From Sorangium aterium (GTDB taxonomy: Bacteria; Myxococcota_A; Polyangia; Polyangiales; Polyangiaceae): a stretch of DNA of 64,000 nucleotides. Position 1 is the stretch's first letter. Each line of letters opens with the position of its first letter. Location: the NCBI RefSeq assembly GCF_028368935.1, contig NZ_JAQNDK010000002.1, forward strand, positions 2,170,001 to 2,234,000, given 5' to 3'. Position numbers and translations under genes: made by a program. Positions 1-64,000 of this stretch are shown here, piece after piece. The notes under the pieces are model-generated. The model searched no databases and had not been told where the DNA came from. It was given only the letters and a program-made list of their open reading frames with translations.

Positions 1-2
1 GG

Positions 3-449
3 GCGCCGAACGCGCGCGTCGAGGACGCCGACGGCCGCGAGCTCCAGCTCAAGGCGCTTCAAGGCAAGCCGATCCTCATCGTCTACGAGGACAAGGACTC
101 GAAGTCCCAGAACCAGGCGCTCAAGGACGCGCTGGCGAAGCTCGCGAAGGGCGACCGCTACCGGCGGGGCATCGCCGTCGCCGCGATCGCCGACGTCAGC
201 TCCTACGACTTCTGGCCGGCGAGAGGGTTCGTGAAGGACGCCATCCGGGAGGAGTCGAGGAAGGTCGGCGGGACCATCTATTGCGACTGGGACGGCTCCT
301 TCCGCACGGCCTACAAGCTCCGCCGCGGCGTCAGCAACGTCGTCGTGGTCGGCAAGAACGGCCACGTGCTCTTCGCGGCCGAAGGGGCCCTCAAGCCGGA
401 GTCGCAGAGCAAGGTCCTCGACCTGCTCCGCAAGGAAGTCGAGGGCTGA
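3..449 (+). CDS. Thioredoxin-fold YtfJ-like protein, 3' part
   Basis: The gene enters from the left edge, so its start is missing; 148 residues remain. The visible order is a GRELQLKAL segment, a hydrophobic strand (PILIVYEDKD), a helix, a long loop with FVKDAIREE, then TIYCDWDG and VVVVGKNGHVLFAAEG, ending in a short helix. That order resembles YtfJ-type proteins of the thioredoxin superfamily, including the late strand and EGAL motif. There is only one cysteine and no CxxC, so a disulfide redox role is unlikely. Any signal peptide would lie outside the window. The next gene lies on the opposite strand 36 bp downstream. Family assignment is from memory of the fold pattern and is moderate. 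Confidence 0.6.
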   Translation, partial: APNARVEDADGRELQLKALQGKPILIVYEDKDSKSQNQALKDALAKLAKGDRYRRGIAVAAIADVSSYDFWPARGFVKDAIREESRKVGGTIYCDWDGSFRTAYKLRRGVSNVVVVGKNGHVLFAAEGALKPESQSKVLDLLRKEVEG

Positions 450-485
450 CCGCGACGGACGCCCCGGCCGGCGGGGCGGCTGCGC

Positions 486-1433
486 TCAGCTCCCGTCCTT
501 GCGGCGCCGCCGCGCGTGCAGCGCGGACTCGACCTGCGCGCGGATCTCCGCCGCCTCCGCGGCCGCCACGAGGCCGCCGCGCGCCTCGATGAAGGTCCGG
601 AGCGGCCCGGCGCCCCTGCCGCCCACGATCCACGGCACGCCCCGGCACGCGTCCGCGTAGGCGTCGATGAGCTCGCGCGCCGCCGGCGGGAGCGGCGGGA
701 TCGCGACCGTCAGCGCGACGAGATCCGGCGCGATCGCCTCGACCGCCCGCGCGATCGCGGCGGGCGGCGTCCTCGCGCCGAGCACGACGGAGCGGAAGCC
801 CCACGAGCAGAAGCGCAGGCCGATGCCGAACAGCCCGAGCACGTGATCCTCGTCGGCGAAGGCCGCGAGCAGGACGCGCCGCCCGCCCTCGCCAGGCTGC
901 GCGAGCCGCAAGAGGTGCTGCAGCGTCGCGCCGATCACCTGCGAGGCGAGGTGCTCCTGCGCGACCGTGATCGTCCCCGCGTGCCAGAGATCGCCGATGC
1001 GCTCGAGCGCCGGGATGAGCGCGCGCTCGGCGATCATCACCGCAGGGCCGAGCGAGAGGGCCCGGTTTACCTCGGCCTCGATTCCGTCCAGATCGAACCG
1101 AACCGTGGCGTCGATGATGCGCTCGCTCGCCCCGGCGAACGCGTCGCCCCCGGTCGTGCCCACCGGCGCGCGCGGCCTCGCCGTCTCGAGCACCATGCGC
1201 GCCGCCTCGGCCGCGGCGATCCCGCCGTTCACGTGGTCGCGCATCTTCTTGATCACCGCCACATCGTCGTCGCTGTACAGGCGGTAGGCCGACGCCGTGC
1301 GCGCGGGCGACGGCACGCCATAACGGCGCTCCCACGCGCGCAGCGTCGCCGAGGACACGCCACACATCTCCGAGACGACATGGATTCTGTAGCGGCTCAA
1401 CTGGATAAACCTTGCTAGGACCCGCCGAGCCAC
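486..1433 (-). CDS. carH: MerR-family transcriptional regulator with B12-binding domain (CarH-type photoreceptor)
   Basis: 315 aa. Residues about 15-85 are a MerR DNA-recognition domain (TLRAWERRYGVP, then AYRLYSDDDV). The rest matches a cobalamin-binding light-sensor module: W150, nine residues, then E160-H161 (the W-x9-EH motif of the CarH helical cap), and E195-D-H197-x-x-G200, where His is the lower cobalt ligand in CarH-type proteins. In the known family the dark adenosylcobalamin-bound tetramer represses carotenoid genes and light disassembles it. Here the gene diverges from crtI with a palindrome in the shared region, so it probably represses that operon. The start taken is GTG at 1433; a TTG at 1400 with an upstream AAGG is an alternative that still keeps the whole HTH. 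Confidence 0.85.
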   Translation of the reverse strand: MARRVLARFIQLSRYRIHVVSEMCGVSSATLRAWERRYGVPSPARTASAYRLYSDDDVAVIKKMRDHVNGGIAAAEAARMVLETARPRAPVGTTGGDAFAGASERIIDATVRFDLDGIEAEVNRALSLGPAVMIAERALIPALERIGDLWHAGTITVAQEHLASQVIGATLQHLLRLAQPGEGGRRVLLAAFADEDHVLGLFGIGLRFCSWGFRSVVLGARTPPAAIARAVEAIAPDLVALTVAIPPLPPAARELIDAYADACRGVPWIVGGRGAGPLRTFIEARGGLVAAAEAAEIRAQVESALHARRRRKDGS

Positions 1434-1522
1434 GGCCGTCCACGCCGGCCCGGCGCACCGGGGTGCATCGGAACGGCGGGCAGCGAGGCCCAGAAAGACC
1501 CCTCCCGCCGGCGTTTTTCGCC

Positions 1523-1543
1523 TTTGTCAAAGGCTAGGACAAA
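1523..1543. promoter_or_regulatory. Candidate operator: TTTGTC-N9-GACAAA palindrome
   Basis: Perfect 6-bp arms (1523-1528 and 1538-1543) with a 9-bp spacer. The palindrome overlaps the -35 box and spacer of the crtI promoter, so a bound protein would block RNA polymerase. Half-sites TTGTC/GACAA recur in the crtD/crtE promoter region at 8756-8801. The likely ligand is the divergently encoded CarH-like regulator (inference). Confidence 0.6.
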
Positions 1544-1552
1544 CATTATATT
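1524..1552 (+). promoter_or_regulatory. Sigma70-type promoter of crtI
   Basis: TTGTCA (1524-1529), 17 bp, TATATT (1547-1552): five of six -35 bases and five of six -10 bases match consensus with ideal spacing. The expected transcription start is around 1559-1560, on or next to the crtI ATG at 1560, so the message would be leaderless or nearly so. Confidence 0.65.
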
Positions 1553-1559
1553 GCGCGTC

Positions 1560-3170
1560 ATGCAAAACACCAGCGCTTCTTCGGCGCAGGATCCGGCGCA
1601 TCCGGCGGGGCCTGACGGCTCGCCGGGCGACGAGACGGCCGCTTCCCCGCGAGCGGCACGAGCACGCGGCGTCCTCCGTGGAGCGCGCGCGCCGCGCGCC
1701 GTCGTCATCGGCAGCGGGTTCGGGGGCCTCGCGGCGGCCGTCCGGCTGGGGGTGCGGGGCTACGACGTCACGGTCGTCGAGAAGCTCGACGCGCCGGGCG
1801 GGCGCGCGTACGTCCACCGCCAGGACGGGTTCACCTTCGACGCGGGGCCGACCGTCATCACGGCGCCGTTCCTCCTGGAAGAGCTCTGGCAGCTCTGCGG
1901 CCGGAAGATGGCCGACGACATCGAGTTGCGGCCCGTGACGCCGTTCTACCGGATCCGGTTCCACGACGGCGCGACGTTCGACTACACGGGCGACGCCGCC
2001 GCGATGCGCGCCGAGGTCGCGCGCCTGTCACCCGGGGACGTCGAGGGGTACGAGCGCTTCGTCCGGCGGAGCGAGGCGATCTTCCGGGTCGGGTTCGAGG
2101 AGCTCGCGCACGTGCCGTTCGGGTCGTGGGCGGACATGGCGCGCATCGTGCCGGACATGGTGCGGCTCGAGAGCTACCGCACGGTGTACGGCCTCGTCGC
2201 GAAGCACGTGAAGGACGACCGCCTGCGCCAGGTGCTGAGCTTCCACCCGCTGCTCGTGGGCGGGAACCCGTTCTCTACGACGTCGATCTACAGCCTGATC
2301 GCGTTCCTCGAGCGCAACTGGGGCGTCCACTTCCCGATCGGCGGCACGGGCGCCCTGGTGAAAGGGCTCGTGTCGCTCATCGAGGGCCTGGGCGGCACGG
2401 TGCGGTGCGGCGCCGAGGTGCGGCGCATCTCCGTGGAGGGCGGCCGCGCCCGGGGCGTGGAGCTCGCGTCGGGCGAGCGGCTCGCCGCCGACGTCGTGGT
2501 CTCGAACGCGGACTCGGCGTGGACCTACCGGCACCTCGTGCCCCCCGAGGCGCGGAAGCGCTGGACCGACCGGCGCATCGAGCGGCAGCGCTACTCGATG
2601 AGCCTCTTCGTGTGGTACTTCGGCACGCGCCGGCAGTACCCGGACGTCGCTCACCACACGATCCTCCTCGGCCCGCGGTACAGGCCGCTGCTCGAGGACA
2701 TCTTCGAGAAGCACGTGCTCGCCGACGACTTCAGCCTGTACCTGCACCGCCCGACCGCGACCGACCCGGCGCTCGCCCCGCCCGGCTGCGACGCGTTTTA
2801 CGTGCTGTCCCCGGTGCCGAACCTGCTCAGCGGCACCCACTGGCCAACGGCCCAGGAGCGGTACCGGCGCTCCATCTCGGCGCTGCTCGAGGCGACGGTC
2901 CTGCCGGGGCTCGAGGGCGCGCTCGCGAGCTCGCGGCTCCTCACGCCGCAGGACTTCCAGGACCGGCTGCTGTCGTTCCGGGGCGCGGCGTTCGGGCCGG
3001 AGCCGGTGCTCACGCAGAGCGCCTTCTTCCGGCCCCACAACGCGAGCGAGGACGTCGAGCGCCTCTACCTCGTCGGGGCAGGGACGCACCCGGGCGCCGG
3101 TCTGCCCGGGGTGCTCTCGTCGGCCCGCGTGCTGGATCGGGTGGTCCCGGATGCATCGAAGCTCGCCTGA
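1560..3170 (+). CDS. crtI: Phytoene desaturase CrtI
   Basis: 536 aa. FAD-dependent desaturase that converts phytoene stepwise to neurosporene/lycopene. After a low-complexity N-terminal tail of about 45 residues comes the dinucleotide-binding motif GSGFGG with an acidic strand end (VVEKLDAPGGRAY). The C-terminal bacterial phytoene-dehydrogenase signature reads GAGTHPGAGLPGV. The ATG at 1560 is preferred over an upstream in-frame TTG at 1524 because that TTG is the -35 box and would lie upstream of transcription. There is no Shine-Dalgarno, in keeping with a leaderless start. The last 20 bp overlap crtB, so the two are translationally coupled. The tail before the FAD motif is longer than in most CrtI proteins. 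Confidence 0.93.
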   Translation: MQNTSASSAQDPAHPAGPDGSPGDETAASPRAARARGVLRGARAPRAVVIGSGFGGLAAAVRLGVRGYDVTVVEKLDAPGGRAYVHRQDGFTFDAGPTVITAPFLLEELWQLCGRKMADDIELRPVTPFYRIRFHDGATFDYTGDAAAMRAEVARLSPGDVEGYERFVRRSEAIFRVGFEELAHVPFGSWADMARIVPDMVRLESYRTVYGLVAKHVKDDRLRQVLSFHPLLVGGNPFSTTSIYSLIAFLERNWGVHFPIGGTGALVKGLVSLIEGLGGTVRCGAEVRRISVEGGRARGVELASGERLAADVVVSNADSAWTYRHLVPPEARKRWTDRRIERQRYSMSLFVWYFGTRRQYPDVAHHTILLGPRYRPLLEDIFEKHVLADDFSLYLHRPTATDPALAPPGCDAFYVLSPVPNLLSGTHWPTAQERYRRSISALLEATVLPGLEGALASSRLLTPQDFQDRLLSFRGAAFGPEPVLTQSAFFRPHNASEDVERLYLVGAGTHPGAGLPGVLSSARVLDRVVPDASKLA

Positions 3171-4107
3171 GGCGTCGGCGGCGGACTTCGCCGCGTGCAG
3201 GGACCTCCTGCGCAAGGGGTCGAAGAGCTTCGCCGCGGCGGCGCTTTTGCTGCCCGCGCGGGTGAGGGAGCCGGCGGCGGCCTTCTACGCGTTCTGCAGG
3301 GTCGCCGACGACGCGGTCGACGAGCTGGGGGAGCACGCGCCGCCGTCCGCGGCCGCGGCCGCTGTCGCGACGCTGCGGGAGCGGCTCGCGCGCGCCGCGG
3401 CGGGCAGGCCGGACGACAGCCCGGTCGATCGCGCGCTCGCCCACGTCATGGCGGAGCACGGACTGCCGCGCGCGTTCATCGAGGCGCTGCTCGAGGGGTT
3501 CGCGTGGGACGCGGAGGGGCGCCGCTACGAGACGCTCTCGGACCTGAACGCCTACGCGGCGCGCGTCGCGGGCACCGTCGGCGCGACGATGTCGACGCTC
3601 ATGGGGGCGCGGGGGCCCGACGCGCTCGCGCGGGCGTGCGACCTGGGCGTCGCCATGCAGCTCACGAACATCGCGCGCGACGTCGGTGAGGACGCGCGGC
3701 GCGGGCGGATCTACCTGCCGCTCGCCTGGATGCGAGAGGCCGGGATCGCGCCGGACGGGTGGCTCGCGCGGCCGGTGTTCGACGAGCGGCTGGGGCGGCT
3801 CGTGGCGCGGCTGCTCGCCGAGGCGGAGGCGCTGTACCTCCGCGCGGGCGCCGGCATCCCGATGCTGCCGCGCGACTGCCGGCCCGCGATCCAGGCGGCG
3901 CGGCTCATCTACGCCGACATCGGGCGGGTCATCGCGCGCCGCGGCTTCGACTCGGTGTCGACGCGCGCCGTGGTGTCACCAGGCCGCAAGGCCTGGCTCG
4001 TGCTGCGGGCGCTGCTCCGCGGGTCCGTCGCGCCCGCGGAGGCCCGCGAGTACGGCGCGGCGCCGCCGCTCGACGAGGTCCGCTTCCTCCTGGAGGCGGC
4101 GCGATGA
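3151..4107 (+). CDS. crtB: Phytoene synthase CrtB
   Basis: 318 aa. Condenses two GGPP molecules head to head to phytoene. Both Asp-rich prenyl-diphosphate/Mg sites of the squalene/phytoene synthase family are present: D53-D54-A-V-D57 after YAFCR, and N173-I-A-R-D177-V-G-E-D181 followed by the RRGRIYLP loop. Length is typical. The start ATG lies 20 bp inside the end of crtI, and the stop overlaps the next ATG (ATGA), so it is the middle gene of a tightly coupled operon. Confidence 0.94.
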   Translation: MHRSSPEASAADFAACRDLLRKGSKSFAAAALLLPARVREPAAAFYAFCRVADDAVDELGEHAPPSAAAAAVATLRERLARAAAGRPDDSPVDRALAHVMAEHGLPRAFIEALLEGFAWDAEGRRYETLSDLNAYAARVAGTVGATMSTLMGARGPDALARACDLGVAMQLTNIARDVGEDARRGRIYLPLAWMREAGIAPDGWLARPVFDERLGRLVARLLAEAEALYLRAGAGIPMLPRDCRPAIQAARLIYADIGRVIARRGFDSVSTRAVVSPGRKAWLVLRALLRGSVAPAEAREYGAAPPLDEVRFLLEAAR

Positions 4108-4160
4108 GCGGCGGCGCGATGAGCGGCGGCGCGACGCGGGCTCTGGAGGCCGTGGGATGA
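4104..4160 (+). CDS. 18-codon mini-ORF bridging crtB and the cyclase gene
   Basis: The ATG at 4104 overlaps the crtB stop (ATGA, 4104-4107). The reading frame runs 18 codons ([18 protein letters not shown]) and its TGA overlaps the cyclase start (ATGA, 4157-4160). The first 30 bp are a perfect 15-bp tandem duplication, and the cyclase start begins with a similar ATGAGCG(C/G)CGGCG. It may be a translational relay that lets ribosomes move from crtB to the cyclase, or a leftover of the duplication. No peptide function is implied. Confidence 0.35.
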   Translation: MSGGAMSGGATRALEAVG

Positions 4161-5626
4161 GCGCCGGCGGCGTGCCGGGCTCAGCCGCGCGGGAGATCGA
4201 CGCGGCGCGGGGGCGCGTGCGCGAGGCGGGCGGCGAGGCGCTGCTTGCGCGCCTCGAGCACCTCGACGCGGCGCGGGCCGCCCCGGCGCCTCGGCCGGGA
4301 CCCTCGCTGCGGCCGCCGGATCGGGGCGCGACCGCCGATTACGATGTGGTCGTCGCGGGCGGCGGGCTGTCGCTCCTGCTCGCGCCGCTGCTCGCGTCGG
4401 CCGGGCTGCGCGTCGCGGTGCTCGACCGGGCGCGGATCGGCGCCGCGCACCGGGAGTGGAACGCCGGGACGGCCGAGGTGGCCGCGCTGTCGGCGTCGGG
4501 GATCTTCACGAGGGACGAGATCGAGCGGCTCGTGATCGCCCGTTATGCCGAGGGGCTCTGCCGCTGGCACGGCGGCGGGACGTACCCGGTGCGCGGCGTG
4601 CTCGACCACGCCATCGACGCGGGCGGGCTGCTCGCCGCGGCGCGGGCCCGGGCAGAGGCGCTCGGGGTGACGCTGCTCGACGGGCACGCGCTGCTCGGGC
4701 ACGCGGAGGGCCCGGACGCGGTCGCGCTCGCCGTGGCCGAGGCGCATCCGGGCGCCGCGCCGCGCGCGCTGTCCGCGCGGCTCCTCGTCGACGCGCGCGG
4801 CGCGGCGAGCCCCTACGCGACCGCGGACCTCCTCTGCCCGACCGTCGGCGGCGTGCTCACCGGGCTCTCGGAGGGCGACGGGGTGCGGCGGATCCGGCCG
4901 GACGTCGGCGAGATCCTCGCCACGACGGAGGACGTCGAGGAGGGCAGGCAGCACCTCTGGGAGGCGTTCCCGGGGCGGCCGGGCGAGACGACGGTCTACC
5001 TCTTCTATTACGCGCGCTCCGGGGACGTCGGGCCAGGCGCGCTCCTGTCGCTCTACGCGCGGTTCTTCCGGCTCCTCTCGCGCTACAAGGAGGGCGACGC
5101 GCGGCTCGTCCGCCCGACCTTCGGGCTCATCCCCGGCTGGTCGCGGCTGTCGGCCGCGCCGCGGGCGCCGGGGCGCCGGGTGCGGCTCGTGGGGGACGCG
5201 GCGGCGCGGCACTCGCCGCTGACGTTCTGCGGCTTCGGCGCGAACGTGCGCGAGCTCGCGGCGACGGCCGCCGATCTGGCGCGGGCGGTCCGGGAGCCGG
5301 GAGCGCCGAGCACGGCGCGCGACGCGCCGGTGCACGCGGGCACCGGCGCGCTCGCGGCCCTCATGGCGAAGCCCGCCGGCGGGGCGAGGGCAGGGGAGAT
5401 GAACGCGCTCCTCGACACGGCCTTCGCCGTGCTCCACGCGATGGGCAACGACGCGTACGCGGCGCTGCTGCGCGACGAGATGCAGGCGGCCGATTTCGTG
5501 AGGTTCTTGCGGGAGACGGCGGCGCGGCGGCCCGAGGTGTACCGCGAGGTCGTGAGCGCGCTGCCGCTCCGGGCCATCGGCCGCTGGGGGGCGGGGCTCG
5601 CGAGGGAGCTCTACCGCGCCCGCTGA
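4157..5626 (+). CDS. cruA: CruA-type lycopene cyclase (FAD-dependent)
   Basis: 489 aa. After an Arg/Ala-rich N-terminus of about 60 residues there is an FAD-binding start (VVVAGGGLSLL, then VAVLDRARIG). An HREWN motif follows, like the EWN motif of CruA/CruP proteins, and a C-terminal VRLVGDAAARHSPLTFCGFG corresponds to the VGDAS..SP.SFGGFG region of that family. CruA enzymes cyclise psi ends of lycopene to beta rings. Third in the crtI-crtB operon, it replaces the CrtY or heterodimeric CrtYc/CrtYd cyclases of other clusters. A general geranylgeranyl-reductase-type oxidoreductase is the alternative; the motifs and context make a cyclase more likely. Confidence 0.7.
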   Translation: MSAGGVPGSAAREIDAARGRVREAGGEALLARLEHLDAARAAPAPRPGPSLRPPDRGATADYDVVVAGGGLSLLLAPLLASAGLRVAVLDRARIGAAHREWNAGTAEVAALSASGIFTRDEIERLVIARYAEGLCRWHGGGTYPVRGVLDHAIDAGGLLAAARARAEALGVTLLDGHALLGHAEGPDAVALAVAEAHPGAAPRALSARLLVDARGAASPYATADLLCPTVGGVLTGLSEGDGVRRIRPDVGEILATTEDVEEGRQHLWEAFPGRPGETTVYLFYYARSGDVGPGALLSLYARFFRLLSRYKEGDARLVRPTFGLIPGWSRLSAAPRAPGRRVRLVGDAAARHSPLTFCGFGANVRELAATAADLARAVREPGAPSTARDAPVHAGTGALAALMAKPAGGARAGEMNALLDTAFAVLHAMGNDAYAALLRDEMQAADFVRFLRETAARRPEVYREVVSALPLRAIGRWGAGLARELYRAR

Positions 5627-5631
5627 GGCTA

Positions 5632-5756
5632 GAGCGGCGGTCACCCGCGTCGGATACGGGCCCATCTCGACGTTTTCGGTGCTCAGCGCACTGGAGTGCG
5701 CTTCCGCGCCGAAAACGCCGATCTGGGCCCGTCTCCTGTGCGGGTGATCGCCGCTC
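5632..5756. terminator. 125-bp interrupted inverted repeat between convergent crt operons
   Basis: Outer arms 5632-5648 and 5740-5756 pair at 16 of 17 positions. Nested inside are GGGCCC arms (5658-5663 / 5725-5730), CGTTTTCGG (5671-5679) with CCGAAAACG (5709-5717), and CGCACT with AGTGCG around the centre (5687-5700). The structure sits exactly between the stops of the cyclase gene (+) and crtZ (-). It lacks a T-run, so it is not a classic intrinsic terminator; it could fold as a long stem on either RNA and act as a bidirectional end, or be a dispersed palindromic element. Confidence 0.55.
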
Positions 5757-5791
5757 GGCGACGCGTGTAACAGGGGCGGCTGAGCGCCGCT

Positions 5792-6283
5792 CTATCGCGC
5801 CCGCTGCGCGGAGCGCTGGGCGCGGCCGCTCGCGGCGACGCGCCGCTCGAGGACGAGGGGCCCGAGGAACAGGCCGTACGGCGGGCCGCCGGTGCCGTGG
5901 TGGACGCGGTGCGCGTCGCGGACGCGCGCGAGGTACGGGATACGCGCGAGGCCCGAGACCGGGAGGCGCCCGTGGACGAGGCCGTCGTGGACCAGGACGT
6001 AGGCGAGGCCGAACGCGGTCATGCCGAGGCCGAAGCCGAACGCGGCCTCGCGCAGCGGCCCCGGCGCGCCCCAGGAGCCGTACATGATGAGCCCGGCGGC
6101 GATCGGGGCGTGGAGGGACGCGAGCGCGTCATTTTTCTCGAAGGCGCCGCGCCGCTTCGTGTGGTGGGAGCGGTGGATGCTCCAGAGCGCGTGGTGCCAG
6201 ACCTTGCCGTGGAGGAGCGCGGCCCACACCTCCATGGTCGCGAAGGCGGCGAGCGCCGTGGCGATCCAGATCGCGAGCGTCAT
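5792..6283 (-). CDS. crtZ: Beta-carotene hydroxylase CrtZ
   Basis: 163 aa, the usual size for CrtZ. Membrane di-iron hydroxylase of the fatty-acid-hydroxylase superfamily that adds 3-OH to beta rings. The His boxes are complete: H25-GKVW-H30, H37-RS-H40-H41, H in LVHDGLVHGR, and HRVHH near residue 130, between hydrophobic helices. The start ATG overlaps the crtC stop as ATGA, so it is the last gene of crtD-crtC-crtZ and translationally coupled to crtC. A second frame reading into this gene from further upstream starts with non-homologous Arg-rich sequence and was not used. Confidence 0.88.
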   Translation of the reverse strand: MTLAIWIATALAAFATMEVWAALLHGKVWHHALWSIHRSHHTKRRGAFEKNDALASLHAPIAAGLIMYGSWGAPGPLREAAFGFGLGMTAFGLAYVLVHDGLVHGRLPVSGLARIPYLARVRDAHRVHHGTGGPPYGLFLGPLVLERRVAASGRAQRSAQRAR

Positions 6284-7230
6284 CGCGCCCTCCGCATGCG
6301 GAACGGCAGGAGGAGCTGCACCCAGGGGCTGGCGAAGCGGTCGAGCGAGAGGGCCTCGTGGACGACCGTCGCCGGCTTGCCGCCGAACGTCGCGGCCGCG
6401 AGGGAGCGCGCGTAGAACGGCGTGTCCTCGAAGGTGCGGAGGAGCCGCGGCGCGGACCCCGGGTCGGCGGCGATCTCCCGCGCCATGCCCCAGCGCGTGC
6501 CGCCGAGCGGTCGAGGGGCGAGCGGCGGGAGCTCGCGCGCGCCGCCCGCCGCGTCGAACGCGGGCGAGAGGAGCATGCGCGTGCCGTCGCGGCGCCGGAC
6601 GTCGTAGGTCAGGGCGATCCCGTCCGCGCCGAGCGCCCGCGACCAGGTCCAGCGCTCGAAGGCGTGGTCGAGCGGCTCGTCGCCGGCGTTCGTGTCGAGG
6701 TAGGCGCTGCCGGAGAAGCGCAGCGAGGGGTGCGCGAGCTCGACCTCGGCCCGCGCGATCGGCGCGATGGGCGCCCAGCGGTGGAGCCCCCGCCCGTCCA
6801 GGGCGACGGCGTCGTGCGCGCCGTGCGCCGCGGGCCTGGGCGCGGACGGGCGGAGGCGCACCGTCCCCGAGAGCCGGGAGGGCAGAGGCGCCGTGATCTC
6901 GTCGAAGGAGACGCGGAGCTCGCCCCCGGACCACTCCATCACGCTCGGCCCGATGGCGAGCGACCGCGGCGACCTGGAGACCGCGCCCCGCGGCCGCTCG
7001 GTCAGCGCCCAGCGATCGGCGCTCGGGCCGTACAGCGCGACGTTCATCGCGCAGTGCATGAGCGGGTCCGCGGCGCCGCGCGATCGAGCCTTTGCGTAGT
7101 ACGGCGAGAAGACGCTCCCGAGCATCGCGATGATCGTGATCGCGCTCCGGCCGTCGTCGCTCACCGCGTCCAGGTACCACCAGGCGTAGCCGCCGCTCGG
7201 GATCTCGAGGTCGAAGCGAGGTCCTCCATC
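6280..7230 (-). CDS. crtC: Carotenoid 1,2-hydratase CrtC, 5' end unresolved
   Basis: About 316 codons in frame. The enzyme adds water to the 1,2 double bond of a psi end. Family features are clear: GGYAWWYLDAVSDDGR, then AMLGSVFSPYY, and later NAGDEPLDHAFERWTWSR. The problem is the start: the conserved N-terminus lies inside the last 70 bp of crtD, and no ATG, GTG or TTG occurs close upstream in this frame. The only nearby ATG (7227-7229) is one base out of frame; a GTG at 7164 overlapping the crtD stop would cut off the conserved GGYAWWYLDA. The interval given begins at the codon around that ATG. Causes could be a one-base error, a recent frameshift, or a non-standard start. Confidence 0.75.
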   Translation of the reverse strand, partial: DGGPRFDLEIPSGGYAWWYLDAVSDDGRSAITIIAMLGSVFSPYYAKARSRGAADPLMHCAMNVALYGPSADRWALTERPRGAVSRSPRSLAIGPSVMEWSGGELRVSFDEITAPLPSRLSGTVRLRPSAPRPAAHGAHDAVALDGRGLHRWAPIAPIARAEVELAHPSLRFSGSAYLDTNAGDEPLDHAFERWTWSRALGADGIALTYDVRRRDGTRMLLSPAFDAAGGARELPPLAPRPLGGTRWGMAREIAADPGSAPRLLRTFEDTPFYARSLAAATFGGKPATVVHEALSLDRFASPWVQLLLPFRMRRAR

Positions 7231-8732
7231 ACGCTCCGCGCCGCGAGCTGGCCGCTCAGCGCCGCCATCGGCACGCCCGCCCCCGGGTGCGCGCTCCCGC
7301 CGGCGAAGTACAGGCCCGGCAGCTTCGAGCGCGAGGCCGGGCGCGCGAAGGTCGAGTTCCACCCGTGCGACACCGGCCCGTACAGCGCGCCCCCCGTCGC
7401 CGGGAACATCCGATCGAAGTCCGCCGGCGTCGTCGCGACCGGGGAGGGGCCCGTGCTCCTCAGCGAGAGCCCGAACCGCTGCAGTTGCTGGAACACGCGC
7501 TGCTCCCATTCGTGGATCTCCGTCGATGAAGGGGTGTGTTTATCACCGGTCGCAGGGGCGTTGAGGATGAAGAACAGCCGTTCTCCGCCTCCCTCGCCGC
7601 CCGGGCGGGCTCCGGCCTCGCCGGGCTTCGGCGGCGGCTCGTGCCCGCGGTCCTCGGCGCAGACGTAGACCGTCGCGTCGCGCGGGAGCTCGGAGCGGTC
7701 GAACAGCGCGCGGAACTCGGCCTCGTAATCCCCGGAAAAGAAGACGTTGTGCCGGAGGAGGGGGAAGCCGCTCGCCTCGGCCACGAGCGCCCAGGTGACG
7801 GCCGAGAGCGACCGTGGCTCGCTCCCCGGCGCCTTGCGGGCGGCGCGCTGGCCGAACAGGCCGACCCGCAGCGCCGCCGGGTCGGCGTTCAGCACGATGG
7901 CGTCGGCCTCGATGCGCTCGCCGCCCTCGAGCACGACGCCCGCCGCGCGGCCGCGCCCCTCCTCGATGGCGGCGACGTGCGCGCCGCAGCGCAGGGTCGC
8001 CCCGGCGCGGGCCGCCGCCGCGGCGAGCGCCTCGGCGACGCGCCCCATCCCGCCCTCGGGGAGCCAGAGGCCCTCGCGCTCCACGTGCGCGATGACGCTC
8101 AGCGTCGCAGGCGCGAGGTACGGCGACGAGCCGCAGTAGGTGGCATAGCGCCCGAACAGCTGGAGGAGGCGCGCGTCCACGAAGAAGTCGCCGAGCGCGC
8201 GGTGGAGGGTGCGGTGCCCGTCGATCTTCATCATCCCGCCGAGGCCCAGGCTGCCCGCCGTGCTCAGGATCGTCTTGAGCGTGGGCCGCTCCGCGCGCAG
8301 GAACGGCGCCTCCACCACGTCGAAGATCTCGCGCGCGTACCGGCAGAACCGGCGGTATCCGTCCGCCTCCCGCGCGCCCGCGAGCGCGCCGATCGCGTCC
8401 GCGCTGCGCTCGACGTCCGCGAACAGGTCGAGCGTCGAGCCGTCCGGCCAGGCGTGGCGCGCGAGCGTCTCGGCCCGGCGGAGCGGCACGTGGTCCTCGA
8501 AGCGGAGCCCGAGCGACGCGAAGATCTCGTCGAAGACCCACCGCATCGTGAGCACCGTCGGGCCGACGTCGACGCGGCGGTCCCCGAGGACCACCTCGCG
8601 TATCTTTCCGCCGACGCGCGGCGCCCGCTCGAGTAGCACCACGTCGAGCCCGCTCGAAGCAAGGAGCGCGGCCGAGGTCAGACCGCCGATACCCCCGCCG
8701 ATCACCACGACGCGATCTCTCCCGTCCGCCAT
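7161..8732 (-). CDS. crtD: 1-hydroxycarotenoid 3,4-desaturase CrtD
   Basis: 523 aa. CrtI-family FAD desaturase acting on hydroxylated psi ends. The N-terminal motif is IGGGIGGL, followed by LLERAPRVGGKIRE and VDVGPTVLTM. The C-terminus carries YFAGGSAHPGAGVPMA. The family is typically about 500 aa. Placement directly before crtC and divergent from crtE favours CrtD over a second CrtI, since crtC-crtD pairing is common. A Gly/Pro-rich insertion near residue 375 (PPPKPGEAGARPGGEGGG) is unusual and probably a surface loop. The 3' end overlaps the crtC coding region. Confidence 0.88.
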   Translation of the reverse strand: MADGRDRVVVIGGGIGGLTSAALLASSGLDVVLLERAPRVGGKIREVVLGDRRVDVGPTVLTMRWVFDEIFASLGLRFEDHVPLRRAETLARHAWPDGSTLDLFADVERSADAIGALAGAREADGYRRFCRYAREIFDVVEAPFLRAERPTLKTILSTAGSLGLGGMMKIDGHRTLHRALGDFFVDARLLQLFGRYATYCGSSPYLAPATLSVIAHVEREGLWLPEGGMGRVAEALAAAAARAGATLRCGAHVAAIEEGRGRAAGVVLEGGERIEADAIVLNADPAALRVGLFGQRAARKAPGSEPRSLSAVTWALVAEASGFPLLRHNVFFSGDYEAEFRALFDRSELPRDATVYVCAEDRGHEPPPKPGEAGARPGGEGGGERLFFILNAPATGDKHTPSSTEIHEWEQRVFQQLQRFGLSLRSTGPSPVATTPADFDRMFPATGGALYGPVSHGWNSTFARPASRSKLPGLYFAGGSAHPGAGVPMAALSGQLAARSVMEDLASTSRSRAAATPGGTWTR

Positions 8733-8755
8733 GGCCGGAGTGTACGCGTCGGAGG

Positions 8756-8801
8756 TAGTTTGTCTATACTTTGTTTAAGTAATGTTCAAACTATTGACAA
8801 G
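8756..8801. promoter_or_regulatory. Divergent crtD/crtE control region with nested dyads
   Basis: An AT-rich island in very GC-rich DNA. It contains TAGTTTG (8756-8762) paired with CAAACTA (8787-8793), and TTTGTC (8759-8764) paired with GACAAG (8796-8801). TATACT (8765-8770) and TATTGA (8792-8797) are -10-like hexamers, but no convincing -35 pairing could be fixed. TTGTC and GACAA half-sites match those in the crtI promoter palindrome, with a 31-bp instead of 9-bp spacer. Confidence 0.5.
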
Positions 8802-8830
8802 CCCCTGAGCCTCGCCAAGACTCGCGCCCC

Positions 8831-9742
8831 ATGGATTTCGATCGCCGGATCGAGCGCGTCCTCCTCGCCGCCATCGAGCCGCTCTCCTCGCCCGCGTCGC
8901 CGCCCGGGCTCCTGGCCGCGACGCAGCACGCCGTCTTTCCTGGAGGCGCCCGCATCCGGCCGCGGCTCTGCCTGGCCGTCGCTTCGGCGTACGGCGATCC
9001 CGCGCCGGAGGCCGCCGACGCCGCGGCGGCGGCGGTGGAGCTCATCCACTGCGCTTCGCTAGTCCACGACGATCTCCCCTGCTTCGACGACGCGCCGATC
9101 CGGCGCGGCCGGCCGTCTGTCCACCGCGCCTTCGGCGAGCCGATCGCGGTGCTCGCCGGCGATCAGCTCATCGTGCTCGCCTTCGAGGCGCTCGCGCGCG
9201 GCGCCTTCCACGCCGTGGCGAGCGGCGTGATCGACGCGCGCCGGGCGGTCCGGTTCTTCGAGGTGCTCGCGGGCGGCGTGGGGATGCCGCAGGGGATCAT
9301 CGCCGGGCAGGCGTGGGAGTCGGAGGCGAAGGTCGCGATCTCGGCCTACCGGCGCGCGAAGACGGGCGCGCTCTTCGAGGCGGCGGCGACCCTCGGCGCG
9401 CTCTCCGCAGGCCAGGACGGGGCCGCCTGGGGCGACCTCGGGCAGCGCATCGGCGAGGCGTACCAGGTCGCGGACGACGTGCTCGACCTGGTCGGGAGGC
9501 CGGAGGACATGGGCAAGCCGGCGGGGCGCGACGGGGCGCTCGGGCGCCCGAACACGGCGCTGGAGCTCGGGCTCTCCGGCACGACCCGGCTGCTGCAGCG
9601 GCTCATCCAGGACGCGGTCGAGGCGGTGCCGCAGTGCCCGCGGGCCGACGACGTGCGGTCGTGGGCCGTCGAGCTGGGGGACAGGCTCCTCCGGGTCTGC
9701 AGGGCGCCGGCGGCGGCGCTGCCGACCGTGAGCTCCATGTAA
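8831..9742 (+). CDS. crtE: Geranylgeranyl diphosphate synthase CrtE
   Basis: 303 aa. All-trans prenyltransferase making the C20 precursor. First Asp-rich motif D80-D81-L-P-C-F-D85-D86 (the DDxxxxD spacing of bacterial GGPP/FPP synthases) with the RRGRPSVH motif after it; second motif D215-D216-V-L-D219 after YQVA. Lys-Thr-Gly (AKTGALFE) is in place. It is transcribed alone, divergent from crtD, with no evident Shine-Dalgarno before the ATG. It supplies the substrate for CrtB. Confidence 0.92.
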   Translation: MDFDRRIERVLLAAIEPLSSPASPPGLLAATQHAVFPGGARIRPRLCLAVASAYGDPAPEAADAAAAAVELIHCASLVHDDLPCFDDAPIRRGRPSVHRAFGEPIAVLAGDQLIVLAFEALARGAFHAVASGVIDARRAVRFFEVLAGGVGMPQGIIAGQAWESEAKVAISAYRRAKTGALFEAAATLGALSAGQDGAAWGDLGQRIGEAYQVADDVLDLVGRPEDMGKPAGRDGALGRPNTALELGLSGTTRLLQRLIQDAVEAVPQCPRADDVRSWAVELGDRLLRVCRAPAAALPTVSSM

Positions 9743-9858
9743 CGGCTCGGGCGGCCTGACGTACGTCCGAGAGGGGCGCTCGTCAGGGGGACTCGGGACG
9801 TCTGAGACTGATGATCGCGAGTGGAGCTGGGTTGTTTGCGCGTCGCGGGACGGAACGT

Positions 9859-9951
9859 GTGAACCTGACGTGAACCGACGTGAACCTGACGTGAACCGAC
9901 GAGACCCGACGTGAACCGACGTGAACCGACGTGAACCTGACGTGAACCGTC
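9859..9951. repeat. Short tandem array, unit GTGAACC(G/TG)AC
   Basis: Nine head-to-tail units of 10 or 11 bp starting at 9859, 9870, 9880, 9891, 9901, 9911, 9921, 9931 and 9942. Eight have the exact core GTGAACC; the unit at 9901 is degenerate (GAGACCC) and the last ends in TC. The mix of 10- and 11-bp units means cores stay near one helical turn apart. It lies in the 422-bp gap between crtE and the next gene (9743-10164), in which I found no gene. Confidence 0.85.
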
Positions 9952-10164
9952 GTGAGGCAAATTCAGGGAGGGCCTTAATGCGTTGTCGCCTCGCGATAAT
10001 GGGGCTGCGCCCAGGCTCGACGAGCGCGGTTTGAGGTGGCATCCTCGGCGGGCCTTTCCGCGTCTGCCGCGGGGAGCGTGGCTGTGGAGCGGTGGTGAGT
10101 TGCTGTGTCCTGCGTCCGGTGAAGCGAGGCGTGGGTCATAGTCCGCGAGCGGGGGGATTGGGGG

Positions 10165-11934
10165 ATGAGGGCGATTCGGGAGCAACACGCCACGATCGTT
10201 TCTCGAAAGCTCGAGGCCGACAGTCCGGGGGGGATGCGCGAGGCGATCACCTCCGCCGAGCAGCTCGCGCGCGTCGCGCGCGGGCGCCTCCGCGACCGGG
10301 TGGTGGACGTCGGGAGCGCCGTGGGCACCGCCCTCCGGGGTGCGCCGAGGAGCGCGAGCTTCGTCCGGGCGGGCGCCGCGGCCGTGCCGCTGCACGTGTC
10401 GCGGATGCTGCTCGATCGACACCAGGTCGCCGCCCACGCGCTCGCCCACCTCTACGCGGAGATCGAGGCATGCCGCTCGCTCGCCAGCTGGGCCTGCGAG
10501 GCGGGCGGGGAGGCCAGGGCCGTCGCCGAGGCGCACGCAGGGGCGCTGCTCCTGTCGCTGCGCGGCGGCGTCGATCTGGGCGGCGGAGAGATCGCGCCGC
10601 TCGGCGAGCTCGAGCTCCGCGACGACGAGGTCGCCAAGGCGATCGGCCACCCGGCGGTCGCGGCGTGGGCGCGCGATGCGGGCTCCAGCGTCGCCGTCGC
10701 CTCGATCGCGCGCGCGGCCGCCGAGCAGGGCATCCCCGCCAGCGCCGGCGCGGAGGACGAGCGCATCGGCTGGATCCGGCACAACATGCGCGACTTCGTC
10801 GAGCGCCTCGTCGAGCCGCTCGCCCCCGAGATCCACCGCCGCAACGGGCTCATCCCCGAGTCGATCGTCCGCCGCATGGGGCAGTTCGGGGTGTTCCGCC
10901 TCGCCACCGCGCCCGAGCACGGGGGCGACGGGCTCGGCGTGGCCGCCATGGCGACCGCCATCGAGGAGCTCGCGCGCGGCTCGCTCGGCTTCGGCGTGCT
11001 CACCATGACGGCCTCCATCGCGTCGGATCTCCTCGCCCGATCCGGCACGGATCTGCAGCGCCGGACCTGGCTGTCGCGCATCGCGAACGGCGAGGCGCGC
11101 TGCGCCCTCGCGTTCGCGGAGCCGGCGTACGGGTCGGACCTCGCGCGCGTCGCCACGCGCGCCGAGCGCCAGGCCGACGGCAGCTATCTCCTCATCGGAA
11201 AGAAGGCGTGGGTCACCGGCGCGTCCCGCGCGGACCTGGTGCTCACCCTCGCGAGGACCACGACGGCAGGGGGGCAGGGGCAGCTGCCGCTCGGGCCGAG
11301 CCTCTTCGTTATCGCGAAGCGGCGCGGCGCGCCGGGCGCCGACTTCCCGGACGCCGGGATCGCCGGAACCGAGCTGCGGGCGCTCGGGCAGCGCGGCATG
11401 GGGCACTACGAGCTCCGGATCGAGGGGCTCCAGATCGGCCGCGAGGCCCTGCTCGGCGAGCGCGAGGGCGAGGGGATCGCCCAGATCCAGCGGGCGCTCG
11501 TGACAGGCCGCACCTACGCGGCCGCGTGCGGCGTGGGGGTGGCGCAGGCCGCGCTGGAGCTCGCGCTCGAGCGGGCGAAGACGCGCGTGCAGTTCGGGTC
11601 GCAGCTCATCTCCTTCCCGCGCGTGGCGCACCGGCTCGGAGGGCTCATCGCGCGCGTCGCCGCCGCGCGGCAGCTCACGCGCGCCGCGGCGCAGGTGGCG
11701 GACACGGGGCAGCCGTGCGAGCTCACGTCGGCGATGGCGAAGCTCTTCTCCAGCCGCGTGGCCTGGGACGCGGCCGACGCCTGCATGCAGCTCCACGGGG
11801 CGAGCGGCTACGCCGAGAGCTCGACCGCGGCGAGGCTCCTGCTCGACGCCCGAAGCCTCTTCTTCCAGCTGGGCCCGCACGAGGTGCTCGCGCAGGGCAT
11901 CGCGCGCGCCCTGCTCGAGGGGCCGCTGCCCTGA
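10165..11934 (+). CDS. Methylsuccinyl-CoA-dehydrogenase-like acyl-CoA dehydrogenase
   Basis: 589 aa, longer than common acyl-CoA dehydrogenases because of an N-terminal helical domain of about 190 residues, as in methylsuccinyl-CoA dehydrogenase of the ethylmalonyl-CoA pathway. The core has AFAEPAYGSDL (near residue 316), KKAWVTGASRADL, the RTYAAACGVGVAQAALELA helix, RVQFGSQL and QLHGASGYAE. At the position where the family has the catalytic Glu in a (Y/F)EG motif, this chain reads F567-Q-L569-G-P, so the usual base is missing. The next gene resembles mesaconyl-CoA hydratase, the following pathway enzyme. A poly-G stretch just before the ATG may serve as ribosome site. Confidence 0.7.
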   Translation: MRAIREQHATIVSRKLEADSPGGMREAITSAEQLARVARGRLRDRVVDVGSAVGTALRGAPRSASFVRAGAAAVPLHVSRMLLDRHQVAAHALAHLYAEIEACRSLASWACEAGGEARAVAEAHAGALLLSLRGGVDLGGGEIAPLGELELRDDEVAKAIGHPAVAAWARDAGSSVAVASIARAAAEQGIPASAGAEDERIGWIRHNMRDFVERLVEPLAPEIHRRNGLIPESIVRRMGQFGVFRLATAPEHGGDGLGVAAMATAIEELARGSLGFGVLTMTASIASDLLARSGTDLQRRTWLSRIANGEARCALAFAEPAYGSDLARVATRAERQADGSYLLIGKKAWVTGASRADLVLTLARTTTAGGQGQLPLGPSLFVIAKRRGAPGADFPDAGIAGTELRALGQRGMGHYELRIEGLQIGREALLGEREGEGIAQIQRALVTGRTYAAACGVGVAQAALELALERAKTRVQFGSQLISFPRVAHRLGGLIARVAAARQLTRAAAQVADTGQPCELTSAMAKLFSSRVAWDAADACMQLHGASGYAESSTAARLLLDARSLFFQLGPHEVLAQGIARALLEGPLP

Positions 11935-12042
11935 GGCGCGCTCCGCCGCGGCGCGCTGCAGCGCGGAGGTACGAGCGACCGGCGAGCGCGAACGGGCGGC
12001 CGGACGCGTGAACCAGCGAGCGAGCGCGTGCACAGAGGCGCC

Positions 12043-12074
12043 GCGTGGCGTGGCGTAGTGTGGCGTGGCGTGGA
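12043..12074. repeat. GTGGC-type short tandem repeat
   Basis: A run of about six GTGGC/GTAGTG-like pentamer units just upstream of the MaoC-type hydratase gene. It is a simple low-complexity repeat without an evident role. Confidence 0.6.
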
Positions 12075-12157
12075 CGGCGCGGAGGTGAAGTGAAGCGCAG
12101 GCGCGGCGCGCGCGCCGTCGTCAGCCGAGCGCGCCTGTGCCATGATCGCGCCGACCG

Positions 12158-13246
12158 ATGGTCCGCGTCCGCTCTCCTCGCTACGGCCGCAAGCTCGACG
12201 ATTTCACGGTCGGCGCGGTGTATGCCCACCCCTGGGACGTCACCGTGGACGAGGGGATGCTCGCGCTCTTCGCGGCCTCGTTCCAGGACGCGCTCCCGAC
12301 CTACGCCAGCCGCGTCGCGGCCCGGTCGGTGGGGCTCAGGGACAGGCCGGTGAGCCCGCTCTTGCTCCTCAACCTCGGGATCTCCTTCAGCGTGCACGAC
12401 GTGAGCGAGCAGGCGATCGCGCACCTCGCCTACACCGACGTCCGGTTCCCGGCGGCCTGTTATCCGGGGGACACGCTGCGCGCGAGCTCGCTGGTCATCG
12501 GCAAGAAGCCCGTCTCGACGGGGGACAAGGGCGTCGTGCACGTCAGGACCCAGGTGGTGAACCAGGACGGGTTGCTCGTCTGCTCGTTCGAGCGCAAGGC
12601 GCTCGTGCCCCCTGGACGCGTCGCCGAGCGCCCCGAGGACGCGCCGCACGCGGTCGCGCAGCCGGACGCGCCGCCGGGGCGCCTCCCGAAGGAGCTCGAC
12701 GGTCCGCTGCCGCCGCCGGCGCGCCAGGGCGGCTTCGCCTGCGCGTGGGACGACTTCGAGGTGGGCGACGTGATCACCCACGAGGTCGGCAGGACCATCG
12801 GCGACAGCGAGCACATGCAGCTCGCGACCCTCCTGCGCAACTCCCACCCGCTGCACGTGGACGAGCAGTACTCCAGGTCGAGCTCCTTCGCGAAGACGCG
12901 GGTCGTCCACGGGGGGCTCGTGCTGTCCTGGGTGCTCGCGCTCTCGAGCCGGGACACGGCCGGGTGCGGCGTCTGGGACCTCGGCCTCGACGAGGGGGCC
13001 CACCCGAGCGGCGTGCTCGCGGGCGACACGCTGTTCGCCGCGTCGAAGGTGATCGCCAGGGAAGAGGCCAAGAGCGGCGCCGGGAGCGTCACCTTCCGGC
13101 TCGTCGGCGTGAAGAACACGCCGCCGCGCGCCCTGCTCGATCAGGGCGCCGACCTGTTCACACCCGAGCTCGGCAAGGCCGAGGGCAGGGTGAAGGAAAA
13201 GGTCGTGGAGATCACGCGAACGCTGCTCCTGCGCCGGCGGAGCTAG
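12158..13246 (+). CDS. MaoC-type hydratase, mesaconyl-CoA hydratase-like
   Basis: 362 aa, two hot-dog domains in one chain. The N-terminal half carries LAYTDVRFPAACYPGDTL and KGVVHVRTQVVNQDG, close to mesaconyl-CoA (beta-methylmalyl-CoA) hydratases. The C-terminal half has WDDFEVGDVITHEVGRTI, then HPLHVDEQYS and RVVHGGLVLSWVLAL, the MaoC hydratase signature with the catalytic Asp/His region. Downstream of the methylsuccinyl-CoA-dehydrogenase-like gene by 223 bp and on the same strand, it could hydrate the product of that enzyme. Substrate remains an inference; general enoyl-CoA hydratase activity is possible. Confidence 0.75.
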   Translation: MVRVRSPRYGRKLDDFTVGAVYAHPWDVTVDEGMLALFAASFQDALPTYASRVAARSVGLRDRPVSPLLLLNLGISFSVHDVSEQAIAHLAYTDVRFPAACYPGDTLRASSLVIGKKPVSTGDKGVVHVRTQVVNQDGLLVCSFERKALVPPGRVAERPEDAPHAVAQPDAPPGRLPKELDGPLPPPARQGGFACAWDDFEVGDVITHEVGRTIGDSEHMQLATLLRNSHPLHVDEQYSRSSSFAKTRVVHGGLVLSWVLALSSRDTAGCGVWDLGLDEGAHPSGVLAGDTLFAASKVIAREEAKSGAGSVTFRLVGVKNTPPRALLDQGADLFTPELGKAEGRVKEKVVEITRTLLLRRRS

Positions 13247-13288
13247 CGCGACAAACGGGTCAAAATCGCCAGAAAAGAGCCGAAATTC

Positions 13289-13358
13289 GAGCCGCCAAGC
13301 GCGCCAAGGATGCGAAGGACTCGCTCTGTTCTTGGCGTCCTCGGCGCCTTGGCGGCTC
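13289..13358. terminator. 70-bp hairpin after the hydratase gene
   Basis: Outer arms GAGCCGCCAAG (13289-13299) and CTTGGCGGCTC (13348-13358) pair perfectly. Inside, CGCCAAGGA and TTCTTGGCG allow a second partial pairing. It lies 43 bp after the hydratase stop. There is no T-tract, so termination by it is plausible but unproven; the CCAAG/CTTGG units may also be a dispersed palindromic repeat. Confidence 0.5.
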
Positions 13359-13500
13359 ATTTCACGCTCGATCAACGGGCTCGGTGCTCTAGGCGCGCCT
13401 GCGGCCGGGGCCGCAGAATGAGGAGTCCCCGGCGGGCCGCCTGCGGCATACAATGGCCGGCCATGAGCACCGCTCTGCCCCAGCGAGGAACGGGACGGCC

Positions 13501-15633
13501 ATGAGCGCAGCTGGGAGCCGTGAGCTGGACGCGCTCCGCGCGCGCGTCGCCGAGCTGGAGCGGGAGCTCGCCCTCGCCCGCGCGCCAGGTCGGATCGCCG
13601 CGCGAGGCCCGGACGCGCCGGCCAGAGACCCGGGCAGCGCGAGGGGCTCCGCGCTCGTCGAGCAGGCGCGGCGGCAGCTCGACGAGGGCGAGCAGGCGGC
13701 GCAGATGGGCAACTGGCTCTGGGAGCTCGGCCAGAGCAGCACCATCTGGTCGCGGCAGCTCTTCCGGATCCTGGGCCGCGATCCCGAGACGGATACGCCC
13801 TCGACGGAGACCTTCCTCGAGGCCGTCCACCCCGACGACCGGGAGCGGCTGCAAGCGGGCCTGCAGCTGGCGAACGAGACCGGCGAGGGATCGGGCGCGA
13901 TCGCGTTCCGCGTGCGCCACCGGGATGGAACGGTGCGGGAGTGCCTGCTGAGCAGCCTGCCGCTCGTCGATGGGGCTGGGTCGCCGTCCCGCTTCTTCGG
14001 CGCGGTCGTCGACCTGACCGAGCGCCGCCGCGCCGAGCAGGAGCTCCGCCGCAGCGAGCGCATGCTGAAGGAGGCGCAGCGCATCGCCCACGTGGGCAGC
14101 TGGTCCTACGACATCGCGTCGCGGACGATCCGCTGGTCCGAGGAGCTCTACCACATCCTCGGCGTCGATCTCTCGGTGCGCCCGACGTTCGAGCTCTTCG
14201 CGGGCCTCATCCACCCCGAGGATCGCCACCGGGTCTTCGGCGGCGCGGAGACCGCGTCGCCGCTCGGCATCGCGAGCCCCGTCGAGTGCCGCGTCGTGCG
14301 CCCGTCCAGCGGGGAGCTGCGCCACGTGCAGATGGCGGCGCAGCTGGTCACGGACGACGCCGGGACGATCACCGGGCTGGTCGGCACGAGCCTCGACATC
14401 ACCGAGCGCCGGCGCCTCGAGGAGCAGCTCCTGCACAGCCAGAAGCTCGAGGCGATCGGGCGCCTCGCCGGCGGGGTCGCGCACGACTTCAACAACATGC
14501 TCACCGCGATCTTCGGGCACAGGGAGCTCGCGGTGCGCAAGGTGCCGGCGGCGTCGCCCGTCGCCGAGCACCTCACGCAGATCGGCACCGCCGCCGAGCG
14601 GGCCGCGGCGCTCACGCGGCAGCTGCTCGCCTTCGCGCGCAAGCAGCTGATCCAGCCGAGCGTGGTCGACCCGAACGCGCTGATCTTCGGGGTCGAGCCG
14701 CTCCTCCGCCCGCTCGTCGGCGAGGACGTGGAGCTCGTCGTGCTGCCGGGGAGCCAGATCTGGCCCATCCACATCGATCGGGGGCAGTTCGAGCAGCTGC
14801 TCATGAACCTGGCCGTGAACGCGCGCGACGCGATGCCCGGCGGGGGCCGCCTGGTGATCGAGACGGCGAACAGGGCGCTCGGCGCGGGCGACGGGGGGTG
14901 GGGGCCAGAGATCGAGCCCGGCGACTACGTGGAGCTCACGGTCACGGACACCGGGCAGGGTATCGACGACGCCGTCCATCAGTACGTGTTCGAGCCGTTC
15001 TTCACGACCAAGGAGCCGGGCAAGGGGTCGGGCCTCGGGCTCGCGACGTGCCACGGCATCGTGAAGCAGCACGGCGGCCACATCTGGTTCGCCAGCGCCC
15101 CCGGCCAGGGCACGCGCTTCACGATCTGCTTCCCGCGCGTGCGCGGCGTGCCCTGCGAGCAGCCTGTGAGGGCGACCGCGGCGGCCGTCGGCGGCGTGGA
15201 GACCGTGCTCGTCGTGGAGGACGAGGCGCAGGTGCGCGAGCTCTGCGTCGCCGCGCTGCGCGCCTTCGGCTACTCGGTCCTCGCGGCGCGGAGCGGCAAG
15301 GAGGCGATCGCGCTCGCGACCGCCTATCCCGGCCCCATCCACCTGCTCGTGAGCGACGTGGTCCTGCCGGACGCGCGCGGCCCCGCGCTCTCGGCGATGC
15401 TCGCCCGCGCGCGCGCCCCGCTGCCCGTCCTCTACGCCTCGGGCTACACGGAGGACGCCCTCCTCCCGGGCGATCTGCTCGACGGGGTCGCTCACTTCCT
15501 CGCCAAGCCGTACACGCCGACGCAGCTCGCGAAGGCGGTGCGCGCCGTGCTCGACGCGTCCGCGCAGGCGCGACGGGCGAAGGGCTCCGGCGACGCCCCG
15601 CCGCCGGCTCCGACCGCCGAGCGCCTGCAGTGA
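13501..15633 (+). CDS. Hybrid sensor histidine kinase (PAS-PAS-HisKA-HATPase-REC)
   Basis: 710 aa from the ATG at 13501, chosen because GAGGAA lies 10 bp upstream; an in-frame ATG at 13453 has no ribosome site. A short coiled-coil-like start (ALRARVAELERELAL) leads into two PAS domains (roughly residues 65-165 and 195-295; each ends in a TERRR motif). HisKA has GGVAHDFNNM with H328. HATPase shows NLAVNARDAMPGGG and DTGQGI. The C-terminal receiver has the acidic pair E573-D574, phosphoacceptor D619 (LVSDVVLPD) and Lys in FLAKPYTP. No membrane segment is visible, so it is a cytoplasmic sensor. No separate response regulator is adjacent. Confidence 0.9.
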   Translation: MSAAGSRELDALRARVAELERELALARAPGRIAARGPDAPARDPGSARGSALVEQARRQLDEGEQAAQMGNWLWELGQSSTIWSRQLFRILGRDPETDTPSTETFLEAVHPDDRERLQAGLQLANETGEGSGAIAFRVRHRDGTVRECLLSSLPLVDGAGSPSRFFGAVVDLTERRRAEQELRRSERMLKEAQRIAHVGSWSYDIASRTIRWSEELYHILGVDLSVRPTFELFAGLIHPEDRHRVFGGAETASPLGIASPVECRVVRPSSGELRHVQMAAQLVTDDAGTITGLVGTSLDITERRRLEEQLLHSQKLEAIGRLAGGVAHDFNNMLTAIFGHRELAVRKVPAASPVAEHLTQIGTAAERAAALTRQLLAFARKQLIQPSVVDPNALIFGVEPLLRPLVGEDVELVVLPGSQIWPIHIDRGQFEQLLMNLAVNARDAMPGGGRLVIETANRALGAGDGGWGPEIEPGDYVELTVTDTGQGIDDAVHQYVFEPFFTTKEPGKGSGLGLATCHGIVKQHGGHIWFASAPGQGTRFTICFPRVRGVPCEQPVRATAAAVGGVETVLVVEDEAQVRELCVAALRAFGYSVLAARSGKEAIALATAYPGPIHLLVSDVVLPDARGPALSAMLARARAPLPVLYASGYTEDALLPGDLLDGVAHFLAKPYTPTQLAKAVRAVLDASAQARRAKGSGDAPPPAPTAERLQ

Positions 15634-15778
15634 GCGCGCTCGTGCGTCGCGGGAGGCGGGCTCACGCCGCCGGAACGAGCGGTCGTCCGCGTGTGCGCGC
15701 GCGTGCGCTGCGGTCCGCGGCGCGCCACGCTGGCCCCCACCGGCCGGGTGCATCTATCCTGGACGGGCGGCTTTGGCG

Positions 15779-16348
15779 ATGAAGATCCGGGGGTCGGCGC
15801 TCATGCATACGAGGACCTACCTGCAGACGCGGTGGGGGAGCCAGGCCATGTCCGCCCTCGACGCCAAGCTGCCCGCCGCCGCGCGGGCGGTCTTCACGGC
15901 GCCCGATCTCGCGGCGCACGGCTGGTATCCCATCTCGGTCTGGAACGCGATCGCGGACGAGATCTCGCGGTGGCCCAACCGGTCCGGCGTCATCCGCGAT
16001 CTCGCGGCCTATGTGGCCGAGCAGGACCTGACGCTCGCGCACAAGGTGCTGCTCAAGCTCGGCACCCCCGCGCTCGTCATGCGGCAGGCCGGCGTGATGT
16101 GGGGCATGTACTTCAACGGCGGCCGGCTCGCGCCTCTCGCCGAGGGAGAGCGGTTCTTCCGGCTGATACTTTACCTGGGGGTCGACCCGCAGTCGGACCC
16201 GGGGCGCCAGATCTGCAGAGACGCGGTGCCGGCGTGGCAGGAGAACGCGCTCCGGCTCTCGGGCGCGCGAGGCGGGCAGAGCCTCCACACGAAGTGCCGT
16301 TTCGAGGGACACCCCACCTGCGAGTACGAAGTGCGCTGGCTTCGGTAG
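15779..16348 (+). CDS. DUF2378-like / V4R-like small sensor-type protein
   Basis: 189 aa. The layout (MKIRGSALMHTRTYL start, HGWYPISVWNAI, RDLAAYVAEQDLTLAHK, MYFNGGRLAPL) resembles the myxobacterial DUF2378 (TIGR02265) paralogues. The end (HTKCRFEGHPTCEYEVRW) is like the C-terminal strand pair of V4R/HNOB-type ligand-binding modules. No catalytic motif or membrane segment is seen. The ATG at 15779 was preferred to a TTG two codons earlier. Its stop codon is directly followed by the stop codon of the convergent gene, leaving no space between them. Role unknown; a regulatory small-molecule sensor is a guess. Confidence 0.55.
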   Translation: MKIRGSALMHTRTYLQTRWGSQAMSALDAKLPAAARAVFTAPDLAAHGWYPISVWNAIADEISRWPNRSGVIRDLAAYVAEQDLTLAHKVLLKLGTPALVMRQAGVMWGMYFNGGRLAPLAEGERFFRLILYLGVDPQSDPGRQICRDAVPAWQENALRLSGARGGQSLHTKCRFEGHPTCEYEVRWLR

Positions 16349-17806
16349 TCACCACTTGGTGCAGAAGGCGAACAGGTTCACCTGCGCCTCTTCCGCGACC
16401 ACCTCGACGGGGGTGCTCCCGAACTTCGACCGGGCGAACAGCGTCCTGAGATCCTCGGTGCTGCGGTGGATCAGCTCCCACTCGAGGACGTGGTCCATGA
16501 ACGCCTTGCTCGGGTTGTTCACCCCGAAATTGCCCACGACCGCGACGCCCCCAGGGAGGAGCTTGTCGTGCATGCAATTGAGGAGGGCCACGACCAGATC
16601 GTCGCGCAGATAATCCGTGAGCCCGATGCTGTAGATCATGTGCTGGGGCTTGAGCACCGTCCTGCCGCGGCCGTGGGCCAGCCGCACCACGTTGTCCTGC
16701 GCGAAGCTGAAGCGGTCCATGACGCCGAGCTGATCGGCGATGCCGGCCGCGTAGGCGAGGGCCTGGTTGTCGATATCGATGCACGTCGCCTTGATGTCGG
16801 GCGGCTCGCCCCCTTCAGCGTAGAGGTCGAACAGCTCCCGGGCGGGGCCGCTCGCGAGGCTGGTGATGTGGACAGGGCCGGACACATGCGCGCCGCAGGC
16901 CTCCCGGATCGCGCGGCTCAGCACGCCTCTCCTGTTCTTGACGGCGCGGCAGGCGTCGATGGCGAGCCCCCACTGGTCGATGAAGCGGCCGAGGCGGCCG
17001 TCGCCCGCGGGCTCGTCGTTGTACATCATCTCGATGGTGTAGAAGTCGCCCGCGTAGCCGCGCGGCTTCGTGTAGCACCGGTCGACGGTGCGGCTCAGCA
17101 TGAAGAGCGAGAAGGTCTCGCGGAAGACATAGGCGCCGATGCCCTTCTCGAGGTGGCGCTCGCGCTCGATGTGCTCGCGCAGCGCGGACACGATGGTCTG
17201 GCACGCGGCGCTCACCTTCTCCTGGATCTCCGCCTCGGGCTGCTTTGCCTCCTTCACCATCCTGTCGGCGATCATCATCTCGAACTTGAACTGTTCGACC
17301 GTGTCGATGAGCTTCGGAGGGATGTTGTTGGTGCCGGCCTGGCCCGTCCTCGCCGCGTGAAAGCGGTTGACCTGCGGCACGTCCTCGACGAGGAGCGGCG
17401 GGAGCATCGCGGTGTTCTCGCGGAGGCGCTGGGCGAGCATGATCGCGAGCGACTGGTAGAAGCGCGCCGCGAGGCCGGGGACGGAGGCGAGGAGCGAGTG
17501 CACATACGGGCCCTCGATGACGTCGAGAGTGCACTCCTCACGGGCGACGACGGAGGCGCTCGCGGCGGCGCTCTCGAGGAACGACATCTCGCCGAAGATG
17601 GCGCCGGGGCCGAGCTGGCGGAGCGCCACGCCGCGCCCGAGGTGGGCGACCTCGACCCCGACCAGGCCGCTGCGCACGATGAAGATGCCCTGCCTTCGCG
17701 AGCCCTCCTCGAGGATCTGCTCGCCCGGTCGGTAGGTGACGCAGCTCGACTTCTCCAGCAGAAGCCGCTCGTCGTCCTGGGTCAAGAACTCGAAACCTGT
17801 CGTCAT
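16349..17806 (-). CDS. Cyclic-nucleotide-binding domain fused to a SAM-dependent methyltransferase
   Basis: 485 aa from the ATG at 17806, which has GGGAGG about seven bases upstream. Residues about 5-130 form a cNMP-binding domain (YRPGEQILEEG, IFIVRSGLVGVEV, GPGAIFGEMSFLES). A helical linker with PRGYAGDFYTIEMMY follows. The last about 215 residues read as a class I methyltransferase: ITSLASGPARELFDLY (motif I region), IKATCIDIDNQAL, then a long LKPQHMIYSIGLTDYL and GGVAVVGNFG. There is no HTH, so it is not a Crp-type regulator. A nucleotide- or Crp-fold-gated methyltransferase is inferred; the methyl acceptor is unknown. Confidence 0.78.
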   Translation of the reverse strand: MTTGFEFLTQDDERLLLEKSSCVTYRPGEQILEEGSRRQGIFIVRSGLVGVEVAHLGRGVALRQLGPGAIFGEMSFLESAAASASVVAREECTLDVIEGPYVHSLLASVPGLAARFYQSLAIMLAQRLRENTAMLPPLLVEDVPQVNRFHAARTGQAGTNNIPPKLIDTVEQFKFEMMIADRMVKEAKQPEAEIQEKVSAACQTIVSALREHIERERHLEKGIGAYVFRETFSLFMLSRTVDRCYTKPRGYAGDFYTIEMMYNDEPAGDGRLGRFIDQWGLAIDACRAVKNRRGVLSRAIREACGAHVSGPVHITSLASGPARELFDLYAEGGEPPDIKATCIDIDNQALAYAAGIADQLGVMDRFSFAQDNVVRLAHGRGRTVLKPQHMIYSIGLTDYLRDDLVVALLNCMHDKLLPGGVAVVGNFGVNNPSKAFMDHVLEWELIHRSTEDLRTLFARSKFGSTPVEVVAEEAQVNLFAFCTKW

Positions 17807-18088
17807 GATGCCTCCCGACCGCCGTGGGCGCCCCGGCCTCGCGGAGGAACGGATCTCTCCCCCCCGCCGCGGCGACAGAGGCGTCCACGCGTGCGCCCCT
17901 TCTACCACGACGCATCGCGCCTCCGCTGAGGCATGGCGGTCCGCGCGCTGGCTCGGCGCGGATCGCGCCGCGGCTGCCGCAGTTGCCGCGGGGCGCCTCG
18001 TTGACCGCACGCCGCGGCTGCCGCAGCGCGCCTCGTCGATCACGCGCCGCGCTCGCGCCGAACGCACGTCGCGCGGTCCTTCACCGGG

Positions 18089-19159
18089 TCACCGCGGGGC
18101 GCAGGCCGCGACGCCGCCGTCCTCGGCGAGCACCAGCACACAGGTGCGGAGCACATCCATGCCGGCAAATCCGTCCGACGGACAGGTCGCCTGCCGCTCG
18201 CCGGGCAGAAGATCGATATCCGCGGCGGCGTCGAACCCCGCCATCCGGAGGCGAGCGCCCGAAAGGACGGGAACAGTGTGCCTGCCTGAGGCGGCGTAGG
18301 CGCTCCTGTCGCCGGTCGCCCGGCGCGACAGCCGCTTCCCCGCGGGGGAGACGGCGAAGAGCGAGCTCTGCGACGCCCCCGAGTCGATCTTCAGCGTGAC
18401 GTCGATTCCCTCGACGCTCGCCCTTGCGGTGAGCCCGCTGCCCTGGTTCGGGCCGCCGCAGCGGGCGAGCTCCACGATGGCGGCCTCGCCGAACCGCGCC
18501 CGGAGCGTGCGTGCGGCCTCGTCGCGCGGAGCTTCGGTCATCCGGCCCTCGCGCAGGTCGAGCACGACGGCGCGGCCCGGCCCCGCCAGCTCCTGAGGCG
18601 CGAGGATGCCGCCGATGCCGATGCGCTGCAGGACGTCGGGCATGCGGACGACGAGCAGCGCGGAGACCTCGACCCGGCCCCACCCGGAGAGCGCGAGGCT
18701 GGCGTTCTCAAGGCGGGACACCGCGAGGGGCCTGCCCGCGTGGTCGACGGCGACGTCGCCTGCGGTCGAGAGGGGCAGCGCGAGCTCGTCGGCGAGCCAG
18801 CGGGCGAGGACGTGGTGGGAGGCGCCGGTGTCGACGATCAGCACGGCCGGCTGGCCCGCCACGACGGCGTCGATGAGCGGCGAGGGGAACGCGCGATCGT
18901 TGAGCTGGTACTGGAGGCTGGCCCGGCGCTCGGGGCCCGCCGCCGGCGCCGCCGGGCCCGCGCCCGCGCCTGCCGGCGCGGGGCCCGCGGGCGAGGACGC
19001 GCCGCCAGCGCCGGCGCCGGTCGACGCCGCGCTGCGCGGCGAGGCCGGCGCGGCGCGGACCGCGGCGGGCTCGGCGCAGCCGGCCACCGCGAGCGCGCCG
19101 GCCGCGGCGGCGGCCGAGAGCGCGGCGAGGAGCTGCCTGCGAGCGCGCGGCACGAGCAT
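18089..19159 (-). CDS. Lipoprotein with two aspartic-protease (retropepsin-like) motifs
   Basis: 356 aa. An Arg-rich start, Ala-rich helix and lipobox AVAGC (Cys28) indicate a lipoprotein; an Ala/Pro/Gly-rich linker of about 50 residues follows. Two active-site-like motifs occur in one chain: IVD110TGAS and KID259SGAS, each followed by a hydrophobic strand, so the protein looks like a pseudo-dimeric retropepsin-type or pepsin-like peptidase. A GIGGILAP segment (flap or psi-loop-like) lies between. It begins three bases after the stop of the Cys-rich lipoprotein gene, so the two are co-translated. Proteolysis at the cell surface is inferred from the Asp motifs and lipobox. Confidence 0.75.
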   Translation of the reverse strand: MLVPRARRQLLAALSAAAAAGALAVAGCAEPAAVRAAPASPRSAASTGAGAGGASSPAGPAPAGAGAGPAAPAAGPERRASLQYQLNDRAFPSPLIDAVVAGQPAVLIVDTGASHHVLARWLADELALPLSTAGDVAVDHAGRPLAVSRLENASLALSGWGRVEVSALLVVRMPDVLQRIGIGGILAPQELAGPGRAVVLDLREGRMTEAPRDEAARTLRARFGEAAIVELARCGGPNQGSGLTARASVEGIDVTLKIDSGASQSSLFAVSPAGKRLSRRATGDRSAYAASGRHTVPVLSGARLRMAGFDAAADIDLLPGERQATCPSDGFAGMDVLRTCVLVLAEDGGVAACAPR

Positions 19160-19162
19160 CCG

Positions 19163-20371
19163 CTACTCGACGCAGCAGAGCGTCGACTGCCCCGTGGGAT
19201 CCAGCGAGCCGGTGAGGTTCGTGCGCGCGGTGCAGGTGGAGCTGGTCGGCGTGCCGACGAGGTGAGCCGGGGGCGAGTAGGCGTACCCGCAGTACCGCCC
19301 GCCCTGCTGGATCCGGGCGTGATCGAAGCAGGAGTAGTCGTTGCCGAGCTCGACGTGCACGTAGTTGCAGTCGCCGCCGCTCGCGGTGCACGCGCACGAC
19401 GAGCACGTCCGGGTGTCGTTGTACCCCCGGAACCAGTCGCTCTCGCGCCGCGCATAGCCGCTGCAGGTGGCGCTGCCGGACACGAGCGCGCATTGCGTCG
19501 CCGGCGAGGCCTGCCTCGGGACGCAGGCCTTGCCGGCGCCGCAGCCCGCGCCGGCGCTCGCGTGGCAGAACTTCCTGGACTCGGCCCACGTCGCCGGCGC
19601 GGGGATCGCCGTGCCGGTCGCGGTGCAGCTCTGGATCACGTCGAAGAGGCCCGCGCGCACGCCGCCCCAGTCGACGAACCCGTTGTTGATCGGCTTCGGG
19701 TCGCACGTGAACCCGACCCGCCTCGCGAGCGTGCCGCGCGTCCCGCCCTCGTCGGCCTCGCACTGCGACTCGTCGGCGTAGAGGTAGAGATCCGCAGCGC
19801 AGTCGGTGGGGTTCGGCGTGCAGCGGCAGCCCTCGCAGCCGCTGCCGGAGAGGCCGCGGAAGAGGAGCGTCTCCTTCGCGGTGAACCCGTCAGGGCACGG
19901 CTCGGCCGCGTCCACGACGACGCCGAGCTCGAAATTCGTGGGCGCCGTCAGGCAGACCGCGCCCTCCGCGCAGTCCGAGTCCGCGCAGTCGACGGCGTCG
20001 TCGCAGTCGTCGTCGCCGCCATTGAAGCAATCCTCGACCTGCGTGCAGCCGGTCGCCGCGCTGGTGCCGGTCGCCGCGCTGGTGCCGGTCGCCGCGCTGG
20101 TGCCGGTCGCCGCGCTGGTGCCGGTCGCCGCGCTGGTGCCGGTCGCCGCGCTGGTGCCGGTCGTCGCGCTGGTGCCGGTCGTCGCGCTGGTGCCGGTCGT
20201 CGCGCTGGTGCCGGTCGTCGCGCTCGTGCCGGCGCTCGCGCTGGAATGTTCGGTCGTCCCGGCGCCATCACCGCCGCCCGCCCCGCCCGCGCCCGCGAAG
20301 TTGCGCTCCTGGGCGCTGCAGGCCGAGAGGCTGACGAGCGCTGCTATCGCAGGCCCGCGAAAGTTCGTCAT
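19163..20371 (-). CDS. Cys-rich repeat-containing lipoprotein
   Basis: 402 aa from ATG 20371. The signal sequence ends in a lipobox (LSAC, Cys18). It is followed by Gly/Ala-rich sequence and a low-complexity linker of ten six-residue GTSATT/GTSAAT units. The rest is Cys-rich: a MopE/calcium-site-like stretch (DCFNGGDDDCDDAVDCADSDC split over 21 residues) and about 20 further cysteines in the C-terminal 230 residues, ending in CCVE. This resembles exported myxobacterial proteins of unknown role with many disulfides. It sits in a minus-strand run with the protease gene three bases downstream. Function unknown. Confidence 0.75.
   Translation of the reverse strand: MTNFRGPAIAALVSLSACSAQERNFAGAGGAGGGDGAGTTEHSSASAGTSATTGTSATTGTSATTGTSATTGTSAATGTSAATGTSAATGTSAATGTSAATGTSAATGCTQVEDCFNGGDDDCDDAVDCADSDCAEGAVCLTAPTNFELGVVVDAAEPCPDGFTAKETLLFRGLSGSGCEGCRCTPNPTDCAADLYLYADESQCEADEGGTRGTLARRVGFTCDPKPINNGFVDWGGVRAGLFDVIQSCTATGTAIPAPATWAESRKFCHASAGAGCGAGKACVPRQASPATQCALVSGSATCSGYARRESDWFRGYNDTRTCSSCACTASGGDCNYVHVELGNDYSCFDHARIQQGGRYCGYAYSPPAHLVGTPTSSTCTARTNLTGSLDPTGQSTLCCVE
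20049..20246. repeat. 18-bp in-frame minisatellite inside the lipoprotein gene
   Basis: Eleven units of 18 bp: six of type CCGGTCGCCGCGCTGGTG (20049-20156), four with GTC in place of GCC (20157-20228; the last has CTCGTG), and one degenerate unit (20229-20246). Two homogeneous blocks indicate recent expansion by slippage. Each unit adds six residues, so copy-number changes keep the frame. Confidence 0.9.
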
Positions 20372-20486
20372 GCCGCCAGGATAGCCGCCCTTGCAGGCGA
20401 GGTGCAGCGTCATGTCCCGGAGGCGCGGCGCTCTCCGCGAGGGGGCGTGATGGGCGAGGTGCCCTGTGACGCCGAGAGAGTGGCCG

Positions 20487-21332
20487 TCACGGGACCGTGG
20501 AGCGCTGGAGGCGGCGCTCCACCTCGGCGCGCGTCGGATACGATGTCTGACACCCCTCGCGCTCGACCGAGATGCCCGCCGCCGCGATCGCGAACCGGAG
20601 TGTGGCCTCGATCGCCATCCCGGAGGCGAGCCCGCCGGCGAGCACGCCCGTGAGGGCGTCCCCGGCGCCCGTCGTGTCGACAGCGCGGGCCGGCAGGGCG
20701 GGGAGCTCCTCGCCCGACGGCAGCAGCACCGCGCCGCGCGCGCCGCGCGTGAGCACCACGCGCTCCGGCAGGTGACCGCGCAGCGCCTCGTGCTCGATCT
20801 CGTTGACCACGGCGAGATCGAACCGGCCGACGAGCTCGGGATCGATGGCGTTGACGGGCGACGGATTGCAGATCGACAGCGCGCCGTCGGCCCGCGCCGC
20901 CGCCAGCACGCCGTCGATCGCAGCGGCCGGGATCTCGCCCTGGCAGAGCCAGACCGATGCCCCGCACGGCGAGGGCGGCGTGACGAGCGCGTTGGCGCCG
21001 GGGATCGCGAGGATCTGGTTCTCTCCGGCCTCGTCGACGCAGATCAGGGCCACGCCCGTCGTCGCGCCGCGGTGGACCGCCACGGCGGAGAGCTCCACCC
21101 CGTCGGCGGCGAGCGCGGCCGCGCAGAGCTCGCCGTGGGCGTCGTCGCCGCGCGCGCCCGCGAGCCGCACGCGCGCGCCGGAGCGCGCCGCCGCGACCGC
21201 CTGGTTCGCGCCCTTGCCGCCCGGCGCGACGAGGAAGCGGCGGCCCAGCACCGACTCGCCGGGGCGCGGCAGCCGCGGGCCGTAGCCGATGAGATCGGCG
21301 GTGATCGAGCCGCAGATCGCGAGCAATCCCAT
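20487..21332 (-). CDS. rbsK: PfkB-family sugar kinase, ribokinase type
   Basis: 281 aa from ATG 21332. The N-terminus has the ribokinase start (ICGSITADLI, PRPGESVLG) and the substrate motif PGGKGANQAVAAARSG. The C-terminal PfkB signature is DTTGAGDALTGVL with the catalytic Asp in GAGD. It phosphorylates a free sugar such as ribose with ATP; the exact sugar cannot be read from sequence. There is no ribose transporter nearby. It lies 73 bp after the VWA lipoprotein gene on the same strand. Confidence 0.85.
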   Translation of the reverse strand: MGLLAICGSITADLIGYGPRLPRPGESVLGRRFLVAPGGKGANQAVAAARSGARVRLAGARGDDAHGELCAAALAADGVELSAVAVHRGATTGVALICVDEAGENQILAIPGANALVTPPSPCGASVWLCQGEIPAAAIDGVLAAARADGALSICNPSPVNAIDPELVGRFDLAVVNEIEHEALRGHLPERVVLTRGARGAVLLPSGEELPALPARAVDTTGAGDALTGVLAGGLASGMAIEATLRFAIAAAGISVEREGCQTSYPTRAEVERRLQRSTVP

Positions 21333-21405
21333 CACCGCCGCATACCACGAACGCGGCGGCGCCGGCCGGGTCCCCGGGCGCACGGCGCCGCCCACGGCGC
21401 CCGCG

Positions 21406-23271
21406 TCAGTCGGCGTTCACGGCCACGGCGGTGGTCTTGCCGCTGGCGAGCGCGCCGGCGCGGCGGATGATGCCGATGAACTCCTGCTGATCGCCCTTGC
21501 TGGACGCGGCGGCCCTCGCGATCTTCTCGATGTCGGCGAGCCTCCAGGAGCGCGCGTGCGGGCTGTGGCGCAGGACCTCCGCGAACCCTGCCACCGCGGA
21601 CGCGAAGCGGAAGTCGGCCGGCGCCGCGTCGAAGGTGGGGGCGATGGCGCCCGGGGCCATCTTGACCAGGGTCTCCTCGGCCGTGTTCGAGCCGAGCGGC
21701 GCCTTGTGGCGGAGGCGCACGACGACCGGCGCCGCGCCCTCGCCCTTCAGCGCGGGGGCCTTGAGCTCGACGTCGTAGATGGCCGTCACGCTGTGCCCTG
21801 CGCCGATCTCGCCGGCGTCCACCTTGTCGTTCCGGAAATCCCGGTCGGCCACGTCGCGGTTCTCGTAGCCGATGAGCCGGTAGCTCTTGACGAAGCTCGG
21901 GTCGAACTCGACCTGGATCTTCACGTCGCGGGCGATGACCTGGAGCATCCCGCCGACCTGCTCCGAGAAGACCCGCCGCGCCTGCGCCTCGCTGTCGATA
22001 TAGGCGTAGTTCCCGTCGCCCTGGTTGGCGAGCTGCTCCATCATGAGATCCTTGTAGTTGCCCTGGCCGAAGCCGATGGTGGACAGCGTGATCCCCTTGT
22101 CCCTCGCGCGCTTGATGGTCTTCAGGATCTCGTCGTGGGAGGTCGGGCCGACGTTCGCGTCTCCGTCGGAGAGCACGATGACGCGGTTGACGTGCCCCTT
22201 CACGAGCGTCCGCTCGGCGAGGCTGTAAGCGAGATCGATGCCGCTCGACATGGCGGTGGAGCCGCCCGCGGTGAGGTCGTCGAGGGCCGCGAGGATCTTC
22301 CCCTTGCTCTCGATGCCGGTCGGCGCGAGCACCTCTCGCACGCTGCCCGCATAGGTGCAGAGCGCCACGGTGTCCCCCGGCTTGAGGGTGTCGGTGAGCA
22401 TCTTCAGGCTCTTCTTCGCGAGCTCGATCTTGTCCGGCGACTGCATCGAGCCGCTGGTGTCGACGAGGTACACGAGGTGCACCGGGGTCCGCTCCTTGGC
22501 CGTCACGCGCTTGCCCTGGACCGCCACGCGCACGAGGTGGTGGCCCGCCGTGAACGGCGAGGGCGCGGCCGCGAGGTGCACGGCGAACGGGCCTGCCGCG
22601 GGCGAGGCATAGCCGTAATCGAAGTAGTTGAGGAACTCCTCGGCGCGCACGGCCTGATACGGGGGCAGCGCGCCATCCATGATCTTGCGGCGCGCGATGG
22701 CGTAAGAGGCCGTGTCCACGTCGATCGCGAACGTCGAGAGGCGGTCCTTCGCGGGGTCCTCGACCGGGTTGACGCCGTAGTCCCGGTACGTCTCGCTGCC
22801 CTGGGGTTCGGGCGCCGTGACGGCGACGGACGCGGGCGGGGGCGCGGGGCGCGCCACGGCCGTCGCCGCCGGGGTGGGCGCCTTCTTGGGCGCGGGCGCG
22901 CCGCCCGTCACCTGGATGCGCGCGTCCGCCCCGGTCGCGGCGCCCGCCTTGGTCGCCCGCGACTGCGTCGGCATGGGCGAGGCCGGCGAGGGCGCCACAG
23001 GGGCGGCCGCCACGGGCAGGGCCGGCGGCGGCGCGGGCTCCGCGGGCGCCGCGCCAGGATAGGCCGCCTCGGCTTCCTCGCGCTTGGCGGTGGACGCGCG
23101 GCCCTCGTCTTGCGGCGCGTCGAACTCCGGCTGCATGGCCCGCCCGGCGGCGGCCTCGGTCGGCGCGGCCGACGCGGTCGCCGCCGTGGGGGAAGGCGTG
23201 GATCCACCGCAGCCGATGAGCAGCGCGGTGACGAGGGCGGGGGCGACGAGATCGAGGGGCCGGGTGCGCAT
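21406..23271 (-). CDS. VWA-domain lipoprotein (YfbK-like)
   Basis: 621 aa. Start ATG 23271 has AAGGAGG nine bases upstream. The signal ends in lipobox LIGC (Cys21); a Pro/Ala/Thr-rich linker of about 150 residues follows. A conserved block (RLSTFAIDVDTASYA, AVRAEEFLNYFDY) precedes a von Willebrand factor A domain with MIDAS motif DTSGSMQ near residue 270, then GGSTAMSSGI and VLSDGDANVG. The C-terminal DUF3520-like region completes the YfbK architecture. VWA-MIDAS domains bind protein partners through a metal. It probably acts at the outer surface or periplasm. First gene of a possible minus-strand operon with the ribokinase and the two lipoproteins. Confidence 0.85.
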   Translation of the reverse strand: MRTRPLDLVAPALVTALLIGCGGSTPSPTAATASAAPTEAAAGRAMQPEFDAPQDEGRASTAKREEAEAAYPGAAPAEPAPPPALPVAAAPVAPSPASPMPTQSRATKAGAATGADARIQVTGGAPAPKKAPTPAATAVARPAPPPASVAVTAPEPQGSETYRDYGVNPVEDPAKDRLSTFAIDVDTASYAIARRKIMDGALPPYQAVRAEEFLNYFDYGYASPAAGPFAVHLAAAPSPFTAGHHLVRVAVQGKRVTAKERTPVHLVYLVDTSGSMQSPDKIELAKKSLKMLTDTLKPGDTVALCTYAGSVREVLAPTGIESKGKILAALDDLTAGGSTAMSSGIDLAYSLAERTLVKGHVNRVIVLSDGDANVGPTSHDEILKTIKRARDKGITLSTIGFGQGNYKDLMMEQLANQGDGNYAYIDSEAQARRVFSEQVGGMLQVIARDVKIQVEFDPSFVKSYRLIGYENRDVADRDFRNDKVDAGEIGAGHSVTAIYDVELKAPALKGEGAAPVVVRLRHKAPLGSNTAEETLVKMAPGAIAPTFDAAPADFRFASAVAGFAEVLRHSPHARSWRLADIEKIARAAASSKGDQQEFIGIIRRAGALASGKTTAVAVNAD

Positions 23272-23734
23272 GAGGTGTCCTCCTTGAAGGGGATCGCGAG
23301 GGCGGATCCCTGCTGTACGTTCTCGTGGGTCGGCCATCGCCGATCGCCACACAGGTCCATGTGAGGGCCGCACGCGCGGCTGCCCCACAGCGCGTTTTCC
23401 ACGGGCGAGACGGACCCCTCGCCGCTTTTGCTGCGCGAACGCCGCGTGTCGCCGGTCGTCCGGCGAGCCGACGAAGGGGCTCTCGCGGCCGGGGCCCGCC
23501 GTGGCGGGGCTCGGCGCGTCCGAGTGCCAGGGAAACGCGGTCGTCTCGGCCGGCTTACACCCGAAATCGACGGGAGCTCGGGTCGGGTCCTCCACCCTCG
23601 GAATCAGAGGGGGAGAGCGGGCGCGTGGCGTGGCGCCGCACGCTAGATTGAGCAAGATCGCGGGGAGGCGGGGCGGCGACGGCCGTCCTCCTTCCTTCCC
23701 GCTTCCCTCTCGATCTCTCCTCAGGAGGTGCGTG
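23272..23734. other. Intergenic region between VWA lipoprotein and sirtuin genes
   Basis: A divergent gap of 463 bp. It holds the ribosome site of the VWA gene (AAGGAGG, minus strand, next to 23271) and that of the sirtuin gene (AGGAGG 23723-23728). A weak GGGATC/GATCCC dyad lies at 23290-23310. Open frames here are Arg/Pro-rich and unconvincing. No clear promoter hexamers were identified. Confidence 0.6.
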
Positions 23735-24553
23735 ATGAGCGAAACGAGCCGTGAGCGCTTCCAATCGACCCTGTGCCGCGCCAGGAAGATCGCCGTCCTG
23801 ACGGGCGCAGGCGTCTCGGCGGAGTCGGGCATCCCCACGTTCCGCGGCGCTGGGGGGCTGTGGCGGCGTTACGAGGCGACGAGCCTCGCCTCGCCCGAGG
23901 CGTGGCAGCGCGATCCGGGCCTCGTCTGGGAGTTCTACAACCACCGCCGGGAGCGCGCCCTCGGCTGCGCCCCGAACCCGGGCCATCACGCGCTGGCGCA
24001 GCTGGAGGCGCGGTGGCGGGAGGCCGGCAGGGTCTTCACCCTCATCACCCAGAACATCGACGGCCTGCACGAGCAGGCGGGGTCCCGGAGCCCGGTGCGC
24101 CTCCACGGCTCGCTGTGGCAGGTGCGCTGTCTCTCGTGCGGGAGCGTGACCGAGAACCGCGACGTGCCCATCACGCCTGCCTTCGCGGGCAGCGGCTCCC
24201 CCGATCCGGAGGCCCCCGCCCGCCGCTTCACGGCGGCGGAGCTGCCGCGCTGCCGCTGCGGCGGCGCCCTTCGCCCGCACGTGGTCTGGTTCGGCGAGGC
24301 CCTCCAGGAGAGCGATCTCGCCGCGGCGGCCGCCGGCGTCGAGGGCTGTGATCTCCTGCTCGTCGTCGGTACGTCGGCCGTTGTGTATCCCGCGGCCGGT
24401 TTCGTCCCCATGGCCAAGCGCCACGGCGCCCTCATCGCCGAGGTCAACGTCGAGCCGAGCGCGATCTCCGGCCTCTGCGATGTCGTGTTCACCGGCGGCT
24501 CCGGCGCGATCCTGCCCTCCCTGCTCGACGCCACGCCGGGCCGAGCGCCGTGA
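23735..24553 (+). CDS. cobB: Sirtuin NAD-dependent deacylase, class III type
   Basis: 272 aa. ATG 23735 has AGGAGG six bases upstream. NAD-binding motif TGAGVSAESGIPTFRG, TQNIDGLHEQAG, catalytic His in VRLHGS, zinc cysteines CLSC and CRC, and VGTSAVVYPAAG are all present. Residues Y68-N-H-R71 match the YxxR motif that in SIRT5/CobB binds succinyl- or malonyl-lysine, so desuccinylase activity is predicted in addition to deacetylation. It stands alone on the plus strand, divergent from the VWA gene, with a 10-bp-arm palindrome 67 bp after its stop. Confidence 0.92.
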   Translation: MSETSRERFQSTLCRARKIAVLTGAGVSAESGIPTFRGAGGLWRRYEATSLASPEAWQRDPGLVWEFYNHRRERALGCAPNPGHHALAQLEARWREAGRVFTLITQNIDGLHEQAGSRSPVRLHGSLWQVRCLSCGSVTENRDVPITPAFAGSGSPDPEAPARRFTAAELPRCRCGGALRPHVVWFGEALQESDLAAAAAGVEGCDLLLVVGTSAVVYPAAGFVPMAKRHGALIAEVNVEPSAISGLCDVVFTGGSGAILPSLLDATPGRAP

Positions 24554-24620
24554 GCGCCGCGGCCTGACGGGCGCGGCGAGCCGGCGGCTTCAGCGCGGCG
24601 CGCGCTCTCGTCGCAGCGGG

Positions 24621-24642
24621 CGCGCGGTGCACGCACCGCGCG
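24621..24642. repeat. Near-perfect palindrome after the sirtuin gene
   Basis: Arms CGCGCGGTGC (24621-24630) and GCACCGCGCG (24633-24642) separated by AC. It is a 22-bp GC-rich dyad without a T-run, 27 bp before the DUF378 start. It could be a terminator stem or a protein site. Confidence 0.45.
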
Positions 24643-24668
24643 GCGCGGCGCGTGCTTCCGCCGGGGCC

Positions 24669-24908
24669 ATGGAGCAGGTCAACCGTGGGATCTCAGGGCT
24701 AACGTGGGTGGCGATCGCGCTCGTCGTGATCGGCGCCGTCAACTGGGGGTTCGTTGGGCTGTTCGAGTTCGACGTGGTCGCCGGGCTGTTCGGCAGGCTC
24801 AGCGCGCTCAGCCGCATCATCTACGTGCTCGTCGGGCTCGCTGGGCTCTACCTGCTCTACGCTGCGGTCCAGCTCGGAAAGCGCGAACGGGTCACCACGA
24901 TGCCCTGA
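24669..24908 (+). CDS. DUF378 small membrane protein
   Basis: 79 aa. Two hydrophobic helices (WVAIALVVIGAVNWGFVGLF and IIYVLVGLAGLYLLYAAV) around a short loop with FDVVAGLFG. GAVNWGFVG followed by IIYVLVGLAGLY is the DUF378 pattern. Function of the family is unknown. It is short and stands alone between the sirtuin gene and a minus-strand hydrolase gene. No strong ribosome site is seen before the ATG. Confidence 0.85.
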   Translation: MEQVNRGISGLTWVAIALVVIGAVNWGFVGLFEFDVVAGLFGRLSALSRIIYVLVGLAGLYLLYAAVQLGKRERVTTMP

Positions 24909-24936
24909 GGGCGACGCGCCTGCGCGCCTCGGGCGC

Positions 24937-25785
24937 TCATGCTCCCGGGCTGGCCTGGCCGCCGAAGCCGCGCGGACGGGCGGCGGCCGCGCGCGCCTCG
25001 ATGAACCGCGACACCGCGTCGACGAACGCCTCGGGGTTCTCCACCTGCGGCATGTGCCCTGTCGCCGGGATGAAGGTGAGCTGCGACCCCGGCAGCGAAG
25101 CGTGAAGCTTCTTCGCGTCGTCCGCGCTGTTGCCGAGGAGCTGGTCCGCCTCGCCCCAGACGAGGAGGGGATTCAGGCTGAGCGGGGCCCGGAGACCTCC
25201 CTGGATGGCGACGTCGAGCACCGCCTCCAGCTCAGGTGGATTGGCGCTCTCCAGGACGTCCCGCAGGGCAGCCGGGGCGCGGCCGGGATCGGCGTAGGCG
25301 CGGCCCAGGACCCCCGGGCTATAGGTCTGCTTCCGCATCAACGCGCGCAGCACCCGGCGGGGCAGCGGCCGCGCTCCGAGCCAGCCGACGAAGCGCGGCA
25401 GCGGGGGGATGGGAACGCCGTTGACGAACACCAGCCCTCGGCAGCGGGACGCGAACAGGGTAGCGAAGCTCGATACGACCGATACGCCGAAGGAGTTGCC
25501 GATGCACCACGCGCTCGAGACACCGAGCTCGTCCAGGAGCCGCTCGAGCCAGCGCGCATAGGCGTCCAGGGAGCCGAGCCCCGGGGTGTCCGTGCGCCCG
25601 ATGCCAGGCAGATCGGGCGCGATCACCCGGAAGCGCTCCGAGAATCGCTCCCAGACAGGCCCCCAGTGCATCGGCGCCCCACCCCAGGCGCCGTGCACCA
25701 GCAGCAGCGGCTCGCCCTGCCCGCCCACGTGGACGCTGGCAGGGCGGCCGTCGATCGCGATCTCCTTCAACGAAACCGTGCTCAT
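24937..25785 (-). CDS. Alpha/beta-hydrolase
   Basis: 282 aa, ATG 25785 with AGGAGAGG just upstream on the minus strand. The oxyanion segment LLLVHGAWGG, nucleophile elbow GNSFGV (Ser), acid VWGEADQLL and base TGHMPQVENP form a full catalytic triad in the usual order, with a lid region rich in Arg/Pro (PLPRFVGWLGARPLPRR). Size fits epoxide hydrolase/C-C hydrolase/haloperoxidase-like members; which ester or bond is cut cannot be told. It is cytoplasmic (no signal). Divergent from the lyase gene at 25974. Confidence 0.85.
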   Translation of the reverse strand: MSTVSLKEIAIDGRPASVHVGGQGEPLLLVHGAWGGAPMHWGPVWERFSERFRVIAPDLPGIGRTDTPGLGSLDAYARWLERLLDELGVSSAWCIGNSFGVSVVSSFATLFASRCRGLVFVNGVPIPPLPRFVGWLGARPLPRRVLRALMRKQTYSPGVLGRAYADPGRAPAALRDVLESANPPELEAVLDVAIQGGLRAPLSLNPLLVWGEADQLLGNSADDAKKLHASLPGSQLTFIPATGHMPQVENPEAFVDAVSRFIEARAAAARPRGFGGQASPGA

Positions 25786-25973
25786 GCCCCTCTCCTGTGC
25801 GGCATCATCGCGGGCCCATCCTGCCCCCGGGCGCCGGGGGCCCGCAACAGGAACGCACGCCGACGCGCGCCCCCGTCCATCCCTCTTGCCCGCGCGGGCG
25901 CGCGGCGGCGCGCGGCGCCTCTCGGGCCTTCGCGCTTGCCTCACGGGCAGCCGATCGCGGTATCGTCCCCGCC

Positions 25974-26843
25974 GTGTCCCCCGCTCAGAAGCTCCGCGAT
26001 CTGCTCGCCTCGCCCGGCCTCCTCGTCATGCCTTGCTGCTTCGACGCGCTGTCGGCGCGGCTGATCGAGCAGGCCGGCTTCTCCCTCTCGTTCATGAGCG
26101 GCTTCGCGGTCTCCGCCGCGCGCCTCGGCGCGCCCGACACGGGGCTCATCTCGTATGGTGAGATGGTCGATCAGGCGCGGGCGATCTGCGGCGCCGTGTC
26201 GATTCCGGTGCTCGGCGACGGCGACACGGGCTACGGCAATGCGATGAACGTGAAGCGCACGGTGCGCGGTTATGCGCAGGCCGGGCTGGCCTGCGTCATG
26301 ATCGAGGACCAGGTCGCTCCGAAGCGCTGCGGCCACACGCGCGGCAAGCAGGTCGTGCCCCGCGACGAGGCGTTCACCCGCGTCCAGGCCGCCGTGGACG
26401 CGCGCGACGAGGGCGCCGGCGTGCTCATCATGGCCCGCACCGACGCCCGCCAGACGCACGGGTTCGATGAGGCGCTCACCCGCGCGCGGGCGTTCGCCGA
26501 TCTCGGGGCAGACATCGTGTTCCTGGAGGCGCCCGAGAGCGTGGAGGAGATGCGAACGTTCTGCCGCGAGGTGCGCGCGCCGACCATGGCCAACATGGTG
26601 GATCACGGCAGGACGCCGGTGCTGCCGCCGGCCGAGCTCGAGGCGATCGGCTACAAGATCGCGGCCTATCCGCTCACCCTGCTCTCGGTCGCCGCCGCCG
26701 CCATGCGCGAGGCGCTCGCGTCCCTGCGCGCCGGCCGGCACCCCGATCCGCGGATGAGCTTCGCGGCGCTCCAGGAGATCGTGGGGTTCCCCGAGTACTA
26801 TGCTGAAGAGGAGCGCTATGCGCAGCCGCCAGGGAAGGGGTGA
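25974..26843 (+). CDS. Isocitrate lyase/PEP mutase superfamily C-C lyase
   Basis: 289 aa, GTG start at 25974 chosen because conservation begins at AQKLRDLLASPG. Superfamily features: VMPCCFDALSARLIEQAGF, VLGDGDTGYGN (metal-binding Asp residues), MIEDQVAPKRCGH, and IMARTDAR. The KRCGH loop carries the catalytic Cys of lyases, so cleavage of a 2-methylisocitrate- or 2,3-dimethylmalate-type substrate is more likely than phosphonomutase chemistry. The next gene starts ten bases after its stop and is likely co-transcribed. Confidence 0.82.
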   Translation: MSPAQKLRDLLASPGLLVMPCCFDALSARLIEQAGFSLSFMSGFAVSAARLGAPDTGLISYGEMVDQARAICGAVSIPVLGDGDTGYGNAMNVKRTVRGYAQAGLACVMIEDQVAPKRCGHTRGKQVVPRDEAFTRVQAAVDARDEGAGVLIMARTDARQTHGFDEALTRARAFADLGADIVFLEAPESVEEMRTFCREVRAPTMANMVDHGRTPVLPPAELEAIGYKIAAYPLTLLSVAAAAMREALASLRAGRHPDPRMSFAALQEIVGFPEYYAEEERYAQPPGKG

Positions 26844-26853
26844 GTCGAGCACC

Positions 26854-28038
26854 ATGGCCACGATGTCCTCCGCGTCCTCCGCCGCGCCCGCGTCGCTCCT
26901 CGACGCCGCGCGCAGCCTCGTTCCGCTCGTCCAGGAGCACCCCCAGCGGGGAGAGCGGGAGCGCCGCCTGCCCGATCCGGTCGCGAGGGCGCTCCGGGAG
27001 TCGGGCATCTTCCGCATGTGTCGTCCGCGCGCGCTGGGCGGGCTCGAGGTCGATCCCCTCACGGCGCTGCAGGTCATCGAGGAGCTCTCGCGCGCCGACG
27101 GCGCCGCAGGGTGGTGCGCCATGATCTGCGGCACGACCGGCGCGTTCGAGGCGTACATCCCGGCGGAGGGGGGCAAAGAGATGCATGCGAGCCCGGACGC
27201 CGTGACGGCTGGGGTCTTCGCACCGAGCGGGCGCGCCGTCGAGGTCGAGGGAGGCTATCGGGTCGCCGGGAGGTGGGCGATGGCGAGCGCCTGTCATCAT
27301 TGCGACTGGCTGGGCGGCACCGCGGTGGTCTACGACGGGTCGGCCCCGCGCATGCTGCCCGGGGGCGTCCCCGAGGCCATCGTGCCGATGTTCCGCGCCT
27401 CGGAGTGCGAGATCCTGGATACGTGGAGCGTCTCCGGCCTCGCCGGCACCGGGAGCCACGATTTCGCGGTCGTGGACGTCTTCGTGCCGAGCAGCCGGTG
27501 CATCCGACTCCCGATGACGGCGCCGACCCATCCAGGGCCTCTCTTCGTGTTCCCTCTCTTCGGCTTCCTCGCGAGCGCTGTCGCGGCGACCGCGCTCGGG
27601 ATGGCGCGCGCGGCCGTCGATGAGCTGACCCGGCTCGCGGCGACCAAGCGGCCGAGCGGCATGACGACGTCGCTCGCGACGCGGCCCTCGACGGCGCTCG
27701 CCGTGGCCGAGGCCGAGGCCACGCTGGGCGCGGCCAGGGCCTACCTCCTCGAGGCCGTCGGCGCCGTCTGGGACGCCGCGGTCTCTGGCAGCTCGATCTC
27801 GCTGCGGGAGCGGGCGCGCGTCCGGCTCGCCGCGACGAACGCCGCCCTCGGCGCGGCGCGCGCCGTCGATCTGGCCTTCACGGCGGGCGGCGCCACGGCG
27901 CTCTACGCGGAGAGCCCTCTTCAACGCAGCTTCCGCGACGTGCACGCCGTCACGCAGCACGCCCTCGTCGCCCCGCACACGCGCGAGGTCCAGGGCCGTG
28001 TGCTCCTCGGGCTGGACACCGAGCTGCCGATGTTCTGA
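26854..28038 (+). CDS. Acyl-CoA-dehydrogenase-fold flavoprotein (group D flavin monooxygenase-like)
   Basis: 394 aa. The N-terminal helical domain (RRLPDPVARALRESGIFRMC, then LTALQVIEELSRADGAAGWC), the middle beta domain (GGYRVAGRWAMASACHHCDW) and the C-terminal helices ending QHALVAPHTREVQGRVLLGLD fit the HpaB/DszC-like branch of the acyl-CoA dehydrogenase fold. Members use reduced FMN/FAD to hydroxylate, and lack the CoA-binding and Glu motifs of true dehydrogenases. A flavin reductase partner is not adjacent. Start ATG 26854 lies after GGAAGGGG at moderate distance. The coupling with the upstream lyase suggests a shared degradative or biosynthetic route, not identified. Confidence 0.75.
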   Translation: MATMSSASSAAPASLLDAARSLVPLVQEHPQRGERERRLPDPVARALRESGIFRMCRPRALGGLEVDPLTALQVIEELSRADGAAGWCAMICGTTGAFEAYIPAEGGKEMHASPDAVTAGVFAPSGRAVEVEGGYRVAGRWAMASACHHCDWLGGTAVVYDGSAPRMLPGGVPEAIVPMFRASECEILDTWSVSGLAGTGSHDFAVVDVFVPSSRCIRLPMTAPTHPGPLFVFPLFGFLASAVAATALGMARAAVDELTRLAATKRPSGMTTSLATRPSTALAVAEAEATLGAARAYLLEAVGAVWDAAVSGSSISLRERARVRLAATNAALGAARAVDLAFTAGGATALYAESPLQRSFRDVHAVTQHALVAPHTREVQGRVLLGLDTELPMF

Positions 28039-28092
28039 GGGGCCGTCCGCGCGAAGAGATGCGGATACGAGAGGGCAGGGCGCGCCCCGCCC

Positions 28093-28713
28093 TCATCCCA
28101 GGGGCAGATCCACCCAGCGCTCGAACCCAGGCCGGCGCTTGATGCGGCCGTACCACGCGTCGACGTGCTGCAGCGCGGGCCGCTCGGTCTTCAGGTTGTA
28201 CCACCGCTGCGCCGCGACCCCGAGCGGGATATCGGCGAACGTGAAGTACTCTCCCGCGGCCCACGGGTGCCGCGACAGCTGCCTGTCGAGGATCCCCAGC
28301 GCGGCGAGCGTCGACTTGCGCGCTGCCTCGATCGCGGCCTGATCGCGGCGCTCTTCGGGCGTGCGCACCAGCTGCACCAGGAGCGTCCGGATCGGGGGCC
28401 ACAGGGTCCCGAACTGCCAGTCGGTCCAGGCGTCGGCGCGCGCCCTGTCGGCGAGATCGCTCGGCTGGAGCGGCGCCGACCCGTAGCGCGAGAACAGATA
28501 ACGCACGATCGCGTGCGACTCCCAGAGCACCAGCGGGCCGTCCTCGAGCGTCGGAACCAGCCCGTTCGGGTTGAGGGTGAGATAGTCGGCGTCCTTGACG
28601 CGACCGAACGTCCCGCCGGCGTCGATGCGCTCGAAATCGAGCTTGAGCTCGTCGAGCGCCCAGAGGACCTTCTGCACGTTCGAAGAATTCTTGTGACCCC
28701 AGAGCTTCACCAT
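28093..28713 (-). CDS. Glutathione S-transferase family protein
   Basis: 206 aa. N-terminal thioredoxin-like domain begins MVKLWGHKNSSNVQKVLWAL, the Ser-containing active-site region of theta/beta-like GSTs. NPNGLVPTLEDG (cis-Pro) and LWESHAIVRYL (Glu-Ser glutathione binding) follow, then an all-helical C-terminal domain. It conjugates glutathione or related thiols to electrophiles. It is second of two GST genes on the minus strand, 25 bp after the first, so they form an operon. Confidence 0.9.
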   Translation of the reverse strand: MVKLWGHKNSSNVQKVLWALDELKLDFERIDAGGTFGRVKDADYLTLNPNGLVPTLEDGPLVLWESHAIVRYLFSRYGSAPLQPSDLADRARADAWTDWQFGTLWPPIRTLLVQLVRTPEERRDQAAIEAARKSTLAALGILDRQLSRHPWAAGEYFTFADIPLGVAAQRWYNLKTERPALQHVDAWYGRIKRRPGFERWVDLPLG

Positions 28714-28738
28714 GATGTCCCTTGTCCCTCGGCGCCGC

Positions 28739-29410
28739 TCAGGCGGCCGTCGTCGCCGGCTTCACGAACTTCGCGAAGCGCTCCACGTAGAACTCGACCG
28801 GATTCTGGATGGCGCGCACCGCGGGGCGCGCCTGCACAGCCTCGATCCACGCCCTGAGCCGCGTGAGCTCCGCGGGGATGGAGAAGTCGCGGAGGCGGCC
28901 GACCGCCGACAGCCGCTCGAACCATGGATAGAAGGAGAGATCGACGAGGCTGACCTCGGCGCCGAGCCAGTAGGGCCCTTGGCCGGACGATCTCGCCAGC
29001 GCCTCCCGCTCGATGAACGCGAGCACGTCGCCAAGCGCCTTGCGCCCCTCCGCCTCCTGGTCCCGGTTCTCGGCCCTGAGCAGCTGGGTGAACGCCGGCA
29101 CGAGGCGCGTGTTCGAGTAATCGATCCAGATCCTCGCCAGGGCGCGCTTGCCCGGCTCCCTGGGCAGGAGCCGCGGCTCGGGGAAGACCTCCTCGATGTA
29201 CTCGTTGATGATCGCCGACTCCCAGATGCGGTGGCCCTCGTGCTCGATCGCCGGGACCTTGCCGTAGAGCGAGGCGTCGACGAACGCCCGCGGCTTGTTC
29301 TGCAGATCGACCTCGGTCAGCTCGAAGTCGATCGCCTTCTCCTGTAAAACGAGCCGGGTGCGGTGGGCGAAGGGGCACGCCTTCGCGCTGTAGAGTCGCA
29401 GCTTCGTCAT
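28739..29410 (-). CDS. Glutathione S-transferase family protein, Cys-type active site
   Basis: 223 aa, ATG 29410 with AGGAGAA six bases upstream. SAKACPFAHRTRLVL gives a CPxA active site, as in omega- or lambda-like transferases that perform thiol transfer or reductive dehalogenation rather than classic conjugation. GKVPAIEHEG and WESAIINEYIEEVF complete the glutathione-binding domain. It is first gene of a two-GST operon. A promoter with paired operator-like repeats lies 470-510 bp upstream on the same strand. Confidence 0.9.
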   Translation of the reverse strand: MTKLRLYSAKACPFAHRTRLVLQEKAIDFELTEVDLQNKPRAFVDASLYGKVPAIEHEGHRIWESAIINEYIEEVFPEPRLLPREPGKRALARIWIDYSNTRLVPAFTQLLRAENRDQEAEGRKALGDVLAFIEREALARSSGQGPYWLGAEVSLVDLSFYPWFERLSAVGRLRDFSIPAELTRLRAWIEAVQARPAVRAIQNPVEFYVERFAKFVKPATTAA

Positions 29411-30159
29411 CCTGTTCTCCTTGATGGCGTGCGCCAGGCGAAGAGCTCTCCTGCTCTCAGGCAGGGGGTGTGCTCCGCTCACGGGCCGTCGTCGTGGCAG
29501 AGAGCAGGGAGCGTGCCAGAGCGCTGTTGCAGGAACGGATCGCAATCGTCCGCGCCGGCCGCGCGCTTGCTGCGACGGAAGCAGGGATTGCTGGTGATGT
29601 GCTGCGGAGGCAGCAGTGAATCCGGCGTGGGGCGTGGGAAGGCCGCTGCTGATCGAAGGTCGACTCTTGTCGAGTACCCGGGAGACGTCGGGCCCCTCGG
29701 GAGCCGGGATGACGCGTGCTCAGATCTTCATCCTTCCTCCTCGTGTCATGGTTCGCAGTCCGCGCCACCTCAGCCAATGGCACCTCTGCTCGAGCGGTCA
29801 TCCGTCGTCCACGCGCGGGCGTGGAGGTGGATCTCCTCCCGGTGTGCGGGAAGGCGCGCTGATGTTTTCCGCCTTACTCTTCTATGGCGGACATTAATCT
29901 GTTATGACGGACATGTCAAGCCGCTCCGCGGCGGCGTCGATGCCCTCGGCAAGAGGTGCGTGGACCGGTGTGCGAAGGGGATGGCCGCGGCGGTGGTGCG
30001 GCATCGGCCGGATGTGCGAGGGATGTCTTTGTTGTAAGCTCCGTGGCGTGACGACCGCTCGCTCCGACGCCGGAGCAATCGATGGGCTGCATGGTTCGAG
30101 ACGTGACCGTCGCATGGTCCGATGGGCCGGGCGAGAGGCGACACGCACGGAGCGACGCG
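29411..30159. other. Gene-poor 749-bp gap upstream of the GST operon
   Basis: No gene can be supported. Candidate frames are short, Arg/Ser-rich and unlike any family. One plus-strand frame (GTG 29470 to TGA ending 29619, 49 codons) reads as an Ala/Arg helix but its ribosome site abuts the start. Base composition is less GC-rich than most of the window. The only clear signals are the minus-strand promoter and direct repeats at 29883-29919. Confidence 0.5.
29883..29919 (-). promoter_or_regulatory. Sigma70-type promoter with paired direct repeats
   Basis: On the minus strand TTGACA (29919-29914), 17 bp, TAATGT (29896-29891). Overlapping it are two 12-bp direct repeats, TATGGCGGACAT (29883-29894) and TATGACGGACAT (29903-29914), 11 of 12 identical and exactly 20 bp apart. 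A dimeric repressor binding both would cover both hexamers. It points toward the GST genes, leaving a 5' untranslated stretch of about 470 bases, or toward a lost gene in between. Confidence 0.5.
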
Positions 30160-30741
30160 ATGACAGGTGAGCGCCCGCCGGACTGCGTCCTGACCGCTCG
30201 GCTGATGCTGCGAGCGTGGCGACCCGAGGATTCACCTCTGATCAGGGATGCGATTGACTCCAGCCTTGCCCACCTGCGGCCCTGGATGCCGTGGGCTGTG
30301 CACGAGCCTTCTTCCGTGGAGGCGACCGCGGCGCTCTTGGAGAAGTTCCGGGACGACTTCACGGCAGGACGCGACTTTCATTATGGCATCTTCACGCGCG
30401 ACGAGCGCGCCGTGCTCGGGGGTATGGGGCTCCATCCGCGGATCGGCCCGGGCGCGATCGAGATCGGCTACTGGCTCCGGGAAACCGCGACGCGCTGCGG
30501 TTACGCAACTGAGGCGGTGGCGCGCCTGACCCGGATCGCGCTCGAGGACCTCGGCCTGAGCCGCGTCGAGATCCGTTGCGATCCGCGGAACACCGCGAGC
30601 GCCGCCGTGCCCAGGCGGCTCGGGTATCTGCATGTGGCGACGCTCGAAGCGAACGCCCTGACGCCCGCGGGCGAGCCGCGCGACACGATGGTGTGGGCGC
30701 AGACGGCCGCGGAACTCGCGGGGTCGAGCCGGGGAGGCTGA
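30160..30741 (+). CDS. GNAT N-acetyltransferase, RimJ/RimL type
   Basis: 193 aa from ATG 30160, where homology begins (VLTARLMLRAWRPED). SLAHLRPWMPW, GGMGLHPRIGPGAIEIGYWL, and CGYATEAVARLTRIAL (acetyl-CoA pyrophosphate loop region) are hallmarks of RimJ/RimL-type acetyltransferases of protein N-termini or small molecules. An upstream in-frame ATG at 30082 would add 26 residues of non-homologous sequence and was not used. Target unknown. Confidence 0.85.
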   Translation: MTGERPPDCVLTARLMLRAWRPEDSPLIRDAIDSSLAHLRPWMPWAVHEPSSVEATAALLEKFRDDFTAGRDFHYGIFTRDERAVLGGMGLHPRIGPGAIEIGYWLRETATRCGYATEAVARLTRIALEDLGLSRVEIRCDPRNTASAAVPRRLGYLHVATLEANALTPAGEPRDTMVWAQTAAELAGSSRGG

Positions 30742-30822
30742 AGTTCATGAGCCGCTCGTTCTCGGCAAGCGCGCCACGAGCACCATCGGATATGGAGCGG
30801 TGCATGGGAGTGATGGCGGCGC

Positions 30823-31311
30823 TCAGAGCTCGAGCGTCATCTCGATCATCGTACGGCGAAAGCCGAATCGCTCGAACAGGCGTTGCGCGGCGGCGTTCTG
30901 CGTCGCGGTATGGAGCACGACGCGCGGCGCACCCAGGGCGTGGAGGCGCGCGATGACGGCTTCGAGCAGGATGGCGCCTGCGCCGAGCCGGCGCGCGGGC
31001 TCGGCGACGTAAATATCGTGGAGCGCGCCGCAGGCGTCGAGGAGGCTATTCCAGTCGCGCGGCTCCCGGCGGCCGTAGGCGTAGCCGACCAGCGTCGGCT
31101 CGGCGCCGCCCTTCTCGGCGACGACGATCGTGGCGCTGGGGTTGTCGAGCTCGCTGGTGAGCCACCGTTCGTAGCCCGGCTCGAGCGGCTCCAGGCACAG
31201 GAAGCGGTGTGGATCAAGGGCATGGTGCAGGCGGACGAGGTCAGCCGCGAAGCACGCCACCTCGGGCATATCCTCGCGCTTGGCCGGGCGAGCTGTGATG
31301 GAAGGGGTCAT
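30823..31311 (-). CDS. GNAT N-acetyltransferase
   Basis: 162 aa. ITARPAKREDMPEV start, ATIVVAEKGG, TLVGYAYGR, then IYVAEPARRLGAGAILLEAVIARL (acetyl-CoA loop R-x-x-G-x-G/A) and TATQNAAAQRLFERFGFRR. A single-domain GNAT enzyme of unknown substrate. It converges with the RimJ/RimL-type gene, with 81 bp between. Confidence 0.88.
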   Translation of the reverse strand: MTPSITARPAKREDMPEVACFAADLVRLHHALDPHRFLCLEPLEPGYERWLTSELDNPSATIVVAEKGGAEPTLVGYAYGRREPRDWNSLLDACGALHDIYVAEPARRLGAGAILLEAVIARLHALGAPRVVLHTATQNAAAQRLFERFGFRRTMIEMTLEL

Positions 31312-31823
31312 TCAGCCAGGATAGCGCGCACCGGACGGGATATCGACGTGGCGGACGTGAGAGACGGTCGAGTGATCCATGCCACGGCAGAGGCTGAGAT
31401 TGCGTTGGTGAGCTCGAGGAGCGACCGCTCATCCATTCGATAGGTACGAGAGGCCGGGCATGATTTTCGGCATCGGAAGGCGCTTTACTGCGGTATCGAT
31501 GATAGGCTACGAAACCGCTCGAGGATGACATCCTCGATGCCCAGGAGCCTGTGTCGAAGGCGACGGCGGAGTACGTCATCGTCTTGGTGGCGCTCGGAGC
31601 AACGCGCCTGAGCTCCAGGAGCAAGTGCAATGGAGGCCGGCAGGCGCGCGAGGCAGCGTGCCGTCGTTGGCCCCTTCTGCTTGCGCTAGAGAGGGCCCAG
31701 GTTGGCCGAACCTGCGGTGGGACACTCCGGCGCCCCTGGTCGTGACAAATGTGGTAGCCTCGCACGCGGCGGTCTCCGGGATCCGTCGCTGACCTGAGAT
31801 TTGCCTGGAAAGCAGAGTAGCCC
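31312..31823. other. 512-bp gap with a prepilin-like coding remnant
   Basis: No complete gene. One plus-strand frame opening at GTG 31551 reads SKATAEYVIVLVALGA, similar to the ATAEY plus hydrophobic core of Flp/TadE-type prepilins, but the downstream 45 codons are Arg/Cys-rich and not pilin-like. The segment before it (LEDDILDAQEP) is in the same frame without a start. It could be a decayed small pilin gene or chance. Nothing else was found. Confidence 0.35.
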
Positions 31824-32969
31824 GTGCGATTTCCCGCTGCAGCCTTCCTCCTCGTGGTCGCCTCCCTCCTTCCCGTGGTGCTCGTCCCCTTCCGTGCACA
31901 CGCCCAGGCTTCCGGGACGAAGGTCAGTCAGCAAATACAGCAACTCTTTAATCAAGCCGTCGCAGAAATGGAGGCCGGCCAATTCCAGGCGGCCTGTCCG
32001 AAGCTGGAACACGTAGTCGAGTATCAACCGGACGGATTCGGCGCCCGTTTGGCGCTCGCGGAATGCTACGAAGGCATGGGTGACTTCCCACGTGCGTGGC
32101 AGACGTGTTTTGACACCAAGCTCGCGGCATTAAAGGCAAAGAACGGCAAACGGGCACAGGATGCGGAGCGTTGTATGGTCGACCTCGATCCGAAGGTCGC
32201 GAAGATCGTATTGAACGTGTCCGATGACGTCCGTTCCTCGCCCGATCTGGAGATCGCGCTCGACGGCGCTCGCGTGGAACTTTCGCGCTGGGGAGCACCG
32301 ATGGCCGTCGCGCGCGGGGAGCACGTCGTGGTGGCGACAGCACGAGGAAGGCTGCCGTGGCGTAAAAGCATCACGCTACAGTCAGGTGGTAGCCCACAGC
32401 CGATCGATGTGGACGCTCCGACGACTGGTTCGTCCGCAAGCTCCGGGAGTAATGCCGGTGGATCGCCAGCGAGCACCGGCGCTGGTGCTTCAGGAGTGCC
32501 GCCGCCGAACTCGCGAGCAGGGACGGCTCAGGAAGGGACCGCTTCTGCGAGCGCTGCGCAGCCGGGCGTATCGCCACCGGGCACGGCGCGCCAGGGCGTG
32601 GCGCAGCAAGGTAAGAGCCAGGGGATGGTTACTCAGAGCGCGGCACAGCCGGCCACTCCGTTGACCAAGCGGGTAGGCGTCACGGCTCGTCATAATGAGG
32701 ACGGAATTCAATCGCGTCAGCGTGCACTGGGCACCATTGCCTTGGGCTTCGGGGGTGCAGGCGCTTTCGTGGGGACGGTACTCGGCACGATCTCGCTCAG
32801 GGTGGAAGACAAGGGGAACGCGCTAGGCACCGCATCGCTTATCACCTTGGCGACCAGCGGGGTACTGTTGGCAACTGGTGGTGTTCTGGTCCTCGCGACC
32901 GGTCCCAGCGGCTCGAGCGCCAACATCTTGCTCAACCCGCAGGGCGTCTCGGCGCAGCTGAGGTGGTGA
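31824..32969 (+). CDS. Exported TPR-like protein with C-terminal membrane helices
   Basis: 381 aa, GTG start. Signal peptide with a strong hydrophobic core ends at AHA-QA. Residues about 35-105 form TPR-like helices (FNQAVAEMEAGQFQAACPKL, ALAECYEGMGDFPRAW), followed by a beta-rich PEGA-like portion (LEIALDGARVELSRWGAPMA). A Ser/Gly/Gln-rich linker leads to two hydrophobic segments near residues 295-365. This organisation is common in Polyangiales next to Ser/Thr kinase genes, as here (kinase 188 bp downstream). Codons are less GC-biased than in neighbouring genes. Role unknown, probably envelope. Confidence 0.75.
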   Translation: MRFPAAAFLLVVASLLPVVLVPFRAHAQASGTKVSQQIQQLFNQAVAEMEAGQFQAACPKLEHVVEYQPDGFGARLALAECYEGMGDFPRAWQTCFDTKLAALKAKNGKRAQDAERCMVDLDPKVAKIVLNVSDDVRSSPDLEIALDGARVELSRWGAPMAVARGEHVVVATARGRLPWRKSITLQSGGSPQPIDVDAPTTGSSASSGSNAGGSPASTGAGASGVPPPNSRAGTAQEGTASASAAQPGVSPPGTARQGVAQQGKSQGMVTQSAAQPATPLTKRVGVTARHNEDGIQSRQRALGTIALGFGGAGAFVGTVLGTISLRVEDKGNALGTASLITLATSGVLLATGGVLVLATGPSGSSANILLNPQGVSAQLRW

Positions 32970-33157
32970 CCGATGCTCCACGTCGGCTGCTGTCTCTCAT
33001 CACGAACCGCTGCGCTGCTGCAGTCGCACATCGACTCGGCCGCGCTTGGATCTCGGCTGTCTCTATCTCCATCGCACGTGCCCTGCATGCCACGGGTCGA
33101 TGACTCAGGACAGGGCGCTGCTTGTACCGGCTGAACATCGTGTCTCCTGGAGCACCT

Positions 33158-34663
33158 ATGGAGCCTTCGCACTTCTCCGTCCTGCATCCCGGCGCCCTCT
33201 TCTGCGGAAGATATGAGGTTGTCCGTTGCATCAAGGCCGGCGCGATGGGCGCGGTCTACGAGGTGCTGGACACCGTCACGCACAGCCGCAGGGCCCTCAA
33301 GGTGATGCTCCCCGGTATCGTCGACGATCCCGACCTGCGCGTCCGCTTCGCTCAGGAAGCCAAGATCACAGGCGGCGTGGAGAGTGACCACATCGTCCGG
33401 GTCTCCGACGCCGGCATCGATGCATCTTCCAGGATGCCCTTTCTCGTGATGGACCTGCTTCGCGGCGAGGAATTGGGCAGCATGCTGAGGCGACGCGGAC
33501 CGCTTCCGCCGGCGGAGGTGGTAACCTACCTCTTCCAGGTTGCGCTCGCCCTCGAGAAGACCCACGCAGCGGGCATCGTGCACCGCGACCTCAAGCCGGA
33601 GAATCTGTTCGTTACGTCGCGCGACGACGGAACGCCTTGCATCAAGATCCTTGATTTCGGCATCGCCAAGGTGGCGGCACAGAGCAGCCAGGCCAAGGGA
33701 ACCGTGCCTATCGGGACACCGCTCTATATGTCTCCTGAGCAGATCCGCGGAGATGGTGACATCGGACCGCGTGCCGACCTGTATGCGCTCGGTCACATCG
33801 CACACGCGGTCCTCTCCGGGGAAGCCTACTGGACGGCGGAGATGAAAGCGGCGCCTTCCATCTTCCCCGTATTATCAAAAATTCTTGCTGGGCCGCTCGA
33901 ACCGCCGAGCGTGCGCTCGGCGTGGCGCGGCGTGCTCCTGCCCCCGGCCTTTGACGCCTGGTTCCTCCGCGCCACGGCTCTGCGCCCCGAGCACCGGTTC
34001 GAGGGGGCCCGTGCCGCGGTCGGCGCTCTCGTCGAAGCGCTGGGGCTGTCGAGCCCACGCGCCAGTCTGCCGTCGCATCCTCGGTTGCTTCCCGAGACGG
34101 CGATCCCGATCGAGGGCGCCGGAGCTCAGGCAGTCCAGGCACAGGATCCTGTGAAAAGCCAGGGGAGTGGTCCGCAGGCTCCGCCTGGCAATGCGACTGG
34201 CGCTCCCACCACGCACACCACACGTGTCTGGAGGCGGCGGCGTCGCGGACTGCTACCCTTGGCGGTCGCGCCTCTCGGGCTGCTCCTCCTCGGTCTCCTC
34301 GGCTTCATGCTATGGCGCATGACCCCTGCGCATGACGAGAGCCGGGTGGTCGATGCATCGTTTCATGAGGCTGACGGCGCCTCGAGCGCTCAAGCGGTTG
34401 CAGAATCTGCAAGCACCTCATCGCCCTCGGCTCCTCCGGCACCGTCTTCACGCGTCCCGGAGCCTCTCCCCATAGCAACCGCGGCCGCCGGTCCTCCGCC
34501 AGTTCCCTCGAACGCTGCGAAACCCTCCGCTGCATCGGCCGCAGCACCATCCAGAACAACCTCTGCGCCTGCGGCAGCACAGAGCAACGCTCCACGGCCG
34601 AAACCTGCGCCTACGCCCGCGCCATCAGCGACGGCTGTGCGCAAACAGAGGAGTATCTTCTAG
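33158..34663 (+). CDS. Membrane-anchored Ser/Thr protein kinase
   Basis: 501 aa from ATG 33158 (GGAG nearby upstream). Hanks-type kinase with glycine loop KAGAMGAVYEV, Lys in ALKVM, HRDLKPENLF, DFGIAKV, GTPLYMSPEQI and DLYALGHI, so catalytically complete. After about residue 320 comes a Pro/Gln-rich linker, an Arg cluster and one transmembrane helix near residues 365-388, then an Ala/Pro/Ser-rich extracytoplasmic tail of about 110 residues. The layout is that of PknB-like myxobacterial kinases sensing an envelope signal. It probably works with the exported TPR protein encoded just upstream (inference). Confidence 0.92.
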   Translation: MEPSHFSVLHPGALFCGRYEVVRCIKAGAMGAVYEVLDTVTHSRRALKVMLPGIVDDPDLRVRFAQEAKITGGVESDHIVRVSDAGIDASSRMPFLVMDLLRGEELGSMLRRRGPLPPAEVVTYLFQVALALEKTHAAGIVHRDLKPENLFVTSRDDGTPCIKILDFGIAKVAAQSSQAKGTVPIGTPLYMSPEQIRGDGDIGPRADLYALGHIAHAVLSGEAYWTAEMKAAPSIFPVLSKILAGPLEPPSVRSAWRGVLLPPAFDAWFLRATALRPEHRFEGARAAVGALVEALGLSSPRASLPSHPRLLPETAIPIEGAGAQAVQAQDPVKSQGSGPQAPPGNATGAPTTHTTRVWRRRRRGLLPLAVAPLGLLLLGLLGFMLWRMTPAHDESRVVDASFHEADGASSAQAVAESASTSSPSAPPAPSSRVPEPLPIATAAAGPPPVPSNAAKPSAASAAAPSRTTSAPAAAQSNAPRPKPAPTPAPSATAVRKQRSIF

Positions 34664-34805
34664 CTCCGTAGAATGGCTGTCTGATGAGAGGGACAGGGGG
34701 ACCGCCGAGACGCCACGAGAAAAAACTCCCGGTTTCAGATGGCGTCCTTGACGTGCTGGCGTTTCTTGATTCGGTCCGCTGTCTCCCACGGGCTGAGCGC
34801 CTCCC

Positions 34806-37800
34806 TCAGCGACCCTTCCCGGCCCCCAGGCTCTCCAGCGCCTGCTCCGCGTCGCGCCGGTAGGCGTTGTCGGTCGGCGCCGTCTCCAGGAAGCGCTCGT
34901 AGTGGTGGATGGCCCTCTCGCGGTTGTTCGTCGCGCGGAGCGCCTCGGCGAGGAGGAAGTGCGCGTCGAACAGCCACGGCGGGGTCGAGCGGTCCGGCGC
35001 CTCGCCCAGGGTGACCGCCTGCTCCATCTCGCTCGCGGTCCCGGCCCGGTTGCCGCGCGACGCGTAGATCTTGCCGAGGCGGTAGTGCCACTCGGGGACC
35101 TTGTCGTTGGCCGCGATCGCCTTGCGCCACGCCTCCTCCGCCGCCGCCCAGTTGCCCTGATCCTGGTAGCAGAGCGCCATCGTGGCGTAGGCCTCGTAGC
35201 GGGACGGCCGCTTCTCCAGCGCGATCTTCAGATCCGCCAGCGCGTCCCGGCTCGCCCCCTGCTTCTGCAGCAGCACGCCGCGCTGCCAGTACGCGTCGCC
35301 GAGCTCCGCGTCGAGCTCCAGCGCGCGCCTCAGCGCCATCTCCGCGCGCGCGGTCTGGGCCGTCTCGTTGGCGCCCCAGCCGACGTACAGGTGGTACTCG
35401 GCGCGGTTCGGGTCGAGCTCCGCGGCGCGCTCCAGGAAGCGCAGCGCCTCGGCCATGTTCGTGCCGCGCACGAGGAGCGCGCGGCCGAGGAAGTGGTTCG
35501 CCTCGGCGGAGTTCGCGCGATCCTTGAGCACGTCGCGCAGGATCGGCTCCGCCTGGCTCGCGTGGCCCGCCATGACCTGGGTCGAGCCGACGCGCAGCTT
35601 CAGGTCGATGTCGTTCGGCGCCTTGCGGAGCGCGTCGGCGTACATCTCCAGCGCGCGCTCGCTCTGGCCGGTCTCCTCGAACAGGAGCCCGCGCTCGAGC
35701 GCGAGGCCCGGGTAGTCCTTGTCGGCCGCCGTGACCTTGTCGAAGACCTTCGCGGCGTCCTCGAACCGGCGCAGGCGACGGTACGCCACGCCCAGCTTGA
35801 ACTGGCTGCCGAGGTCGTCCTCCTTCGCGAGCGCGAGCTCGAGCTCCTGCCGGGCTTCGTCGTAGCGTCCGGTCTGGAGCGCGACCTCCGCCTTGGCCTT
35901 GTGCAGCGCGGGCAGGTCCGGGAACTTCGCCGTCGCCTCCGACAGCTTCTCCGCCGCCGCCTCGTTGCGGCCCATGCTGGACAGGAGCGACGCCAGCGCC
36001 ACGTAAGCGTCGACGACCTCCGGGAGGTTCTCGGTCGACTTCACGGCGTCGAGGTACGCCTGCTCCGCGTCCTTCTTGTTGCCGAGCGCGAGCTCGGTGC
36101 GCCCGAGCCAGTAAGCGACCTGCGGGGCCGCCGCGTGGGTCTTCTGCAGCTCCTTCAGGAGGTCCTTCGCCTCCTTCATGCGCTCCTGCGCCAGCCAGGT
36201 CTTCGCCTTGCCGAGCTGCGCGGCGAGGTTCTTGTCGTCGGCGCGGGCCGCGGCCTCGAAGCGCGCCTGCGCCTCGGAGTAGCGGCCCGACCGGTAGAGG
36301 ACCTCGCCGTTGCCGATCAGGGCGCGCACCGCCTGCGGGTCGAGCTTCACCGCGGCGGCGAACGCCTGCTCTGCCGCGCTCATGCGCGACTTCGCAAGGT
36401 GGATGGCGCCGAGCAGCGTGTACGCGTCGACGATCTCGGGGTCGCTCGCGGCGGCCCGGATCGGGCCGTCGCCGGTGACCTTGCCGAGCAGATCGAGCGC
36501 CTCCTGCTCGCGGCCCGGGGTCTGCCAGAGGAGCGACGCGATCAGGGTGCGGGCCCCGACGTGGTCGGGTGAGGCCTCGAGCGCGCCTCGGGCGCTCGCC
36601 TCGGCCCCCGCGGCGTCCCCGGCGAGGAGCTGCGCCCGGGCCAGGCCGTAGAGCGTGCGCGCGCTCTTCTGGATGCCGCTCGCGTGCTGCCACGCCGCGA
36701 TCGCCTTGGGGGCGTCCTTGGCGGCGAGCTCGATCTCGGCAGCGAGGACGGCGAGGTCGATGTCGTCCTTGAGCTGCGCGGCGAGCGCCTGCGCGGCCTG
36801 CCGCGCGCGCGGGAGCTCGCCGCTGGCCGCGGCCTGCGCCGCGGCGGCCAGGGAGAGCAGGTCGCTCGGATGGGAGCTCGCGAGCGTGAGCATCTCCTTG
36901 CCGAAGGCGTCGTCGACGGTCCGGTGCCCGAAGCGGATGCTCCGCGCGAAGGCGATGTACGCGGCGTAGGCCATGGTCGGCCGGTGGCGCGGCGCATTGC
37001 CGCGCGCGGCGTTGGCGTCGTTCAGCGCTCCGTTGGCGGCCGACGCGGTGTCCTTGCCGAAGGCCGCCTGGGTCCGCTGGCGGAGCTCGGCGAGCGCCCC
37101 TTCGTGCGCGAAGGCGTTGAGCCGGTCGCTGATGAGGTTCACGCCGAAGGCGCCGACGTCCGGAACGAGCGCCAGCGCGCCGCCGCTGACGGCGGCGACA
37201 GCGAGCGCCGCCACGACGTAGCGCTTGATCTTCGACTTTTGCGGCGGTGCTTCCGTGGTCGCCGCGGGCTTCGCGACCTGCGCCTCGGGACCGGCGCTCA
37301 GGTCGCCGATCTCGGTGCCCGCGCCGGTGAGGTCGACCTCGTCCCCGACGCTGGGGTGCGGCTCGCTGAGCTCGATGCCCCGATCGTCGGCGTCCGCGGG
37401 CGATTGCGTGAAGTTCCCGGAGCGGTCGGACGGATCGTAAGGGGCGGGCGCGGCGCCGGGGACGAGCTGCGTGACGCTCTCGCCGAGCGCGATCTCGTCG
37501 CCGAAATCGGCGACGCCGAAGCCTGCGTTGGGCGAGGCGCCGAAGCTGGTGGTGGGCGCGGCGCGGACGTCGGAGGGCGGCGCGGCGCCGAAGCCGGTGG
37601 TGGGCGCGGCGCGGACGTCGGAGGGCGGCGCGGCGAGGAAGTCGGCGGGCGGCACGGCGCCGAAATCGACCGGCGGCATGGCGCTGCTGCTGGGCGGCTC
37701 GGGCGCTGCCTGCGGCGGGAGGGGGCGCGGCCCGGGCGCCTGGAATGCGGCGCCCACGCGAGAGTCGTCGTAGTCCGGCGGGGCCTCGTCAAAGAGCTCG

Positions 37801-39146
37801 GCGCCGACGATGGTCCCTGGTCCGGCAGGCGAGCCGGCACCGGTGGCCTTCGTGGGGAGGGCGGAGCCGGCGGTCTTCGTGGGGAGGGCGGAGCCGGCGG
37901 TCTTCGTGGGGAGGGCGGGGCCGGTGGCCTTCGTGGGGAAGCCCGCGGGGGCCGGGGCGGGGAAGCCCGCTTGGGCCGGGGCGGGGAAGCCCGCCTGGGC
38001 CGCGGCCGGGAGCCCGGCGCGAGCCGGCGAGGGAAGCTGCGCGGAAGCCGGCGTGGGCAGGCCCGTGTTCGAGAACGGAGCGGGCATGCCGATGACGGCC
38101 GGGGCCGAGCTCGGCAGATCGCCGGCGACGATGGGCAGGTCGCCCGAGGACGCCGAGGGCAGCTCGGAGTCGCCGTCGCCCTCGAGAGGCAGCTCGAGCT
38201 CGCCGAAGCCGAACGACATGGAGCCGCCGGTGGAGCGCGCCGGAGGAGCCGGGGGCGCGTCGTCGTCCAGGTCCCCGAAATCGTACTCCGGGGCCACGCG
38301 CGGGGGCGCGTCTGCCGCACCGCGGGTGCGCCCGCGCCCGAGCGGCTGCGTGGCGGCCCCGGCGTTTCGCGCGCCGAGCCCCGCGTCGCGCGCGCCGGGC
38401 CCCGAGGGGGCGCCCGGCGCCGACTCTCGCTCGCCGAACCCGAGGGTGCGCCGGCTGCTCGGAGGATGCGGCTCGACCCGCGCCGGCAGGTCGGCCCCGG
38501 AGAACGCGGTCGGCGTCGCCGGGGCGGTGCGGGACTCCGCGCGCGAGCGCGCCGGGAGCGCCGACGCCCCTGGCGCATTGCCGTAGACGACAGGCAGATC
38601 GTCCGGGTTGAGCCCCTGCACCTCGACGTCCGTCGGGCTCGGGAGCTCGACCATGAGGTCGATCTCGCCAAAGCCGCGCCGCTGCGGCACGGTCTTGGCG
38701 TTTCGCCGATCGGACGGCGCAGGGCGATCGGGGACGTCCGGCAGGCCGATCTCGCCGAAGACCTCCGGCCCCGGGGGCTCAGGAGGCGGCGCGGGCGCCG
38801 CGGGCGCCGCGCGGCGCGGCGGCGTCGGTACCGGCGCCGCCGCCGGCCCCGGGCGCCGTGGAGGCACGACGGCGGGGAATGCGACATCCTCCGGAGCCGC
38901 CACGGGCAGATCGGCGTCCTCGGGCCCCGCCGGGGCGCTCCGCTCCGAGAGCTGAAGACCTCCCGCCCCGGCCCGCGGCGGGGGGGTGGGCACAGGCGTC
39001 GGCGCAGGCGCTGCGCTCGCGCCCCCCTTGGTCACCAGCAGGCTCGTACCGCACTTCGGACAGCGCATCCTGAGCCCCGCAGGGGGGACACGCTTCTCGT
39101 CGACTTGGTACGGCGATTTGCACCCGTCGCACTCGACCTTGATCAT
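34806..39146 (-). CDS. Giant zinc-ribbon / single-TM / TPR protein
   Basis: 1446 aa from ATG 39146. N-terminal zinc ribbon of the MJ0042 type: CDGC, 17 residues of spacer region, CPKC (IKVECDGCKSPYQ, RMRCPKCGTSLL). Then about 600 residues of Pro/Ala-rich disordered sequence with acidic FGELELPLEGD-like patches and 8- and 9-residue repeats. A transmembrane helix (RYVVAALAVAAVSGGALALV) is followed by some 20 TPR units (e.g. AYTLLGAIHLAKSRMSAAEQ, LAKAKTWLAQERMKEAKDLL) to the C-terminus. The TPR half should be outside the cytoplasm and scaffold an envelope assembly. Start chosen because it precedes the zinc ribbon; upstream frame is Arg/Pro-rich noise. Confidence 0.82.
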   Translation of the reverse strand: MIKVECDGCKSPYQVDEKRVPPAGLRMRCPKCGTSLLVTKGGASAAPAPTPVPTPPPRAGAGGLQLSERSAPAGPEDADLPVAAPEDVAFPAVVPPRRPGPAAAPVPTPPRRAAPAAPAPPPEPPGPEVFGEIGLPDVPDRPAPSDRRNAKTVPQRRGFGEIDLMVELPSPTDVEVQGLNPDDLPVVYGNAPGASALPARSRAESRTAPATPTAFSGADLPARVEPHPPSSRRTLGFGERESAPGAPSGPGARDAGLGARNAGAATQPLGRGRTRGAADAPPRVAPEYDFGDLDDDAPPAPPARSTGGSMSFGFGELELPLEGDGDSELPSASSGDLPIVAGDLPSSAPAVIGMPAPFSNTGLPTPASAQLPSPARAGLPAAAQAGFPAPAQAGFPAPAPAGFPTKATGPALPTKTAGSALPTKTAGSALPTKATGAGSPAGPGTIVGAELFDEAPPDYDDSRVGAAFQAPGPRPLPPQAAPEPPSSSAMPPVDFGAVPPADFLAAPPSDVRAAPTTGFGAAPPSDVRAAPTTSFGASPNAGFGVADFGDEIALGESVTQLVPGAAPAPYDPSDRSGNFTQSPADADDRGIELSEPHPSVGDEVDLTGAGTEIGDLSAGPEAQVAKPAATTEAPPQKSKIKRYVVAALAVAAVSGGALALVPDVGAFGVNLISDRLNAFAHEGALAELRQRTQAAFGKDTASAANGALNDANAARGNAPRHRPTMAYAAYIAFARSIRFGHRTVDDAFGKEMLTLASSHPSDLLSLAAAAQAAASGELPRARQAAQALAAQLKDDIDLAVLAAEIELAAKDAPKAIAAWQHASGIQKSARTLYGLARAQLLAGDAAGAEASARGALEASPDHVGARTLIASLLWQTPGREQEALDLLGKVTGDGPIRAAASDPEIVDAYTLLGAIHLAKSRMSAAEQAFAAAVKLDPQAVRALIGNGEVLYRSGRYSEAQARFEAAARADDKNLAAQLGKAKTWLAQERMKEAKDLLKELQKTHAAAPQVAYWLGRTELALGNKKDAEQAYLDAVKSTENLPEVVDAYVALASLLSSMGRNEAAAEKLSEATAKFPDLPALHKAKAEVALQTGRYDEARQELELALAKEDDLGSQFKLGVAYRRLRRFEDAAKVFDKVTAADKDYPGLALERGLLFEETGQSERALEMYADALRKAPNDIDLKLRVGSTQVMAGHASQAEPILRDVLKDRANSAEANHFLGRALLVRGTNMAEALRFLERAAELDPNRAEYHLYVGWGANETAQTARAEMALRRALELDAELGDAYWQRGVLLQKQGASRDALADLKIALEKRPSRYEAYATMALCYQDQGNWAAAEEAWRKAIAANDKVPEWHYRLGKIYASRGNRAGTASEMEQAVTLGEAPDRSTPPWLFDAHFLLAEALRATNNRERAIHHYERFLETAPTDNAYRRDAEQALESLGAGKGR
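37848..38010. repeat. 27-bp and 24-bp in-frame repeats in the disordered linker
   Basis: Four 27-bp units with CTTCGTGGGGAGGGCGG cores start at 37848, 37875, 37902 and 37929 (encoding PTKTAGSAL-like 9-mers). Three 24-bp units with GGAAGCCCGC cores start at 37937, 37961 and 37985 (encoding 8-mers of FPAPAQAG type). Both periods are multiples of three, so length change keeps the frame. Confidence 0.85.
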
Positions 39147-39528
39147 GCTTCCCGACCCGATGCCGGCGCCGCGAGTGCCTTCGCAGGCGCCCCCACGCTC
39201 GTTCGGCCCGCGAAAGGCCGGGATGCCCCGACATCCGCTCTCCTTACTAGCAGGGGTTGTGGTCCTTGGATCGCCTCTTCTTCCGGCTGCCCTCAAATCG
39301 GCGACTTCCTCGGGCATATCGCGTGCTTGGTCCGGAAGCAGGAAGCGGACGGCAAGCGGACAGCACGCGGACGGCAAGCGGACAGCACGCGGACGAGGGG
39401 CGGCCGGGGACGGCGGGGGATGGAGGGACGCGGGGGCGGCGAGGGAGCAGCGACGCCGTCCGGCAGGCGGCGCGTCGCCATCGCGGCCTCGCCAAGCGTC
39501 CTCCACCTGTGCTAACGCGCTGCCGCCC
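39147..39528. other. Divergent 382-bp gap with a 22-bp duplication
   Basis: It separates the zinc-ribbon TPR gene (-) and the parvulin-like gene (+). It contains two identical 22-bp tandem units starting at 39347 and 39369 (GGACGGCAAGCGGACAGCAC + GC), with a third truncated copy at 39391. No gene or confident promoter was identified. Confidence 0.6.
39347..39390. repeat. Perfect 22-bp tandem duplication
   Basis: Units 39347-39368 and 39369-39390 are identical; the sequence continues with GGACGAGG, the start of a third unit. Related CGGACGGCA/CGGACAGCA half-units make it an 11-bp pseudo-repeat. It lies in a promoter-containing divergent region, so it may be regulatory. Confidence 0.8.
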
Positions 39529-40128
39529 ATGCAGCGCTCGACGGCGGTCATCTACACGCTCTTCTTCGCGGGCGCGCTGGCGTTCGTCATCACGAACGGC
39601 GGCTCGAAGGGGCGCGGCGCGGCCAGCGCGCCCGCCGACGCAGGCGCCGACGCCGTCGACGCCGCCGCCGCGCCTGCGACGACCGCGGCGGGCGACGGCG
39701 ACGCGGGGAGCGACGCCGGCGCAGAGGACATCGTCCAGGAGAGGGGCCCCGAGCCGGCGGGGCGATCCGACGCGGGCGTCACGCTCCTCTCGGGCGAGGC
39801 GCCGCCCTCGCTGCCGGCCGAGGCGCCGAAGAAGGTGCGCTTCGGCGTCGTGCTGATCCAGTACCGCGGCGCGCAGGGCGCGGCGCCGACCGCGCGCTCC
39901 AAGGACGCCGCGCTGGCGCTCGCCCGGGAGCTCGCCGAGGTGGCCAAGACGGACTTCAAGGCCGCCATCGAGAAGGGCGACAAGGGGTCGACCGACGACC
40001 TCGGCTACATCCCGCGCGGCGTGCTGGAGCCCGCGCCGGAGTACGAGCTGTTCAGCCTCCCCAAGGGGGGCGTGGGCGGCCCTGTCGACACGCCGCGCGG
40101 CTTTTGGATCGCGCGTCGGATCGAGTAA
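39529..40128 (+). CDS. Membrane-anchored parvulin-like (PpiC) peptidyl-prolyl isomerase domain protein
   Basis: 199 aa. One N-terminal hydrophobic helix (VIYTLFFAGALAFVI) acts as anchor or uncleaved signal, then an Ala/Asp-rich linker of about 75 residues. The C-terminal 100 residues follow the rotamase fold: FGVVLIQYRGAQGA, RSKDAALALARELAEVAK, DDLGYIPRGVL and VDTPRGFWIARRIE. The typical central His of parvulins near the first strand is not obvious, so activity is uncertain. It may be a periplasmic folding aid or a pseudo-isomerase. Confidence 0.7.
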   Translation: MQRSTAVIYTLFFAGALAFVITNGGSKGRGAASAPADAGADAVDAAAAPATTAAGDGDAGSDAGAEDIVQERGPEPAGRSDAGVTLLSGEAPPSLPAEAPKKVRFGVVLIQYRGAQGAAPTARSKDAALALARELAEVAKTDFKAAIEKGDKGSTDDLGYIPRGVLEPAPEYELFSLPKGGVGGPVDTPRGFWIARRIE

Positions 40129-40184
40129 GTAGAGCGTACCGCGCGCGGCGCGTCGCCGCGGACGCGAACGAGTGGAGATACCGC

Positions 40185-40481
40185 ATGGCGACGATCGACA
40201 TCCGCCGGCAGCACGCGCTCACCAAGGACGAGGCCAGGAAGCGCGCGGAAGAGCTTGCGCGGGGCATGGAAGACAAGCTCGGCATCCAGTGGCGATGGGA
40301 CGGCGACGTCATCCGGTTCGAGGCGCCGGGCGGCGCCGCGAAGGGGACGAAGGGCCTCGTGCGCGTCGAGGCGTCCGCTGTCCATGTCGAGATCGACCTC
40401 CCGTTCCTGCTGAAGGCGATGAAGGGCATGGTCGAGTCGAAGGTCAACGACAAGCTCGACGCCGTGCTGGGCAGGGCCTAG
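40185..40481 (+). CDS. Polyhydroxyalkanoic-acid-system family protein
   Basis: 98 aa from ATG 40185 with GGAG eleven bases upstream. IDIRRQHALTKDEARKRAEE, GIQWRWDGDVIRFEAPG, and DLPFLLKAMKGMVESKV fit the small PHA_gran_rgn family (about 90-100 aa, alpha-beta). Members occur near polyhydroxyalkanoate genes, but there are no PHA synthesis genes in this window, so the link to storage granules is by family name only. It follows the parvulin-like gene by 56 bp. Confidence 0.8.
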   Translation: MATIDIRRQHALTKDEARKRAEELARGMEDKLGIQWRWDGDVIRFEAPGGAAKGTKGLVRVEASAVHVEIDLPFLLKAMKGMVESKVNDKLDAVLGRA

Positions 40482-40818
40482 CTCGCGAGCGGGCGACCTC
40501 CTCCCCTCCCGCGCGCCGCGGGGCCCGCGAGCGCGCCCACCGTTCTTCGCTTTCCGGTGGTTCCGGCGGCACGCGGTCGACCAGCGCGCTCCGCGGATCT
40601 CCTCGCCGGGCGCGGGGCGCGCGCACATTCGTGTCCGCCGCTCGACCCACGGACGCGCGCGGCCTGGCGCTCGCCTGGGTGCTCGACCGCGCGCCCGACG
40701 CTGTTCGAGCCCGCTCCCTGCCCGGCGCGCTTTACTCCGTCAGGTTCGGTTCGCTACTCTCCGCCATCGTCATGCGGTGCGCACAGATGAGACCCCGTTC
40801 GGAGGCGTCGCGAGCGAG
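40482..40818. other. 337-bp gap before the giant TPR pair
   Basis: No gene was supported. The end holds a possible earlier GTG start (40777) for the TPR gene, in frame and 14 codons upstream of the ATG used, and GGAGG at 40801-40805. I saw no clear promoter hexamers or repeats. Confidence 0.5.
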
Positions 40819-43800
40819 ATGACGGTTCAGGCACCCGAGGGGCAGGCCGAGAGCATGACGGCCCTGATCGCGCGGCTCCGCGCGGAGCAGGGCGAGCAAC
40901 CGGAGCGGCAGCTCCAGGCGCTCTTGCTGCACGAGCTGGGCGCGCTCGAGGAGGCGCTCGGCGAGGAGCCCACGGCGGCGCGCGACTACCTCGCCGCGTT
41001 CAACGCGGATCCGCAGTTCCGCGAGCCGCTCGAGGCGCTGGTCCGCATCCTCACGCGGCGCAAGTCCATCAAGAACCTCGGCAAGCTGCTCGACGCGCTC
41101 ACGCGCGCCGCGGCCACGCCCGAGGAGCGGGCGCGCTCGTTCTGGGAGCGCGCGGCGTACCTCCAGGACCACGAGCAGAACCTCGCGGCGGCCAAGGAGG
41201 CGCTCGAAGAGGCGGCGCTCAGCAACCCGGAGGACGCGACCCCGTGGCTCGAGCTCGAGCTCATCGCGGCCAAGGAGGGGGACCTCGCGGGCCGGATGCG
41301 CGCCCTCGAGGCCCGCGCGGAGCTCGCGACGGACGCGACGTGGAAGGGGCTGCTCTTCATCGAGCTCGCCGACCTCGCGGCGGCGACCGAGAACGTGGAG
41401 CGCGCCTACGAGCTGCTCGACGCGGCCGCCGCGCTCGAGGGGCGGGCGCGCTTCAGGTCGCAGCTCGCGCTCGAGGTCATCGCCCGGCGCGAGGAGGACC
41501 TCGGCGCGCTCGCGCGCGCCCTCGAGGGGCAGGCGGAGCTCATCGCCGACGCGCTCGACGACGAGGCGAGCGGCGACGCCAACGGCGTCCCGCGGCACAT
41601 GCGCAAGCCGGAGCACGCGGCCGACGCGTGGCTCCGCGCCGCCGAGCTGACGCAGCGGGCCGGGACGGGCGGCTTCGCGTCGCTCCTCGAGCGGGCCGCG
41701 GAGCGGCTGCCGCAGTCGACGCTGCTCGGCCGGGCGCGCATCGCCGCGCTCGAGTCGGCCGGCGAGGCCGAGGCCGCCGCCAGCCTGGCCAAGCAGGAGA
41801 TCGCGCGCGGCGCGAGCGGGCCCGGCGCCGCGGCCCTGTGGCTCCGCGTCGCCGAGGCGGCGGCGCTCGCGAGCGATCGCGAGGCCGCGCTCGCGGCGCT
41901 CCGGAGCGCGCTCACGGCCGACCCGCAGTGCATCCCGGCGCGCGCGCTGGAGATCGATCTCCTCGGAGACGGCCAGGACCCGTCCGCGTTCGCGGCCTCG
42001 CTCGAGGCGACGGCGGCCTCGTACGCCAGCGACGAGGCGAGGGGGCGCGCGATGCTCCTCGCGGCCTACGTCTGGGCGGTGCGGACGGACGACGTCGGCG
42101 CGGCGAAGGCGGCCCTGTCGCAGGCGGGCATGGCCGGCGTCCACCCGGGCGTGCTCGCGCGCTTCGGTCGGTCGTTCGCGGCGCTCCGCGGCGACGCGGC
42201 CTGGTACGAGGAGTCGACGAAGCGGCTGCTCTCGACCGGCGTCGACCCGGCCGAGAAGGCGAGCCTGTGGTTCGAGATCGGCCGGAGCCGCCTCCTCCGC
42301 GGGGACGCGGACGGCGCCGAGGGCGCCTTCGCCGAGCTCGCCAACGCCGGCGCGGACGACGGCGCCACGCCGAACGCGTGGCTCGGGCGGGCGCTCGGCG
42401 CCTTCGCTGTCGATCTCGTCCGCAGCCGGCGCGAGCGCGGCGACGAGCCCGGCGCCGCCGGCCCGCGGCGCTCGCCGACGGTCATCGAGGCGCTCGCCGA
42501 GGTCGAGGGCGAGGAGACCGCGCGCGGGCTGTGGCTCGTCGCTGCCCTGCGCAGCGCGCGCGGCGGCGATCTGGATCGCGCCCGGAGCCGGCTCCGCGCG
42601 CTCTTCGAGCGATCCGCGGACGACGAGGTCATCGCGGTGTTCCTGGCCGAGCTCCACCGGCGCGCCGGGAGCCACACCGCCGCGGCCGCGACGCTCTCGG
42701 CCTGCGCCGCGGCGATCGACGACGCCGATCTCTCGGCGGCGCTGCACATCGAGGCGGCGATCCTGCTCTGGCGCGCCGGCGAGCGCGGGCGCGCCGTCGA
42801 GGAGCTCGAGGCGGCGCGCGGCAAGGCGCCGCGGGCTGGCGCGACGGTGCTCACCTGGGCCCTCCGCGGCCACGAGGCGAGCGATCTGGAGAGCCGGCGC
42901 CGCGCCCTCGAGGTCGCGGGCGAGGCGGGCGAGGACCCGGCGGCGCTCGCGCTGTCGCGGTTCGGCCTTGAGGTCGGCGCGGCCGAGGGCGGCGACGCCG
43001 ACGAGGCGCTCGCGACGCTCGAGGCGCTGGAGTCGCAGGCGAGCGACGATCTCGCCCTAGCCGCCGCGCTCGGGCGGCTCCTCTGGCAGCCGGCCCTCGA
43101 GCAGCGGAGCGCCGTCGAGCGCGCGCTCGACTACATCGAGGAGCGGGGCGACGGCGCCGCGACGATCGCGCACGCCGAGCGCTTCCGCCTCGCGCGCACC
43201 CTGGACCAGGATCGCGCGAGCACCGCGGCGCGCGCGGCGGCGTGGGCCGCGGCCGACCCGAGCCCGCACGCCGAGCTCGAGTGGCTCGGCGCCGCGCTCG
43301 GCGCCGAGGACCGCGAGGCCGAGGTGGCCGCGCGGAGCGCGCTCGCGCGGCACATGGACGGCGAGGCCCGCGCCGCGATGGAGGCCTCGGCCGCGATCGT
43401 CGGCGCGCTCGACCAGCCGAACCTGCCGCGGCCGTTCCTGACGGGCGAGCACGCGCCCGCGCAGCTCGCCAACCTCGAGCTCGCGCTCCCCGGCTGCGAT
43501 CCGCGGCGCCGCGCCGCGGCGCTGCACGGGCTCGGGGACGCGCTCGGCGAGGACGCGCAGCTCACCGCGCTCGGCCTCGCGGGCTGGTCGGACTTCGCGG
43601 CCGGGGAGCACGAGCGCGCGCTCGCCGCGTTCCGCACGGTCGTCGAGCGGCGGCCCGACGACGTCGCCGCCTGGGAGGGCGTCCGCGCGACGTCCGAGGC
43701 GCTGCGCGACCCCGTGTCGACGGCGCTCGCCTCGGCGCAGCTCGGGGCGCTCTGCAAGGACGACGCGCGCGGCGCGGGGTTCTGGGAGAGCGCCGGGCTC

Positions 43801-45591
43801 CTGCTCCTCCAGCACACCGAGGCGCACGACGACGCGGAGATCGCCTTCGATCGCGCGTTCTCGCGCGACCCGCGGCGCGGCGTCGCCTTCGACCGGCTCT
43901 TCCGCCGGGTCCGCGCGCGCAACGAGGACGATCGGCTGCTCGACATCATCGAGAGGCGGCTCGGCGTGGCGGACAACGACCTCGAGCTCTGCAAGCTGTT
44001 CTGGGAGCGCGCGCGCGTGCTCCGCAAGAAGGGCAAGCTCGACGACGCGCTCGCCGCGCTCGAGAACGTGACGCTGCTCGAGCCGGACCACATCGGCGCG
44101 CTGGCGCTCTCGGCCGACATCTCGAAGGCGCAGGGCGACCTCGGCCAGGCGGCCGCCTTCTACGCCGAGCTCTCGCGCGTCGCGAAGGCGCCGGGGGAGC
44201 AGCGCCTCATGTCGGGGATCACCGCGGTCGACGCCTACGAGAAGCTCGGCGAGCACGACAGGGCGCTCGAGGTGCTGGTCGGCCTGCATCGGGCCGGGCT
44301 GTCGACGCTCGTCGTCCGCGAGCGCCTCGTCCGCGTCGCCGCCCGGGTCGGCTCCTGGGACGAGGCGACGCGCCTGCTCGAGGAGCTCATGGTCGAGCGC
44401 GACACGCCCGCGGGGCGGATCGAGGCGGCGCGCCTCGCGATGGCCATCTACAGGGATCAGCTCCGCGCGCCGCGCCGCGCCGAGCGGGCCGTGGCGAAGC
44501 TCCTCGAAGAGGCGCCGGACGACGGCGAGGCGATCGATCTCGTCCTCACGACGGACTACGAGCCCGCGTTCCGCACCCGCGTGCTCGGCCGCGCCAAGGC
44601 GACGCTGATCCAGGCGCTCGCGGTCGAGCCGATCGACGCGGACCGGGTCGCGCTCCTCGCGAAGATCGCCGGCGCGGGGCAGGACGCGGCGCTCCGGCAG
44701 GCCACGCTCGGCGCGCTCGTCTCGCTCGTCCGCATCGACGACGGCATCTCCGCGGAGCTCAGGAAGATCGACGCCCGCGTCCCGGCGCGGCCGCAGATCG
44801 CCCTCGACGCCAAGGCCATGGCCGACATCGCCGATCCGCTCGACACCGGGCCCGTCGGCGAGCTGTTCGCGAAGATGGCCGAGACCATCTGCATGGCGCT
44901 CGGCCCCTCGCTCGTGTCGCTCGGCGTCGGCAAGAAGGACCGCATCGACTCGCGCGGCGGCCACCCGCTGCGCGTGGCGGTCGCCGAGTGGATGGGGGCG
45001 CTCAGCTTCGAGACGGACTTCGAGCTCTACGTCGGCGGCCCGAGCCCCCACGGCGCGACCGGCGTCTATGGCCAGCTGCCGGCGCTCGTGCTCGGCCCCG
45101 AGATCACGACGCCGCTCGACGCCGCCTCGCGCTCGGCGATCGCGCGCGAGGCGTTCGCGCTGCGCCGCGGCATCTCGTCGCTCAGGACGCGGGACGACAG
45201 CACCGTCGCCTCGCTCGTCGCGGCCGCGTGCATCGAGGCGGGCTTCACGGTCCCGCAGCCGCCCTACGCCGTCTTCGGCGAGGTCTCGCGCGCCATCCAC
45301 AAGGAGATGTCGCGCGCGACCCGCAAGGCCATCGCCGACGTCTGCCAGCGCATCGTCTCGAGCCAGCAGGACCCGCTCCGCTGGGCGCAGGCCGCGCGCA
45401 GGAGCATCGACCGCATGGCCGTCATCGCCGCCGGCGACGTCTCGCTGGTCCTCTCGGACATCCTCAATACCCCGCGCGAGCAGCTCGGCGGTGTCGTCGC
45501 CGAGAGCGAGCGGGCGCGCCAGCTTGTCGCGTTCGTCCTCTCGCAGAGCTACCTCGAGCTCCGGAAGAAGCTCGGCATGGGGGTCCGGTGA
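40819..45591 (+). CDS. Giant TPR/helical-repeat protein, first of a coupled pair
   Basis: 1590 aa from ATG 40819 (GTG 40777 is an alternative). Nearly all helical, Ala/Glu/Leu-rich, with degenerate TPR pairs throughout (AAYLQDHEQNLAAAKEALEE; DAYEKLGEHDRALEVLVGLH). No signal peptide or membrane helix is seen, so it is cytoplasmic. The last about 290 residues change character: KKDRIDSRGGHPLRVAV, FELYVGGPSPHG, LPALVLGPEI, KEMSRATRKAIADVCQRI, then AAGDVSLVLSDI and YLELRKKLGM. That domain recurs in divergent form at the end of the next protein. Its stop overlaps the next start as GTGA. A scaffold is inferred; function unknown. Confidence 0.8.
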   Translation: MTVQAPEGQAESMTALIARLRAEQGEQPERQLQALLLHELGALEEALGEEPTAARDYLAAFNADPQFREPLEALVRILTRRKSIKNLGKLLDALTRAAATPEERARSFWERAAYLQDHEQNLAAAKEALEEAALSNPEDATPWLELELIAAKEGDLAGRMRALEARAELATDATWKGLLFIELADLAAATENVERAYELLDAAAALEGRARFRSQLALEVIARREEDLGALARALEGQAELIADALDDEASGDANGVPRHMRKPEHAADAWLRAAELTQRAGTGGFASLLERAAERLPQSTLLGRARIAALESAGEAEAAASLAKQEIARGASGPGAAALWLRVAEAAALASDREAALAALRSALTADPQCIPARALEIDLLGDGQDPSAFAASLEATAASYASDEARGRAMLLAAYVWAVRTDDVGAAKAALSQAGMAGVHPGVLARFGRSFAALRGDAAWYEESTKRLLSTGVDPAEKASLWFEIGRSRLLRGDADGAEGAFAELANAGADDGATPNAWLGRALGAFAVDLVRSRRERGDEPGAAGPRRSPTVIEALAEVEGEETARGLWLVAALRSARGGDLDRARSRLRALFERSADDEVIAVFLAELHRRAGSHTAAAATLSACAAAIDDADLSAALHIEAAILLWRAGERGRAVEELEAARGKAPRAGATVLTWALRGHEASDLESRRRALEVAGEAGEDPAALALSRFGLEVGAAEGGDADEALATLEALESQASDDLALAAALGRLLWQPALEQRSAVERALDYIEERGDGAATIAHAERFRLARTLDQDRASTAARAAAWAAADPSPHAELEWLGAALGAEDREAEVAARSALARHMDGEARAAMEASAAIVGALDQPNLPRPFLTGEHAPAQLANLELALPGCDPRRRAAALHGLGDALGEDAQLTALGLAGWSDFAAGEHERALAAFRTVVERRPDDVAAWEGVRATSEALRDPVSTALASAQLGALCKDDARGAGFWESAGLLLLQHTEAHDDAEIAFDRAFSRDPRRGVAFDRLFRRVRARNEDDRLLDIIERRLGVADNDLELCKLFWERARVLRKKGKLDDALAALENVTLLEPDHIGALALSADISKAQGDLGQAAAFYAELSRVAKAPGEQRLMSGITAVDAYEKLGEHDRALEVLVGLHRAGLSTLVVRERLVRVAARVGSWDEATRLLEELMVERDTPAGRIEAARLAMAIYRDQLRAPRRAERAVAKLLEEAPDDGEAIDLVLTTDYEPAFRTRVLGRAKATLIQALAVEPIDADRVALLAKIAGAGQDAALRQATLGALVSLVRIDDGISAELRKIDARVPARPQIALDAKAMADIADPLDTGPVGELFAKMAETICMALGPSLVSLGVGKKDRIDSRGGHPLRVAVAEWMGALSFETDFELYVGGPSPHGATGVYGQLPALVLGPEITTPLDAASRSAIAREAFALRRGISSLRTRDDSTVASLVAAACIEAGFTVPQPPYAVFGEVSRAIHKEMSRATRKAIADVCQRIVSSQQDPLRWAQAARRSIDRMAVIAAGDVSLVLSDILNTPREQLGGVVAESERARQLVAFVLSQSYLELRKKLGMGVR

Positions 45592-48500
45592 GCAAGAATC
45601 CGCAATCCAAGAGCTCCTCTGGCGGCGGCGGCGACGAGGGCGCGCCGTCGCAGGAGAAGATCACGGTCCCCCCGCCGGCGATGTACGGCGCGGCGGTCTC
45701 GGAGGAGGGCGACGTCGAGGAGGCCACGCTCCTCGCGAAGATCCCCGAAGAGCTGATCCAGTCGATCCGCGGCGCCGAGGAGGGCGAGCGCGCCGGCGTA
45801 GGCGGCCTGAAGCAGCTGTTCTCCCGCGAGCACGTGCCCGCGCCCGCGAGGCCCGCGCAGAGCGCCGGAGAGAGCGACGCGCTGCTCGACATGCTGTTCG
45901 AGGACCAGCGCGCCGAGGACGCCGACGACGGGGTCGTGACCTCGGCGCCGGCGTTGCACGGGACGCGCCGGCCCCCGGCGCCCATCCCGCCGCCGCGCCC
46001 CCCGTCGCTGCCCCGCCCCGCGGCCCCGCCCCGCTCGGGCAAGCCGGACGACGTGAAGGCGTCGCTCGGCGCCGAGCCCACGCCCGGCGCGCCCGGTGAT
46101 CGCACGCCCAGGATCCCGCCTCCGGCCCCGTCCGCGAGGTTCACGGCGCCGCGCCCGCAGCCCGCCACCCCGCCGCCCCCGCTGCCGCCGCCGTCCGTGC
46201 GCCGGGAGCCCGTGTTCGAGGAGGACACCGCCGAGCCGGGCGACCGCGCGACGCCCATCCCCGACGGCGGCGACTCCCCGTTCGAGTTCGCGCCGCCCAG
46301 CGGCGCCAGCAGCGCCCGGTTCGCGGATGCGTCCGCCTTCGACGACGAGGAGACGCACGGCATCGACGACGAGGAGACGAACGCCCTCGACGAGCCCGGG
46401 CCCACGACCCGGCCGTACGCCGGCCAGTCGTCCGCCTCCACCAGCCGCTGGGACCAGGCCGCCGCCGACAGCGATCCCGGCGAGCTCGTGGACGAGTCCA
46501 GCCTGCTGAGCGGGCCGCCCGAGCCGACCGATGAAGAGCTCGAGGACGATCTCGCGCAGACGCGCGTCGCGACCCGGAGACCCGACAGCGGCGTCGCGTT
46601 CGCGCCGCCGCGGCCGTCGTCGTCGTCGCCGCGCGCGCCGTCGTCGTCGCCGCCGCGACCGTCGTCCTCGTCGCCACGCGCAGCGTCATCGCCGTCGCGC
46701 CCGTTCGCGGCGTCCCACGTCCGGCCGTCGTTCGTGCCGACGTCGACGTCGTCGCCGCGCGCGCCGTCGTCGCCGCCGCCGCGGCCGTCGTCGGCCCGCG
46801 TCCCGTCGGCGCCTCCTGCGGGCCCGTCGTCGCCTCCTTCCCTCGCGCCGGAGAGCCTCCCGCCGCTGCCGTCAATCCCGCCGCCCGCCTCGGTGTTCGA
46901 CGGCGAGCAGGACGCGAGCGCGATCCTCGTCCAGTCGCAGCAGCGCGACGTGTGGGCGGCGCGCGCCGCATGGCTCCGCTCCGAGGCCGAGCTCATCGAG
47001 GACCCCGCGGCCCGGGCGCGGGCGCTGCTCCCCGTCGCCGAGCTCTACGTGATGGCCGGGGAGGACGCCGCCGCCAGCGCCATCGCCGCCGAGGCGCGCG
47101 ATCTCGCCCCGAGCCTGATCTTCGCGCACCGCCAGCTCCGCGGCCTCCTGATGCGCGAGGGGGATCTGCCCGCCGCGCTCGAGGCGCTGGAGAGCGAGAC
47201 CCGCGTCCTCGGCACGCCGGCCGCGCGCTGCCACAACCTCGTGCTCGGCGCGGAGCTCTGCCGCATCCCGCTCGCGGATCCCGAGGGCGCCCACAAACGC
47301 TTCGAGCTCGCGGCGCGGACGCACCCCGCCGATCCGCGCGCGCACGTCCAGCGCTTCTGCGAGGCGCTCGCCGCGCCGGACTCGGACGCGGCGGCCTCCG
47401 CCGTGATCGCGAAGTTCCGCCTCCCCGAGGCGCCCGAGCTCGCGCCGCTCGCCGCGGCGAGCGCTCAGGTCGCAGCGCACCGCGGCGCGGCGCGGCCGGC
47501 GCGCGGCCGCGCCGCCTCCGCCACGCCGTACGAGGCGCTGCTCCGCGCCCGCGCCCTGCTCCGCGCCGGCGACCTCGCCGAGGGCCTCGCGAGCCTCGAT
47601 CCCCTGCGTGGCACCTCGCTCGCGCCCGCCGTCGCGTGGCTCACCGCCGCGCTGAGCGCCGCGCGCAAGGAGACCCGCCCGGCGTCGCTCGGCGCGCTCC
47701 GCAGCGTCGCCTCCGGCTCGCACGGCGGCCAGGCGCGCCGCGCCCTCGCGGCGCAGGCGATCGAGCTCGGCGACGCCGCCGCCGTGCGCGACGCGACGCT
47801 CGACGACGGCGACGCCGGCGGCGCCTTCTCGCCGGCCGATCGCATCGTCCTCTCGGCGCTCGCCGGCGGCGCCGCGGGCGAGATCGACCCGTGGCTGGAC
47901 GCCCTCGCCGACGATCCCGACTTCGCGCCGCTCTGCGCCGCGGCGAGCGCCGCCCTGAGCGACGCCGGCGGCGACGGCGCGGTGGCCTCCGCGGACGGCG
48001 CGCCCGCGTCGCGGGGCGTGCGCCCCCTCGGCGGCCCGAGGGCCCGCGCCGCCGCGGCCCTCGGCCGCGCGCTCTCGCGCGAGGCCGTCCCGGCGGAGGG
48101 CGGCGTCGACGCGAGCGACGCCTTCTCCCGCGCGGTCGTCACCTACGGCGACACCGCGCCGGAGAGCCCGCTCTTCCGGGCCCTCGCGCTCGAGCTCGAT
48201 CTCGACGGCGATCGCGGCGCCCGCGTCGCCAGGGCCGTGGCGTCGCTGCGCGAGGTCGCGTCCGAGCGCGACGGCGCGCTCGCCGCCGCCGTCCTCGCGG
48301 AGATCGCGGGCGATCAGCGCGCGGCGATGGGCGATCTCGATCGCGCCCGCGCCGCGGACCCGCAGCACGAGGGCGCCGCGCGCGCCCGCGCCGCCCAGGA
48401 GAGCGGCGTCGGCGCGGCCCGCATCCTCGCGGAGCACGCGCTCACGCTCGACGAGGGGCCGCGGGCCGCGGTGCTCGTCACCGAGGCGGCGATCCGCCTG

Positions 48501-51500
48501 CTCGACGGCGGCGACAACGAGGAGGGCGAGCGCCTGCTCTCGCGCGCCGCGCAGATCGATCCGAAGCTCCCCGTCGCGCTCCACCTCGGCGAGCGGAGCG
48601 CGCGCGCCCGGGTGGACCGCGACGGCCTCCTCGAGTGGCTCAGGACCCGCCGCGAGGGCGCCGCCGATCCCCTCGAGCGGGCCCACGATCTCGTCCGCGA
48701 GGCGCTCCTCGTCGCCGAGGCCGACCCCGCGGCCGCCGCGTCGCTCCTCGAGACGGCGCACCGCTCGCGCCCGCAGGACATCGGCCTGCGCGAGCTCTTC
48801 GAGCGGCTCGCGCCGGAGCCGCCCGCCGACCGCGCCTCCTGGCGCGCCGAGCGCGCCGCCGAGCTCCTGCGCGCCCTCCAGAGCGAGGGTGAGGGCGGCG
48901 ACGGCGGCGGCGACCGCGCCGCCGCGGGCATCGAGGCCGCTCGCCTCGCGCTCGAGGCCGCCCTCGACCACGAGCGCGCCGGCGATCTCGCGCAGGCCGC
49001 CGCGTGCGCCCGCCAGGCGATCGCCGCCGGGGACACGGCGCTCGCGCCGATCGCCCTCTACCGCGCGGCCGTCGCGGGCCACGGCACAGGAGAGCTCGTC
49101 GACGCCCTGATCCCGCGCGCTCGCGAGGCGGCGGACGCGGCGGAGCGCCTCGACATCTACGAGCGCCTCGCGGAGCTCGACGAGCAAGGGCGCAAGGACG
49201 CCGGCAGCGCCCTGCTGTGGCGCCGCTCCATCCTGGAGGAGACGCCGCACCACCTGCCGACGCTCCGCCGCGTCGCCTCCTACCTCATCGGCGAGGGCCG
49301 CGACGAGGAGCTCGAGCCGATCGCCCTCGAGATCGCGCGTGTCCTCGACGGCCCGGAGGCGATCGCCCACGCGCTCCTGTCGGCGCGGCTGCGCCTGCGC
49401 GTGCTCCCGTGGGAGGAGGCGCTCGAGCCGGTCCAGATCGCGTACAGGAACGAGCCCCGCGGCATCTGGGCGCTGCGCCAGATGGCCGCCCAGGCCCGCG
49501 CGAAGGCGGATCACGCCCTCGCGATCGAGGCGGATCGCCAGCTCATCGAGCGCACCGATCGCCCGTCCGAGGCCGCGGCCCTCTCGGTGCGCGCCGCCAG
49601 GGACGCCCTGCTGGCCGGCTCGATCGAGGACGCCGTCGCCTTCTTCCGGCACGCGATCACGCTCGTCCCGCACTACCTCGTCGCGCACCTCGACCTCGCC
49701 GACGCGCTCGATCGCGGCGGCGACCCGGCGGCCGCCGCCGCGGCGCTCGAGTCCGCCGCGGGCGCGAGCGTCGGCCCCGAGGGGCGCGCGCACTCGCTCT
49801 ACGCCGCGGCCGTCCTCTGGCAGGACAAGGTCCAGAACGTCGCGCGGGCGCGCGACGTCCTCGAGGCGGTCGCCACGGTCGATCCGTCGTACGCCGACGT
49901 CTTCGCGCGGCTCAGGGCCATCTACATCGCCGAGGGGGCGCGCGCCGAGCTCGCCGCGCTCCTCGAGCGCCGCCTCGAGGCGGTGACCGATCCCGCCGAG
50001 CGGGTCGAGATGGAGGTCCTGCGCGGCCGGGCGCTCGCCGACGTCGGCGACGCGGCGGCCGCGAAGCGCGCGCTCGCCGCCGCGCTCGACGCGAACCCCG
50101 ATCACGTCGAGGCCCTGTCCGCGTTCGCCGACGTCTGCGCCGGCGAGGGCGACTGGGCCGGCGCCGAGCAGGCGTGGATCCGCCTCGCGCGCCTCGTGCC
50201 CGAGCCCGCGAAGCAGGTCGCGATCTACCTCCGCCTCGGCGAGCTCTACGACGAGCACCTGCCGAACGCGGAGCGCGCCGAGCTCGCCTACCAGGAGATC
50301 CTGAAGCGCTCGCCGGGCGACGTGAGCGCGCGCGAGCGCCTCGTCTCGCTCTACAAGCGCGCTGGCGACGGCGCCCGCGCGCTCGAGCAGCAGAACCTCC
50401 TCATCAACGCCGCCGAGGCGCCCGAGCAGAAGTGCCGCCGCACCGCGGAGCTCGCCGAGATCTACGAGGCGATGGGGGACGCGAAGAAGGCCGAGGCCAC
50501 GCTGCTCACGGCCCGCAAGACGTGGCCGAAGGACGACTTCGCGCTCGGCGCGCTGGCCCGCTACTACCAGCGCACCGAGCAGGCCTCCGCGGCGGCGACC
50601 CTGCTCGATCGCGCGCTCGCCGACGCGCGCCGCGCGCTCAACACCGGCCGCTTCGAGCCCTACCTCTTCTCGACGGTCGCGACGGTCGCGGAGCTCCGCG
50701 GCCGCGCCGGCGCCGCGAGGATCGCGCGCGCGACGGTCGACGCGCTCGACGGCCGCGACGCCGCGATGGGCGGCGCGGGCAACGCCGCCGGCGCCGCCCG
50801 CCTCGACGCCCACCTCGCGCCGGAGCTCATGACCCCGGCGTTCCGGGAGCTCCTGCTCAAGACGGGCCCGCTGCTCGACGCCGCGGTGCCGTTCGATCTC
50901 GACTCTATCCGCGCGACGCCGCTGCCGCCCCAGCACGCCGAGATCACCGATCTCGCGCGCGGCGTCGGCGCGGCGTACGGCCTCCCCAACCTGCAGGTCT
51001 TCATGACGGGCGCGCTCGGCGCCGTCTGCGTGCCGGCGTCCACGAGCCCGCCCAAGATCGTCCTCGGCCAGGCCCTCGTCACCTCGCCGCGCGAGGACGT
51101 CCGGCTCGCCCTCATCCACCGCGCCGTCAAGATCCTCCAGACCAACGCCTCGGCCTTCTCGCGGACGGCGCCGATCGATCTCTGGCCGCTGCTCGCGGCT
51201 TACCTGAAGGCGTTCGTCCCGACGTGGTCGCCGCAGGGCGCGGACGCCGGGCGCCTGCGCGAGTACCACGGCCGCATCGAGCGGGTGATGGCGGGCGGCG
51301 TGGATCCGAAGATCAGCGTGCTCGCCGCCGACGTCATCGGCTCGATCGGCAACCGCGCCTCGACGTTGAACACCGCGATCAACGGCTGGGGGAACCGCGC
51401 CGCGTTCCTCGCCGTGGGCGACATCAACGTCGTCCTCACGGGCATCGCCTGGTCCGGCGGCAACACGAACGCGCCGCCCGCCGCGGGCAAGGACCGCGTC

Positions 51501-51599
51501 ACCTGGATCGGGCGCAACGCGGAGGCGCGCGACCTCATCGTCTTCGCCGTGAGCGACGGCCTGACCGAGGCGCGGGAGCAACTCGGGTTCAACGAGTGA
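45588..51599 (+). CDS. Giant TPR/helical-repeat protein, second of a coupled pair
   Basis: 2003 aa, GTG start at 45588 overlapping the previous stop (GTGA). Residues 1-430 are disordered: a Ser/Gly start, acidic ATLLAKIPEEL, Pro-rich blocks and a (S/P)(S/P)RPSS-like repetitive tract. From about residue 435 the chain is TPR-like helices (ERLAELDEQGRKDAGSALLW; YLRLGELYDEHLPNAERAEL) to about 1770. The final region has PKIVLGQALVTSP, then VGDINVVLTGIAW and LTEAREQLGFNE, matching the end domain of the upstream protein (AAGDVSLVL..., YLELRKKLG). The two probably act together as a large cytoplasmic scaffold. An open frame extending far upstream is antisense-like noise within the first gene and was excluded. 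Confidence 0.8.
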   Translation: MSKNPQSKSSSGGGGDEGAPSQEKITVPPPAMYGAAVSEEGDVEEATLLAKIPEELIQSIRGAEEGERAGVGGLKQLFSREHVPAPARPAQSAGESDALLDMLFEDQRAEDADDGVVTSAPALHGTRRPPAPIPPPRPPSLPRPAAPPRSGKPDDVKASLGAEPTPGAPGDRTPRIPPPAPSARFTAPRPQPATPPPPLPPPSVRREPVFEEDTAEPGDRATPIPDGGDSPFEFAPPSGASSARFADASAFDDEETHGIDDEETNALDEPGPTTRPYAGQSSASTSRWDQAAADSDPGELVDESSLLSGPPEPTDEELEDDLAQTRVATRRPDSGVAFAPPRPSSSSPRAPSSSPPRPSSSSPRAASSPSRPFAASHVRPSFVPTSTSSPRAPSSPPPRPSSARVPSAPPAGPSSPPSLAPESLPPLPSIPPPASVFDGEQDASAILVQSQQRDVWAARAAWLRSEAELIEDPAARARALLPVAELYVMAGEDAAASAIAAEARDLAPSLIFAHRQLRGLLMREGDLPAALEALESETRVLGTPAARCHNLVLGAELCRIPLADPEGAHKRFELAARTHPADPRAHVQRFCEALAAPDSDAAASAVIAKFRLPEAPELAPLAAASAQVAAHRGAARPARGRAASATPYEALLRARALLRAGDLAEGLASLDPLRGTSLAPAVAWLTAALSAARKETRPASLGALRSVASGSHGGQARRALAAQAIELGDAAAVRDATLDDGDAGGAFSPADRIVLSALAGGAAGEIDPWLDALADDPDFAPLCAAASAALSDAGGDGAVASADGAPASRGVRPLGGPRARAAAALGRALSREAVPAEGGVDASDAFSRAVVTYGDTAPESPLFRALALELDLDGDRGARVARAVASLREVASERDGALAAAVLAEIAGDQRAAMGDLDRARAADPQHEGAARARAAQESGVGAARILAEHALTLDEGPRAAVLVTEAAIRLLDGGDNEEGERLLSRAAQIDPKLPVALHLGERSARARVDRDGLLEWLRTRREGAADPLERAHDLVREALLVAEADPAAAASLLETAHRSRPQDIGLRELFERLAPEPPADRASWRAERAAELLRALQSEGEGGDGGGDRAAAGIEAARLALEAALDHERAGDLAQAAACARQAIAAGDTALAPIALYRAAVAGHGTGELVDALIPRAREAADAAERLDIYERLAELDEQGRKDAGSALLWRRSILEETPHHLPTLRRVASYLIGEGRDEELEPIALEIARVLDGPEAIAHALLSARLRLRVLPWEEALEPVQIAYRNEPRGIWALRQMAAQARAKADHALAIEADRQLIERTDRPSEAAALSVRAARDALLAGSIEDAVAFFRHAITLVPHYLVAHLDLADALDRGGDPAAAAAALESAAGASVGPEGRAHSLYAAAVLWQDKVQNVARARDVLEAVATVDPSYADVFARLRAIYIAEGARAELAALLERRLEAVTDPAERVEMEVLRGRALADVGDAAAAKRALAAALDANPDHVEALSAFADVCAGEGDWAGAEQAWIRLARLVPEPAKQVAIYLRLGELYDEHLPNAERAELAYQEILKRSPGDVSARERLVSLYKRAGDGARALEQQNLLINAAEAPEQKCRRTAELAEIYEAMGDAKKAEATLLTARKTWPKDDFALGALARYYQRTEQASAAATLLDRALADARRALNTGRFEPYLFSTVATVAELRGRAGAARIARATVDALDGRDAAMGGAGNAAGAARLDAHLAPELMTPAFRELLLKTGPLLDAAVPFDLDSIRATPLPPQHAEITDLARGVGAAYGLPNLQVFMTGALGAVCVPASTSPPKIVLGQALVTSPREDVRLALIHRAVKILQTNASAFSRTAPIDLWPLLAAYLKAFVPTWSPQGADAGRLREYHGRIERVMAGGVDPKISVLAADVIGSIGNRASTLNTAINGWGNRAAFLAVGDINVVLTGIAWSGGNTNAPPAAGKDRVTWIGRNAEARDLIVFAVSDGLTEAREQLGFNE

Positions 51600-51638
51600 A
51601 GGCGGGCGGGCGCCCGTGCGCTACGCGCCGCCCGCGCC

Positions 51639-51707
51639 TCATCGCGTCATCGTCACACCGTCATCGCGCATCGCGTTCCTGACGCGTTCTCATCGCGTTC
51701 CCATCGC
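51639..51707. repeat. Irregular TCATCGCG direct repeats
   Basis: CATCGCG recurs at least four times (with CATCGTC and CATCGCA variants) between the giant TPR gene and the cysteine-cluster gene. Spacing is uneven, 5-20 bp. There is no gene in the 256-bp gap. Confidence 0.5.
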
Positions 51708-51855
51708 AGGATTGCGCCGTGGCGCTATGTTGAGCGCGCGTCGCGGCGAGCACTTCGCCGTCGCGGAGGCTTGCTCGGCCGCGTATGCTCCGCTGCCCGC
51801 CAGCGAGCGCTCGGCCTCTCCGCCCCGACATCGGCTGCACGTCCCCCCACGATCC

Positions 51856-52272
51856 ATGACGACGACCCTCAAGGCCAAGCCCCGCGTCTCTTACGATTGC
51901 TCGAAGTGCCCGGCGTACTGCTGCTCCATCTACGAGCGGGTCGAGGTGACGCCGCGCGATCTGCGGCGGCTCGCCCGCCATTTCGGCCTCACGCTCGAGG
52001 CCGCCGAGGCGCGCTTCACGAAGCGCTACAACGAAGAGCGCATCCTCCGGCGGCAGTCGGATCCGGTGCTCGGCCGCGTCTGCCGCTTCCTCGATCTCAC
52101 GACCCGCGGCTGCACCATCTACGAGGCCCGGCCCGAGGTCTGCCGCGATTACCCGGGCAGGCCGCGGTGCGGCTACTACGACGTGCTCCAGTTCGAGCGG
52201 GAGACGCAGGACGATCCCGACGTGATGCCGCTCGTGCAGATCACGTTCCGGTCCAGGACGCCGGCCGGTTAG
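51856..52272 (+). CDS. YkgJ-family cysteine-cluster protein
   Basis: 138 aa from ATG 51856. CSKCPAYCCS (C-x2-C-x3-CC) near the start, then a second set: VCRFLDL, RGCTIYEARPEVCRDYPGRPRCGYY. These cysteines form the zinc- or iron-sulfur-binding cluster of YkgJ (UPF0153) proteins. Function of the family is not established. It is separated by 37 bp from the end of the convergent oxidoreductase gene. Confidence 0.88.
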   Translation: MTTTLKAKPRVSYDCSKCPAYCCSIYERVEVTPRDLRRLARHFGLTLEAAEARFTKRYNEERILRRQSDPVLGRVCRFLDLTTRGCTIYEARPEVCRDYPGRPRCGYYDVLQFERETQDDPDVMPLVQITFRSRTPAG

Positions 52273-52309
52273 CCGTCGATAACGCGGCTCGAGCGCGGCT
52301 CGCGTCCCC

Positions 52310-53968
52310 TCACGTCCACTCGGGCCGCTCGTCGCCCGTGTCCGCCTGCGCCGCCGCGCTCGCCTTCCTCCGCTCGTGAAGCCACTCCTCCGGCCGATCG
52401 GCGGGGTAGATCCGCAGCGAGCCGTCGGCCGGCCCGAGCAGATCCTCCGTGCGCGCCGCGCCCGTGATCCGCTGCGCGGCGATGAGGCCCGACATCGCGG
52501 CGCCTGCCACCCCGTGGCTCAGCGTGCTGGCGCCGCACTGGTACAGCCCCGGGATCCTCGTCCCGATCGAGAACGACAGCGGGCCGAGCTGCCACCTCGT
52601 CTTGGCGGTGCCGTAGGCGGCGCCGCGGTGCGAGGCGCAGTAGAAGTCGTTGGTCAGCGGCGTCGCCACCGAGCGGAACACGAGCGCGCGCGAGATGCCC
52701 GGGATGACGTTCTCCGCCGCCGCGATCATCTGATCTCCGATCGACTCCTTGAACGCCTCGTACTCCGCCCCTCGCTCGCCCGTGCGGGTCTTCTCCCAGC
52801 GCGTGAAGGGGCCGTGGGGCACGAACGTGAACATCTCGATCGTGTGGTGGTTGCCCCGGGTCGGGTGGCCCGGGTCCTTCAGCGTCGTGATGGTCAGGAA
52901 CAGCCCGTCCACCGCCCCGCTCGGCAGCTGGTGCTCCATGCGCTCGTAGAGGCGCCCCACGTCTTGCCCGCGGTACCACCAGTAGTTGCCCGAGTCGTAA
53001 CCCATCGACCGGAGGTCCATGTCCACCGCGCAGAACACGCTGAGCAGGCTCACCGAGTACTCCATCCGCTGGACCTTGCGGCGCTCGCGGGCGGTCAGCT
53101 CGGGCGGCAGCAGCTCTCCATAGGTGATCGCCGGGTCCGCGTTCGAGACGACGCTCGCCGCGCGCAGGACCTCTCCCCCCTCCAGCTCGACGCCGGCCGC
53201 TCTCCCTCGCTCGACGAGGATCCTCTTCACCCGCGCGCGCGTCCGCACCTGCCCGCCGAGCCGGCGAAGGGCCCTGATCATCGCGAGCGGGATGCGCTTC
53301 GCGCCTCCGCGCGGGTAGTACCCGCCGTCCATGTAATGGCAGACGATCCCCGCGTGGACCGGCAGCGCCACGCGCGACGGCGAGAGGCCGTGATCGCCCC
53401 CCTGCGCCGACAGGAACGCGCGCAGCAGGGGATCGCGGATCGTCGCGTCCAGCAGATCCTCCTGCGTGCGGAGGCCCCAGCGCACGAGGCTCGGCACCTT
53501 GAACGGCGCGAGCAGCACCCTCGGGAACTCGAGCGTCTCCTCGAGGCGCCCGAGATCGTCGTTGACCCCGCGCAGCACACGGAAGTACCGCGCTATCCCC
53601 GCGGCCTCGCGCGGGAACCGCGCCGTGAGCCGGGCGATCAGCCGATCGAGGCCCTTGGGCACGTCGAGCCGCTCGTCGCCGATGATCAGGTGATCGAGCC
53701 CGTCCGGGTTGAGCTCGCAGAACTCGAGATCTCCCGAGAGCCCGAGCCCCTCGTAGAGCCGCCGCACGGCGCCCCCCGGGCCGAGCCCGCCGATATAATG
53801 GACGCCCGGGCTGAACAGATACCCGTTCAACGAGAAGCTGTGGGTCCACCCGCCGGGGAGGTAGTGCTGCTCGACGACGAGCACCTTCTGCCCCGCGCGC
53901 GCCAGCGCGAGCGCCGCAGTGAGGCCGCCGGCGCCCGATCCGATCACGACGGTATCTGCGTGCCGCAT
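52310..53968 (-). CDS. Carotenoid isomerase/retinol saturase-like FAD oxidoreductase
   Basis: 552 aa. CrtI-superfamily FAD fold: VVIGSGAGGLTAALALA, VVEQHYLPGGWTHSF, FSPGVHYIGGL near the N-terminus, and IPGLYQCGASTLSHGVAGAAMSG at the C-terminus. The GGWTHSF and GVHYIGG signatures are those of CrtISO/RetSat rather than of CrtI desaturases. The C-terminal 45 residues are an extra polar tail. It could isomerise or saturate carotenoids made by the crt cluster, but lies 42 kb from it. Next upstream on the same strand are the MlaE-lipoprotein genes. Substrate unknown. Confidence 0.8.
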   Translation of the reverse strand: MRHADTVVIGSGAGGLTAALALARAGQKVLVVEQHYLPGGWTHSFSLNGYLFSPGVHYIGGLGPGGAVRRLYEGLGLSGDLEFCELNPDGLDHLIIGDERLDVPKGLDRLIARLTARFPREAAGIARYFRVLRGVNDDLGRLEETLEFPRVLLAPFKVPSLVRWGLRTQEDLLDATIRDPLLRAFLSAQGGDHGLSPSRVALPVHAGIVCHYMDGGYYPRGGAKRIPLAMIRALRRLGGQVRTRARVKRILVERGRAAGVELEGGEVLRAASVVSNADPAITYGELLPPELTARERRKVQRMEYSVSLLSVFCAVDMDLRSMGYDSGNYWWYRGQDVGRLYERMEHQLPSGAVDGLFLTITTLKDPGHPTRGNHHTIEMFTFVPHGPFTRWEKTRTGERGAEYEAFKESIGDQMIAAAENVIPGISRALVFRSVATPLTNDFYCASHRGAAYGTAKTRWQLGPLSFSIGTRIPGLYQCGASTLSHGVAGAAMSGLIAAQRITGAARTEDLLGPADGSLRIYPADRPEEWLHERRKASAAAQADTGDERPEWT

Positions 53969-54064
53969 GACGCTACCCCCCTGGACTGCGATGCTCCAGG
54001 GGCGTGATCGGGTGCGCGCTCGTGCCCTCGATGGCCCCGCCTCTCGCCGGTCGCTTGCGCGCCG

Positions 54065-54532
54065 TTACCCGCCGCCTCGCTTGCCGCCGTCGGGCGGCGC
54101 TCCGGCGTCGGGCGGCGCCCTGTCCGCCTTCTCCATGTTCACGAGCGGCAGCGGGCAGACGACGGGCACGGCGCGCGCGGGGGTCTGCGCCGACTCGCGG
54201 AGGCATGTCTTGCCGGTCAGGCGGAGGCGCTCGCCCACCTCGAGGTCGGGCGGGCACACGACCGCCTGGGACGCGGAGACGAGGTCCCCGTCGATCCAGA
54301 AGAGCTCGCAGCCGTCGTCCGTCCGGCGGAGGTGGTAGTGCCGCGTCGGCCGCCGCGGCGCCGGCGCGCCCTCCGGCAGCGCGGCGCCGCCGTCGCTCGC
54401 CTCCGCGACCCCGCCCTCCCTCCCGGCGTCCCCCTGGCACGCGGTCACCCCGAGCGGCACGCCGAACAGCACCCCGGCCAGCAGCACCGGCAGGAGCCCG
54501 GCCAGCGTTCGCTGCGACGTCGGCGGCGGCAT
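54065..54532 (-). CDS. Small putative lipoprotein
   Basis: 155 aa from ATG 54532. Hydrophobic signal (LLPVLLAGVLFGVPLGV) and lipobox VTAC; then Asp/Gly/Ala-rich linker, RHYHLRRTDDGCELFWIDGD, and VGERLRLTGKTCLRES. Three cysteines outside the lipobox could form disulfides. No family recognised. It starts 26 bp after the mlaE-like stop, so it is probably the third gene of that operon and may act with the permease in the envelope. Confidence 0.65.
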   Translation of the reverse strand: MPPPTSQRTLAGLLPVLLAGVLFGVPLGVTACQGDAGREGGVAEASDGGAALPEGAPAPRRPTRHYHLRRTDDGCELFWIDGDLVSASQAVVCPPDLEVGERLRLTGKTCLRESAQTPARAVPVVCPLPLVNMEKADRAPPDAGAPPDGGKRGGG

Positions 54533-54558
54533 CTGGGCGCCTCCCGGACCGCCCCTGC

Positions 54559-55533
54559 TCACCGGGTCGGGAAGAGCAGGATGGACATCTTGGTCAGGAA
54601 GAAGTCGGCGATCAGGATGGCGATCGACGTCACCACCACCGTGCGCGTGGTCGCGTGGCCGACGCCCTCCGTTCCGCCCCGCGTGATCAGCCCGAAGTGG
54701 CACCCGACGAGCGCGATGATCGCCCCGAAGAAGGGCGTCTTGTACATCCCGCTGAAGTAATCCATGAACGTGACGGAGCCGAGCGCCGTCCTCAGGAAGA
54801 AGCCGGCGGGGATGCCGAACTCGGTCGCGCAGACCAGCATCGCCCCGCCGAAGCCCAGCACGAGCGCGAACGCGCCGAGCACGGGCATCACCACGACGCT
54901 CGCGAGCAGCCGCGGCAGGACGAGCTTCTTCACCGGGCTGGCGCCGAGGGCGCGGATCGCGTCGATCTGCTCGGTGACGGCCATCGACCCGACCTCGGCC
55001 GCGATGCCGGCGCCGATGCGGCCGCCGACGATCACCGCCGTCAGCGTCGGCGCCAGCTCGCGCGAGAAGGACAGGCCGATGATGCGGCCCGTGTACTCCA
55101 TGCCGCCGAACTTCTGCAGGCCGATGGCGAACTGCACCGCCATGACCATCCCGACGAACAGCGCCGTCACCGACGCGATGGCGGCCGAGCGGACGCCGAG
55201 CGCCTCCATCTGATAGAGGGTCGAGCGGATCTCGAGCGGCCGCTCGAACATCGACTTGAGCGCCCCCCAGGTCATCCGCCCGAACTGCCCGAGGTGCTCG
55301 ACGAACGCGACCGCGGTCTCGTTGAGCCGGGCGAGGAGCGGGGGGAGCTGTGGACCGGGCAGGCTGTTCGGCGGCAGGCTCTGCGGGGGCAGGCTCTGCG
55401 GGGGCACGCTGGTCGGCTTCGGCTGCTGGCTCTGCGGGGGCACGCTGGTCGAGCCCACGCCGGAGGAGGCGGCCGGCGGGCTGTTCGAGGCGGGCGGCGG
55501 CGCCGCCAGGAGCCGTTTGCGATCAGTCGTCAT
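54559..55533 (-). CDS. mlaE: MlaE/YrbE-family ABC transporter permease
   Basis: 324 aa. A Pro/Ser/Gln-rich cytoplasmic N-terminus of about 70 residues (repeated PPQSLPPQS) precedes the MlaE domain: LGQFGRMTWGALKSMFERP, then TALFVGMVMAVQFAIGLQKF, ELAPTLTAVIVGGRIGAGIAAEVGSM (family hallmark, in two parts), VTEQIDAIRALGASP and five hydrophobic helices. MlaE permeases move phospholipids or hydrophobic compounds between membranes with MlaF ATPase and MlaD. No ATPase or MCE gene is seen nearby. It overlaps the upstream lipoprotein gene by 11 bp. Confidence 0.92.
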   Translation of the reverse strand: MTTDRKRLLAAPPPASNSPPAASSGVGSTSVPPQSQQPKPTSVPPQSLPPQSLPPNSLPGPQLPPLLARLNETAVAFVEHLGQFGRMTWGALKSMFERPLEIRSTLYQMEALGVRSAAIASVTALFVGMVMAVQFAIGLQKFGGMEYTGRIIGLSFSRELAPTLTAVIVGGRIGAGIAAEVGSMAVTEQIDAIRALGASPVKKLVLPRLLASVVVMPVLGAFALVLGFGGAMLVCATEFGIPAGFFLRTALGSVTFMDYFSGMYKTPFFGAIIALVGCHFGLITRGGTEGVGHATTRTVVVTSIAILIADFFLTKMSILLFPTR

Positions 55534-56083
55534 CGGTCGACAGGGTCGAGAAGCCGCGGACCATCCGTGTGAACGCCGGCTCGCTGGCGGCGTAGCGGGC
55601 GGGATCGGCGATGAGGAGCATGTCGTAGACGCAGCCGTTCTTCTTGAGCACCCAGATGTCGAAGACCTTCGGCACCCCGTCGAGCTTCGCCGACATGACG
55701 GTGTGCATCGCCTCGCGGCCGTCGAACGGCACGACCTCCTGCTTCAGCACCTCGCGCTCGGTGAAGTGCAGGAAGAGGTGGTTGGTCAGCGAGACGAGCG
55801 GGACGTCCTCCTCGTTCCGGCAGCGCCCGTTGAGGGCGATCGTCGCCCCGTTCGTGTCGTCGCGGTACGCCACCGCGGCGTCCGACACCCCGAGCCGCTT
55901 CCAGCTCGCCGGCGCCGGGGGCACACGGAACGCCACGTCCGTGCCGCGGTAGACCGTTCCGTCGAACGACGGCCCTCCACAGCCGGCGAGCGCGATCGCG
56001 ACGGCGAGGAGCCAGGCTCGGGGGTCCGCCGCCTCGCCCGCAGAACCCGCGGCGGTGAGGCGCCTTCGAAGGGGTCGTCGCAT
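55523..56083 (-). CDS. Lipoprotein of unknown function, upstream of mlaE
   Basis: 186 aa. Arg-rich start, hydrophobic helix WLLAVAIALAGCGG with lipobox (Cys35). The mature part begins PSFDGTVYRGTDVAFRVPPA and has strand-helix alternation (IALNGRCRNEEDVPLVSL; HFTEREVLKQEVVPFDGR; FDIWVLKKNGCVYDMLLIAD). A PsbP/DUF-like fold is possible, not certain. Its 3' end overlaps mlaE by 11 bp, so the lipoprotein and permease are translationally coupled and probably function together at the outer membrane. Confidence 0.7.
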   Translation of the reverse strand: MRRPLRRRLTAAGSAGEAADPRAWLLAVAIALAGCGGPSFDGTVYRGTDVAFRVPPAPASWKRLGVSDAAVAYRDDTNGATIALNGRCRNEEDVPLVSLTNHLFLHFTEREVLKQEVVPFDGREAMHTVMSAKLDGVPKVFDIWVLKKNGCVYDMLLIADPARYAASEPAFTRMVRGFSTLSTDDD

Positions 56084-56150
56084 CGCTGCGGGCCGACGCT
56101 ATCACGCTTTTGCATCCTGGGCGAACCACGAGCAGCCCGGCCGTTCGGGC

Positions 56151-56167
56151 GAGATCCTTCGGATCTC
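56151..56167. terminator. Short hairpin between rhomboid and lipoprotein genes
   Basis: GAGATCC-TTC-GGATCTC, extendable by GG(c)/(a)CC on the outside. It lies 92 bp after the rhomboid stop on the minus strand. On the plus strand it is followed by a CCTTTTCG tract, on the minus strand by none, so its role as terminator is uncertain. Confidence 0.4.
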
Positions 56168-56258
56168 ACCGGCCTTTTCGCCGCGCGCCGCGTACGGCGC
56201 GCCGCACCTCGGGTCGCTCCTGGCCGCGCCTCGGGGCGCTCCTGGCCGAGCGTCACCG

Positions 56259-57029
56259 CTACCAGGAATCCCGCCGCCGCGGCGCGTCCCACGGCGCGGC
56301 CCGGCGGGCAGCGGGGCGCCGGGGGCGAAACTGCTGCCAGCGCTCGTGCTCGCGCCGGGGGCGCCCCGTCATGAAGACGCGGACGAGGAAGAGCCCGGCG
56401 ACGAACCCCCCGAGGTGCGCGAAGAACGCCACGCCGCCGCCGCTCACGCCGATGGAGCCGAGCCCGTTCAGCAGGTTCACCACGAAGTACGCGAGGATGA
56501 CCAGCCACGCCGGGAGCTCGAGGAACAGCCCGAAGATGAACCACAGGAGGAAGATCGGGTTCAGCACCGTGATCGGCGATCGCGGGTAGAGCGACGCGTA
56601 CGCGGCCAGAACGCCCGAGATCGCGCCCGAGGCGCCCACCATCGGGATCGTCGAGCCGGGATCGATGACGATCTGCGCGCCCGCGGCGGCGATCCCGGAC
56701 AGCACATAGAACGCCGCGTAGCGGGCGCTGCCCAGCGCGTCCTCGACGTTGTCGCCGAAGATCCAGAGGAACAGCATGTTCCCGCCGAGGTGGGCCCAGC
56801 CCGTCGGATCGTGCAGGAACATGCTGCTGAAGACCGTCCACCACGCGTCGCCCGGCGCTTCCAGGAACTGCCGGGGGACGAGGCCCCACGCCGAGAGCAG
56901 CCGGTCGGGCGGGAACCCGCCCGTGATCAGCGACCGCATCCAGAAGAAGCCGAGGATGTTGAGCGCGATCAGCAGGTAGTTGACGATCGGCGTCTTTCGG
57001 GTGGGCAGTTGGTCACGGAGGGGCAGCAT
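56259..57029 (-). CDS. Rhomboid-family intramembrane serine protease
   Basis: 256 aa from ATG 57029. Six hydrophobic segments. The catalytic features are present: HLGGN (His/Asn of the oxyanion site) after SSMFLHDPTGWA, GASGAISG (nucleophile Ser) and FFAHLGGFVAG (catalytic His). The C-terminus is a basic Arg/Pro tail in the cytoplasm. It cuts membrane proteins within the bilayer; substrates are unknown. An upstream ATG at 57065 would add 12 residues and overlap the promoter region of the divergent cysS gene. Confidence 0.92.
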   Translation of the reverse strand: MLPLRDQLPTRKTPIVNYLLIALNILGFFWMRSLITGGFPPDRLLSAWGLVPRQFLEAPGDAWWTVFSSMFLHDPTGWAHLGGNMLFLWIFGDNVEDALGSARYAAFYVLSGIAAAGAQIVIDPGSTIPMVGASGAISGVLAAYASLYPRSPITVLNPIFLLWFIFGLFLELPAWLVILAYFVVNLLNGLGSIGVSGGGVAFFAHLGGFVAGLFLVRVFMTGRPRREHERWQQFRPRRPAARRAAPWDAPRRRDSW

Positions 57030-57092
57030 CGCGATCACCTTAAGCACGCGGGCCCGTGACAGCATCCGCCTGCCTTGATAGACCCCCGGCCG

Positions 57093-58664
57093 ATGTCCGC
57101 CCTGCGCCTCCACGACACGCTGACCCAGAAGCTCGCCCCGCTCGCCCCGCGGCGGCCTGGCGAGGTCCGCATGTACTGCTGCGGCCCCACGACCTACGAC
57201 GTCGCGCACGTGGGGCACGGCCGCGCCGCGCTCGCCCCGGATATCCTCGTCCGCCACCTGAGGGCGCGCGGCCTCCGCGTCGCCTACGTTCGAAACGTCA
57301 CGGACGTCGACGACAAGATCCTCCAGCGGTCGGCCGAGTCCGGCGAGCCGCCCATGGACCTGTCGGCGCGGATGGCTCGCCTGTACCAGGAGGACGTCGC
57401 CGCCCTCGGCTGTCTGGCGCCCGACGTCGAGCCGAAGGTCTCGGAGCACATCCCGGAGGTCATCGCCCTCGTCGAGCGGCTGATCGAGCGAGGCGCGGCC
57501 TATGTCGTCGAGCGCCCCGGAGACGCGCCCGGCGTTCGCGACGTGTATTACTCCGTCCGCAGCTTCCCCTCCTACGGCAAGCTCTCGAAGCGCAACCTCG
57601 ACGAGCTGCGGGTCGGCGCGCGCGTCGGTCCGTGCGAGGACAAGCGCGACCCGCTCGACTTCGCGCTCTGGAAGGGGGTCGCCCCCGGCGGGTGGGGCTG
57701 GGACAGCCCGTGGGGCAAGGGGCGCCCCGGGTGGCACATCGAGTGCTCCGCCATGGCGGGCCGCTACCTCGGGGCCGGCTTCGACGTCCACTGCGGCGGC
57801 ATGGATCTCGTCTTTCCCCATCACGAGAACGAGATCGCCCAGAGCGAGGCCGCCCATCCGGACGAGGCGCCGCTCGCCTCGATCTGGATCCACAACGGCT
57901 TCGTCAACGTCGACAAGGAGAAGATGGCGAAGTCGCTCGGCAACTTCGTCAAGCTCCGCGACGTCTACGCGCGCAACGACCCGGAGGCGCTCCGCTACTT
58001 CCTGCTCACGGTCCACTACCGGGGCCCGCTCGAGTTCGACACCCACAAGCGCGACGACGGCCGCGTCATCTTCCCCGGCGTTGTCGAGGCCGAGCGCCGC
58101 GTCGACTACCTGTATGCGACGCTCGATCGACTGTCCGCGCTCGCCGGCCCGCCCGCCGCCGGCGAGGGAGCCGCGCAGGAGCTGCCGGCGCGGCTCCCGA
58201 AGGGGTTCGCGGCGCTCGCCGCGCTCGCGGACGGCGCGTCGGGCCGCACCGCCGCCGCGCTCGACGACGACCTCAACACCCCCGTCGTGCTCTCGATCAT
58301 CGCCGAGGTCGCCAAGGCCGCCAACGAGCTCGCCGACGTCGCGCAGCGGCGGGGGAAGGACCAGGACGTCGCCAGCGCCGCCCCGCCGCTCGCGCGCCGC
58401 CTCCACGCGGCCCTGCGGTCCTCGCTCGACGCCCTCGGCCTGCTGCAGACGCCGTCGCCGGTCTACCAGGCCCGCACGCAGGAGCAGCGCCTCGGGCTCC
58501 TCGGCACGACCCGGCAGGCGATCGAGGCGAAGCTCGCCGAGCGCGCCGCGGCGCGCGCCGCGAAGGACTTCGCGCGGGGCGACGCCCTCCGGAAGGAGCT
58601 CGAGCGCGACGGCATCGAGGTCGCCGACTCTCCCACCGGCACGACATTCCGGGTGGGCGCCTGA
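57093..58664 (+). CDS. cysS: Cysteinyl-tRNA synthetase
   Basis: 523 aa from ATG 57093. Class I signature HVGHGR (HIGH-like) after CGPTTYDVA, and KMAKSLGNF (KMSKS-like). Zinc ligands are in place: CCGPTTY, IECSAM, and HHENEIAQSE. GGMDLVFPHHENE is the classic CysS motif. Longer than the about 460 residues of E. coli CysS because of an insertion in the C-terminal helical region (PAAGEGAAQELPARLPKGF). It attaches cysteine to tRNA-Cys and is expected to be essential. Divergent from the rhomboid gene. Confidence 0.95.
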   Translation: MSALRLHDTLTQKLAPLAPRRPGEVRMYCCGPTTYDVAHVGHGRAALAPDILVRHLRARGLRVAYVRNVTDVDDKILQRSAESGEPPMDLSARMARLYQEDVAALGCLAPDVEPKVSEHIPEVIALVERLIERGAAYVVERPGDAPGVRDVYYSVRSFPSYGKLSKRNLDELRVGARVGPCEDKRDPLDFALWKGVAPGGWGWDSPWGKGRPGWHIECSAMAGRYLGAGFDVHCGGMDLVFPHHENEIAQSEAAHPDEAPLASIWIHNGFVNVDKEKMAKSLGNFVKLRDVYARNDPEALRYFLLTVHYRGPLEFDTHKRDDGRVIFPGVVEAERRVDYLYATLDRLSALAGPPAAGEGAAQELPARLPKGFAALAALADGASGRTAAALDDDLNTPVVLSIIAEVAKAANELADVAQRRGKDQDVASAAPPLARRLHAALRSSLDALGLLQTPSPVYQARTQEQRLGLLGTTRQAIEAKLAERAAARAAKDFARGDALRKELERDGIEVADSPTGTTFRVGA

Positions 58665-58820
58665 GGCGAGCCGCGCCGTGCGCGTCCCACGGCTGACGCT
58701 CGTGCAGGCGGCGGCCCCAGTGGACGAGGACAGACGGGGATCTAGGTTTCGGCCCGATGAAGGCCCGTAGCGGTCCGCAGGCCTCGCACCTCCCGCGGAC
58801 CAGAACGATGACGGACGACC

Positions 58821-59780
58821 ATGGCTCGTGATCTCTACTCCGTGCTCGGCGTCTCGCGCGACGCGGACGAGGACAGCATCAAGAAGGCGTTCCGCAAGCT
58901 CGCGATGAAGTACCACCCGGACAAGAGCCCGGGGAAGGCCAACGAGCAGAAGTTCAAGGAGATCAACCAGGCTCACGAGGTGCTGAGCGACAAGACGAAG
59001 CGCGCGCTGTACGACGAGTTCGGCGAGGAGAGCCTCTCGCAGAACTTCGATCCCGAGCGCGCCCGCGCCTACCGCCGCTACGCGAACGCGCGGGCCGGCG
59101 GCGGGGGCCGCGGCCCCGGCGGCTTCGACGTCCAGGAGATCTTCGGCAACGCCCCCGGCGGAGGCGACCTCGGCGACATCCTCGGCGATCTCTTTGGCCG
59201 CGGCGGCCGTGCTGGCGCGGGCCGGCGCCCGCAGCCCGCGCGCGGCCGCGGCGGCGACATCGAGCAGAACCTCACCATCGATTTCGTGTCGGCGGTGCGC
59301 GGCACGACGCTCCAGCTCCAGCGCGAGGGCGATCCCGAGCCGGTCACGGTGCGCGTCCCGCCCGGGGCCGCCGAGGGCAGCCGCCTGCGCATCCGCGGCC
59401 AGGGCGCGCCGGGCATGGGCGGCGGCGAGCCCGGCGATCTGCTGCTCAACATCCACGTCACGCCGCACCCGTTCTTCAAGCGCGAGGGCGACGACCTCCA
59501 CCTCGACGTCCCCGTCACCCTGGCCGAGGCCTACCGGGGCGAGAAGATCCGCATCCCCACGCCCGACGGCGAGGTGACGCTCAAGATCCCGGCGCGCACC
59601 CAGACCGGCCAGGTGATGCGGCTGCGCGGCAAGGGCATCGCCCGCAAGGCGAAGGAGCCCGGGGATCTCTACGTGAAGTTCGTCGTGCACGTCCCCACCG
59701 TCGACGACCCCGAGGTCGCGAAGGCGATCGACGCGCTCGACGGCAAGGTGGAGGCGCCGCGCGGCGATCTCCGGTTCTGA
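58821..59780 (+). CDS. CbpA-type J-domain co-chaperone (DnaJ class II)
   Basis: 319 aa. J domain at residues 4-68 with the HPD motif in KYHPDKSPG, then a Gly-rich linker ([17 protein letters not shown]) and two C-terminal substrate-binding sandwiches ([54 protein letters not shown]). The CxxCxGxG zinc fingers of DnaJ proper are missing, so it is CbpA/DnaJ-B-like and stimulates DnaK. No dnaK or grpE is adjacent. Its stop overlaps the apparent CTG start of the next gene. Confidence 0.9.
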
Positions 59781-60910
59781 GCGCGGCCTCCCGGCGCGGC
59801 CCGGGCCGCGCGTACAGCGCGCTCCTCGCGGCGGCCGCCGCGCTTGCCGCGTGCGCCTCGCCGGCGCAGCCGCGCCCGGCCCCGCGCGCCGCCGGCCTCT
59901 CCGCCCCGGCCGCCGCCCAGCCAGGGCGTCCGCCCCGGCGGGTGGACGCGCCCGCGCCCGCCGCCTCCTCCACCGAGCCGCGCGCCCCGGCCGCGCCTCC
60001 GGTGGCCTCGCCTGCGGCGCCGGGCGCCTCCGTCGGGGACCCGTCCGCGGCGGCCGCCGAGGGCGACGCGCGCGGCGCCTCGCAGGGGCCCTCGATCGCG
60101 ATCGATCCGCCCTACAAGCTCGGCCGCCACCTCGTGCCCCGCGGCCAGGCTGAGGTGGCGGAGCGGGATCGCTGGAACGCCGGGGGCAGGGGGGATCCCC
60201 CCGCGCCGCCGCCTCCGGCCGAGGGGCACCCGCTGCCGAGGATCATCGTGGACATCGACCAGGTGAAGGGTCCGCTCAAGGCGAGCGAGGTGCAGCGCAT
60301 CGCCCGGCGGCACCTCTGGATCCACGTCTACTCGTGCTACCGCCTGCGCGCGTACCGGGACCCGACGCTGCACGGCAAGACGAGGGTGCGGCTCACGGTG
60401 AGCCGCGCCGGCAAGGTCACGGGGGCGCGCGCCACCTCGTCCACGCTCTCCGCGCCGGACGTCGTCTCGTGCCTCGCCGCGCGCGCGCGGTCGCTCCCGC
60501 TCCCCGGGGCCAAGGCCGGCTCGACAATCGTGGCCACGCTGCAGGTCTATCCGGGCGACGAGCCGGTCGAGCCCCCGCCGTCCGTCCTCGCTCCTGGCCC
60601 TGGCGAGCTCCGGCCGGACGCGATCACCGCCGCCCTGGTCGAGGCCATGCCGGCGTGGCGGAGCTGCTACGAAGAGGCCCTCGCGGGCGCGCCGGCGCTC
60701 TGGGGCCGCCTCGCGATCCGCTTCCACGTGACCGACAGCGGCGCCGTCGACGAGGCCTTCGAGGCCGAGTCGCGCTTCCCGGACGAACGGCTCACCCGCT
60801 GCGTGCTCCGGCGCGCGCGAGCGCTCACGTTCCCGGCGCCGGAGGGCGGCGATCTGCGCTTCGTCGCGCCGCTCCGTTTTTCGCCCGAGCCGCAGCCCTC
60901 AGCGCCCTAG
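59777..60910 (+). CDS. Lipoprotein with TonB/AgmX-type C-terminal modules, apparent CTG start
   Basis: 377 aa if read from CTG at 59777, which overlaps the J-protein stop (CTGA). In this frame the chain begins [13 protein letters not shown], then a hydrophobic stretch [11 protein letters not shown] giving a lipobox. There is no in-frame ATG or GTG before 59942, which would remove the signal. After an Ala/Pro linker come two related segments: [28 protein letters not shown] and [23 protein letters not shown] (each split), the SCY...G...I.F pattern of AgmX/TonB-C-like myxobacterial proteins. Role probably in envelope or motility complexes; not established. Confidence 0.65.
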
Positions 60911-61152
60911 TCGCGCCGCCTGACGCTGCACCTACCTCGGCGCCCGGGTTCGGTCCGCCCCAACCGGGACGAGCCCCGTGTGCTCCGCGACACGATTCGC
61001 CCCTTCCCGCGCGCGGCGTGTGGTGCGAACGCTCCCGCCGCCTGCGCGGCCGACGCGGTCGGATAAGCAAACCGTGCAGCGATCCGCAACGCCAAATTGC
61101 GCCGCATGGCGTATGTGCAACTTTACGGTGGGGGAGGAGGCTCAGGTAACCA

Positions 61153-62598
61153 ATGGACATCTCACCGGGCACCGTCGTTGGGGGGAAATATCTGCTGGAG
61201 AGGCAGCTCGCGCGTCCGTTCGCGCGGATCGCGCGCGACCGCGGCTCGGTCTGGGCCGCGCGCGAGCTGCAGCTGGGTGTTCGCGTCGCCCTGAAGCTCT
61301 TCGACCCCGACGCCGGCGCCACGGGGGAGATCCTCTGGCTCGACCGCTGGGTCCGCGCCGCCGCCGAGCTCTCGTCGCGGCACGTCGTGAGCGTGCGCGA
61401 TCACGGCATCGAGGACGGCGTTGTCTACCTGGCGATGGATCTGCTCTCCGGCGAGGATCTCGCGGCGCGCCTGGTCCGGCGCGGCCGGCTCTCGCTGGAG
61501 GAGTCCGCGCGCGTCGCGGCGCAGGCCGGCGACGCCCTGCAGGCCGCCCACGCGGCGGGCGTCCTTCACCAGAGCCTCCGGCCGGAGAGCCTCTTCCTCG
61601 CGCTGGAGGGCGACGAGGAGGTCGTGAAGGTGCTCGACTTCGGCCTCCCGAGGGCGCTCGCGCCGCGGCTCGTGGGCGAGATCGCGGCCGAGGTGAGCGC
61701 GGGCGCGCTCCACTACCTCAGCCCGGAGCAGATCCGGGCGGAGCGGACCCTCGACGCGCAGACCGATCTCTGGTCGCTGGCCGCGATCCTGTTTCGCGCG
61801 GTCACCGGTCACCTCCCGTTCCCCGGCGACGTCGCCAGCGTCGTCGCCTCGAAGATCCTGCTCGCGCCGGTGCCCGTCGCGACGCGGCTCGCGCCGAGGC
61901 TGCCTGCCGCGCTGGACGGCTTCTTCGAGAAGGCGTTCGCGCGCGACCGGGCCCGGCGCTTCCGCTCGGTGGAGGAGATGGTGGGGTCGTTCGCCGGCAT
62001 CGCGGAGCACGCGCCGCCGCCCTCCTCCGGCCTCCAGCGCCCGCCTGTGTCGGCGCGCGCTTCCGGCGTCGCCTCGGTGCGGGCGCCGGTCGTGACGTTC
62101 GCGCACGCGAGCGCGGCGGCCCCTCGCGCTGCCGCGCGGCTGGAGGCCGGCTCCGAGCCGCCGACCGCGAGCCGTACGACGCCGCCGGACACCCTGCTCG
62201 CCGCCGAGAGCGCCGGCGTCCTGCGCGGGCTCGCGTCGCCCGCGCGCCTCGGCTGGCTCCTCCCCGCCGGCCTCGTTGCGCTGATGGGCGTCGCGACGCT
62301 CGTGACGCTCACGCGGCCCGAGCGCCCGCGGCCTGCGATGGCCGCGACCGGCGCCAGGGCGGCCGTGCTCTCGGCGGTCCTCGCTGCCGGCAAGGCCCAG
62401 GCGGCGCGCGCCGCCGCGCTCGAGGCGGCCGCCTCGCCGCCGGCTCGGCCGTCGCCTCCCGAGCCTCCTCAGCGCGGCGCACGCGCTGCCGCGGCCGCGC
62501 CCCAGGCCGCCGCTTCGTCGCGCCTCGCGCGGCCGGGCACCGCCACGGGGGCGACCGCCTCGGGCGGTCGCGCCCGCCAGAGCCTGGCGCACGACTGA
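61153..62598 (+). CDS. Ser/Thr-kinase-fold protein, probable pseudokinase, with one TM helix
   Basis: 481 aa. The kinase fold is recognisable: VALKLFD (Lys48), LAMDLLSGEDLAARL, VLDFGLP (Asp162), YLSPEQI, and DLWSLAAILF. But the glycine loop is absent (RPFARIARDRGSVWAA), and the catalytic loop reads H139-Q-S141-L-R143-P-E-S146 instead of HRDLKPEN, losing the catalytic Asp, Lys and metal-binding Asn. So it is likely a pseudokinase. A TM helix (near 367-387) and an Ala/Pro-rich tail follow, the same layout as the active kinase at 33158. It may sense and signal through protein contacts. Confidence 0.85.
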   Translation: MDISPGTVVGGKYLLERQLARPFARIARDRGSVWAARELQLGVRVALKLFDPDAGATGEILWLDRWVRAAAELSSRHVVSVRDHGIEDGVVYLAMDLLSGEDLAARLVRRGRLSLEESARVAAQAGDALQAAHAAGVLHQSLRPESLFLALEGDEEVVKVLDFGLPRALAPRLVGEIAAEVSAGALHYLSPEQIRAERTLDAQTDLWSLAAILFRAVTGHLPFPGDVASVVASKILLAPVPVATRLAPRLPAALDGFFEKAFARDRARRFRSVEEMVGSFAGIAEHAPPPSSGLQRPPVSARASGVASVRAPVVTFAHASAAAPRAAARLEAGSEPPTASRTTPPDTLLAAESAGVLRGLASPARLGWLLPAGLVALMGVATLVTLTRPERPRPAMAATGARAAVLSAVLAAGKAQAARAAALEAAASPPARPSPPEPPQRGARAAAAAPQAAASSRLARPGTATGATASGGRARQSLAHD

Positions 62599-62608
62599 GC
62601 GCGGCGCG

Positions 62609-63841
62609 CTACGCGCTCCGGACCGCGTCGTCGTCGGCAGCCTTCTCGGCGGCGGCTCTCTTCTCCGCGGCCGCGTCGCTCGCCTTGCGCGCCTCCTGTG
62701 CCGCGCGGATCGCCGACAGCGCCGCGCGCGCGTCGCCGCGCGTCCGTTCCGACGCCGCGCGCGGGTCGCTCCCGTCCCCGATGCGCGCGCCGGTCATCGT
62801 CTCGAAGTACCCCGACTCGACCCAGACGGCGCCGAGCGAGTGCGCCATCTCCGCGCCCTCCGGCCCGAAGTACCCGACCGAGCCGCCGTAGATCCGGCGC
62901 GAGCCCGCCTCGAGGCGACGGCTGACGCCGCTCGCGCGCGGCGCCGGCGCGCCGACGGCGCTGCCGCGCGCGAAGGCGGCGCGCAGCGCCTCGACGGGCG
63001 ACGCGTCGCCTGCGCTCGCCCCCGCCGATGGATCGCGCTCGAGGCGGACGAGCGTCTCGCCCGACGCGCCCGCCACGGTGAGGCCCGGCGCGAACGGCGA
63101 CTCCGCGAAGTCGAGGAAGTAGAGGTGGGTCGACGGCGCGAGCACCCGCAGCGCCCGGTACACGTCGAACGGATCCGCGCCGCGCAGCGGGGCCCGGAAC
63201 CTGCGGGCGAGCACGACCTCCTTCGCTTCGCCGGCCGCGACGCGCTCGTGCGCGGCGGCCACCTTCGCGGCGAAGTCCTCGTCGGCCACCGGCGTCTCGA
63301 CGTGCTCTGGCAGGGCCTGTGGATCGAGCGCGGGGAGGCTCATCTGCTCTGGCCCATGCGACAGCTCCCAGGCGCATCGGCTCACGGCGCCTTGCGACTG
63401 GCCGGCGATGGTCATGGTCTGCGCCACGCTGTCGAACACGACGACGGTCGCGTCCTTCATCACCCGTCCGAGGTAGGCCTCGTCGGGCCACGGCTCGACG
63501 CCCAGGAGCAGGTGCACCGCATCGTAGGCGAGGAAACCGACCCAGGCCTGACAGACGCGGGCCGCCAGGTCGCGCGCCGTGTCCTGTGCGTCCGGCGTGT
63601 CTTGTACCGCGGCTTGCGCGAGCCCGTCCTCGAGCGTGGCGAACGGGTCGAACCCGCTCGGGAGGAGGGTCTCGGCGCGCGCCCTGTAGCCGAGGATCGC
63701 GTAGCGGCCCCAGCGCTCGCCGGGCAGGGCGGACTCGAGCATGAACGACGACCGGCCTGGCGACTGGGCGCGGAGCGCTGCGTAGGCGCGGACCGGCGTG
63801 ACGTGATCGGCCGGCAGGGTACGGGTCACGACGGAGCTCAT
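62609..63841 (-). CDS. Chorismate-binding enzyme (TrpE/PabB/isochorismate synthase-like) lacking the catalytic core
   Basis: 410 aa. N-terminal TrpE-like part (SFMLESALPGERWGRYAILG; WVGFLAYDAVHLL), then AGEAKEVVLARRF, DPFDVYRALRVLAPSTHLYF and VAGASGETLVRLE, all as in the chorismate-binding family. Next the family has the GTRPRG and ERAEHxMLVDLxRND segments with catalytic and Mg-binding Glu residues; here the chain goes almost directly to SPVEALRAAFARGSAVGAP and YGGSVGYFGPEG, a gap of about 70 residues with no stop or frameshift. The last AIRT/E-rich motif is also altered. The tail is Ala/Lys-rich. Probably inactive or with another role. Confidence 0.75.
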   Translation of the reverse strand: MSSVVTRTLPADHVTPVRAYAALRAQSPGRSSFMLESALPGERWGRYAILGYRARAETLLPSGFDPFATLEDGLAQAAVQDTPDAQDTARDLAARVCQAWVGFLAYDAVHLLLGVEPWPDEAYLGRVMKDATVVVFDSVAQTMTIAGQSQGAVSRCAWELSHGPEQMSLPALDPQALPEHVETPVADEDFAAKVAAAHERVAAGEAKEVVLARRFRAPLRGADPFDVYRALRVLAPSTHLYFLDFAESPFAPGLTVAGASGETLVRLERDPSAGASAGDASPVEALRAAFARGSAVGAPAPRASGVSRRLEAGSRRIYGGSVGYFGPEGAEMAHSLGAVWVESGYFETMTGARIGDGSDPRAASERTRGDARAALSAIRAAQEARKASDAAAEKRAAAEKAADDDAVRSA

Positions 63842-63940
63842 CGCGGCGCAGCCTACACGACGTTGCGCCGCGCGGCGAAGGCGGGCAAGGTACCTCGAAG
63901 GACGCGGTGCGAAGCGCGAACGCCCTCTCCTCGGCCCTTC

Positions 63941-64000
63941 GTCTGGCTGCCTGCGGCGGCTGGCTGGTTGCCTTCGTCGGCTGGCTGGTTGCCTGCGGCG
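63941..64000. repeat. 21-bp tandem repeats running off the window
   Basis: GGCTGGCTGGTTGCCT units start at 63958 and 63979, preceded by a degenerate copy from about 63941 (TCTGGCTGCCTGCGGC). Units end in TCGTC or GCGGC. The array continues beyond the window, so copy number is unknown. It lies upstream of the minus-strand chorismate-enzyme-like gene. Confidence 0.7.

Follow-up and report, generated by a model that had tools for sequence, protein, structure and literature searches.

Two adjacent genes, here called A and B, lie on the forward strand of the 64,000-nucleotide stretch of the Sorangium aterium genome that was analysed (the window), and the start of B overlaps the stop of A by four bases. 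Positions, lengths and the GTGA overlap of both reading frames were confirmed as originally predicted (Table 1). Pfam matches to TPR families were obtained for A (TPR_8, E 9e-8; TPR_6; TPR_16) and for B (TPR_19, E 2e-6). An alternative GTG for A is located 14 codons upstream, at 40777, and the frame of A is open from there. Since the frame of B is open from 43242, its start rests on the overlap, and an in-frame B start at the same four-base overlap was found in 37 of 47 orthologous loci, as counted by a script that favoured this start position wherever several were possible. In a hydrophobic-window scan, neither protein had a single 19-residue window with a mean of at least 1.8, and both are probably cytoplasmic. 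The earlier picture of paired TPR proteins with homologous C-terminal domains and without a membrane segment is supported, and "two-component scaffold" is a fair description of the pair, its cytoplasmic location being the deduced part.

Table 1. Features of the A-B locus (positions in the window; M48-like assignments are predictions)
Feature	Position	Strand	Description or basis
Gene A	40819..45591	+	1590 aa; TPR solenoid and probably dead M48-like C-terminal domain
Gene B	45588..51599	+	2003 aa; disordered head, TPR solenoid and probably dead M48-like C-terminal domain
GTGA, A stop overlapped by B start	45588..45591	+	sequence
A C-terminal region, 310 aa modelled	44659..45588	+	AlphaFold pLDDT 94.5, pTM 0.92
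HExxH position in A, reads REAFA	45145..45159	+	alignment columns; both His lost
Conserved Arg, M48 E-x-x-x-D-R helix	45412..45414	+	alignment columns
B low-complexity head, probably disordered, ~432 aa	45588..46883	+	composition rule
TLLAKIPEELI motif, B head	45726..45758	+	
ESDALLDMLF motif, B head	45870..45899	+	
B C-terminal domain, probably dead M48-like, 320 aa (residues 1684-2003)	50637..51596	+	AlphaFold pLDDT 94.2, pTM 0.93
HExxH position in B, reads RAVKI	51120..51134	+	alignment columns
PHA_gran_rgn-family gene, directly upstream	40104..40481	+	PF09650, E 4e-28; link to A-B putative
Divergent neighbour, 1446 aa	34806..39146	-	Pfam Zn_ribbon_4 and TPRs; one hydrophobic window

The extra head of about 430 residues attributed to B was recovered as a Pro/Ser/Ala-rich segment by a crude composition rule, which gave head lengths of 1 to 485 residues across 48 B proteins. 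Two acidic-hydrophobic short motifs in this head look like docking sites: TLLAKIPEELI (15 of 48 heads; 0 in 200 shuffles) and ESDALLDMLF (24 of 48; no more than 2 in shuffles), both counted with patterns composed after the heads had been inspected and among heads of which several are close kin.

The pair is conserved, with B following A in all 47 loci that have at least 4.7 kb after A. An apparent A-B fusion (L127) was set aside, as it departs from the domain part-way and is probably a frame error. An order-level relative (L227) has a single frame of 2779 aa, in which a full A part is followed by TPRs matching the B profile and the B cap (as we call the C-terminal domain) is absent; since these TPRs match generically, the fusion is only a weak hint. 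The PHA_gran_rgn gene accompanies A-B in 20 of the 42 loci whose upstream sequence covers 2.5 kb or more, and a divergent zinc-ribbon/TPR neighbour in 23 of 42 loci with room. The latter, whose start we chose to place at the zinc ribbon, consists of an N-terminal ribbon of the MJ0042 type, a long linker, one hydrophobic segment and a TPR region. It is reminiscent of GltJ, which combines a zinc finger and a TM segment with a TonB-like tail, but its C-terminal part is TPR; 44 residues match GltJ at E 2e-4, far below the cut-off, and MJ0042 zinc ribbons are common, so this likeness is a lead only. No gliding gene and no FHA/TonB-type or other glt-like match was detected with Pfam among ten neighbours in the window, and inspection by eye of the 14 commonest neighbour clusters of 48 loci likewise revealed no gliding gene.

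Homology of the two tails is well supported by sequence comparison. The similar motif pairs that had been quoted for them are present in both, and the similarity extends beyond these strings over all ~310 residues, as indicated by BLASTP of the A tail against the B tail (E 0.001, 42/181 identical) and by comparing a profile of 20 A-type tails with one of 30 B-type tails (probability 99%, E 5e-18, 295 columns). In a domain tree the sampled A rows form one group and the sampled B rows another (100/99), both separate from the group of the giant proteins discussed below.

Searches of Pfam, NCBIfam and PDB with the tail sequences found no domain, and neither A nor B nor 10 paralogues reached the Pfam cut-off for M48 (PF01435). 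The earlier remark that no known domain is recognised there is nevertheless not supported: the tails resemble M48 zinc peptidases that have lost the zinc ligands. With VIA-align, the B model gave 3c37 (Z 8.8; 174 aligned, rmsd 4.7), BepA (8.2) and HtpX (7.5), its best 16 rows all being metallopeptidases, and the A model gave 3c37 at a merely suggestive Z of 5.8 (model residues 71-310; M48-like core from ~44869), with BepA as the second row for both; as values below 8 (below ~13 for helical models) may reflect only a common arrangement and both models are mostly helical, these scores are not decisive alone. Foldseek by itself gave no significant match (best E 0.23 and 0.33 for the two tail models). 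The VIA-align ranking was seeded by Foldseek, and the fold assignment is based on this ranking together with profiles. Against 32 M48 domains bearing HExxH, the family profile scored, with motifs in register, 94% for the paralogue set (E 1e-7), 93% for all sets (E 4e-7) and 84% for the B set; none of 40 column shuffles scored as high for any of these three, and a TPR control reached 0.5%. A alone gave a weak 6%. A first such comparison had been discarded because the TPR region, included as a negative control, scored 99% against M48; the replacement set comprised 33 rows minus one apparent wrong-frame row removed by hand, and the outcome was similar. The tail resembles an already characterised domain in fold, more clearly in B than in A, but without a Pfam M48 match and with the zinc ligands gone.

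Loss of the zinc site in the caps is well supported by the alignments. The first zinc His is missing in all 152 aligned rows and the second in all 61 A rows, while the Glu of HExxH is kept in 54 of the latter. At the HExxH position, the Arg of REAFA in the A tail (R163) is nearly invariant and that of RAVKI in the B tail (R162) is invariant in alignment A7. At the third-ligand position (Glu in E-x-x-x-D), the six commonest residues, which cover 56/61 A rows and 59/69 B rows, do not include Glu; 3 of 22 other paralogues have it. The Arg that follows this motif is retained as in M48 peptidases such as 3c37, HtpX and Ste24/ZMPSTE24 (60/61 A rows, 66/69 B rows, 22/22 others). The caps are probably catalytically dead M48-like domains missed by Pfam and, with the zinc site lost, should not cleave. 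In the ORF lists of three regions (L204-L206) we saw no clear case of a giant TPR protein with an active M48 domain.

The same cap terminates proteins of ~3,850-4,180 aa at the position of GltI in gliding clusters. GltI (AgmK, MXAN_4863) is described as a giant TPR protein that lacks a signal peptide, belongs to the gliding machinery of Myxococcus and is encoded in the G1 cluster as a single chain of 4132 aa (PMC3169522), and a scaffold role is ascribed to it (PMC13104615). For four such giants, E values ranged from 4e-17 to 4e-8 with the A model and from 4e-51 to 2e-37 with the paralogue model, and a gltG or gltJ neighbour was seen for only two of them (L219 and L223; not L220 or L221). In NCBIfam matches that all fall below the curated cut-offs, a 3852-aa member in the same genome (contig C3) is preceded by gltE-like (E 1.4e-19) and gltG-like genes, a 4177-aa member by a GltG homologue (E 1.8e-119), and the gene of a gltJ-type zinc-finger protein (GltJ profile, E 1.9e-36) starts ~135 bases after the end of a third giant (open frame of 3928 aa). 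A search for the GltJ family at E 0.001 gave matches in 223 of 235 genomes and 4 of 14 controls, none over the cut-off; it rings so widely that only the strong local GltJ match was used. Like GltI, A and B are giant TPR proteins without a TM window, and their cap is common to GltI-position proteins of other Myxococcota; they differ in being shorter, split into two chains, extended by the disordered head of B and without an adjoining glt gene seen. The shared cap makes A-B probably a two-part relative of the gliding scaffold, forming a conserved branch of GltI-type scaffolds that consists of two genes. The notion of an "undescribed system", taken strictly, is not supported; in the open-access literature searched, neither the A-B pair nor the dead-M48 identity was found described.

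GltI works together with the Agl-Glt motor, and by analogy our best reading is that A-B would be a heteromeric cytoplasmic platform docking on a similar inner-membrane machine. That A and B together make up a cytoplasmic scaffold of the GltI type, one subunit each, with the caps as binding modules, we put at roughly 45%. Each long TPR solenoid could act as a rod binding clients or partners, the dead M48-shaped cap would most likely mediate A-B contact or grip a common partner, the gene overlap might yield both proteins in matched amounts, and the head motifs of B may serve for docking; the A-B contact, the head docking and the membrane-machine partner are all presumed. A fuller version is speculative and rather unlikely as a whole: paired caps would hold the two solenoids together in an asymmetric platform that would correspond to GltI in two chains and serve a second, undescribed motor complex of Polyangiales, either focal-adhesion-like or spanning the envelope, with the B motifs docking on an inner-membrane partner, e.g. 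the divergent zinc-ribbon/TM/TPR protein. The comparison supplies a structural identity for the C-terminal domain of a giant myxobacterial scaffold family, one branch of which (at the GltI position) is part of the gliding machine. In these scaffolds of 1,600-4,200 residues a protease fold appears to have been put to new use, probably for binding, and the conserved A-B pair offers a two-part version for studying the role of the cap.

Alternatively, A-B might be a scaffold unrelated to motility, serving e.g. storage granules or some housekeeping complex, with only its architecture in common with GltI, and we regard this as a serious if tentative possibility. It would fit the PHA_gran_rgn gene upstream, the lack of a gliding gene seen at the locus and the occurrence of A-B in many uncultured lineages, but 22 of the 42 loci showed no PHA_gran_rgn gene next to A-B, and the GltI-position proteins bear the same domain. 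Besides A-B, the genome encodes one protein at the GltI position and three other paralogues, so that gliding can be explained without giving A-B a part in a motor.

It is improbable that the solenoids are chaperone-like holders for large clients with the dead peptidase domain as a client gate, as could be imagined from E. coli BepA, which combines M48 and TPR folds as A and B do. In BepA the TPRs come after the M48 domain, whereas in A and B they precede the cap. BepA is described as an active periplasmic Zn peptidase involved in both LptD biogenesis and degradation (PMC8423444), while A and B have neither an intact active site nor a hydrophobic segment. Least credible by far is that the tail is a metallopeptidase with activity, be it only under certain conditions, which would make the pair a self-processing protease scaffold: the resemblance to M48/M56 peptidases and the Glu retained in most A rows would agree with it, but both zinc histidines of A and the first of B are gone, and Glu is not among the commonest residues at the third-ligand position of either.

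The two genes, A and B, overlap in the four bases GTGA, and TPRs were recognised in both products with Pfam, while no hydrophobic window of membrane-helix length was found in either of them by a hydrophobicity scan. B opens with a Pro/Ser-rich head of ~432 residues. The original prediction that both proteins end in similar domains (the tails or caps, ~310 residues each) was borne out by BLASTP (E 0.001) and by a comparison of profiles from 20 A-type and 30 B-type tails (99%, E 5e-18).

Features of the A-B region of the window
Feature	Coordinates	Strand or location	Remarks
Zinc-ribbon protein	34806-39146	-	Divergent from the PHA_gran_rgn/A-B block; N-terminal zinc ribbon, long linker, one hydrophobic segment, TPRs
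Gene A	40819-45591	+	ORF, 1590 aa
Gene B	45588-51599	+	ORF, 2003 aa
TLLAKIPEELI motif	45726-45758	B head	Recurs in 15/48 heads of B orthologues, otherwise divergent
ESDALLDMLF motif	45870-45899	B head	Recurs in 24/48 heads of B orthologues, otherwise divergent
CxxCxxCC putative metal-chelating domain gene	51616-52272	+	Next after B; PF03692, E 9e-11

Predicted models of the tails were confident (pLDDT 94.5 for A, 94.2 for B) and share a nearly identical order of elements: after an initial helix come three strands and a long helix, then more helices, another long one and the C-terminal helices. Metallopeptidases top the VIA-align ranking for both models, and for B they fill rows 1 to 16, row 17 (Z 5.2) covering residues 1-45 only. 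The B model matched 3c37 (Z 8.8, 174 aligned residues, rmsd 4.7), BepA (8.2), Ste24 (7.6), ZMPSTE24 (7.5), HtpX (7.5, rmsd 2.2 over 95 residues) and BlaR1 (7.2), and the A model 3c37 (5.8), BepA (5.3), BlaR1 (5.1) and ZMPSTE24 (5.0), Z-scores to be read in the light of both models being mostly helical, since values below 8, or below ~13 for helical models, may reflect a common arrangement. As these scores are not decisive and Foldseek alone gave no significant match for either tail model, we base the fold assignment on the ranking and a separate profile test pointing the same way. Against a profile of 32 HExxH-bearing M48 domains from related genomes, the other paralogues scored 94%, B 84%, all together 93% and A alone 6%; none of 40 shuffled profiles scored as high as any family score, and a TPR control reached 0.5%. 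A smaller, earlier comparison had given 55%.

In the family-M48 profile alignments the HExxH and E-x-x-x-D-R motifs are in register. The first histidine of HExxH is replaced in all 152 distinct rows (141 Arg, 5 Lys) and the second in all 61 A rows; at the latter position no histidine is among the residues listed for B (68 of 69 rows) or the other paralogues (20 of 22). The arginine following the third-ligand motif is retained in 148/152 rows. On these grounds we regard the tail as a dead M48-like domain rather than an M48 peptidase.

Relatives of the A tail were found in 39/39 related genomes searched and of the B tail in 34/39, many of the weaker matches being other members of the domain family; an A-tail profile matched in 69 of 140 genomes sampled from the phylum, and the matching frames were often 3,300-4,200 aa long. 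A could be recognised at 59, and B at 48, of the 60 loci for which record titles were available. B follows A in all 47 loci carrying both (a start being available at the four-base overlap in 37) and is never missing from an A locus whose sequence extends 4.7 kb or more beyond A; at the 12 A loci lacking B the sequence stops at most 3.0 kb past A. A tree was built from 59 sampled domain rows. In it the 15 A rows fall into one group and the 18 B rows into another (support 100/99 each), more distant A-like rows, kept outside the A label, fall next to A, and the deepest forks are poorly supported (67/41). In an order-level relative (region L227:5618-13954), a whole A-type protein continues, within one 2779-aa frame, into a second run of TPRs that lacks a cap.

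The 13.5 Mb host genome encodes at least six members of the family: A, B, a 3852-aa frame, and proteins of ~1,770, 2,150-2,580 and 930 aa. A member of ~930 aa (region L211:7617-10418) sits on a long tree branch. Since all GltE, GltG and GltJ matches at the giants of the family lie below the NCBIfam curated cut-offs, we term these genes gltE-, gltG- and gltJ-like: the 3852-aa member is preceded by gltE-like (E 1.4e-19) and gltG-like genes, the latter read as a pair of frames that overlap each other (E 6e-38 and 2e-43), a 4177-aa member in another genome by a gltG-like gene (E 1.8e-119), and in a third genome ~135 bases separate the end of a 3928-aa domain-bearing frame from the start codon of a gltJ-like zinc-finger gene downstream. 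The two gltG-like frames of the own genome (L207:6187-8230) match two halves of GltG, a split gene or a sequencing error. According to PMC3169522, M. xanthus gltI (agmK) encodes a TPR protein of 4132 aa, not among the signal-peptide proteins, and is listed between gltG/H and gltJ; only Myxococcales and Bdellovibrionales have the gene group that includes it, "sometimes in several copies". GltI is described as a large scaffold (PMC13104615), and the Nfs complex as without paralogues of GltI, J and K (PMC3858216). Our family members are likened to GltI by gene position and glt-like neighbours. In the open-access literature searched, no paper linked GltI to a metalloprotease fold or described the Sorangium A-B pair.

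In A and B alike, a long TPR rod ends in a cap that resembles a dead peptidase, and the two caps are homologous. The genes are kept as a neighbouring pair, and their cap family is shared with the GltI-position proteins, i.e., cap-bearing giants in gliding-type gene clusters. The structural identity of the caps and this kinship, taken jointly, are well supported. The caps might bind partners or each other, the motifs of the B head could act as docking sites, and the pair may work at an inner-membrane machine. That A and B are two subunits of a GltI-type scaffold has, as a whole, a probability of about 0.45; a motor-like role is a more tentative proposal.

A PHA_gran_rgn gene (E 4e-28) lies upstream of A on the same strand. 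With 17 of 59 loci set aside for too little upstream room, this gene was found in 20 and the divergent zinc-ribbon/TPR protein in 23 of the 42 loci that offer 2.5 kb or more of upstream sequence. These neighbours prove no link to A-B; the divergent protein, with its hydrophobic segment and a ribbon weakly similar to that of GltJ (E 2e-4), is a possible candidate for a membrane partner. Among the window genes scanned, the other eight comprised three without match, two kinases, MlaE, a flavoprotein of the amine oxidase type and the CxxCxxCC protein.
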